Assembly: GCA_030424665.1 (NCBI GenBank)
Contig: JAUHWN010000026.1
Coordinates: 1-34,160, forward strand
From: Bdellovibrionia bacterium
Lineage (GTDB): Bacteria > Bdellovibrionota > Bdellovibrionia > Bdellovibrionales > JAGQZY01
DNA length: 34,160 nt
Direction of reading: 5' to 3'
A program made the position numbers and the translations under genes. Shown here piece after piece: positions 1 to 34,160 of this stretch; within the stretch, counting starts at the first letter, position 1, and every line of letters begins with the position of its first letter. The notes beneath the pieces were generated by a model that saw nothing but the letters and a program-made list of their open reading frames with translations, was not told the DNA's origin and did no database searches.

Positions 1-365
1 AGACCGAGACTATATTCGCCACCAAAAGTGACCAGTTCTTCGATGAGATGTCTTTGTTGGTTCACTTTAATGGGATAAACGCCTTGAAACCCGCCTTTAT
101 ATTCGCACTCTTTGATGGCATTTTGGAAGCAAGTGTTTAAAAGTCTGACACGGCTTTTTGTTAAATCGGCAAGTCTGATTAGTACGGGAGTGCGAATTCC
201 TCGCTGTCTGAGCTCTAATGTCACTTTATAGAGATCTAGCTTCGCTCCAGAAGGTCCTTCTGGGGTCGCAATGACGTGCCCCTTATCGTTAATATCGTAG
301 TAACCGGCTCCCCAGTACTTGATACCGTAGAGCTCTTTTGCCTTGTCAACTGTCCAACTGCTCAA
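1..365 (-). CDS. speA: Biosynthetic arginine decarboxylase, N-terminal part (truncated by window edge)
   Basis: Translating from 365 towards 1 gives about 121 residues that match the start of the PLP-dependent SpeA family: a YGIKYWGAGYYDIN block, a region around LELRQRGIRTPVLIRLADL, and the PLP-lysine segment GVYPIKVNQQRHLIEELV near residue 100, where the lysine of YPIKVNQQ forms the Schiff base. The enzyme converts arginine to agmatine for polyamine synthesis in the cytoplasm. The start is a TTG: the upstream frame reaches a stop within nine codons with no ATG or GTG, and an AAGGAAG Shine-Dalgarno (positions 371-377) lies five bases before it. It follows leuS by 24 bases on the same strand, so the two are probably cotranscribed. 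The remaining roughly 500 residues lie outside the window. The family match is from motif recognition. Confidence 0.88.
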   Translation of the reverse strand, partial: MSSWTVDKAKELYGIKYWGAGYYDINDKGHVIATPEGPSGAKLDLYKVTLELRQRGIRTPVLIRLADLTKSRVRLLNTCFQNAIKECEYKGGFQGVYPIKVNQQRHLIEELVTFGGEYSLG

Positions 366-389
366 TATTACTTCCTTTTTAGGGCAAGG

Positions 390-2776
390 CTACTTTTTAA
401 CAATGAGGTTCAGAATTCGCCCAGCTTTATATATGACTTTTGCAAGCTCTTTGCCACCAATATGGGATTCCACATTTTCTACTGATCTTGCAGCCTTAAG
501 GGCCTCTTCCTCTGTGGCATCTTTGGCGAGCTCTATAGAGCCGCGAACTTTACCGTTGATCTGAACGCCAATGGTTACAGTGTCGTCGATAGTCAGCTGA
601 GGATCGAATTGAGGCCAAGGAGCCTGGGCAACAAAAGTCTCTTCCCCCATTTTATGCCAAACCTCTTCGGTTATATGGGGTGCAAATGGTGAAAGCAACA
701 CAGTTAATGCTTTTAAAACAGAAGTTGGACGATTTTCAGATTTGTAAACCTCATTGAGTAAAATCATCATGGCACTAATTGCGGTATTAAAACTGAGGCT
801 TTCGATATCTTCCTCAACTTTTTTAATCGTCTTGTGCAGAGTTTTATTGAGCTCCATTGAAACTTCGCTGTCATCACCAATATAATTTCCACTGTCATCG
901 ACACAAGCGCGCCAGTACCTGTCTAGAAAACGCTTAACACCGTCAATACCTTTTGGGTTCCAGGGTTTATCTCTATCCATGGGGCCGAGGAATAAAATAT
1001 AAACACGAAGGGCGTCGGCTCCATTTTCGACTTTAATATCATCGGGATTTACTACATTACCTCGAGACTTGGACATTTTTTCGCCATCTTCACCCAGAAT
1101 CATACCCTGGTGAGCGAGCTTATTGAATGGCTCGTCAGTTGTTACGAGTCCAGCATCGAAGAGAACCTTTTGCCAGAATCTTGAATAGAGAAGATGGCCT
1201 ACCGTGTGCTCTGGTCCACCGATATAAAGGTCTACGGGCATCCAATAATTCTGGCTTTCTTTGCTAGCAAATTCTTCAGTGTTGTGCGGATCGCAGTACC
1301 TCAGAAAGTACCAGCTTGAGCCGGCGGACCCAGGCATCGTATCTGTTTCACGTTCACCACCATCATAAGATAACCAATCTTTAGCATTTGATAGTGGAGC
1401 TCTACCATCCTCTGATGGTTCATAATTATCAACTTCAGGCAGAAGAACAGGAAGTTCGTTATCGGGAACGAGCTTTAGATCACCACTCGGGTAGTGGACA
1501 ACGGGAAATGGTTCACCCCAGTATCGTTGTCTTGAGAAAAGCCAGTCGCGGAGTTTATAGGTGATTTTCTTCTCACCAAGACTTTCTTTTTCGAGGTGTT
1601 CGATCATTGCCGTGATGGCCTGGGATTTATCGAGGCCGTCTAAAAACTGCGAATTAACGAGTTTTCCGTCGCCGATAAATGGAAGATCCTCTTTGCTTTC
1701 GAGAACTCTTTTAATTTCAATACCGAATTTTTCCGCAAATTCAAAATCTCTTTCGTCGTGGCCGGGTACGGCCATAATAGCGCCCGTACCATAATCCATT
1801 AAGACGTAATCGGCAGTCCAAATAGGAATCTCTTCACCGGTAAGAGGGTGAAGACAGTGAGCGCCGGTAAATACTCCCGTTTTAGTGGTATCAGATTTAC
1901 GGTCAACTTCGCTTCGTGAAGAGGCCTGCTGAATATAATCTTCGACTTTGGCTTTATTTTCTGAAGTGGTAATGACTTTTGTAAGGGGGTGTTCTGGGGA
2001 TATCACCATAAAGGTAACACCAAACAATGTATCTGGCCGAGTTGTAAAGACGCGAAATTTTTCGTCGTGATCTTTTATTTTAAAATCGACCTCAGCACCT
2101 TCGCTGCGACCGATCCAATTTTTTTGTCCTTCTTTCGTGCGCTCTGGCCATTCGATTTTTTCTAAGTCCCGAAGAAGTCTGTCGGCATAGTCTGTAATTT
2201 TTAACATCCACTGCTTCATGGGTTTTCGAACAACCGGATGTCCTCCACGCTCACTCTTGCCATCGACGACCTCTTCATTGGCAAGAACAGTTTTAAGGGC
2301 GGGGCACCAGTTCACTGGCACTTCTTTTTGGTAGGCGAGTCCTTTTTCGTATAGCTTCTTGAAAATAAATTGCGTCCATTTATAAAAGCTTGGATCACAG
2401 GTTGAAACCTCCCGGCTCCAATCAAAACTGTATCCAAACTCGATCAGAGTCTTGCGAAAACTTTCAATGGCTGCTTTTGTGGTTTTTTCAGGGTGAATTC
2501 CGGTTTGAATGGCGTACTGTTCGGCGGGAAGTCCAAAGGCATCGTAGCCCATTGGGTGAAGGACATTAAAACCTTTGTTCCTTTTAAATCGCGAAATAAC
2601 ATCCGTAGGGGTGTAAGAGGCTAAATGACCAACGTGGAGGCCTTTCCCGGACGGGTAGGGAAACATATCGAGAGCATAATACTTTGGTTTTGACGAATCA
2701 TTTTGAGCTTCAAAACCTTGTTTTCTTGCCACTCTTTTTGCCATTTACTGTCGATATTCTTGTGATCGTAGGCCAT
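390..2776 (-). CDS. leuS: Leucyl-tRNA synthetase, with a one-base frameshift near the N-terminus
   Basis: Cytoplasmic class I aminoacyl-tRNA synthetase that charges tRNA-Leu. The HIGH-type motif is HVGH in FPYPSGKGLHVGH, the editing (CP1) domain shows TTRPDTLFGVTFMV, the catalytic loop is KMSKSRGNVVNPDDI, and the C-terminus ends in a short beta domain (GKVRGSIEL ... AGRILNLIVKK). The main frame can be read from an ATG at 2744, but that gives a nonsense leader (MAKRVARKQG). The genuine family N-terminus, MAYDHKNIDSKWQKEWQENK, is encoded in another frame from an ATG at 2776, preceded by GAGG (2781-2784). The two frames join if one T is added to the TTTT run (AAAA at 2712-2715 on the plus strand), giving a normal 795-residue enzyme. 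Either the assembly has a homopolymer error or the gene carries a real lesion. An error is more likely because leuS is essential. Confidence 0.95.
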
Positions 2777-2886
2777 TTTCCCTCATCTCCACTAATTATG
2801 ACTTTTTACTAAACAAAATCCCCAGCCCATGAGCTATATGCAGTGCTCTAGAAAGTCTGGCTCTTCTATATCCTGTTGGAAAAGTT

Positions 2887-2915
2887 CTGACAAGTCATGT
2901 CTTATTCGATATCCT
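2887..2915 (+). promoter_or_regulatory. Sigma70-like promoter of the REC-GGDEF gene (leaderless geometry)
   Basis: CTGACA (2887-2892), a 17-base spacer, then TATCCT (2910-2915). The -10 box ends six bases before the ATG at 2922, so transcription would start at or next to the start codon. No Shine-Dalgarno sequence precedes that ATG. Assigned by eye against the sigma70 consensus. Confidence 0.5.
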
Positions 2916-2921
2916 TATAGT

Positions 2922-3884
2922 ATGGGAGAGAAGCAGAGTATTCTCGTTGTGGATGACGATCTAGACAATTTAAAGCTGGTATCTCGAACCCTTGAACACA
3001 TGGGGTACGAGGTCTCTACGGCATCTTCAGGTGAAGAGGGGTTAAAACGTCTTGGTGAAAATACTCCAGACCTCATCCTTCTCGATATTAACATGCCTGG
3101 TATGAGTGGTATCGAAACCCTTCGCTTAGTGCGAAAGAATGACAAACACGTTTCAATTATTTTTCTAACAGCGAAATCTGAAACTGAAGATGTCATTGTT
3201 GGGCTCGATGCTGGAGCTGATGATTACATTCGCAAGCCGTTTGATCCGCGGGAATTATTGGCAAGAATCAAAGCTCAGCTAAGAATTAAAGATCTACACG
3301 ATCAACTTCAAGAAGCTAATGCCAAACTTAAGCAACTTGTTGATATCGATGATCTCACGGGTTTGTACAACATGCGCTCAATTTACAAAAAATTAGATTT
3401 CGAGCTCGATCGGGCAAGGCGATATGATGGTAGTATTGCTGCTGTAATGATGGACATGGACAACTTTAAAGCTGTCAATGATGGACATGATCATTTATTT
3501 GGAAGTTTTGTTCTTAGTGAGGTTGGAAAAATTATTCGAGAAAATATTAGAACGGTCGACTTTGCTGCTCGCTATGGTGGTGACGAATTCTTAGTTGTTC
3601 TCACCCATTCCCAGGGTGAGGGGGCAAAAAGTTTTGCTGAACGTCTACGAGGTAAAATCGCTCAATACCTTTTTAAACAGGGTAAAGATGAAATTAATTT
3701 AACTTCGTCAATTGGTTTGGCTTTTTGTGAAGATGGTGACGTAGGGATCGATGCGAGAGAGCTCGTCCGACAGGCTGATAATGCCCTATATCAGGCCAAG
3801 CGAGAAGGTAAGAACCGTGTTGTTGCCGTAAAGGCCGAAGCGGGACAAATTATTGATCCGAAGCTTGCACGCAAGCACGTCTAG
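2922..3884 (+). CDS. Response regulator with GGDEF output (diguanylate cyclase)
   Basis: A 320-residue cytoplasmic protein. An N-terminal receiver domain (about 5-122) has the acidic pair in VVDDD, phosphoacceptor D55 (LLDINMPG), T83 and K105 (RKPFD). A short coiled linker (about 123-140) leads into a GGDEF domain with the DIDDLTGLYN entry motif and an intact GGDEF at 219-223, so it should make cyclic di-GMP. An RxxD product-inhibition site (R210-D213) sits five residues before GGDEF. The frame is open upstream to 2829, but the receiver fold starts directly after M at 2922 and a promoter abuts this ATG, so I chose 2922. No partner kinase is adjacent. Confident in family; the signal that triggers it is unknown. 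Confidence 0.93.
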   Translation: MGEKQSILVVDDDLDNLKLVSRTLEHMGYEVSTASSGEEGLKRLGENTPDLILLDINMPGMSGIETLRLVRKNDKHVSIIFLTAKSETEDVIVGLDAGADDYIRKPFDPRELLARIKAQLRIKDLHDQLQEANAKLKQLVDIDDLTGLYNMRSIYKKLDFELDRARRYDGSIAAVMMDMDNFKAVNDGHDHLFGSFVLSEVGKIIRENIRTVDFAARYGGDEFLVVLTHSQGEGAKSFAERLRGKIAQYLFKQGKDEINLTSSIGLAFCEDGDVGIDARELVRQADNALYQAKREGKNRVVAVKAEAGQIIDPKLARKHV

Positions 3885-3892
3885 TTTAAAAT
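3865..3892 (+). promoter_or_regulatory. Candidate promoter of the esterase gene (leaderless geometry)
   Basis: TTGCAC (3865-3870), a 16-base spacer and TAAAAT (3887-3892), a five-of-six match to the -10 consensus. It overlaps the 3' end of the diguanylate cyclase gene, and six bases separate the -10 box from the ATG at 3899. The -35 match is weak. Confidence 0.4.
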
Positions 3893-3898
3893 ACATTC

Positions 3899-4927
3899 AT
3901 GAAAATTTTAAATGGTCTCTATGATTTCAAGCATTTCGATTTATCTGTAATTGATTTGGATAGCCGGGTTTTAAAAAAGAATCCCCTGGGTGATCCGACC
4001 AGTAGACGGCATCCTGTTCTCATTCCAAAGTCGCGAACGATCAATTCAAAATTTCCTGTTGTGCTCATACTCTCTGGTTATTTAGGGAATGGAGATTTTC
4101 GTTTTAATTTAAAGGCTTTTGAAGAGAATCAGCCCCAACAGATAGACCGTCTAGTTGGTTCAAAGAAGGCACCGCCGGCTCTTTATGTTTTTGTTGATGC
4201 TTTTACCTATTGGGGAGGGAGCCAATTTATCAATAGCGCTCTTTGTGGAAAGTACGAAGATATGATTGTTAAAGAATTGGTTCCCAAAATCAAAAACGAA
4301 TTTCCCGTAGATGATATCGGAAAGAAGTGGATGGTCATGGGTGGATCGAGTGGGGGGTATGGAGCACTTCACCTATCTTCAAGTCATCCTAAAGTGTTTC
4401 CGTGGGCCATTGCCTTGGCCCCTGATAGCCTTTTTGAAGTGAGTCTTCTGCCCGAACTTTATGAGGCTCAAACCGAGATAGCTAATCGTGGTGGTCTTAA
4501 AGAGACCAGCCGGCTTCATAAAAAGGGCAAGCTTTTAAAATCAAGGAATGGTTTTAAGGTATTAAATGCACTTGCCATGTCAGCTTGTTATGGCACGAAA
4601 AAGTGGCACGATAAACTTCCACATTTTCCGTTTAACACGGACACTTTAGAAATTGATGTCGGAGAGTGGAAAAAATGGCTGGAAAGAGATCCTGTACGTT
4701 TTATACCGCGACGAAAAAAGAATGTTAAGCTGCTGAAGGGTATATACCTGGCTTGCGGAAAAAGAGATCAATTTCAACTTCACTATGGAAGTCGGCGAAT
4801 TCGAACGTCCCTTAAGATGATGAATGCCAAAAATGTTTATGACGAATTCGATGGTGGGCACTTTGATTTAAGTACACAATTACCCAATGCACTTTCATGG
4901 CAGGCTAAAAAATGGAGGATGGTCTGA
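3899..4927 (+). CDS. Putative esterase, alpha/beta hydrolase (esterase D family)
   Basis: 342 residues with no signal peptide, so probably cytoplasmic. A hydrolase core strand (FPVVLILSGYLGNGDF, about 52-67) is followed by a nucleophile elbow GGSSGGYGA with Ser151 in G-x-S-x-G, and by the likely acid Asp290 (ACGKRDQF) and His321 (DGGHFDLS) near the C-terminus. This is the layout of the Esterase_D/Fes/S-formylglutathione hydrolase group (Pfam Esterase). The substrate cannot be told from sequence. It begins 14 bases after the diguanylate cyclase stop but has no Shine-Dalgarno and a -10-like TAAAAT just upstream, so it may be transcribed separately. Its stop codon lies inside the stem of the following terminator. 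Confidence 0.8.
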   Translation: MKILNGLYDFKHFDLSVIDLDSRVLKKNPLGDPTSRRHPVLIPKSRTINSKFPVVLILSGYLGNGDFRFNLKAFEENQPQQIDRLVGSKKAPPALYVFVDAFTYWGGSQFINSALCGKYEDMIVKELVPKIKNEFPVDDIGKKWMVMGGSSGGYGALHLSSSHPKVFPWAIALAPDSLFEVSLLPELYEAQTEIANRGGLKETSRLHKKGKLLKSRNGFKVLNALAMSACYGTKKWHDKLPHFPFNTDTLEIDVGEWKKWLERDPVRFIPRRKKNVKLLKGIYLACGKRDQFQLHYGSRRIRTSLKMMNAKNVYDEFDGGHFDLSTQLPNALSWQAKKWRMV

Positions 4928-4968
4928 AGATTTTAAGATCTTGAATAGACCATCCATTTTTTATTTTT
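4917..4968 (+). terminator. Rho-independent terminator after the esterase
   Basis: GGATGGTCT (4917-4925) pairs perfectly with AGACCATCC (4947-4955). A second inner pairing AAGAT/ATCTT extends the hairpin, and ATTTTTTATTTTT follows. The stop codon of the esterase is within the left arm. Confidence 0.85.
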
Positions 4969-5037
4969 CTAGAGAATTGTCCCTTGTTTTCTTCAATAAT
5001 TTCATGGGGTTTCGCTCAATAGAATTTGTATATAAAT

Positions 5038-5066
5038 TTGACAGATATCCCTTGTAAAACTAACAA
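5038..5066 (+). promoter_or_regulatory. Candidate promoter of the large repeat protein
   Basis: A perfect TTGACA (5038-5043), a 17-base spacer and a weak -10, TAACAA (5061-5066), about 50 bases upstream of the GTG start at 5115. Confidence 0.45.
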
Positions 5067-5114
5067 AACTTAAGTATTACAAGCACCTAATGCAAAGCGT
5101 TATGAGGTGAAGTT

Positions 5115-8100
5115 GTGTCTGTTCGGCTTTTAATTAAAAAGTTTGTTGGTTTTTTCCTACTCTCTTACTTGGTCTTTTCAAGTCAAGCTTGGAGTTACCA
5201 AGTTCAATCGCGGAGTGCTTGTTATCGCCCTCCTGAAGTGGGTTACCCACTGAAGATGGAAATGCAGGTGAGTTTGCAAAAGCTCAATGAACTTGGTTTG
5301 GTACCTGACTTTGTACTTTTTGGATTTAATAGTGAGCCGACTAATAATTTTGAATTAAAAGTCTATGTAAAAAATCGAATTTCCGAAACCAAAGACCTCG
5401 TATTTAAAAAGCAAATGACCCGTGAGGAACCTGTATTCAATGTCTCGATTGATCAAATTCGCTCAAAGGCCTACAGTGAAGTCAGCCTAGAAATAAAAAT
5501 TTCAGAGAAACAATCTGCAATTGGTTTTATCGTGGTCAATGGTGCATCTACTGAGCTTGTTGATCTGATGACATTTTATGTTCCTACCAAAGAAAGTGGC
5601 GCGGATCTTCACGAACAATACAATGAGAAGTTGCTACTTAATAATGAACTCAATGAAGAAGCTGTGGCGATCGATCAATCAAGTCTACTCATGGCAAACG
5701 AGGCAATCCAGGTCGAAGAAAAACACTTTGAGTGTGACTGTGCTAACAACAAAATTTGTGAAGGCATGTACGCGTTCAAATATGAAGATACGGCTCCCGC
5801 TGGCCTTCCTGAGTCACAACTTGGTGGTTTTTCTGGGACCGTTGGTGCGCTTTCGATGGTGAGTCCCTATAAAGATCTTTTGTCAGAAACAAATATCTTT
5901 CCCAAAGCATATATCGTACGAAGTGTAAATGTTGATTCTGTCGTAATTAGTCCAAAAGACTCGTTGGAGCCCGAGTATCAGGTTAGCACCGAAGATGTTT
6001 TTTCGGTTTGGCCAAGTGATAATGAGAATTTAAAACCAGTGGGTACGACGGCTTTAGTACCAAATTTAGGATATGGACTTGGCCGTTTGATGCTCGATGA
6101 TAGTCTTTTGGTAAACACAGGTGCGACTGAGGGTGGTCCTCTAACCAATGGCCTAATGAAGGTATCAGTGGTGGGATATTTGCCAGTCAAGGGACAATAT
6201 CAATATCGAGCTATGCTATTAAAGGTTGAGGCGGACGCTCTTAATCCAGATTCATTTGACTATAATTCTAGGCTCGAAACACCTTTATATATGGTGGCGG
6301 CCGGTGATCACTATTTGTTTTACGACGAAGATAACCTTTGTGGTCAAGTTGATGACAAAGAAGTTTGCGTCGGCGATAAACTTCTAAGAGGGACTGACGA
6401 AGAGTTAGAAGTTTTTGCCATGAACCCTCGAGCTGCGGCGATTACTCCCGTAGAAATTTGGGCGGAAACAATGCCTCTAACGCCTATGATAGGTGGCCCT
6501 AGTTTTCTAGCAAGATCAAAACATCGAGAAGGTGATTTCTACGCTGTAAACTTACCTGATATTCGATATACGCACGACATATTCTTCGGCGTTGAAGATC
6601 GAACGACGGTAGCTTCTTTCGGTCTATCAAGAGGTGACCTCATCAAGACAGTTGTTGATGATAGAGAACTTCGGGTACTTGGTGCTAATGGTAAAAAAGT
6701 TGTTCTTGTAGATACTGAAAACAAAACCGCAGTCAGAGTAGATATTGAAAGCGACAAGTTTTATCGCGAAGGCACTTGTAAGAGAGAGCTTTGTCCGGGA
6801 ACTCGAATTGCCAACATGAAGATGCTTGGCGAGACGATGGCGGGTAATTTCTTGTTTGAGGTAGAAACTGCTAGTGGCGTTAGCCGAGTTGCCATTGAGA
6901 GATCCTTCCGCTTTGAAGCTTCTAACCGCTATCAAGATCAGGTCTGCGATAGAGAAGACAAAGTTTGCAACGCAGACATAGTCATGGCTTTAGTAAATGG
7001 TCAATTGACCGAAGTCAATGTAGCGGCACTCAGCACTGTTTTAGGTGAATATCTCGTTACCGTAGTCAATTCTGAAGGAAATACCGAGGTGGTAAGAACG
7101 TCGGGTGGCGATCGCAGCCTTCAATTTATTGGAAACCAATCATCCTGTAATGACGAAAGTCAGTGTTATCTCTTTAAACTTGGTTCTGATAGAGAATTCG
7201 CAGTAAGAGGTCTTGCTAAAACTTTTGATGGCAAAAACGAAATCGTCTCTGTCAATGGCGAGTACCTCTATCTTCCTCTCGGAATTAGTTTTGAAAATCT
7301 CGGTGGCTCCGGTCCTTATAAGACATATATTGATCGAACAAACATCCAAAATTATGAAATAAAACCACTTTCGGATGTGGATGAGAGTTACCTTGTGGGT
7401 TTTTATAACTCTGAAGAGGGAATGCGATCAGTTGCATTGACTGTTAAAGGTGGAGTCGCTGGCTTTAGTTTTCAAGCGCCAAATGTATTGTCCTTTAAAG
7501 ATGGTGCGTGCACGAGTGTGAGTGGCTTTTGTGTCGGTCAAGAACCAGGTCAAGGTGACGATGGCCTATATATTTCTGATATAAGATTAACAGGTGAATA
7601 TTACCTGAGTGGACTTACTAACGTCGAAATGAAATTGAATCAGCTCGACTTCAAAGTCTACGAAATGGGAACGGAAATCCTCTATAGAGCGAGCCAGGAT
7701 TCGATGCCTCGATTCGTAACTCCTGTGGGTCGAGCAAATTACTTGCTTCCGTATTCCAATGAGAAGTCAGTCATTATTGTGGAAACTGAAGACACGACTG
7801 AACTCTTTGTAGCAGACAACAGCAATCTGATTCCAGCTGAGACCTGTGTTCACGAGTTCTGTGAGTATTGGAATAACAGAAGTTTAGGTTTCCAAATTTT
7901 GAATCTTAACGACGATGGTATGATCGTCATAGAAGATGCAGCCGAAATGGGTGCATTGGGCCCTGGTCTCAATATAGAGCCAAATGCTTGTGTCGAAGGT
8001 AATGGCCAAACTCTTTGCAATGGTTCTAGAGTTTATAGAAAGTCTCAAAGAGAAGACCTCAGCTTCGACGGTATTGTTGTTGGCTCTTACCAGGATGGTT

Positions 8101-8723
8101 CTCGGACCAAGTTCTTACTTTCGAGCCAAAGCGGCGATACAGTTGGGCAATTGGTTCAAGGAGTTTTAAGTAATACCGTAATCAAGGCAGAGGGTTGTTC
8201 GGATATGAATGTATGCGCTGGTGATGTGATCTACTCGCAAGGAAATATCAGGGTCGAGTACTTTGGAAACTATGTGCAAAGAGATCTTGAGATTTTTGCG
8301 CTTCTATCTAGTAATGATTTCGAAGAATTTGATGGTCAGTTTATTAGCGAGGGTTGTCTGCAAGATGGTATCGATGATCTTATTTGTGTCGGAGAAGAGT
8401 ACCGAGTGAACTATGTAGACCGTTTAGGTGGAGTTACTGCTTCAGTCCTCATTGGTTTTAAAGAAAAAGCTAATGGTCAAAGGAAAGCAATCTTTGTTCC
8501 AACGACGGGTGAATACCTAGGGGAGATGTTTCAAGCTGACCTAAAGGATCGAGATGTTTTCTTGGATCGAATTCCGACCTATTGTCAGCTCAATCCAGAG
8601 TTGCGTTGTTCGGAAGAAGATAAGGATGTTTCGGCTGACAATGTTTTTTATAGTGAATTTATTAATGATCTAAGTGGTTTTTATTCACAGTCTCAAGAGC
8701 CTGTGATGAGTCTCCCTCATTAA
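5115..8723 (+). CDS. Large exported protein with ten paired-cysteine repeats, function unknown
   Basis: 1202 residues. It starts at GTG with GAGGTGA (5104-5110) four bases upstream. The N-terminus is a Sec signal peptide (two lysines, then FVGFFLLSYLVF, cleavage near SSQAWS at about 26). After an N-terminal domain with C36 and a CDC-N-rich cysteine cluster near 206-215 come ten short motifs of the form C-x4-9-C, often followed by x-G-[DES]. They begin at about residues 409, 555, 611, 677, 799, 911, 958, 1028, 1082 and 1157. Between them are beta-rich stretches with alternating hydrophobic residues. The cysteines probably form local disulfides in the periplasm or on the surface. There is no lipobox, no autotransporter barrel and no recognised enzyme motif. 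It is monocistronic, between two terminators. I do not recognise the family. A repeated small beta-barrel architecture is an inference. Confidence 0.9.
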   Translation: MSVRLLIKKFVGFFLLSYLVFSSQAWSYQVQSRSACYRPPEVGYPLKMEMQVSLQKLNELGLVPDFVLFGFNSEPTNNFELKVYVKNRISETKDLVFKKQMTREEPVFNVSIDQIRSKAYSEVSLEIKISEKQSAIGFIVVNGASTELVDLMTFYVPTKESGADLHEQYNEKLLLNNELNEEAVAIDQSSLLMANEAIQVEEKHFECDCANNKICEGMYAFKYEDTAPAGLPESQLGGFSGTVGALSMVSPYKDLLSETNIFPKAYIVRSVNVDSVVISPKDSLEPEYQVSTEDVFSVWPSDNENLKPVGTTALVPNLGYGLGRLMLDDSLLVNTGATEGGPLTNGLMKVSVVGYLPVKGQYQYRAMLLKVEADALNPDSFDYNSRLETPLYMVAAGDHYLFYDEDNLCGQVDDKEVCVGDKLLRGTDEELEVFAMNPRAAAITPVEIWAETMPLTPMIGGPSFLARSKHREGDFYAVNLPDIRYTHDIFFGVEDRTTVASFGLSRGDLIKTVVDDRELRVLGANGKKVVLVDTENKTAVRVDIESDKFYREGTCKRELCPGTRIANMKMLGETMAGNFLFEVETASGVSRVAIERSFRFEASNRYQDQVCDREDKVCNADIVMALVNGQLTEVNVAALSTVLGEYLVTVVNSEGNTEVVRTSGGDRSLQFIGNQSSCNDESQCYLFKLGSDREFAVRGLAKTFDGKNEIVSVNGEYLYLPLGISFENLGGSGPYKTYIDRTNIQNYEIKPLSDVDESYLVGFYNSEEGMRSVALTVKGGVAGFSFQAPNVLSFKDGACTSVSGFCVGQEPGQGDDGLYISDIRLTGEYYLSGLTNVEMKLNQLDFKVYEMGTEILYRASQDSMPRFVTPVGRANYLLPYSNEKSVIIVETEDTTELFVADNSNLIPAETCVHEFCEYWNNRSLGFQILNLNDDGMIVIEDAAEMGALGPGLNIEPNACVEGNGQTLCNGSRVYRKSQREDLSFDGIVVGSYQDGSRTKFLLSSQSGDTVGQLVQGVLSNTVIKAEGCSDMNVCAGDVIYSQGNIRVEYFGNYVQRDLEIFALLSSNDFEEFDGQFISEGCLQDGIDDLICVGEEYRVNYVDRLGGVTASVLIGFKEKANGQRKAIFVPTTGEYLGEMFQADLKDRDVFLDRIPTYCQLNPELRCSEEDKDVSADNVFYSEFINDLSGFYSQSQEPVMSLPH
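6339..8609 (+). repeat. Coding repeat: ten C-x(4-9)-C motifs at about 45-150 residue intervals
   Basis: Examples are CGQVDDKEVCVGD, CKRELCPGT, CTSVSGFCVGQ, CVEGNGQTLCNGS, CSDMNVCAGD and CLQDGIDDLICVGE. Most are preceded by a hydrophobic-x-x-[EG] stretch and followed by a predicted strand. The repeats are diverged in protein sequence and not recognisable as DNA repeats. Confidence 0.7.
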
Positions 8724-8743
8724 TTTGGTTCTAGAAATTTGAT

Positions 8744-8776
8744 AAAAAAAGGCTGAGTTTTAACTCAGCCTTTTTT
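8744..8776. terminator. Bidirectional rho-independent terminator
   Basis: A7, then GGCTGAGTT (8751-8759), loop TT, AACTCAGCC (8762-8770), then T6. The A-run and T-run make it work on both strands, between the convergent repeat-protein and ggt genes. Confidence 0.95.
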
Positions 8777-8779
8777 GTT

Positions 8780-10438
8780 TTAGAACCCTCCTGCGGCTCC
8801 TTCGCCGCGAGAATCGAAACTGGCTTCGAGCCACTTCTTATCATTGATTCGAATGGCTTGAACTTTTGAATGCCAGGACTCCTCTATTTTGTGACCTTTT
8901 TCACGTAACAAGTTGAGGACGTCAGGAGAGTGCCTCTTAGTATCGACATAAAGGGTATCGGGTAAAAATTGGTGGTGAACTCGAGGCGCTTGAATGGCCC
9001 AATCAACATCATAGCCGTTAGCGAGAACTCGATACAGAGTCAGTAAAACGCCGTTAATAATTCGAGGTCCTCCGGGAGCGCCAACTGACAAAACGGCTTT
9101 GCCCTTTTTGGTGACGATAGTTGGACTCATTGAGCTCAATGGTCTCTTGCCCGGCTGTACTAAGTTACCTTGGCCTTGAATAAGGCCATAAAGGTTGGGT
9201 TCTCCGGGACGGGTTGTAAAGTCATCCATCTCGTTGTTAAGAGAAATTCCATATTTATCTGAGGCGACATGAGCGCCATAATTTCCATTGAGGGTTACAG
9301 TGAGACTTACGGCATTTCCATTTACATCCATAACATTATAATGAGTTGTTTCTGAAGACTCCGCCGGAGGATTATCCTCTGTTAATGGAGTCAGTGCGAG
9401 GGTGCCATCGGTCTTAATTTTTTCGCCAAGTTCGTAAAGGTATTGATCGCTTGTTAGCTTCTCAACGGGGTTTTTGTGAAAGCTTGGATCACCTAGGAGA
9501 GCTCTTCCGCGGAATACTATTTTTTGAACTTCAGCGAGTAGGTGAAACTCTTCAGCACTTAATGTTGGTTTTTCGTCGACTTTTAGCTTTTCTAAGAGTT
9601 TTAAGGCCGCCTTTATAACTACACCACCGCTACTCGGAGGGGGCATTAAATTTACCTCAAAACCTTTAAAGTTTGTTTTTAGAGGCTTTAGCCAACGAGG
9701 TTTGTAGGACTTCATATCCTCGATAGTCATATGACCACCAGCTTTTTTAACACTATTCACGATGTCTCGAGCTACGTTCTCTCTATAGAAAGGCACAATA
9801 TTTCTATTTCTCATTTCTTTGAGAACTTTTGCCAACTTAGGCTGTTTCATGAGTTCGCCTGGCTTGTAGGGATTTTTACCTTTCTTTAGAAAAACACTTT
9901 TGGCTCCCTTGTTAAAACGTTGAGCGGCACGCTCTGTGTTTCTCGCCCACTCACCACTTACTTTGAACCCTTTTGAAGCTATTCTTATGGGGTAGGTAAA
10001 GAGCTGGCTCCACTTGAGTTTACCGTATTTTTGGTGCATTTCCCAAAGGCCAGCGGGAACTCCGGGAACTCCGACTGCCGTTCCGCCAAATTTTGAAGCG
10101 TCTTTAGATTTGTCCATATAATATTTAGGGCCCGTGTTTTTGGGGGCTGTTTCTCTGAAGTCGATGACATCAACATCCTTCTTTCCCATTTTAATGAGGG
10201 CGAAGCCACCGCCGCCAAAGCTTGCATTGTAGGGGTTAGTTACGGCAAGTGTAAGGCCTATTGTCACGGCCACATCCACCACATTTCCGCCTTTGCGAGC
10301 AATTTCCTCTCCGGCTTCAACGGCAAATGGATTAGGGGAGGTCATTAGGATTTTTGAGCCTTCAAATGGAACTGCTCCGGACTGGAGTGTGAAAGTGGTT
10401 ACTAGGAGAACTGTAAAAATGTGAATCTTTCGCATCAT
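8780..10438 (-). CDS. ggt: Gamma-glutamyltransferase precursor
   Basis: A 552-residue periplasmic Ntn-hydrolase that cleaves or transfers the gamma-glutamyl group of glutathione and related peptides. The N-terminus is a signal peptide (MMRKIHIFTVLLVTTFTLQS). Family blocks include EEIARKGGNVVDVAV, NPYNASFGGGGFALI, DFRETAP and the autoprocessing site ETTHYNVMD. The first Thr of TTHY (codon at 9347-9349, about residue 364) becomes the N-terminal nucleophile of the small subunit. The glycine-rich PLSSMSPTIV and GAPGGPRIINGV blocks follow. The frame is open 21 codons upstream, but AAAGGA precedes the ATG at 10438 and the signal peptide starts there. It diverges from trmB. Confidence 0.95.
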   Translation of the reverse strand: MMRKIHIFTVLLVTTFTLQSGAVPFEGSKILMTSPNPFAVEAGEEIARKGGNVVDVAVTIGLTLAVTNPYNASFGGGGFALIKMGKKDVDVIDFRETAPKNTGPKYYMDKSKDASKFGGTAVGVPGVPAGLWEMHQKYGKLKWSQLFTYPIRIASKGFKVSGEWARNTERAAQRFNKGAKSVFLKKGKNPYKPGELMKQPKLAKVLKEMRNRNIVPFYRENVARDIVNSVKKAGGHMTIEDMKSYKPRWLKPLKTNFKGFEVNLMPPPSSGGVVIKAALKLLEKLKVDEKPTLSAEEFHLLAEVQKIVFRGRALLGDPSFHKNPVEKLTSDQYLYELGEKIKTDGTLALTPLTEDNPPAESSETTHYNVMDVNGNAVSLTVTLNGNYGAHVASDKYGISLNNEMDDFTTRPGEPNLYGLIQGQGNLVQPGKRPLSSMSPTIVTKKGKAVLSVGAPGGPRIINGVLLTLYRVLANGYDVDWAIQAPRVHHQFLPDTLYVDTKRHSPDVLNLLREKGHKIEESWHSKVQAIRINDKKWLEASFDSRGEGAAGGF

Positions 10439-10547
10439 TGAAAATCCTTTATAAATCGAATACTTACTATCAGATACGGATTCCAAAAAAAATGCAATCA
10501 TTGGCGGGACTGTTGCGGATTGTCGCGTTTTCAGTTAGGAAGCCCCT

Positions 10548-11237
10548 ATGCGTTCTCATAAGAAAATAACCAAAACAGCTGATGTCCCGAAGCCCAATAA
10601 GTATATTGATGCTCTATTAAACGAGCTCAGCGACTATGCCTTTGATGAAAGTAGAGTACCCGGCTTCAAAGGAAGATGGCGAGAAGAGGTTTTTGCAGAG
10701 TCCAATAGCTACCCCATCGATTTAGAAATCGGTACTGGAAATGGTTATCACTTTGCCCATAGAGCCAAGGCTCATCCGGAACGGGGGTTTTTAGGCATGG
10801 AAATAAAGTATAAACCTCTTATTCAGTCTATTAAAAGGGCTCTCAATGACGATTCGACTCATTGTCGAATGTTGCGGTTCCACGCCAATGAAATTGAATC
10901 AGTTTTTTCTAATGAAGAAATTGATAATGTCTTTATTCATTTTCCGGACCCTTGGCCCAAGAAGAGGCATTTTAAAAATAGACTTATTCAGGAAGATTTT
11001 TTGGACAAAATCTTTGCAATCCAGCGTGAGGGTAGTTTTTTAGAATTTAAAACTGATTCCTATTCTTATTTTGAGTGGGCTATGGAACGTTTTGAAAAAT
11101 CAAAGTATAAAATAGATTATCAAACGGAAGACCTTCACGCCAGTAGTGAAGTGGATCATAGTTTTTTGACCCACTTTGAAAAAATATTTGTATCTAAAGG
11201 GATTCCTATCAATTACGTCCGTCTTGTTAAAATCTAG
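10548..11237 (+). CDS. trmB: tRNA (guanine-N7-)-methyltransferase
   Basis: A 229-residue cytoplasmic SAM-dependent enzyme that methylates G46 of tRNA. The SAM loop is DLEIGTGNGYHFA (about 58-70), GMEIKYK follows, and the TrmB signature FPDPWPKKRH is at 132-141. Asp and Thr of the C-terminal FKTDSYSYFEWA segment are typical of the family. AGGAAG at 10537-10542 gives a good Shine-Dalgarno. The gene converges with the unknown lipoprotein gene, with only five bases between stop codons and no obvious terminator. Confidence 0.95.
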   Translation: MRSHKKITKTADVPKPNKYIDALLNELSDYAFDESRVPGFKGRWREEVFAESNSYPIDLEIGTGNGYHFAHRAKAHPERGFLGMEIKYKPLIQSIKRALNDDSTHCRMLRFHANEIESVFSNEEIDNVFIHFPDPWPKKRHFKNRLIQEDFLDKIFAIQREGSFLEFKTDSYSYFEWAMERFEKSKYKIDYQTEDLHASSEVDHSFLTHFEKIFVSKGIPINYVRLVKI

Positions 11238-11242
11238 TGAGA

Positions 11243-12634
11243 TTATTTGCAGATTTCACGATCAACGTAATTCGTTTTAATGGGATGTTTGTACTCAGGC
11301 CGTGCGCCAAACATTCGAGAGAGCTGAACTTCATCATTAGGAAAGAGATCTCTAAAAATCGAATCTTTTAGTTGATCTTGAATGCTGAATTCCAAAGGCG
11401 TATCGAGCAGAAGTGGCTCTTCTGAGTTAGTTAGGTAGCTCTGCCAAGTCAAAATCTTACTTAGGAAGTTGACTTGGATACCTGAAAATATTTGCATGGG
11501 GATGGGCCCGGCGGCGAAACCATTCTTCATAACTGCAACTCCTTGGCAATCTGAATGAAAGCGAAAATCAAATTTCACATTGTTTTTGAAAGACAATTGA
11601 TCCGAAGGCTGCTGGACGATTTTTCCATCGACATAGATGGACATTAAGTTTGCAGGGTTTTCGTTTGAGTAAACAAATTGCCTTCCTAGTGGAGCGTCGA
11701 CGAGATAAATCAGTTCATTTGTTGAGACCTGAAGTTCATTGAACCCTTTTAAGTAAACTAAAGAATTAGAGGAGAGTGGGTCTTCCGTTGAAATTGACAG
11801 AAAAAGTTTGCCCAGACCGGTATCTTCATCGAATTGGTGTGTGAGTTCGAAAGATAAAGTTTTCTTTTTTTCGATGGGATAGAGGAGTCTAAATTTTGGG
11901 CTAAAATATTTCTCTCCGGTTTTTGCTAAGGCGTAAATTCGACAGTAGAAGGGTTTATTGGCGTATTGTCGGCCTTTGTTGATCAGTTCAGAGAGATTGA
12001 AGTTATTGATTTGATCAACTTCAAGAATTTGTACTCCATCGTCACAGAGAAGTTGTGTTTGGCCAGAAACTCCGGGTAGTCCTGTTATGCGATAGTGGGC
12101 GGAGTTCTGACTTAAGAGAGTTAAGTTATTGTCTCCCAGAGAGTTATTAAAAGATTCATCGGTGATATTAAAATGATAAAAGTCATCGGTACCTCCAATG
12201 TCCTTTTCTCCAAAATCAAAGATAACACTGTCCCGATTGAGTAAATTGAGTTTGAGTTTAAAAAAGCAACTGATCTTACTTTCTTTTGCTGTTGGTTTTA
12301 GTATTTCTTTTAGAGGAAGGGTGTCGGCTACAAGGGGACTTTGCTGGGAATTGAACTTTGTTTTTATTTCTTTAAAGCGGTGGTGCCCTTTGGAGCACTG
12401 TGATTTTATTTCAAAACTTCGCCAAGGATTCGAGGGGTTTTGTTGAATTTCTATTTTTTGATTAATATTAATTTCCGGTGAATTAAAAAGCGAACTTGCT
12501 ATAACCTCAATTTCTTTAGTTTTGTTTTCAATGACTTCTGGATTTTGATTTTTGTTTTCGGCCCAGTTTTCTCCACAGGCACTCAAAAATAGGATTGCGA
12601 ACCCAGCGGTAAAAAATCGTTCGATACTAATCAT
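11243..12634 (-). CDS. Lipoprotein of unknown function
   Basis: 463 residues from the ATG at 12634, which has AAGGGGGAAG two bases upstream. The longer open frame to 12700 would overlap the ferredoxin gene and has no ribosome site. The N-terminus is a lipoprotein signal, MISIERFFTAGFAILFLSAC, with the lipidated Cys at 20. The rest is rich in Asn, Ser and Glu and has scattered cysteines (CSKGHHRFKE, ISCFFKLKL, LLCDDGVQ, FYCRIYAL, DCQGVAV, REIC at the very end), suggesting several disulfides in an extracytoplasmic beta-rich protein. I do not recognise a domain. It lies 59 bases downstream of the ferredoxin gene in the same direction. Expected location: outer or inner membrane facing the periplasm. 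Confidence 0.85.
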   Translation of the reverse strand: MISIERFFTAGFAILFLSACGENWAENKNQNPEVIENKTKEIEVIASSLFNSPEININQKIEIQQNPSNPWRSFEIKSQCSKGHHRFKEIKTKFNSQQSPLVADTLPLKEILKPTAKESKISCFFKLKLNLLNRDSVIFDFGEKDIGGTDDFYHFNITDESFNNSLGDNNLTLLSQNSAHYRITGLPGVSGQTQLLCDDGVQILEVDQINNFNLSELINKGRQYANKPFYCRIYALAKTGEKYFSPKFRLLYPIEKKKTLSFELTHQFDEDTGLGKLFLSISTEDPLSSNSLVYLKGFNELQVSTNELIYLVDAPLGRQFVYSNENPANLMSIYVDGKIVQQPSDQLSFKNNVKFDFRFHSDCQGVAVMKNGFAAGPIPMQIFSGIQVNFLSKILTWQSYLTNSEEPLLLDTPLEFSIQDQLKDSIFRDLFPNDEVQLSRMFGARPEYKHPIKTNYVDREICK

Positions 12635-12693
12635 AGCTTCCCCCTTAATTTGTTTATAGGTGCTTGGATTAGCAAATTTGTTGCCAGGTCCTA

Positions 12694-12978
12694 TTACCAA
12701 TAGGCAGCATCAACCCGCAGATCTCCGAGAATTCGGCAAAGGCAACTGACCCTTTGATCCGGCTTTAAACCCTCTTTTTTGGCCAAAGTAATTTCTTTCT
12801 CACCAGGTTGGCTAAGGTTTTCTTGGCCTTCGAGGATTTGTAAAACACAATGGCCACAGACTCCATCGAACTCACAGGAATTGGCTACCGGTCGTCCAGC
12901 ATTTTGGACGGCTTTCATTAAATTCTTATTTTTAGGAACTTCAATTTCAGTCCCGTCAACGAAGGATAGTATTGGCAT
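12694..12978 (-). CDS. [2Fe-2S] ferredoxin
   Basis: A 94-residue electron carrier. Cysteine ligands follow the plant/adrenodoxin-type pattern: C35-x5-C41-x2-C44 (CEFDGVCGHC), with the fourth at C79 in RVSCLC. The preceding GRPVANS and the C-terminal LRVDAAYW are also family-like. The protein is a single domain. No strong Shine-Dalgarno precedes the ATG. A -10-like TCTAAG (minus strand, 12986-12991) ends seven bases before it, so it too may be leaderless. It diverges from the SDR gene, and a redox link with the nearby oxidoreductase or thioredoxin reductase is possible but not shown. Confidence 0.9.
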   Translation of the reverse strand: MPILSFVDGTEIEVPKNKNLMKAVQNAGRPVANSCEFDGVCGHCVLQILEGQENLSQPGEKEITLAKKEGLKPDQRVSCLCRILGDLRVDAAYW

Positions 12979-12995
12979 AAAATGACTTAGAAAAA

Positions 12996-13024
12996 TTGAG
13001 ATTATTCGATTCTTCGACTAGTTT
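12996..13024 (+). promoter_or_regulatory. Candidate promoter of the SDR gene (leaderless geometry)
   Basis: TTGAGA (12996-13001, five of six to consensus), a 17-base spacer and TAGTTT (13019-13024), seven bases before the ATG at 13032. The TTG of the -35 box is also the apparent start of a longer open frame, which argues against that longer start. Confidence 0.45.
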
Positions 13025-13031
13025 AGCTTTC

Positions 13032-13700
13032 ATGGATGAAGCAATTCAAGAGCAATGGTTGATATTTGGTGGAAGTCGAGGCCTGGGCCTTTCTTTACTA
13101 AAACTTTGTGCGAAAGAGCCTTCCGGTCGCTTTTTGCCCCTTTCGATTTCTCGAAAAAGGGGAGAACTTGAAGCCAATCAAAAGCATTTCTCCTGGGACC
13201 TAGCTCAGGGACCCTTGTTTGATGAGAAATTTTCAGAAATTAAAAATCATTTGGGATCGAGCCCAATTAGAATCCTATACGCAGCAGGTGGAGGTCCCTA
13301 TGGTGCTTTTTCGAAGAAGGCTTTCAAGGATCACCAGTGGGCCTTTGAACTTAATTTTTTAAGTCCCGCGCGGCTTCTGCACTGGGCCCTCAATGATGAC
13401 AGGCTGCGCCAGTTTATTTACGTGGGTTCCCAGGTCGCCGAGGATAAACCGGATCCCATGGCCTCTAGTTACGCTGCTTCAAAACATGGAATGTTTGGCT
13501 TAATTAAAAGCATTCAAGGAGAGAGCCCTCATTTGGATTTGAGGCTTTTTAGTCCCAGCTATATGGATACGGATCTCCTTCCTAAAAACGCCAAGGTCAG
13601 AGAGTCTGCTCAAATTTTTGCGCCAGATAAAGTCGGCGAGAAACTCTTCCAATGGATGCTGGACCCTTCGGGTAACAAGCATTATATATGGAAACCTTAA
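13032..13700 (+). CDS. Short-chain dehydrogenase/reductase family protein
   Basis: 222 residues from the ATG at 13032; a TTG at 12996 would add 12 residues but coincides with a -35 box. The Rossmann entry WLIFGGSRGLGLS has the glycine pattern GGSRGLG, NAAG is replaced by YAAGGGPYGAF, and the active site is YAASKHG (Y-x3-K) with a preceding YVGSQ. These indicate an NAD(P)-dependent SDR, on the short side of the usual 250 residues. The substrate is unknown. The stop is 19 bases before trxB, so the two are probably cotranscribed. Confidence 0.85.
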   Translation: MDEAIQEQWLIFGGSRGLGLSLLKLCAKEPSGRFLPLSISRKRGELEANQKHFSWDLAQGPLFDEKFSEIKNHLGSSPIRILYAAGGGPYGAFSKKAFKDHQWAFELNFLSPARLLHWALNDDRLRQFIYVGSQVAEDKPDPMASSYAASKHGMFGLIKSIQGESPHLDLRLFSPSYMDTDLLPKNAKVRESAQIFAPDKVGEKLFQWMLDPSGNKHYIWKP

Positions 13701-13719
13701 GAGGAATCCTGGAGGAAAA

Positions 13720-14661
13720 ATGTCTCAGCCATCGCAGAAAATAGAAAATGTCATAATTATCGGTTCCGGGCCTGCGGGTCTTACGTCAGCAATTTATACG
13801 AGTCGAGCCAATCTGAGTCCTTTATGTATTGAAGGCGAAGAGGCTGGTGGGCAGTTGATGACAACGACGGATGTTGAGAATTTTCCCGGTTTTCCAAAGG
13901 GAGTTATGGGGCCAGAGCTGATGCAAATCACGCGTGAACAAGCGTCGCGATTTGGAACCCGTTTTATAACTAAGAATGTTAGTAAAGTGGATTTTTCATC
14001 ACGACCTTTTAAGGTTTGGGTGGGTGACGATCTCTATCAATCCCATTCAATTATTGTTTCTACCGGTGCCAGCGCTAAATACCTTGGTCTTGAAAGAGAA
14101 ACCGAATTGATCGGAAGGGGAGTTTCTGCCTGTGCAACTTGCGACGGTGCCTTTTTTAAAGATGTGGAGGTTGCCATTGTAGGTGGTGGTGATTCAGCGA
14201 TGGAAGAGGCTAACTTTCTGACTCGTTTTGCCTCAAAAGTATATATCGTTCACCGTAGAGAGAGCTTCAGAGCATCAAAAATTATGGCAGATCGTGCGAT
14301 GAACAATCCTAAAATCGAGGTTTTGTGGAATACTGTAGTCGATGAGATTCTCGGAGAAAATCAAGTCGAAGCTCTTCGTCTCAAAAACCTCCAGTCTGGT
14401 GAGACTTACGAAAAGAAATTAGAGGGACTTTTTGTTGCTATTGGCCATAAGCCGAATACAGATGTCTTTAAAGGACTTCTAGAAATGGACGATGTGGGTT
14501 ATCTTATTACTAAAGACAAATCGACCTATACTTCCGTTGAAGGAGTTTTTGCTGCTGGTGATGTTGCTGATAGTGTTTATCGCCAAGCGGTTACAGCAGC
14601 TGGAACGGGTTGTATGGCTGCAATCGATTGTGAACGATGGCTTGAGTCTCAAGGTCACTAA
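13720..14661 (+). CDS. trxB: Thioredoxin reductase
   Basis: A 313-residue flavoprotein that uses NADPH to reduce thioredoxin. It contains the FAD motif GSGPAG (15-20), EEAGGQLMTTTDVENFPG, the redox pair C138-A-T-C141 in SACATCDGAFFKD, the NADPH motif VGGGDSAMEEA, and a C-terminal FAD block AAGDVADSVYRQAVTAAGTG. The start at 13720 is fixed by GGAGGA three to four bases upstream; the open frame runs 34 codons further but overlaps the SDR gene. Followed after 19 bases by a response regulator gene. Confidence 0.96.
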   Translation: MSQPSQKIENVIIIGSGPAGLTSAIYTSRANLSPLCIEGEEAGGQLMTTTDVENFPGFPKGVMGPELMQITREQASRFGTRFITKNVSKVDFSSRPFKVWVGDDLYQSHSIIVSTGASAKYLGLERETELIGRGVSACATCDGAFFKDVEVAIVGGGDSAMEEANFLTRFASKVYIVHRRESFRASKIMADRAMNNPKIEVLWNTVVDEILGENQVEALRLKNLQSGETYEKKLEGLFVAIGHKPNTDVFKGLLEMDDVGYLITKDKSTYTSVEGVFAAGDVADSVYRQAVTAAGTGCMAAIDCERWLESQGH

Positions 14662-14680
14662 AACTGAGTAAGGAAGTTTC

Positions 14681-15193
14681 ATGTCCAAGGACAGCATAAA
14701 TACCAAGGATCTGGTTAAGAAAATTGAGAAAATCACGCGGGATCGAATTACCAAAGAAGGTGTCGTCGATTTAGCAGAGTTTCGTCAGTTGAGGCAAAAG
14801 GAACAATCCCATACCCTGTTGATCATAGAAGATGATGAAACCATGCGAAGTGCTCTTCGTCGGATTTTTGAGTCCGAAGGTTATCGAGTTCTTTCGGCTG
14901 CAGATGGAACTCAGCTATCAGATGTTCTTGATGATAGCCCTATTGATTTAATTATTTTAGATATTGGTCTTCCTTGGATTAATGGCTATGAGCTCGCAAA
15001 ACTTTTAAAAGAGCATAACGAGCTCAAGCAAATTCCCCTTGTTTTTGTCTCGGGAAAAACGAGTGAACTTGATGTAAAAAGAGGTTTTGAGGTCGGAGCT
15101 GACGATTATATTAAAAAACCTTTTGATGTGGATCAAATCAAGAAAACTGTTGGCACCCTTTTGAAACTCAACGATAAAGACAAAGATAAATAA
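14681..15193 (+). CDS. Single-domain response regulator with N-terminal extension
   Basis: 170 residues. The first 43 are charged and probably helical (lysine-rich, VKKIEKITRDRITKEG). The receiver domain (about 44-165) has E50-D51-D52, phosphoacceptor D94 (LDIGLPWINGYEL), S124 in place of the usual Thr, and K146 (KKPFD). There is no output domain, so it probably works by protein contact or phosphotransfer. AGGAAG precedes the ATG. The histidine kinase 98 bases downstream is the obvious candidate partner (inference from position). It lies just after trxB. Confidence 0.9.
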   Translation: MSKDSINTKDLVKKIEKITRDRITKEGVVDLAEFRQLRQKEQSHTLLIIEDDETMRSALRRIFESEGYRVLSAADGTQLSDVLDDSPIDLIILDIGLPWINGYELAKLLKEHNELKQIPLVFVSGKTSELDVKRGFEVGADDYIKKPFDVDQIKKTVGTLLKLNDKDKDK

Positions 15194-15291
15194 GCGCTTC
15201 ATTCCGATACATTTAGCTTTAGATTTAGTAAAAAATGAACTCTTTTTCGCGTCTTAGTGGTGGTCTATGGATTGCCATTAGATAATTAAAC

Positions 15292-16485
15292 ATGGCGAAG
15301 TCATCGAGCACGGGCAAGCTTTCAGAGAGCCTAGCAAAAGTTTTTTCTAATCCGAATCAGGACCATGCGGTCCTATTGAAGATCTTCGAGAATTTTCCAT
15401 TGCCAGTTCTTGTTAAAAATTACTCTCAAGATCAAGAGGGAACTATCAGCTTCGCCAATCAATCCTACCTCGATTATTTGCATAAAGAACTTCACGAGGT
15501 CGTCGGTAAGAATCAAAGGGAACTTCACTGTCATAGAGATTTCACAGATAGCTTAATTCAGACGGATCAAATGCTTATTAAAGAAAACTTAGGACCCTCT
15601 GAAGCCTATGAAAGTTTTTTGGTTGATGGTGAGGTTCACCATATGCGCGCCTGGAAAATTGTAATATCTGACAATGAAGTCATTAGTATTGGCCTCGATG
15701 AACGGGAAACTTTAGATATTGAAAAGCAACTTGAGATCGAAAAATCAAGAAGTCTAGAGGCCGCTCGTTTATCATCTTTGAGTGACATGGCTGGTGGTAT
15801 AGCCCACGAAATAAATAATCCGCTTTCGATAATTAAGATGTGTATTCAGGGAATAAGAAAAAACATTGAGAATAAAAAGGTCAGTCTATCTGATTCGCAA
15901 GTAAGGGATCAAATCAGCGGTTATCTTGAGAAAACTGATAAAACAATAGATCGTGTCGTGCAAATTATTAGGGGACTCAGAACCTTTGCGCGTGAAGGAA
16001 CCGACGATCCGTTTGAAGAGATTTTATTGGAGGACCTTTTAGCAGAAACCATGGAGTTTACGAAGTTAAGGCTTAATTCTCTTGGAATTAAACTGGTGTT
16101 CGACATTCCCAAGGGTTTTACAGTGCAGGCTCGAGGTGTTCTACTCTCGCAAGTACTATTGAATTTATTAAATAACTCAATTGATGCTTTAACAGATCAA
16201 GACAGAAAGTGGATTAAGATCGGGGCCGTTGAAGCGAAGGGGCGAAAAATTATTCGAGTGACCGATTCTGGCGAGGGTATAGCTCCAAAACTTAGAAAGA
16301 AAGTCTTTAATCCCTTCTTTACCACCAAGGAGCCGCAAAAAGGAACGGGCCTAGGCCTATCGATTTCTAAAGGAATCGTAGAAGATATGGGTGGACGTTT
16401 TTATTACGACGATTCTTCGACAAATACTTCATTTGTTATTTCTCTCGCTCATCATGAAGACATTAAAAAAGCCTCATCAGAGTGA
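15292..16485 (+). CDS. Soluble PAS-containing sensor histidine kinase
   Basis: 397 residues, no transmembrane segment. A PAS-like sensor (about 25-135; ISFANQSYLDYL) leads through a coiled coil to the dimerisation/phosphotransfer box MAGGIAHEINNPLS (His172). The ATPase domain is complete: N box LLNNSIDAL, G1 VTDSGEGIAP, F box FNPFFTTK and G2 GTGLGLSIS. The family resembles NtrB-type kinases. No Shine-Dalgarno precedes the ATG; a GATAAT hexamer (15281-15286) ends five bases before it, so the mRNA may be leaderless. The stop codon is in the stem of the following terminator. Likely partner: the upstream single-domain receiver. Confidence 0.93.
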   Translation: MAKSSSTGKLSESLAKVFSNPNQDHAVLLKIFENFPLPVLVKNYSQDQEGTISFANQSYLDYLHKELHEVVGKNQRELHCHRDFTDSLIQTDQMLIKENLGPSEAYESFLVDGEVHHMRAWKIVISDNEVISIGLDERETLDIEKQLEIEKSRSLEAARLSSLSDMAGGIAHEINNPLSIIKMCIQGIRKNIENKKVSLSDSQVRDQISGYLEKTDKTIDRVVQIIRGLRTFAREGTDDPFEEILLEDLLAETMEFTKLRLNSLGIKLVFDIPKGFTVQARGVLLSQVLLNLLNNSIDALTDQDRKWIKIGAVEAKGRKIIRVTDSGEGIAPKLRKKVFNPFFTTKEPQKGTGLGLSISKGIVEDMGGRFYYDDSSTNTSFVISLAHHEDIKKASSE

Positions 16486-16494
16486 GGCTTTTTT
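16465..16494. terminator. Bidirectional rho-independent terminator
   Basis: A6, GCCTCA (16471-16476), loop TCAGAG, TGAGGC (16483-16488), T6. It separates the histidine kinase gene from the convergent ABC ATPase gene. Confidence 0.92.
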
Positions 16495-16517
16495 ATATTC
16501 AAAGATTTTCTTTAAAA

Positions 16518-18248
16518 CTATTGCTTGCGTTCGGCGAGGCCGGCCAATTCCTTTGGTATTCCTTTGGGGATCGCTTCAAGAAGTTTCTTGGTATAATCCT
16601 CTTGTGGGTTTTCGTATATCGATCTTGAGTCAGCAAGCTCGACAACCTTACCGCCGTTCATAACAGCTAGTTCATCCGAAATAAACTTAACCACGGCAAG
16701 ATCATGCGAAATGAAAATGTAGGTGAGATTAAATTCATCTTGTAAATCGAGCAGTAGGTTGAGTACTTGGGCTTGAACTGAAACGTCGAGAGCAGATACG
16801 GACTCATCACAAATTATAAAGTCAGGTTTAACAGCTAATGCTCGAGCAATACAAATCCTTTGTCTCTGTCCCCCTGAGAATTCATGGGGATAGCGGTTGA
16901 GGTGAAACGGCTCGAGATCCACTCGTTTCATGAGATCAGCAGCCATATCCTGACGCTCTGAGCGTGATCCGCCAAGATTATGGATAACCATGGGCTCCAT
17001 AATCGAAGAACCAACCGTCATCCGTGGATTCAAAGAAGCGTAAGGATCTTGAAAGATGATCTGCATCTTCTTACGCATTTCTCTCATTTGTGTTTTGTCA
17101 TAATTGGTAATGTCTTCGCCGTCGTAGATGATCTGTCCCTCAGTCGGTTCGATTAAGCGCAAGACGGTTCGCCCAAGTGTTGTTTTACCACAGCCAGATT
17201 CACCAACGAGCCCTAGAGTTCTGCCTTTGTAGACATTGAGGCTAACCCCATCAACGGCTTTAACATGGTCTTTGACCGTTCCGAAAATTCCACCGCGAAT
17301 CGGGAAATGTTTTTTAATGTCTTTCATTTCCATCAAAATTTCGGAATCCCCGAGAGGTCTAATGATTCGATCTTGAACTTTTGAGTTGTCAAAAGACTTC
17401 TCTTTACCGCTTTCATCCATGAAGTCACTGACCATGGGAAGTCTCTGGGGTATGTGCTCTAGAGGAGGGCGACAGGCGATAAGCCCTCTAGTGTAAGGGT
17501 GATTCGCATTCTGAAAAATTTTTGAACACTTACCGCGCTCAACAATATCGCCTTTGTACATCACGATGACATCATCGGCGATATCACCAATGAGTGCGAG
17601 GTCGTGTGTAATAAAGAGCATGGACATATTAAAATCTTCTTGGAGTTTGGCCAAGAGTTCGAGAATTTGTTTTTGAATCGTAACGTCGAGAGCCGTGGTC
17701 GGTTCATCGGCAATAAGAAGCTTTGGTTCACAGGCGATGGCCATTGCGATCATAACTCTTTGCCTTTGTCCGCCCGACATTTCGTGGGGGTAGGATTTAA
17801 TTCTCTGACTCGGGTTGGGGATACCAACTTTGTCGAGAAGGTCGAGAGCTTTTTCGTCGGCTTCTTTTTTATTCAGTTTTTGGTGCAGCCTTAATGTTTC
17901 ACCAATTTGATCACCTACAGTAAATACAGGGTTGAGTGAGGTCATTGGTTCTTGGAAGATCATGGAGATGTCGTTTCCACGAACCTTTCTCATCTCTGAT
18001 TCGGTTTTTTTAAGAAGGTCTTCACCTTCAAAGAGAATCTCGCCTTGTTTTATTATTCCCGGAGGCTGTGGGATTAAACCCATCATCGCAAGAGAGGAAA
18101 CACTTTTACCAGAGCCCGATTCACCAACGAGACCCACGGTTTTTCCGCGAGGGATATCGTAAGTAGCACCTTTAACCGCTTGGACAGTGCCTTCATCTGT
18201 TTTAAACTCAACCCACAAATCTTTTACTTGAACAATCGAATCACTCAT
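16518..18248 (-). CDS. Peptide/nickel-type ABC transporter, fused double ATP-binding protein
   Basis: 576 residues from the ATG at 18248. Two DppD/DppF-like ATPase domains are joined in one chain, as in GsiA and YejF. Domain 1 has Walker A GESGSGKS (about 42-49), signature MSGGQRQR and Walker B LLIADEP. Domain 2 has GESGCGKTT, signature FSGGQRQR and FIICDES. Both have the oligopeptide-transporter C-terminal segments ([21 protein letters not shown]). It powers import by the two permeases at 20711-22548. Unlike the usual order it is separated from the permease genes by a histidine kinase and an exported protein. The 136 bases upstream contain no clear terminator. Confidence 0.95.
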
Positions 18249-18384
18249 ATCACTCAATCTTCTATTAAAGCTGCCCAAAATTCTCAATTAAAATGAGGTT
18301 CGTGGCGCGTTAAAACCCCAGAATCTGTCAGTTTTTTTACAACGGGAGGTGATTCGGGGGCAAGTCTCAAGGCTTCAATGAAGA

Positions 18385-19335
18385 TTATTCATGACGCAGA
18401 TCAGAGCGCCATCGGGGATGGTTGAAGTGGAGCCGCTTATCGCAGGTTTTGGAGACCACGGACTCGGTAATTTTTATAGATCCGAGTCTTTGAACGTGAA
18501 TTTTACCAGAAGAGTCTTTTTTGCTTCCAGCGTGGACTTCCAGAAAAATCTCTCCATCCTGATTCTCGACTCGGAGCTCATCGCGAAAATCTTCAACATC
18601 AATGTTTTGCCCTGGGGCTGCCCTAATCATGATCCATTGGGGTGTAATGGCCTCCTCAGGCTCGTTCTCTCCCAGCTCGGCAATATTGTATACCTGGCGA
18701 ATTCCGGGATTGCTGTCGGCCTTTCTGAAAGTCAAAGCGAGCTTAACCGTATACCAAAGGTGTTTTAGGACTTCGACCGTAGGAGATACCTTGGGTTCAT
18801 TGGTCATTTCAACGCCTGTCCAATTTTCAGCTTTTGTTCCGCCGAGATCATCGACCACGAAAAAGTTAGCGGTCTTCACAAGGCGTGTTGGATCGAGAGT
18901 TGGAAAGAGCTTACCCGCCAAGGCCATGGCACGATTTTTTCCACGTTTCGTTGCATTAAGTGCCGTGGACGCTCGACCGATAAAGAGGGCCTCGCTGCCA
19001 TTTTTAAAGTACCCAGTGTATGGGCTGTCTTCTGTCATTTGCCATGTACCGGCGAGACAAATTCCATTGGGGTGGGCTAATTTCACGGTTTCTTCCATCA
19101 AATCATTTTCGTCGGCGATGGTCCGCTTGGCATCGGCAAGAATCTTGTTTTGAAATCGTTCGAAGAGTGAAAGGTAATTCACTTTAATCTGTGGAAGTTC
19201 ATAGGGGTCAGAAAGAACTTCATCCCAAATATGCAAGTAAGTGCTACCGTGGTATTTCTCAGGACCGTCTTCAGCAAAACCTGGAACACTCATTAAAAGT
19301 AAAAGAGATAAAAAAATTATTCGAAAAGTTTTCAA
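18385..19335 (-). CDS. Exported protein with distant resemblance to the catalase fold
   Basis: 316 residues, TTG start with GGAG five bases upstream, and a signal peptide (IIFLSLLLLMSVPGFA, cleavage near residue 21). The segment AHPNGICLAGTW, then GRASTALNATKRGKNRAMA, then LFPT and TANFFVVDDLGG, parallels catalase blocks in order: distal His-x2-Gly, Arg-x-Ser-Thr, Arg-Gly-x-Ala-x-Lys and x-FF-x-x-D. The distal Asn and the proximal R-x3-Y tyrosine are not evident, so classical catalase activity is doubtful. The C-terminus ends in HPRWRSDLRHE. It could be a periplasmic haem or lipid-peroxide protein; this is inference. It sits between a histidine kinase and the ABC ATPase in one direction. Confidence 0.8.
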   Translation of the reverse strand: MKTFRIIFLSLLLLMSVPGFAEDGPEKYHGSTYLHIWDEVLSDPYELPQIKVNYLSLFERFQNKILADAKRTIADENDLMEETVKLAHPNGICLAGTWQMTEDSPYTGYFKNGSEALFIGRASTALNATKRGKNRAMALAGKLFPTLDPTRLVKTANFFVVDDLGGTKAENWTGVEMTNEPKVSPTVEVLKHLWYTVKLALTFRKADSNPGIRQVYNIAELGENEPEEAITPQWIMIRAAPGQNIDVEDFRDELRVENQDGEIFLEVHAGSKKDSSGKIHVQRLGSIKITESVVSKTCDKRLHFNHPRWRSDLRHE

Positions 19336-19393
19336 TGGGACTCCGATACTAACAACTGATGAATAGTTCGCTCTCTAAATGGGGGTGTCACCC

Positions 19394-20659
19394 TTAGACC
19401 CCTTCTAAATTTAGAGAGTAACTAAGTTGTATTTCATTATTTTCAAGTTCTGTAACATTTAAGCCCTTTTTGATGTTAAGGGCCTTAGTATAATGATCCA
19501 CTAGACTCAGACCGAGTCCTTGGCCCTTTTCCTTTTTAGTTCCTATTAAGGAAGTTAAATTTGAATGAGAGCTTTGAGATAAATTTTTTAGATGATAGGC
19601 ATCTGCGGTATTTACAATCTTTACCATGATCCGAGATTCTTCGGCCTTAGTAGCGCTTAGATATATCTTCGAGTGAGGTTTGCTGAATTTGATCGCATTA
19701 CCTAAGAGGTTACTTAAAATTTGATGCACAAAAGCGACGGGCTCTGTTTTAACCTTTAAATTCTCGTCTTCAATGCTGGTTTCAAGGCTTATGAATTTAT
19801 GGAGGAGATCATCATTAAAAATCATTTCAGTTTTTTTGAAAATGCTAGAGAGATGGACTTCACTTAAATGGGTGTTTTCTGTTGGAGAGTCAATTTCTCT
19901 GGAGCGTTTTAAATTTTCTATTATTTCATTAATTGAAGTAATGGAAGCTTCAAGATTCACAATCGATTTATCTTCTTCGCCCAATTGTGACTTGAGTTTA
20001 TGGAGGGAAAAAGTTGACCTATTTAAAGCATTGTTAATGTCATGAGATATTACTTTAAAGAGCATTTCATTGTCGGAGTTGCATTTCCGGATTAGTTCGA
20101 CAAATTTTTCTAGCCGATCCTCTTTTGAGTTATCAATTTTTGCGTATAGGAATAGAAGTGTGATTGTTGTTACGAATGATAATAAAATAAAAATAGCCAG
20201 CTCATTGCTCATGGCTACGATGTAGGAATCAACTTCTGTATGGTAGAGTTTTGCGCTAACAACGCAAGACAAGAAACTAAGTATGCAAAGAAAGGAAAAA
20301 AAGAGGGCGTGGCGACTTTTTAACACGATAAAGGCGGTCGTGATCATGGGAGCGACTAGAAAAATATCCGTAGCATAGGAGAGCGGGTTTAAAACCCCAT
20401 TCATGGTAATCATAATTAAAATGTAAACGAGCGCGAAAGCTCTAATCAAATAAGACTTTGTCTTCCAGTACCCAATCAGGAATAGGAGTGCAGCGGCGGT
20501 AGATTTCAAATATTCGATTGGCAACTCGTTAATCGAAGGGTTCTGCCAAATCTTTAGAAGTAGAAAATAAAAACTAAATGCAAACCATAGAGTTAAAAAT
20601 ACATAAGTTAGGTTGTCTCTCTTTGTATTGCTTTCTTGAGCAGGAGAAATATTTAACAT
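19394..20659 (-). CDS. Membrane-bound sensor histidine kinase with degenerate G1 box
   Basis: 421 residues. Six predicted membrane segments lie between about 17 and 172 (a 6TM sensor with short loops), then a linker, the phosphorylation box VISHDINNALNR with His206, and an ATPase domain with N box LSNLLGNAIKFSK and G2 KGQGLGLSLV. The G1 box is unusual: where D-x-G-x-G is expected the sequence is VNTADAYHLKN. ATP binding may be altered, although G2 and the N box are intact. The gene starts 51 bases after the second permease gene and has GAGGA upstream of its ATG. No response regulator is adjacent. Its place in the transporter locus suggests it senses a related condition (inference). Confidence 0.9.
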   Translation of the reverse strand: MLNISPAQESNTKRDNLTYVFLTLWFAFSFYFLLLKIWQNPSINELPIEYLKSTAAALLFLIGYWKTKSYLIRAFALVYILIMITMNGVLNPLSYATDIFLVAPMITTAFIVLKSRHALFFSFLCILSFLSCVVSAKLYHTEVDSYIVAMSNELAIFILLSFVTTITLLFLYAKIDNSKEDRLEKFVELIRKCNSDNEMLFKVISHDINNALNRSTFSLHKLKSQLGEEDKSIVNLEASITSINEIIENLKRSREIDSPTENTHLSEVHLSSIFKKTEMIFNDDLLHKFISLETSIEDENLKVKTEPVAFVHQILSNLLGNAIKFSKPHSKIYLSATKAEESRIMVKIVNTADAYHLKNLSQSSHSNLTSLIGTKKEKGQGLGLSLVDHYTKALNIKKGLNVTELENNEIQLSYSLNLEGV

Positions 20660-20710
20660 GATGTTATGTCCTCAATTCGCCCCAACTAATTCGTCGAGGC
20701 ACGATTTGAT

Positions 20711-21613
20711 TTATTTGTTTTTCAATTTTGGATCGAGGGCATCCCTAAGAGCATCGTTAAAAAGGTTTACTGCGAGGACTAAGCCAAACATGAAAACAGT
20801 GGCAGCACCCAAATTCCACCAATAACCGCGATTCAGCTCTTGTTTAGCTTCGTTGATCATAATTCCCCATGAAGGAACTCCGGCTTCAACCCCGAGGCCA
20901 AGGAAACTCAAAATGACTTCAATCTTAATTGCTGAAACGAAGATGAGTCCAAATTGGATTAGTCCGAGGTGCATAACGTTGGGGAGAATGTGTAGAAATA
21001 TTCTTCGGAAATGACTGGCACCAAGGGAACGAGCTGACTCTACGTATTCTTTTTGCTTTTGTTTTAAAAATTCGGCTCGAACAAGACGACACAGTGTTAC
21101 CCAACTCGTTAGGCCGAGGGCAAAAAACAAATTAGAAAGTCCCTGGCCCAATGCAAACTGAAAAGAGGCCATTAAGAGAATATAAGGGATTGAATCAATA
21201 GTGGTGTAGAGCCATGTAATACTATCATCAACCCATCCGCCAAAGTAGCCGGCGAGAGCTCCCATGGTCACCCCGATAAAGAGAGCGATAAGGGCGGCAA
21301 AAAAGCCCACGGTAACGGCAATAACACTTCCGTGAATAGCGCGATGAAGGACCGAGCGTCCAAAAATATCAGTTCCAAAAAGATATTCGGAGCTTGGTGA
21401 CAACCATTTCAAATCGGTGTTCGTGAGGTTGTAATCAGTAGCAATTAATCCAAACTGGGCCAATAAAGCCATCAGTACATAAACGATAATGACGACCATC
21501 GAGGCCAGGGCAATTCGATTGGCTAAAATTCGACGGTAGGCATCTCTCCATAAGGAGTTGGCACTTTTCTTTTTAGGAATTTGGCTGGCACTAGTAGCTG
21601 CTTGAGTTGTCAT
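20711..21613 (-). CDS. Peptide/nickel-type ABC transporter permease, DppC-like
   Basis: 300 residues of the inner membrane. The N-terminal cytoplasmic stretch (KKKSANSLWRDAYRRI) and a first membrane helix are followed by a periplasmic loop ending in LFGTDIFGRSVLHRAIHGS, the hallmark of DppC/OppC proteins. The EAA coupling loop is ESARSLGAS...HILPN. The C-terminal AVNLFNDALRDALDPK is also typical. Its ATG overlaps the stop of the preceding permease gene by one base (TAATG), indicating translational coupling. Confidence 0.95.
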   Translation of the reverse strand: MTTQAATSASQIPKKKSANSLWRDAYRRILANRIALASMVVIIVYVLMALLAQFGLIATDYNLTNTDLKWLSPSSEYLFGTDIFGRSVLHRAIHGSVIAVTVGFFAALIALFIGVTMGALAGYFGGWVDDSITWLYTTIDSIPYILLMASFQFALGQGLSNLFFALGLTSWVTLCRLVRAEFLKQKQKEYVESARSLGASHFRRIFLHILPNVMHLGLIQFGLIFVSAIKIEVILSFLGLGVEAGVPSWGIMINEAKQELNRGYWWNLGAATVFMFGLVLAVNLFNDALRDALDPKLKNK

Positions 21614-22548
21614 TAGCTTAACCTCACTCTCGGATTAACCACGGCGTAGGCCAGGTCAGCCAGTAAATTAAATGTCATATAAAGTAGGGTACCAATAACG
21701 ACCATGGCTCTAATGACTGGAAAGTCTGAGTTATTAATTGCTTGGTAAAGAAGTCCGCCGAGCCCTGGAATGCCAAAGAAAGCCTCAAGAAGTAAGCTTC
21801 CGGTAATTAGAAAGGGCATTTGTACAACGACGATTGTTATAATTGGAATAAGCGCATTCTTAAGAACGTGTTTAAAGAGAACAACCCCTTCTGCCAAACC
21901 CTTTGCCCGTGCCGTGCGCACGTAGTCCTGAAAGTACTCATCGAGAATAGCTGTGCGATACACTAATAGATTGGGCCCCAGTGAAAGGACGATCCAAATC
22001 ATCCATGGAAGTTGTACATACTGCCAGCGATCAGTCCAAGACTGATCCCAACCTGAAATAGGAAAAACACCTAAGTTAAAAGCAAATGTGTACTGAAAGA
22101 CCATGATATATACGAGAGAGCTAATACTCATCAAGGCCAAAGCCATAACTGTTGCAAACTTATCAACGGCGGTCCCTCTAAAGTAGGCTGTACCGAGGGC
22201 TAAGCATATCGAGAGTAGAATCGAGATGATGAACGCGGGAACAGTCAATGTCAGTGAGGGGCTTAGGCCAGCCAAAATAGTTTCGCTTACACTTTGTTTT
22301 GAAGACCATGAACGACCAAAATCAAAAGTAAATATTTGCTTAACTGAGGTTAGGTACTGAACGTAGAGTGGTTGGTCCGTGCCAAGCTCTGCTCGAATTT
22401 GCTGAAGACGCTCCGGTGAAGCGCTTTTCCCAGCGAGCAGTACAGCGGGGTCATCAATAACAACATTGAACAAAATAAAAGTAATGATCGTTACTCCAAA
22501 CAAAATAGGAATCATTTGTAGTAGACGTCTCAGTGTATAGGCAAAAAT
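21613..22548 (-). CDS. Peptide/nickel-type ABC transporter permease, DppB-like, probable AUU start
   Basis: 311 residues if read from ATT at 22548, 300 from the first ATG at 22515. The longer form begins (M)FAYTLRRLLQMIPILFGVT, the conserved Y-x2-RRLL-x2-P-x-L-x-GVT opening of DppB/OppB proteins. An AAGGAG Shine-Dalgarno (plus-strand CTCCTT, 22556-22561) lies seven bases before the ATT, while the ATG at 22515 has none. Other marks: LGTDQPLYVQYL, FDFGRSW, the EAA loop YVRTARAKGL...KHVLKNALIP and C-terminal VVNPRVRLS. CTG at 22533 is a less likely alternative start. Confidence 0.93.
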   Translation of the reverse strand: MFAYTLRRLLQMIPILFGVTIITFILFNVVIDDPAVLLAGKSASPERLQQIRAELGTDQPLYVQYLTSVKQIFTFDFGRSWSSKQSVSETILAGLSPSLTLTVPAFIISILLSICLALGTAYFRGTAVDKFATVMALALMSISSLVYIMVFQYTFAFNLGVFPISGWDQSWTDRWQYVQLPWMIWIVLSLGPNLLVYRTAILDEYFQDYVRTARAKGLAEGVVLFKHVLKNALIPIITIVVVQMPFLITGSLLLEAFFGIPGLGGLLYQAINNSDFPVIRAMVVIGTLLYMTFNLLADLAYAVVNPRVRLS

Positions 22549-22567
22549 TGTAGTTCTCCTTGAAACG

Positions 22568-22585
22568 AGGGGCAGAAGCGCCCCT
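22568..22585 (-). other. Intercistronic hairpin before the permease ribosome site
   Basis: AGGGGC and GCCCCT form a six-pair GC stem with a six-base loop, just upstream of the AAGGAG of the first permease gene. The bases after it on the minus strand (TCGTTTC) are only weakly U-rich, so it may be a partial terminator or an mRNA-stability element. Confidence 0.5.
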
Positions 22586-22638
22586 TCTTTAACAAAGCTC
22601 TAGATGAATAATCTTATGATGAAGGCACTTAGGTGAAA

Positions 22639-22663
22639 ATCCTAGGTCCATAAAACCTAGGAT
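22639..22663. other. Intercistronic inverted repeat after the binding-protein gene
   Basis: ATCCTAGGT (22639-22647) and ACCTAGGAT (22655-22663) form a perfect nine-pair stem with a seven-base loop. It has no T-run on either side. Position between a binding-protein gene and its permeases fits a processing or 3'-protecting hairpin that keeps the binding protein more abundant (inference). Confidence 0.6.
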
Positions 22664-22680
22664 GAAGAAAGGCTAATAAT

Positions 22681-24441
22681 TTAGAGAGTGGCTTTTACCT
22701 TAGCTCTCTCTTTTGCGTCGACTCTCAAAAACTTAAAGAAATCGTGATTTAAGCTGTTCTGTTTATAGTTTTTTAGCCAACCGTGATAAATTCGCGGAAG
22801 TTCACGGTGAATATTGTAAATCCACGGCATTTCTTCAACGAGTATCTTAGTCATCTTCTTATAGTGAGATGTTCTTTTAGCTCCAGGAGGCATTAACAAA
22901 GCTTCTTCATAGAGCTTATCAAAATCAGCATTTGAAAAAAGTGACTCGTTTGGTCCCGGAGGATGGTTTTTAGAGTAGAAGAGTTGCAAAAAGTTTTGCG
23001 CATCAGGGTAGTCCGCTGACCAGGCAATTCCCCAAAGTTCTGTTTGCTTTGTTTTAATTTTTTGTTGGAATTGTGGCCAAGTATTAGATCGAACCTTGAT
23101 ATTGATACCGATTTTCTTCATTGAGTTCTGGAGGAATTCACCCATTTGACGGGAGGTTGTCGTACTCAATGTATCGTAAGTGATTTCTGGAAAGCCCTTC
23201 CCTTCTGGGTACCCGGCTTCTGCCATCAGTTTCTTAGCCTTTTCAATATCGAATTGAGTATTTGGATTTTTGAGATCGGGGTCGTATCCATCAATATTTG
23301 GTGGAATTGGACTCTGAGCGGGAATTCCCAAATTGTTATAAAAAAGATCCAAAGACGTTTTAGTGTCATAGGCAAGGCCCATGGCTTGTCTGACTTTCTT
23401 ATTTTTAAGGATTGGGTGGGTGTTGTTGAAAGCAATGTAAGTAATGTCGGGCTCTTTTGTAAACCGGATTTTAATTCCCTTGGCTTTCATATCCTTGGTC
23501 AGCTGTCGATTTTCGATCGCCGTACTGAAGTTATCTTTTGGAATATTCAAGAAATCGAAATTCCCTTTCATGAAGTTCAACCAGCGGGGTTGATCTTCTG
23601 TGAGTTCCGTGAAAACGAGTTTGCTCGCCAAAGGAACCTTCTTACCGGCGTCAGCAAGAAAACCAGCTTCTTTGTCTCCGGGAGCGCCTTCGCTTGGGTA
23701 GACTTCATTGCGAAATTTTTCGTTTCTTACGAGTTCGATCTTTTGGCCTCGAACCCAGTTTTTAAAGCGAAAAGGTCCTGTCCCGACGGGGTGATTTAGA
23801 AACTCTTCGCCGTACTTATCAACAACTTCTTTGGCGACCACTGAGGCAAAACCCATGGCCAGTACGTAGTGAAGTTGGTAGTAAGGTTCATTTAGCTGAA
23901 TCACAAGAGTATGGCTGTCTGGAGCTTGAAGTCCTTCAACAGGTGCCGCGTAATCAGCTTTTCCTTCGCCGACGGCTGCAGCCCATTCATTGAGACCTTT
24001 AATTTTACCATCGAAGATCCAATAGCCCGTCGAGCGGTTTTTAGGATCGGCGAGTCGTTTCCAGCTGTAGATGAAATCTTCAGCTACAACTTCTCGACCT
24101 TTTCCATTGGCAAAAGCGGGGTCATCGTGGAAGACCACACCTTTTTTAATTTTAAATGTATGAGTGAGACCATCTTTTGAAACCTTAGGCATGCCATCGG
24201 CAAGCTGTGGTTGAAGCTCCATTGGGCGTTTGAGATAGTGATAGCTCATTAAGCCTTCGTAAATTTGTCGAACGACGAGATGTGAGTAAAGGTCGTTAGT
24301 TTGAATTGGATCCAAACCCTTTACATTGGCCACAAGGACCGCATTAATCGTATCGTCTGTCGGATCAGTCTTCTTTGTACAATGCAAAGTAAAAAGGAGG
24401 GTAAATATTAACATTCCCACCAAGCTGATTTTTTTTAACAT
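22681..24441 (-). CDS. Peptide ABC transporter substrate-binding lipoprotein, DppA/OppA family
   Basis: 586 residues. The lipoprotein signal is MLKKISLVGMLIFTLLFTLHC, with lipidated Cys21. Family-5 binding-protein features follow: GLDPIQTNDLYSHLVVRQIYEGL, DGLTHTFKIKKGVVFHDD, VVAEDFIYSWKRLADP, and the C-terminal lobe with KKVRQAMGLAYDT, AKKLMAEAGYPEGKGFPE and WGIAWSADYPDAQNFLQLFY. It should bind oligopeptides in the periplasm and deliver them to the permeases encoded downstream. AAGGGG precedes the ATG. A perfect TTGACA lies about 65 bases upstream. First gene of the transporter unit. Confidence 0.96.
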   Translation of the reverse strand: MLKKISLVGMLIFTLLFTLHCTKKTDPTDDTINAVLVANVKGLDPIQTNDLYSHLVVRQIYEGLMSYHYLKRPMELQPQLADGMPKVSKDGLTHTFKIKKGVVFHDDPAFANGKGREVVAEDFIYSWKRLADPKNRSTGYWIFDGKIKGLNEWAAAVGEGKADYAAPVEGLQAPDSHTLVIQLNEPYYQLHYVLAMGFASVVAKEVVDKYGEEFLNHPVGTGPFRFKNWVRGQKIELVRNEKFRNEVYPSEGAPGDKEAGFLADAGKKVPLASKLVFTELTEDQPRWLNFMKGNFDFLNIPKDNFSTAIENRQLTKDMKAKGIKIRFTKEPDITYIAFNNTHPILKNKKVRQAMGLAYDTKTSLDLFYNNLGIPAQSPIPPNIDGYDPDLKNPNTQFDIEKAKKLMAEAGYPEGKGFPEITYDTLSTTTSRQMGEFLQNSMKKIGINIKVRSNTWPQFQQKIKTKQTELWGIAWSADYPDAQNFLQLFYSKNHPPGPNESLFSNADFDKLYEEALLMPPGAKRTSHYKKMTKILVEEMPWIYNIHRELPRIYHGWLKNYKQNSLNHDFFKFLRVDAKERAKVKATL

Positions 24442-24484
24442 TGCCGTTTCCCCTTCTAAATAAACCTAAAAAATCCCAAATCAG

Positions 24485-24513
24485 GGTTTAGGTGACCTGT
24501 CTATAAATGTCAA
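24485..24513 (-). promoter_or_regulatory. Candidate promoter of the ABC transporter unit
   Basis: On the minus strand TTGACA (24513-24508), a 17-base spacer and TAAACC (24490-24485), upstream of the binding-protein gene. The -35 is perfect, the -10 matches three of six. Confidence 0.5.
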
Positions 24514-24606
24514 AGTCGAGAGACGATTTCAGAGCTTTTAATAGGTGCATCAAAAAGCCGCAGAGAACTCTTTAAATAGTTGTAATAAATAAATAAAATC
24601 AAAATT

Positions 24607-25248
24607 CTAGAGCCAGGCTTCGAGCTCCGCCAAGGTGGAGATGGGGCCCTTAGCTCCCTCGGAAATCAAGCGTTCTGGAGGGGTGTATCCGTAGTCCACG
24701 GCAATCATTTTTATCCCCGCATCACGAGCGGCGTGAACATCGGGGAGTCCGTCGCCAACCATTAGGGTCTGATCGGGCTCTATTTGCGCCTTTTTGATCG
24801 TTTCAAGCAGGGGCATCGGATGGGGCTTTCTCTCGCTAAAAGTGTCAGCACCGACAATATCGAGCCATGGAAGTTCACCAATGGGAAGGTTCTCTATCGT
24901 GAGGCGGGCGTAGGCCTCATTCTTATTAGTAACGATGGAAATTGTATGGGAGCAATCTTTTAAAAACCCATAAACGTGGTCAAATTCTTTGGTTTGAAGG
25001 AGATATTTACTTTTATATATTTCGCGATAGGTCTGTTCGAGGGTGTCGATTTTATTTTCGTCCTTTCGGAGTTCTGGAAAAAGTTGAATAAGAAAGGGTC
25101 TTAGGCCGTGTCCAATGGCAGAAACGATTTTCTCTGCTGAAATATCTGGATAATTGTGAGCTTTAAGCATTTCTTGTGCGGCCGCTACAATTCCGGGTGC
25201 TGAGTCAACGAGAGTGCCATCTAAGTCAAAGATAATTAGTTTTTTCAT
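24607..25248 (-). CDS. HAD-family phosphatase, phosphoglycolate phosphatase-like
   Basis: 213 residues from the ATG at 25248. HAD motif I is FDLDGTLVDSAPG (residues 7-19), motif II ISIVTNKNE, the lysine motif is SERKPHPMPL, and motif IV is VGDGLPDVHAARDAG. This arrangement is that of the Gph/PGP subfamily with a helical cap. Substrate specificity cannot be fixed from sequence alone. The open frame extends 22 codons upstream, but motif I starts right after M at 25248. No Shine-Dalgarno is present; a promoter with a -10 box six bases away suggests a leaderless mRNA. It diverges from the O-methyltransferase gene. Confidence 0.9.
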   Translation of the reverse strand: MKKLIIFDLDGTLVDSAPGIVAAAQEMLKAHNYPDISAEKIVSAIGHGLRPFLIQLFPELRKDENKIDTLEQTYREIYKSKYLLQTKEFDHVYGFLKDCSHTISIVTNKNEAYARLTIENLPIGELPWLDIVGADTFSERKPHPMPLLETIKKAQIEPDQTLMVGDGLPDVHAARDAGIKMIAVDYGYTPPERLISEGAKGPISTLAELEAWL

Positions 25249-25254
25249 GGGAAT

Positions 25255-25283
25255 AGAATAAAAAATTGATAGACTATGGGCAA
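25255..25283 (-). promoter_or_regulatory. Promoter of the HAD phosphatase gene (leaderless geometry)
   Basis: On the minus strand TTGCCC (25283-25278), a 17-base spacer and TATTCT (25260-25255), ending six bases before the ATG at 25248. Same geometry as the promoter at 2887-2915. Confidence 0.5.
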
Positions 25284-25293
25284 AGGAAAAGCC

Positions 25294-25992
25294 ATGCGTC
25301 CAGTTTCTGAGCAAGAAAAATATTTAAAATCTAAGGTGAGTCATCAGCCTCCTTTTATTGACGCGCTTGAAAAGCGACTTCTCGATGATGGAAAGTGGGG
25401 AATTAATATCAGTGCCTCTGAGGGAGCCTTCCTCAGGTTTTTTGTCGAAGTGACGGGCGTCAAAAAAATTGTAGAAATAGGAACTCAATACGGATTTTCA
25501 ACCCACTGGCTTTTGGATGCCAACACGGAGGGCCTAAAGGTAAGAACAATCGAGAAACAGAAAGACCATTATGACGTGGCTAACGAATATTTTTCGAAGC
25601 TAGGTACTTTTGAAAAGAATGGGGAATATTTTCGAAGTTATAATTTGTCGCGCAGTGGGAGTTTAGTTTCGTTTCTAGGTGAGGCGAACCCCATATTGCA
25701 GAGTATAGAATCCGAGGGTCCTTTTGATCTCGTCTTTATCGATGCCAATAAAGGTGGATATCTCGATTATCTTGACTGGAGTATGAATAATCTGGCCCCA
25801 GGTGGATGGATTGTTGCCGATAATACTTTTTTATTTGGCAGTGTCTGGCTTGAAGACCCCGGAGATAAAGCCCCTAAAAACCCATGGAAGAAAATGAAAG
25901 AGTTTAACGAGCGTCTGTCTGATAAACAAAGCTTTCGGAGCTTTATGCTGCCAACTCCTGAAGGCTTGTCGATAGCACAAAAATTAAACTAG
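25294..25992 (+). CDS. Class I SAM-dependent O-methyltransferase
   Basis: 232 residues from the ATG at 25294, chosen over 25276 because AAAGGAAAA lies just upstream of it. The SAM motif is KIVEIGTQYGFSTHWLLD, followed by RTIEKQ, then FDLVFIDANKGGYLDYLD and LAPGGWIVADNTFLFG, the order and wording of the caffeoyl-CoA/catechol O-methyltransferase family (Pfam Methyltransf_3), whose metal ligands are the Asp of FIDA and the DN pair. The substrate is unknown. Separated by eight bases from the next gene, so the two form an operon. Confidence 0.9.
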   Translation: MRPVSEQEKYLKSKVSHQPPFIDALEKRLLDDGKWGINISASEGAFLRFFVEVTGVKKIVEIGTQYGFSTHWLLDANTEGLKVRTIEKQKDHYDVANEYFSKLGTFEKNGEYFRSYNLSRSGSLVSFLGEANPILQSIESEGPFDLVFIDANKGGYLDYLDWSMNNLAPGGWIVADNTFLFGSVWLEDPGDKAPKNPWKKMKEFNERLSDKQSFRSFMLPTPEGLSIAQKLN

Positions 25993-26000
25993 GGATTGTA

Positions 26001-27239
26001 ATGTCAAAATTTTTTAAAAGAGCATTGATATCGAGTATCGGCGGATTTTTCGTGTTGTGGTTGATAATTGCTATCTCGACTTACCTCGTTTGTCGTTTTT
26101 ACTACTATCCAGAAATTGAGAAGTCCCATCAGTATGTCGACATGTACTTGGAAAGCTTTGTCGATGACTTAGAATACCTAGAAAAGAGCCCTCATTTTCA
26201 GTTCCTCTCAAAGCGCGAAAGAAATCTGGAAGAGTTTTACTTAAATAGAATGGGAGTCTTGACCTCCAATACGGGGATGGGGCCAGGGGTACCAGATGAG
26301 TATGAATCCTTAAAAGAAAAATTTCTTGGCACGTTCAATAAGCCTGAAAACTGGGGAGAGATTCTTAAAGATAAAGAGTTTTCGCGAATCGATCTTGATT
26401 GGGTCAAAGAGGTTTTGGATTACGACCATTGGAATAACCTTACCTACAATAAGGCGACGTTCTTAGGGATTCAGGCCTATTCGAAAAAGAATAACTTAAA
26501 AAGGCTTGAGTATTGGTCTCGTCTGCCGATTCCTAATTTTAAAGAAATGCAGTTTGTGTCGACTCTTTACGCCTTCAAGCAAATCGCGAAATCAAATACA
26601 GAGAATGCCTTTAAACTCGTCGACCATCTTAGTTTTGTGTACTTCAATTCTTCCAGCTTAGTGGGCCAGATGATGGTTGTAAGTAATATGAATCTAAGAA
26701 ATTCTTTAATAGATCACTTTGAATTAAACACTGTAGAAAAAATTCCGGAGGAGTTTATCAAAAGATTAAAGCGGTCCAGTTACTCCTGGCCCGCGGTATT
26801 TCGACGATTTTCTTCTGAGCCCTTTCCGCAAAATATTGTTCGTCATATTAAACCGGGCACAAATGCCTGCGGTGGTGTTTTTGAATTTATTACGGGTGAT
26901 TTGTTCTATAGCGATCTCTTAGGTGGGCAGTTCCCCTTGGAGTTTAATTTGAGGGAATCCATGGATCTAGAAATTCAACGTAAAAAAGAGTGGTTCAAAA
27001 TCTGTGACCTAGAAGCTTTCGATTCGTGGTTGAGTTATAGTCCACCGGGAAGTATGCCGTGGTTCAGTCGAGACTTTTCTCAAGTGCCTTTGGGTCAAAA
27101 TCTAAAGGAAGCCCCTTTAAGTTTTAATAAAGGAAAGCTTCCTTATATCAGAGCAGTTACAGGAATGATTTTGTACACAATATCAGCCCCTAATTTTATG
27201 AAACTCTATAGCGAGCACCATAAAGACGTTGAAGATTAA
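26001..27239 (+). CDS. Membrane-anchored protein of unknown function
   Basis: 412 residues. A basic start (SKFFKRALISS) and one hydrophobic helix (about 13-33, GGFFVLWLIIAISTYLVCRF) form an uncleaved anchor; the rest, mostly alpha-helical by composition, would face the periplasm. It is rich in aromatic residues (Phe, Tyr, Trp) and contains only three cysteines, including NACGGVFEF and KICDLEAF. TAGGGAT upstream of the ATG is the ribosome site. It is translated eight bases after the O-methyltransferase stop. Its stop overlaps that of the convergent secreted protein gene by two bases. I recognise no domain. Confidence 0.85.
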   Translation: MSKFFKRALISSIGGFFVLWLIIAISTYLVCRFYYYPEIEKSHQYVDMYLESFVDDLEYLEKSPHFQFLSKRERNLEEFYLNRMGVLTSNTGMGPGVPDEYESLKEKFLGTFNKPENWGEILKDKEFSRIDLDWVKEVLDYDHWNNLTYNKATFLGIQAYSKKNNLKRLEYWSRLPIPNFKEMQFVSTLYAFKQIAKSNTENAFKLVDHLSFVYFNSSSLVGQMMVVSNMNLRNSLIDHFELNTVEKIPEEFIKRLKRSSYSWPAVFRRFSSEPFPQNIVRHIKPGTNACGGVFEFITGDLFYSDLLGGQFPLEFNLRESMDLEIQRKKEWFKICDLEAFDSWLSYSPPGSMPWFSRDFSQVPLGQNLKEAPLSFNKGKLPYIRAVTGMILYTISAPNFMKLYSEHHKDVED

Positions 27240-28057
27240 ATATCATCGAGTGTAAAACTAGGGAGGGCGATAATCGTTCCGCCATTTCCGTTCGCTGCTG
27301 CTGATCCACCGGTGATTCCAGATAGCTCAAAAATTCGAGATGCTTGTACAGCATTTTCTAGGTTGGGACCCTCAGGTAGAAATCCCGCCATATCACCAAA
27401 GTCAATGGCGTTGGGATCGCAAGATCTCGGTAGAAGCTTAGTCATTTCTCCTTTGGACATTATAACTTCGTCCATTGCAGCATTGTTTCCTGTATAAAAA
27501 TTATTATTAGTTTCAACATCAATTCTTAGTCGATTGCTAATACATGGATCTATGATTCGAGAAACAGAAATATTAGCTCCATTGTATACAACAGTTCTAG
27601 TAATTTTAATGGTACTAATGCCCGATATCCAAATCCCATCAATTGGATCATCGCTATTCATTGCTTCTTCAAGACGTCTTTCGTCTTCTTGAGTGCGATT
27701 GATATTTGGGCTGTAGGCTTCCATCTCAACATTGAATTGACTGGCTTGCATGCGGTTCGATGATTGGAGTATTTCATCGCTAAACTCTCTTTGCAGTTCT
27801 AGGTATTCTCTATAGACTTGTTGCTCTCGAAGATCAGTTTCACAGCCTCGGGATTGTAAATCCTGAAGTCTATTAATAAAATCTGGCGACATGGTTCCTA
27901 AAAAGAGATTCTCTTGTTCTGCTAGTGTCGCCTCAATATTATCATAGGCAGAATCGAGATTGGCTCTCGCTGTAGAGCAAACAGCTTCGTTATTGGCTAA
28001 TCCAATTTGTGTTAAACATAGTGTGATCACTAAAAAACTTATTCCTCTAATCATCAT
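27236..28057 (-). CDS. Secreted coiled-coil protein of unknown function
   Basis: 273 residues. The signal peptide is MMIRGISFLVITLCLTQIGLA with cleavage before NNEAVC. A helical segment (about 28-130) rich in Glu, Gln and Arg looks like a coiled coil, with paired cysteines at about 27 and 72. The C-terminal half has a beta-like region with ITRTVVYNGANISVSRI and two more cysteines (DPCISN, RSCDPN), and ends in a Gly/Ala/Asn-rich tail. AAAGGA precedes tandem ATG codons, either of which could start translation. No known family recognised. Monocistronic, facing a 480-base intergenic stretch. Confidence 0.85.
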   Translation of the reverse strand: MMIRGISFLVITLCLTQIGLANNEAVCSTARANLDSAYDNIEATLAEQENLFLGTMSPDFINRLQDLQSRGCETDLREQQVYREYLELQREFSDEILQSSNRMQASQFNVEMEAYSPNINRTQEDERRLEEAMNSDDPIDGIWISGISTIKITRTVVYNGANISVSRIIDPCISNRLRIDVETNNNFYTGNNAAMDEVIMSKGEMTKLLPRSCDPNAIDFGDMAGFLPEGPNLENAVQASRIFELSGITGGSAAANGNGGTIIALPSFTLDDI

Positions 28058-28539
28058 TGGATTCCTTTCACTCAGACCCTTGCCCTTTACTAGTGCAAAC
28101 TTGTGCCCGGAAAATTATCGGTCAAAACCGTGAATTCAAAGAGAGTGCTTGTAGAGCGGTTTATATTGAGACGTTTTTTAAATGCCCTCTTATCAATGTG
28201 CCTAGGGCGAAAAACCGTATTCAGTCATCCATAAAATAGACGTTTCAAATTGAGTCAAAACTCAGTTATTTACCTTCAAATTTTGAATTCAATGGGTCCT
28301 ATAGAAAATTCATGGTGTTGCGAGCTTTGTCACTTCTAATTTTGTCTAGCTGAATGTGAATTTTGGCGAAGTGCGCAGATCTTCTTTTTACATTTCGTTT
28401 ATGTTTCCGTTGGCATTTCAGTACCCATTATCGTCACGGCACATTTTGTCAAAGTAAGAAAGTAATAGGCCGTTTTTTGCACTTCAAAAAATTTCGAGAA
28501 ATTTCTAGAAAGGTTGCAGGTTGATTCAGGGGGTACATT
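28058..28539. other. Intergenic region between divergent exported-protein genes
   Basis: No convincing gene. A 60-codon open frame at 28057-28239 lacks a ribosome site and has no coding character. It must hold the promoters of the coiled-coil protein (minus) and the lytic transglycosylase (plus), but I see no good -35/-10 pair. The tandem TTC-N2-GAA element lies near its right end. No tRNA-like or riboswitch-like structure was recognised. Confidence 0.6.
28491..28510. promoter_or_regulatory. Tandem operator-like repeat upstream of the lytic transglycosylase
   Basis: ATTTCGAGAA (28491-28500) followed directly by ATTTCTAGAA (28501-28510): two ten-base units differing at one position. Each contains a TTC-N2-GAA dyad, so the dyads lie one helical turn apart, 30-50 bases before the ATG. 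Confidence 0.4.
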
Positions 28540-29406
28540 ATGAAATTCAAAACTTATTTCTTAAGCCTGTTCGTATTCGTCTCTTTCGTCTATATGACTG
28601 AGGCGGCGCAAGCAAAGTACACGGGCAGACTTGTAAAAGGCACTTGGAGAAAGTCTTGGGATAATCAGCTCAAGCATTTAATTCATGATGTCTACAGATC
28701 AGATTTTGTTGATCACCACGAGAGCCAAATCGATGAACTTTGTCCTGGCTATAAGAGTAGCAATGCAAAAAGAGAAGTCTTTTGGCATCAGCTTTTTGTC
28801 TCTTTAGCATGGAAAGAAAGTCTTCATGGCCCGCGGAATTGGGTCAACTTTAATGGTGGAAAGAATATTGGTCTTTATCAGATTAACCCGGTTCTTCGCG
28901 GTGCCTACGGTTGTGGTAGAGTCGATCTATACGATGCCATTAATAATATAAACTGTGGTGTTAAGATGGCAAAACGCCTTATCGATAAGTACGGAAGTTT
29001 TCTTCAGGGAAGAAAGAGTGGTATGGCGGCCTATTGGCAACCACTTCGAGCCACCTCCAACTACAATCGCAGAAATCGATCTCGCATATTATCAGAAGTC
29101 ACTAACGCCTGTAAGTCAGGTAGAGTTTCCTATATCAGTACGAACTCTACTCTCGTGTGGATGTTCGAAGATATGCTCAAAGGTCGAACAGTTAACACTA
29201 TTCACGACTTACCAGAAGAAGATCTACAAAAGGTCTTGTGGGATCACCCAAATGCTCTTGATGGCGGGGACCCTGGTGACGAGCCTATAAAGGTTTATCA
29301 AGAAGGTGAGCTGAATAATAATGTTAAGCCCGATTTTAGGCCTCACTACATCGATGAAGATGAGCAAGTCATGATCGACGAAGCAAGAGGTCCGATCGAT
29401 ATCTAA
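28540..29406 (+). CDS. Secreted lytic transglycosylase (SLT domain)
   Basis: 288 residues. A signal peptide (FKTYFLSLFVFVSFVYM, cleavage near AAQA at about 25) sends it to the periplasm. The SLT-type lysozyme-like domain has the catalytic Glu93 in AWKESLHGP and the GLYQIN motif at 111-116, then NCGVKMAKRLIDKYG and AAYWQPLR. It should cleave peptidoglycan between MurNAc and GlcNAc, forming the 1,6-anhydro end. Cysteines (ELCPG, YGCGR, INCGV, NACKSG) may form disulfides. The C-terminal 70 residues are acidic and of unknown role. A G5 run (AGGGGGT) precedes the ATG. Followed by a terminator. Confidence 0.88.
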   Translation: MKFKTYFLSLFVFVSFVYMTEAAQAKYTGRLVKGTWRKSWDNQLKHLIHDVYRSDFVDHHESQIDELCPGYKSSNAKREVFWHQLFVSLAWKESLHGPRNWVNFNGGKNIGLYQINPVLRGAYGCGRVDLYDAINNINCGVKMAKRLIDKYGSFLQGRKSGMAAYWQPLRATSNYNRRNRSRILSEVTNACKSGRVSYISTNSTLVWMFEDMLKGRTVNTIHDLPEEDLQKVLWDHPNALDGGDPGDEPIKVYQEGELNNNVKPDFRPHYIDEDEQVMIDEARGPIDI

Positions 29407-29432
29407 TTTTTGAGTTTTGATATATTGTAAAA

Positions 29433-29460
29433 GGTGGGATTAAGGTCCCGCCTTTTTTTT
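29433..29460 (+). terminator. Rho-independent terminator after the lytic transglycosylase
   Basis: GGTGGGA (29433-29439) pairs with TCCCGCC (29446-29452) including one G-T wobble; loop TTAAGG, then T8. Nearly identical to the terminator at 30180-30206. Confidence 0.92.
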
Positions 29461-29634
29461 GCTCACTCTAGCGCAAAGAATTGCATCTTCCTGATGTCGA
29501 CTAGGTAACTAATCTAGCAAAAAATTTCTTTTTTTTTAACTTATTAAAGAGTTTGCGCAGTGCTCGCAATAATTCATTTTTAGACTGATTCGTTCAATGG
29601 TACAAGCCGACCAATTAATCAACTGGGAGCTCGA

Positions 29635-30150
29635 ATGATGTCTAAAATTATGTCTGCTATACTATTTAATTTCCTTATCCTCATTTCGGTAAATGCATAT
29701 TCAAACCAATCTGAAATTTGTGTCAAAGCTGTGGTTTCAGATATAAATCATCAGGTCAGAGCTTACCTGAGTTGTGATCTTTCTCAAAATTTAACTTTCG
29801 AAGATCATCGAGGTTATTGGTCTTGCAGAGCTGAAACACAGTCTGGAAAAAAGACTTTTGAGGTTTTTACCCGACCGGAGAATTTTGGGTATGATTTTCA
29901 AAAACAGCACGCTTATGTGGACTATCCTCTGACGTCTCGAACATCTCTTGGGAAATCAATCTTTCGGGCTCTTGGAGTTCCTAATACCCATCAGGGAGAC
30001 TTGTTTAAACTCTTTATTGGAACTAATCGCCCTTATTATGAGAAGATAAATCTCTTTTTTTCTCCTCATGAAATTCAGAATATCGAATTTAATAATGAAA
30101 TTTTGATCATGACACTGGCAGCGCCATTTTTTGGGCGATGCGAATTTTAG
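29635..30150 (+). CDS. Small secreted protein of unknown function
   Basis: 171 residues with a signal peptide (KIMSAILFNFLILISVNAYS) and cleavage near residue 24. The mature part has four cysteines (EICVKA, LSCDLS, WSCRAE and GRCEF at the end), so two disulfides are likely. GGGAG is seven bases upstream of the ATG. No domain recognised; composition suggests a small mixed beta protein. Transcribed alone, between two related terminators. Confidence 0.8.
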   Translation: MMSKIMSAILFNFLILISVNAYSNQSEICVKAVVSDINHQVRAYLSCDLSQNLTFEDHRGYWSCRAETQSGKKTFEVFTRPENFGYDFQKQHAYVDYPLTSRTSLGKSIFRALGVPNTHQGDLFKLFIGTNRPYYEKINLFFSPHEIQNIEFNNEILIMTLAAPFFGRCEF

Positions 30151-30179
30151 AATCTTTTAGTTTCATAAAATTGCGAGAA

Positions 30180-30206
30180 GGTGGGATTAAGGGCCCACCT
30201 TTTTTT
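30180..30206 (+). terminator. Rho-independent terminator after the small secreted protein
   Basis: GGTGGG (30180-30185) pairs with CCCACC (30194-30199), then T7. It differs from the terminator at 29433-29460 at two of 22 positions; one difference turns a wobble pair into a T-A pair. Confidence 0.88.
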
Positions 30207-31047
30207 ATGGGTTCTGCGGAGTCGGACTGGAGTTCGGAGTTTGAGGTTGATTGACGATCCGACCACCTGACCCGGGGAACTCTTCGTGCATATAACACTC
30301 CATCATTTCGATCGTGAGAATCGTTTCGACGGGAGGAGGTGTTTGACTGGGGGCCCCTTGCACACCTTGGCCGACGATGGAGTAGAGTTTGCCATTATTT
30401 GGATCTTGCCTTACAGCCATGTGATAGTTGGCTTCTGAGTCTGCTCCCGCTTTAGGTGCATAGTTGATGATGGTGAGTCCATTGGTTTGATTAGTAATTC
30501 TTTTTTGGAACTCATAGTTGTTGGTTTGCGCGGCATTTAATAGCCGTCCGCTGGTTGAATCATAAATCCCAAGCTTGATATTAGCAAAGAATTGGCCGTT
30601 GTCCCGTCTAATTTGCACGTCAGCGACTTCTCTATTGCCGGTATTGTCGTCTATCCGATCTCCTCGGCAGAGAATTTCTGAAGCGCTAAAGTCGGCGCGA
30701 TCAAAAAGGAGCTCTTCATACAGGGCCACCTCTTTGTTGTGATCGGCAATGATGGATTCACTAATGGGTCTGGGTGTAATGTCTAAGCAATTTTCTCGAG
30801 TGAGGTGAGGCACCCCACCGATTATTGTAACTGTAGATACTGGCTCCATAATGCTGGTAAAGCAATTATTGAGTGTATCAAAGCTATTGTATTGGACACC
30901 GCTGTAACCTTCTCCGTTACTGAGTTGATTATTATTATCAACGGAACTCGAAGTTTTTGTTCCTTCAAGTTCTTCGCAGTTGGTATAGCCGAAAAGTAGT
31001 ATCCCGCTTAGGAGTATTAGACTGATTAAGTTAATTTTAGTTTTCAT
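30205..31047 (-). CDS. Lipoprotein of unknown function
   Basis: 280 residues from the ATG at 31047 (AAAGG eight bases upstream; a GTG two codons earlier is too close to it). The signal LISLILLSGILLFGYTNC ends in a nonstandard lipobox, Y-T-N-Cys24, a form I associate with Bdellovibrio-like lipoproteins (from memory, not checked). A low-complexity linker (Ser/Asn/Asp) follows. The folded part has cysteines in LNNCFTS, RENCLDI, EILCRGD and ECYMHEEF; the tail is Pro/Ser/Asn-rich (NSSPTPQNP). No domain recognised. Its upstream region shares a two-box element with the unit starting at 32252. Confidence 0.82.
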   Translation of the reverse strand: MKTKINLISLILLSGILLFGYTNCEELEGTKTSSSVDNNNQLSNGEGYSGVQYNSFDTLNNCFTSIMEPVSTVTIIGGVPHLTRENCLDITPRPISESIIADHNKEVALYEELLFDRADFSASEILCRGDRIDDNTGNREVADVQIRRDNGQFFANIKLGIYDSTSGRLLNAAQTNNYEFQKRITNQTNGLTIINYAPKAGADSEANYHMAVRQDPNNGKLYSIVGQGVQGAPSQTPPPVETILTIEMMECYMHEEFPGSGGRIVNQPQTPNSSPTPQNP

Positions 31048-31076
31048 CCCCACAACCTTTATTTAATTATTAATTG

Positions 31077-31136
31077 CCTTATGTATCTAGTTTAAAGTTT
31101 ATCAGGCCATATCTTGTCTTATAAAAATGGTTAGAA
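31077..31136 (-). promoter_or_regulatory. Two-box upstream element, copy A
   Basis: Minus-strand TTCTAACCATTTTTATAAG (31136-31118), 27 bases, then CTAGATACATAAGG (31090-31077), upstream of the lipoprotein gene starting at 31047. Matches copy B at 32289-32348 in both boxes and in spacing. The rest of 31048-31321 holds only this and the hairpin at 31248-31281. Confidence 0.5.
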
Positions 31137-31247
31137 AGCTAAGTCTTCTCATTTTGAAGCGTCGAACGGGCCTTGTGTTAGATTTGAGAATTACTGAGAG
31201 TTTTGGGCTAATTGCAATTCTCAATAGGAGATTTCAAGTTGAAAATT

Positions 31248-31281
31248 GGATGCCTGAGTTTAAGGGGGAACTCAGGCATCC
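31248..31281 (-). terminator. Strong hairpin, probable terminator of the lipoprotein gene at 31322
   Basis: GGATGCCTGAGTT (31248-31260) and AACTCAGGCATCC (31269-31281) form a perfect 13-pair stem with an eight-base loop, 40 bases after the stop of the minus-strand lipoprotein gene. On the minus strand it is followed by AATTTTC, a short T-run. Confidence 0.75.
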
Positions 31282-31321
31282 GTGGATTAAGTGGTTTACA
31301 TACTATGGTTCGATTTACCTT

Positions 31322-31870
31322 CTATTCGCAGATATCTGCGTATCTTTGTTCTTCTTTTTCTTGAATCTCTGCCGGTAATTTCCCGCTATCGAGAATCTTC
31401 TTAAGTATTTCGCACTTAGTGGGAAAATTCTCGGGCTCAGGAAATTCACCGTTTTCTTGCATTCCTTTGATCCGTTCAATGGCTTGGCGAATTCGATCGG
31501 CCACTTCTTTAGCAAACTCTTCATCGGTTTCTAGCTTTTCGATTCGCGCTTCAATGTCGGCGATGAGTTTGTCTTTATCGATCTCAACACCTTCGGGAGC
31601 TGGAACTTCATCGAGTTCCGTTAATCGCTCAAGGAGTGCTTTTAACCTTCCAATGTGATTGGCGATGAGTTCTTCGTCACTGAGATTTTCGAGATCTTCG
31701 AGTTTAAACATCTGGCTTGCGTCGACACTAAAGTCACCTTGTCCGATTTGGTCCTGAGCACTTACTGTCTGGCCGGGAAGAGCGCTTTTGTTGAGTTCAA
31801 ATTTAGAGCCGCAAGCAGAAAGTAAAGTTAGCACACTAAGTAGTAGTATATTTTTAAATAGTTTTTTCAT
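31322..31870 (-). CDS. Small helical lipoprotein of unknown function
   Basis: 182 residues. The lipoprotein signal MKKLFKNILLLSVLTLLSAC has a good lipobox (LSA-Cys20). After a short flexible part, residues about 60-150 are Glu/Leu/Lys-rich and strongly helical (ANHIGRLKALLERLTELDEV, IADIEARIEKLETDEEFAKE), likely a coiled coil. Two cysteines near the end (TKCEIL, ADICE) may pair. AGGAGA five bases before the ATG. It begins 13 bases after the preceding small secreted protein gene, so both are cotranscribed. No known family recognised. Confidence 0.85.
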   Translation of the reverse strand: MKKLFKNILLLSVLTLLSACGSKFELNKSALPGQTVSAQDQIGQGDFSVDASQMFKLEDLENLSDEELIANHIGRLKALLERLTELDEVPAPEGVEIDKDKLIADIEARIEKLETDEEFAKEVADRIRQAIERIKGMQENGEFPEPENFPTKCEILKKILDSGKLPAEIQEKEEQRYADICE

Positions 31871-31883
31871 TGTGCTCTCCTAG

Positions 31884-32252
31884 TTATCGAATGTGAGTGC
31901 CGAGGTGAATAAAGTTATTGTTTTTATCGATAGCAAAAATCGCATTGTATTTGGAGTCACCCCAGTTTCCTGCAGCTGTCGAATAATTAACGCCGTTGTG
32001 AAAGTAGGTGTAGACTCCCACTTTATTGGTGTAACCACAGTAGGCGTGATATTCGTAGGCTCGGGCTATACAGCGCTTTGGACTAACTTTAGCGAGTCCA
32101 TCGCCATCATTAAATGTAGTGCGCAGCGGAAGAGGACTTCCTTTGCACGGTACAGGTTTGTCGATATAGACTTGGCAAGTCGCCTGTGCCTCAATAGCAC
32201 CCATGGTAATTAGTAGTGCAATTGTCCCCATTAGATTAAAAAAGTTTTTCAT
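31884..32252 (-). CDS. Small secreted protein of unknown function
   Basis: 122 residues with a signal peptide (FFNLMGTIALLITMGAIEAQA, cleavage before TCQVYI). The mature protein of about 98 residues has four cysteines (TCQV, PVPCKG, KRCIA, YCGYT) and is rich in Tyr, Asn and Gly. GGGAGGA sits five bases before the ATG. First gene of a two-gene unit with the helical lipoprotein. No domain recognised. Confidence 0.82.
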   Translation of the reverse strand: MKNFFNLMGTIALLITMGAIEAQATCQVYIDKPVPCKGSPLPLRTTFNDGDGLAKVSPKRCIARAYEYHAYCGYTNKVGVYTYFHNGVNYSTAAGNWGDSKYNAIFAIDKNNNFIHLGTHIR

Positions 32253-32288
32253 TTCATTCCTCCCGGGTTTTTAAAATCCCAATGATTC

Positions 32289-32348
32289 CCTTGTTGAATC
32301 TAGATTAAGAAATATCGAGAAATGCTAGGCTTATAAAAATGGATAGAA
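32289..32348 (-). promoter_or_regulatory. Two-box upstream element, copy B
   Basis: Minus-strand TTCTATCCATTTTTATAAG (32348-32330), 26 bases, then CTAGATTCAACAAGG (32303-32289), about 37-96 bases before the ATG at 32252. Box 1 differs from copy A at one of 19 positions. Confidence 0.5.
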
Positions 32349-32384
32349 CGGCAAGGACCTGAATTCTCAGAGGAAAATAGAAAT

Positions 32385-32411
32385 AAAAAACCCACCGCCA
32401 GGGTGGGTTTT
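32385..32411 (-). terminator. Rho-independent terminator after the pyruvate dehydrogenase E1 gene
   Basis: AAAACCCACC (32387-32396) and GGTGGGTTTT (32402-32411) form a ten-pair stem with a five-base loop. On the minus strand it ends in a T-run (TTTTTTATTT). Confidence 0.9.
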
Positions 32412-32441
32412 CAAATTTTTAAATTATAAAATAGGAGGGAT

Positions 32442-34160
32442 TTAGCTCCAGAAATTGCGCCAATCGGTTTGTAAGTGATGCTGATCGACTTCTGAGAGGA
32501 CTCGCTTGGAGATCTTCACGTTTTCAAGGGCTGTTTCACTTAAAACTTTTCCACAAGCCTCAATAACAGCTTCGTGGTTAATCTTGTGGAAAGCGTAGAC
32601 ATCGTCTGGTCGTCCACATTTCGAGTGTTTGCGTACAGCGAGAGACTCGTGACGAACACCAATAATAGAACCCAGGTTATCGAGAAGGCCAGGCTCTCCA
32701 TCGTGAACACTCACAATAGGAATGCGCCTTCCGGCGACCGTTGCCATTTCACCGGCGCTCGTACTGCCATTCATATTTGGTTGAATATAGAGTTCACCTG
32801 TGACGGATAAGTAGTCTCGAAGGTAACTGTAGTCATTTTCATGGGCCAAGTTACCAGCAATTAAATCAGAAGAAGTGACGACGATCACATTGGCGTAAAT
32901 ACCTTTTTGTAGGAGCTCCTCAGAAGCCTGAATAGCTTCTGTACACATCGCACCCATGGCAAAGATATTCACAACATTATCACCAGGTTCGTAGCCGGCG
33001 TAACCACGGTAGTCTATTAAGTAGTAAGCGCCCGAGAGAACCTCGTTGCGAATTTGCTCGAGGATTTGTTCCTCAGAAAGACTTGTAATGGTAGACTCAT
33101 CGGTCGCTCCTTCAACGGCTTGAGCCTTCGCGTGTAGAAGAGTCGATTCATCGACGCCTTGTTTGAAACGTTTTTGAGTTTTTAGAAATTTCATTAGCAT
33201 TTTCTGGTCGATTCCACGAGTTACACCGCGAATGACAACCCCATTTCGACCAACATTATCGTAGGTATGATGACGACGAATGGCATCGGCTAAAATCCAA
33301 TCCATTTCGGCACAGAAGAAGGGTTCCCACGTAATCTGGTTGGGAATTTGAAAGTCCGACTTCCAACCGTGCTGTGCACCCTCAGGAGAAAGAGTCACAC
33401 CAGATGGCGTACCCACAAGAATAAAGCTCGATTTCCAGTACAAGTTGTAAAAGAATTGATCGTGAGCGCGCTTGATAAAAAAGTCATAAACCGTCATGAG
33501 TGGAAGAATAGGAATGCCAAGGAATTCGCGAAGCATTCCATAGGAACCCATACACGACATTACATTACATTCAGCAATTTCAAATCTGAGAAATCGATCT
33601 GAAGCATCTTCTCCGGGAACGAGGTCAGGAAGTTTTGTGTCGCGGACATCAAGTTCGTCTTCCCACTCTTCGACGGCTGTTGCACCAAAGATTTTTCCAT
33701 CCATTGCTGGATTGAGGTTTGTACTCGTACCCACGTCAGGAGCCATAGAGATAAGAAGTTCGGCTGGTTTCTTCCAGGCTTTTTCAAAATCATCCAAGGG
33801 CTTTTGTTTTTCTTCTAGGTTAGATTCATCGAGAGACGTATTGGCGATTCGAGTGAGCTTGGCAGTACACTGCCCGAGCATCCACTGTGTGTGTGGGTAG
33901 CTGGCCATTTTTGTGTTAACATCAAAAGTCCTTGGAATTTCGCCGAGGGTTTCTTGCTCTGCTAGAAACTTTTCTTTATTTCGATCTCTAAGGGCATTCA
34001 TGTCTTTAATATTTTTGAGAAGTTCATCGCCGCGTTTCTTAAGAAATTTACCTTCTTCAGATTTCGCATCAAAGCCAGCAAAAAGTTCTTCGCCAACCCC
34101 TTGGTTTTCGCGAAGTTCATCAACTTCGGCTCCAGTTGGAAGTGAAGAGTGGTTCCCTTG
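32442..34160 (-). CDS. aceE: Pyruvate dehydrogenase E1 component (homodimeric type), C-terminal part
   Basis: The open frame runs off the right edge; 572 residues are visible and no start is needed inside the window (an internal ATG at 34001 is not the start). The E1 of the pyruvate dehydrogenase complex uses thiamine diphosphate to decarboxylate pyruvate and acetylate the lipoyl E2. Transketolase-type central features are FEIAECNVMSCMGSYGM, the LVGTPSGVTLSPEGAQHGWK segment with the conserved His, and PNQITWEPFF. The C-terminal domain has LIDYRGYAGYEPG and ends HHLQTDWRNFWS. The GDG cofactor motif lies outside the window. It differs in wording from enterobacterial AceE, so a related 2-oxo-acid dehydrogenase E1 remains possible. 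Confidence 0.82.
   Translation of the reverse strand, partial: QGNHSSLPTGAEVDELRENQGVGEELFAGFDAKSEEGKFLKKRGDELLKNIKDMNALRDRNKEKFLAEQETLGEIPRTFDVNTKMASYPHTQWMLGQCTAKLTRIANTSLDESNLEEKQKPLDDFEKAWKKPAELLISMAPDVGTSTNLNPAMDGKIFGATAVEEWEDELDVRDTKLPDLVPGEDASDRFLRFEIAECNVMSCMGSYGMLREFLGIPILPLMTVYDFFIKRAHDQFFYNLYWKSSFILVGTPSGVTLSPEGAQHGWKSDFQIPNQITWEPFFCAEMDWILADAIRRHHTYDNVGRNGVVIRGVTRGIDQKMLMKFLKTQKRFKQGVDESTLLHAKAQAVEGATDESTITSLSEEQILEQIRNEVLSGAYYLIDYRGYAGYEPGDNVVNIFAMGAMCTEAIQASEELLQKGIYANVIVVTSSDLIAGNLAHENDYSYLRDYLSVTGELYIQPNMNGSTSAGEMATVAGRRIPIVSVHDGEPGLLDNLGSIIGVRHESLAVRKHSKCGRPDDVYAFHKINHEAVIEACGKVLSETALENVKISKRVLSEVDQHHLQTDWRNFWS

Follow-up and report, generated by a model that had tools for sequence, protein, structure and literature searches.

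What does a gene encode that specifies 1202 residues of an apparently exported protein, punctuated by cysteine pairs and matching no curated family over its whole length? The gene lies in a window of 34,160 nucleotides, which is the whole stretch of DNA analysed here, from a Bdellovibrionia bacterium. The host is a relative of predatory bacteria (Bdellovibrionota). The open reading frame runs on the plus strand from a GTG start at 5115 to a stop codon ending at 8723, the position and length given in the preliminary description. A GAGGTGA sequence at 5104..5110 (+) may act as its ribosome-binding site. A probable signal peptide without a cysteine covers about residues 1-28 (5115..5198, +), as judged from sequence and hydropathy, with a putative cleavage site at its end. 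The highest 19-residue hydropathy windows start at residues 1-5 (1.71), and the best past residue 60 reaches 1.36. This hydrophobic N-terminus is the one feature behind the export that the preliminary description had asserted, and it supports it.

The gene occupies its slot between an esterase gene and a gamma-glutamyltransferase gene. A terminator-like hairpin followed by a T run marks the 3' end of the upstream esterase gene (4917..4955, +; arms 4917-4925/4947-4955), and a two-way terminator-like hairpin separates the gene from the gamma-glutamyltransferase gene (8745..8776, either strand; arms 8745-8759/8762-8776). Neither is reported by the consensus terminator scan, because their loops of 21 and 2 nt fall outside its range of 3-8. 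A promoter and terminators of its own had been ascribed to the gene. The terminator-like hairpins are present on both sides, but the consensus promoter scan gave promoter-like sites on the minus strand only and none for this plus-strand gene. A dedicated surface or periplasmic role may still be proposed for the protein.

The N-terminal region, residues 29-206 (5199..5732, +), has C36 as its single cysteine, no cysteine pair, and no family match. It is followed by a cluster of C207, C209 and C215 (5733..5759, +). Ten C-x4-9-C pairs then follow, all on the plus strand: C409-x8-C418 (CVGD; 6339..6368), C555-x4-C560 (6777..6794), C611-x6-C618 in the unit of residues 608-676 (6936..7142), C678-x5-C684 (7146..7166), C799-x6-C806 (7509..7532), C911-x4-C916 (7845..7862), C959-x8-C968 (7989..8018), C1028-x5-C1034 (CAGD; 8196..8216), C1081-x9-C1091 (8355..8387), and C1157-x7-C1165 (8583..8609). 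The ten repeats first described are real and far above chance. When C209-x5-C215 is counted there are 11 pairs, a number reached by 0 of 20,000 random placements of the 24 cysteines (mean 2.2, maximum 8). The statement that the pairs are often followed by x-G-D was too strong, since this holds for two of the ten (x-G for six). Self-BLAST of the protein gave no repeat match, and the DNA repeats are short two-copy families only.

Searches with the whole protein against Pfam, NCBIfam and PADLOC gave no match, a phage search gave none, and a PDB sequence search gave no row better than E 0.49. Weak matches to parts of it were a PHROGs family of unknown function (E 0.0048, residues 495-548) and DUF6383 (0.039). 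The paralogue search proposed earlier was run in the own genome with the whole protein up to E 10 and found none. Besides two genus members, 11 rows in the phylum matched weakly (E 0.006-0.1). The two longest open reading frames were inspected at ten of these 11 loci, L030 being left out; most look like chance, and L035 led to the unit family described below. The pattern CxGDxV occurred 22 times in the own genome against 10 in a reversed control, mostly in unrelated proteins, with one lead, to L022. In viral contigs, one pattern had no hit and a second picked out four stretches, three of which the unit model matches (L103, one unit-like stretch with one cysteine, E 5e-6; L104, 0.024; L102, 0.048); no tandem units were seen in these four stretches. 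Plasmids and phages searched with a two-unit query gave no match. Among the literature matches listed, no paper on these repeats in Bdellovibrionota was found. A search of PMC11656739 gave no relevant passage, and the passages of PMC3123361 are not relevant to these repeats.

Of 368 Bdellovibrionota genomes, 85 carry an exported unit that occurs in tandem and opens with C-x4-C; neither Pfam nor NCBIfam has a dedicated model for it. A 30-unit profile of this family matches Tudor-domain proteins in PDB (best KDM4C, E 2.4e-4), and single units match Pfam Agenet (1.6e-4) and Tudor_2 (0.0038) best. The Agenet and Tudor_2 families are known best from eukaryotic chromatin readers. With regard to an aromatic cage, a feature of the domains in PMC5906684, the aromatic fractions in the phylum units, as distinct from the 1202-residue protein, are 0.47, 0.33, 0.55, 0.46 and 0.59 at columns 14, 20, 34, 38 and 48 in the numbering of the unit model.

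The repeats of the 1202-residue protein most likely represent this Tudor-like unit in divergent form. The protein misses the E 0.01 cut-off of the unit profile, for which its own genome (G000) has one match, elsewhere, at C212. Tandem cysteine-pair joints, a feature of the family, are present, with loops of 4-9 residues compared with the usual 4. In an enlarged model built without the protein, the best match (residues 964-1011, 8004..8147, +) scored 10.3 bits, reached by 0 of 1000 cysteine-fixed shuffles (maximum 7.3), and the sum of the three best, 16.9, was likewise reached by none (maximum 2.6). The second-best match covers residues 1027-1044 (5.0 bits), at C1028, and the profile is in register at 416-427 (1.6 bits), at C409. 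Six of the seven matches align a pair cysteine to a cysteine column of the model. The whole-sequence score of 1.5 is not above shuffles, as 136 of 1000 equalled it, and with the 30-unit model 16 of 1000 reached the best unit and 41 of 1000 the whole score. Most single units score poorly. Among 252 sampled own-genome open reading frames of at least 350 residues (0.72 Mb), the protein ranks second, behind a model seed only. When a cysteine-free core model was applied to the segments after the pairs, with two segments without a match set to -8, the sum was narrowly above all 300 shuffles (-11.5 against -11.7). This signal comes from three of the ten segments (reached by 0, 11 and 0 of 300 shuffles), one of them out of register. 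The unit-like signal thus exceeds what composition and cysteines give, as these cysteine-free, shuffle and rank tests show. Profile-profile alignment of the protein and its congener with the family scored 21.1, above 60 of 60 shuffles, at a probability of only 8.9%.

Structure prediction of a single repeat, the check proposed at the outset, was carried out on the unit of residues 608-676 with only units of this protein and of its congener counterpart as input and the unit family excluded. The model has five strands, but its mean pLDDT is 57. SH3 and Tudor domains head its list of structural matches at Z 5.0-5.5, where values below 8 may mean a mere common arrangement, and Foldseek gave no match at E 0.001. 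The resemblance to Tudor/SH3 domains is of low confidence. A model of the C-terminal 304 residues reached a pLDDT of only 35. A barrel fold and kinship with the unit family are supported, not proven.

The protein was found in one congener (L003), at 84% identity, where the orthologue is intact, has 1209 residues, and retains 24 of the 24 cysteines. Residues 646-838 (7050..7628, +) are 44% identical with saturated silent change (pS 0.77), as opposed to 98% (pS 0.24) in residues 1-250 and 95% (pS 0.31) in residues 839-1139. The surrounding DNA is about 94% identical between the sister species. A pS of this size means either replacement of the DNA itself or a much greater age of this stretch compared with its flanks; pN/pS is also raised relative to them. 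On the right the segment ends sharply at about 7630, whereas on the left identity falls gradually over about 1.2 kb. Since identity is already lowered to 90% in residues 251-550 and 80% in 551-645, the middle is not a clean cassette. A donor copy was sought in the own genome, G075, G072, G073 and G074, and only the gene itself was found, in the own genome and G075. A unit protein recognised in the same genome also differs from its congener counterpart, with 56% identity in the units (pS 0.71) and 95% elsewhere (pS 0.31-0.36). None of the other 109 orthologue pairs sampled showed such inner divergence. Universal hypervariability of units is unsupported. Ten genome pairs of other genera gave 15 comparisons, which use some genes more than once and are not independent; the N-terminal part was better conserved than the unit region in 11 of them and less well conserved in four.

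The explanation that we favour, by a little over even chances, is an exported, acidic, rod-like protein in which about ten or more small SH3-fold barrels, of the Tudor/chromo-like type, would stand in tandem behind the N-terminal region. Most barrels would be opened by a C-x4-9-C pair, and each pair is probably a disulfide that braces the joint between barrels. The chain of small disulfide-pinned beta domains first described thus remains the best reading, with a Tudor-like SH3 barrel as the likely domain, the pairing as disulfides being presumed. The protein would be a strongly diverged giant relative of the exported unit family, and the array could serve as a multivalent surface for binding, either in the envelope or extracellularly, with the middle facing the ligand. 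Recombination, possibly homologous exchange through the conserved flanks, would have given one of the two sister species a divergent version of the middle barrels.

Another small beta fold with cysteine hairpins at the joints, be it Ig-like, of propeller blades or new, would look Tudor-like only through the C-x-G turn. The poor scores of most single units and the low model confidence suit it, but the cysteine-free core test, the rank among natural proteins, and the independent structural likeness of the unit model to SH3/Tudor domains argue against it, and we consider it rather unlikely. Slightly less unlikely is an envelope-fixed array that binds peptidoglycan or matrix like exported bacterial SH3 domains, its middle reflecting relaxed constraint and not selected variation. 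Murein or matrix peptide binding is predicted for exported chromo-like domains in section 8 of PMC5906684, and the raised pN/pS fits relaxed constraint. However, silent sites are saturated too, and the inner-segment pattern is absent from the other sampled orthologue pairs.

A chimeric assembly appears improbable as the source of the divergent middle. Both genome sequences have draft status (that of the window has 260 contigs; the congener is a MAG), and the right edge is sharp. Nevertheless, the frames are open, every cysteine is in place, the left side declines gradually, and a second unit-family gene shows the same pattern; moreover, a chimera would still require that a divergent allele really exists.

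A likely fold is now assigned to an orphan repeat protein, a unit family from the predators' phylum is described, and a gene segment exchanged or diversified between two sister lineages is at hand, which makes it testable what the exported barrels recognise. A broader idea, which we regard as unlikely to about the same degree as the alternative folds and the envelope-fixed array, falling between them, is that exported Tudor-like arrays are a recognition or cell-surface variation system of Bdellovibrionota, built on the fold that eukaryotes use for chromatin reading, with barrels swapped between lineages by recombination. The 1202-residue protein would be a giant, rapidly diverging member, with little of the family signature left beyond the cysteine joints.

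The C-x4-C proteins of the phylum, such as L022/L107 of the same genome, share with the protein a signal-like N-terminus, a unit-opening cysteine pair in most units, and the strand pattern after it; the variable unit region in the same genome pair is shared with a same-genome member. The family also includes L067, with nine units in 1103 residues, nearly all without cysteine pairs. In contrast, the units of the 1202-residue protein are far more divergent, its cysteine loops and units are longer, and its N-terminal region is different. Agenet and Tudor_2 resemble some phylum units at the fold level, whereas the protein itself has no Pfam match. The earlier view that it matches no known family holds for curated families and the whole protein, but the most likely place for its units is among the exported chromo/Tudor-like domains of PMC5906684. 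In that paper, exported bacterial chromo-like domains, predicted to bind murein or matrix peptides, occur as tandems of 2-6 chromo domains, against 2-14 for classical bacterial SH3. Probable export, small barrels of SH3 type in tandem (a fold that here has support without proof), likely disulfide cysteines in some members, and lineages including delta-proteobacteria are common ground. Compared with those proteins, the 1202-residue protein has no fused peptidase by Pfam, about ten or more units instead of 2-6, C-x4-9-C recurring regularly at almost all joints, and a divergent middle.

The 1202-aa ORF at 5115-8723 on the plus strand is real, and it is intact in a congener at full length with 84% identity. 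As proposed in the preliminary description, its product contains ten C-x4-9-C pairs, to which a cluster of C207, C209, and C215 is added. Random placement of the 24 cysteines gave eleven spaced pairs in none of 20,000 trials. All 24 are kept in the congener, including those inside a segment with just 44% residue identity. The protein is acidic from aa 29 (177 D/E vs. 101 K/R among 1174 residues), and its hydropathy peak is N-terminal (1.71; best value past aa 60, 1.36). Terminator-like hairpins flank the gene on either side, also as described. The promoter ascribed to it was not recovered: a plus-strand scan of 4800-8850 for sigma-70-type promoters returned none.

The middle of this gene diverges between the two genomes. 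The DNA of the window and the congener has a median identity of 93.3% (219 bins of 150 bases), which falls to 51-64% in the bins at 7051-7650 within the gene. The right edge of the divergent segment is sharp at about 7630 and the left one is gradual. Residue identity to the congener is 98% at aa 1-250, 90% at aa 251-550, 80% at aa 551-645, 44% at aa 646-838, 95% at aa 839-1139, and 83% at aa 1140-1202; the proportion of silent differences (pS) is 0.24, 0.45, 0.68, 0.77, 0.31, and 0.26, respectively, with amino-acid-changing differences (pN) of 0.37 at aa 646-838. Selection on residues alone is insufficient to explain the middle because the silent sites are saturated as well. The simplest reading of these sequences is that the middle was exchanged with a divergent allele; in view of the gradual left side, this may have happened more than once. 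No donor copy of the segment was found in any of five genomes drawn from its genus and family. In the same genome pair, the units of an L022-type protein (aa 195-330) share 56% identity with pS 0.71, and its flanks 95% with pS 0.31-0.36.

As a control, both genomes were sampled for reciprocal best pairs, and 111 of the 128 obtained were within the limits (60% identity, 150 columns). A 60-aa inner window at or below 62% with both flanks at or above 85% occurred in two of these, the 1202-aa gene and the L022-type gene, both deliberately included, and in none of the other 109. Two further control pairs were low (22% and 48%) at the extreme N-terminus, where stop-to-stop ORFs may contain untranslated leader. 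In other genera, 15 non-independent comparisons from ten genome pairs gave a mixed result: conservation of the unit region was lower than that of the N-terminal part in 11 of them and higher in 4. Some of the unit proteins were far less conserved than their neighbours, for instance at 53% identity between G016 and G027 (neighbour median 85%), and between G004 and G007 unit proteins differed less than their neighbours (94-95% vs. 87%). Elsewhere in the window, a histidine-kinase-like gene at 19394-20659 on the minus strand lies amid oligopeptide-transport genes. It differs as a whole gene (congener bins about 50%), and tblastn found no match in the compared 39.5 kb of the congener, which has no counterpart at that place. 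A stretch of about 0.8 kb at about 29400-30240, including an ORF at 29635-30150, is absent or unalignable in the congener.

The 1202-aa gene is found in two of 140 genomes of the order, the window's own draft genome (4.43 Mb, 260 contigs) and the one congener, and a scan of 368 phylum genomes gave clear matches in the same two only. The single related locus found in the named genome collection comes from a MAG of a Bdellovibrionia bacterium (a class within Bdellovibrionota). Around the gene lie leuS and genes for a GGDEF response regulator, an esterase, a gamma-glutamyltransferase, and trmB. In esterase neighbourhoods from five other genomes, the order from esterase to gamma-glutamyltransferase is preserved in four (G072, G073, G074, and G136) and lost in G006. 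In place of the 1202-aa gene, the slot (window 4917-8776) encodes in G072 and G073 a cation efflux protein that has a zinc-transporter dimerisation domain; it contains a 352-aa ORF in G136 and no ORF of at least 180 aa in G074. From this distribution and slot comparison, the gene appears to have been gained at the level of the genus, in a neighbourhood that is itself conserved, and to lack a constant partner. Downstream of trmB, a minus-strand ORF of 477-489 aa occupies the same place in the window (11243-12700) and in the loci L096 (10809-12239) and L097 (8876-10342); the window product has no Pfam match and no blastp match to these counterparts at E 1e-6.

A weak match to the window protein in the phylum was L035 (residues 1004-1051, E 0.097). 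The units common to L035 and L022, an own-genome protein with a signal-like start, open with GC-x4-C-V-G-D-x-V or a near variant. A search with three units was positive in 39 of 368 phylum genomes and a 30-unit profile in 85; the loci read contain 160 units in 52 ORFs. Cysteine is present at 115 of 125 filled first columns and 121 of 154 second ones. A 1103-aa minus-strand ORF of another phylum genome (L067, 1-7001) has nine Tudor/Agenet-like units, of which nearly all lack cysteine pairs. Against the PDB, the 30-unit profile matched KDM4C (2.4e-4) and PHF20L1 (0.0029 and 0.0047), with one of 36 rows below 0.001 and four below 0.01; KDM4 (JMJD2), PHF19/20/20L1, or TDRD1/3 names are carried by 26. 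All three of these protein groups are known for Tudor domains. Single phylum units reached at best Agenet in Pfam (1.6e-4, short of the curated cut-off) and one NCBIfam row (0.028).

The window protein has no match at the ordinary profile cut-off. It took no part in building an enlarged model from phylum units, with which its best unit (aa 964-1011, 10.3 bits) outscores every one of 1000 shuffles with fixed cysteine positions (maximum 7.3). The sum of its three best units is 16.9 vs. a shuffle maximum of 2.6, and its whole-sequence score of 1.5 is matched by 136 of the 1000. With the 30-unit model, 1000 such shuffles equal its best unit in 16 cases and its whole score in 41. Among 252 own-genome ORFs of at least 350 aa from a 0.72-Mb sample, the protein ranks second by best unit (10.3; third 3.1) and by three-unit sum (16.9; third -3.4), behind L107, whose unit seeded the enlarged model. 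Using a cysteine-free model, the ten inter-pair segments summed beat 300 of 300 shuffles narrowly (-11.5 vs. -11.7, segments without a match being assigned -8), a signal resting on three segments, one aligned out of register. Structure prediction for aa 608-676 gave five strands (mean pLDDT 57) from an alignment of four rows, all from the protein and its orthologue. Foldseek found no match to this model at 0.001. The top VIA-align matches were SH3 and Tudor domains at Z 5.0-5.5, values that the tool warns may mean just a common arrangement. The phylum profile and the model draw on separate source sequences and indicate the same fold. It is fairly likely that the units are barrels.

In our working model, the protein would leave the cytoplasm, putatively by the Sec route, and cysteine pairs at the barrel joints would be oxidised outside it to presumed disulfides. 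The barrels may then form a stiff acidic rod, offering many weak binding sites to a putative ligand at its presumed extracytoplasmic location. Lineages would swap the middle of the rod, which is what one expects of a part meeting prey, phage, or neighbours.

Exported bacterial chromo-like domains have been described as tandem, some with cysteines, in lineages including delta-proteobacteria, and their predicted ligands are methyl-lysine-like groups in murein or matrix (PMC5906684). We suggest that the Bdellovibrionota unit family is probably of the same kind.
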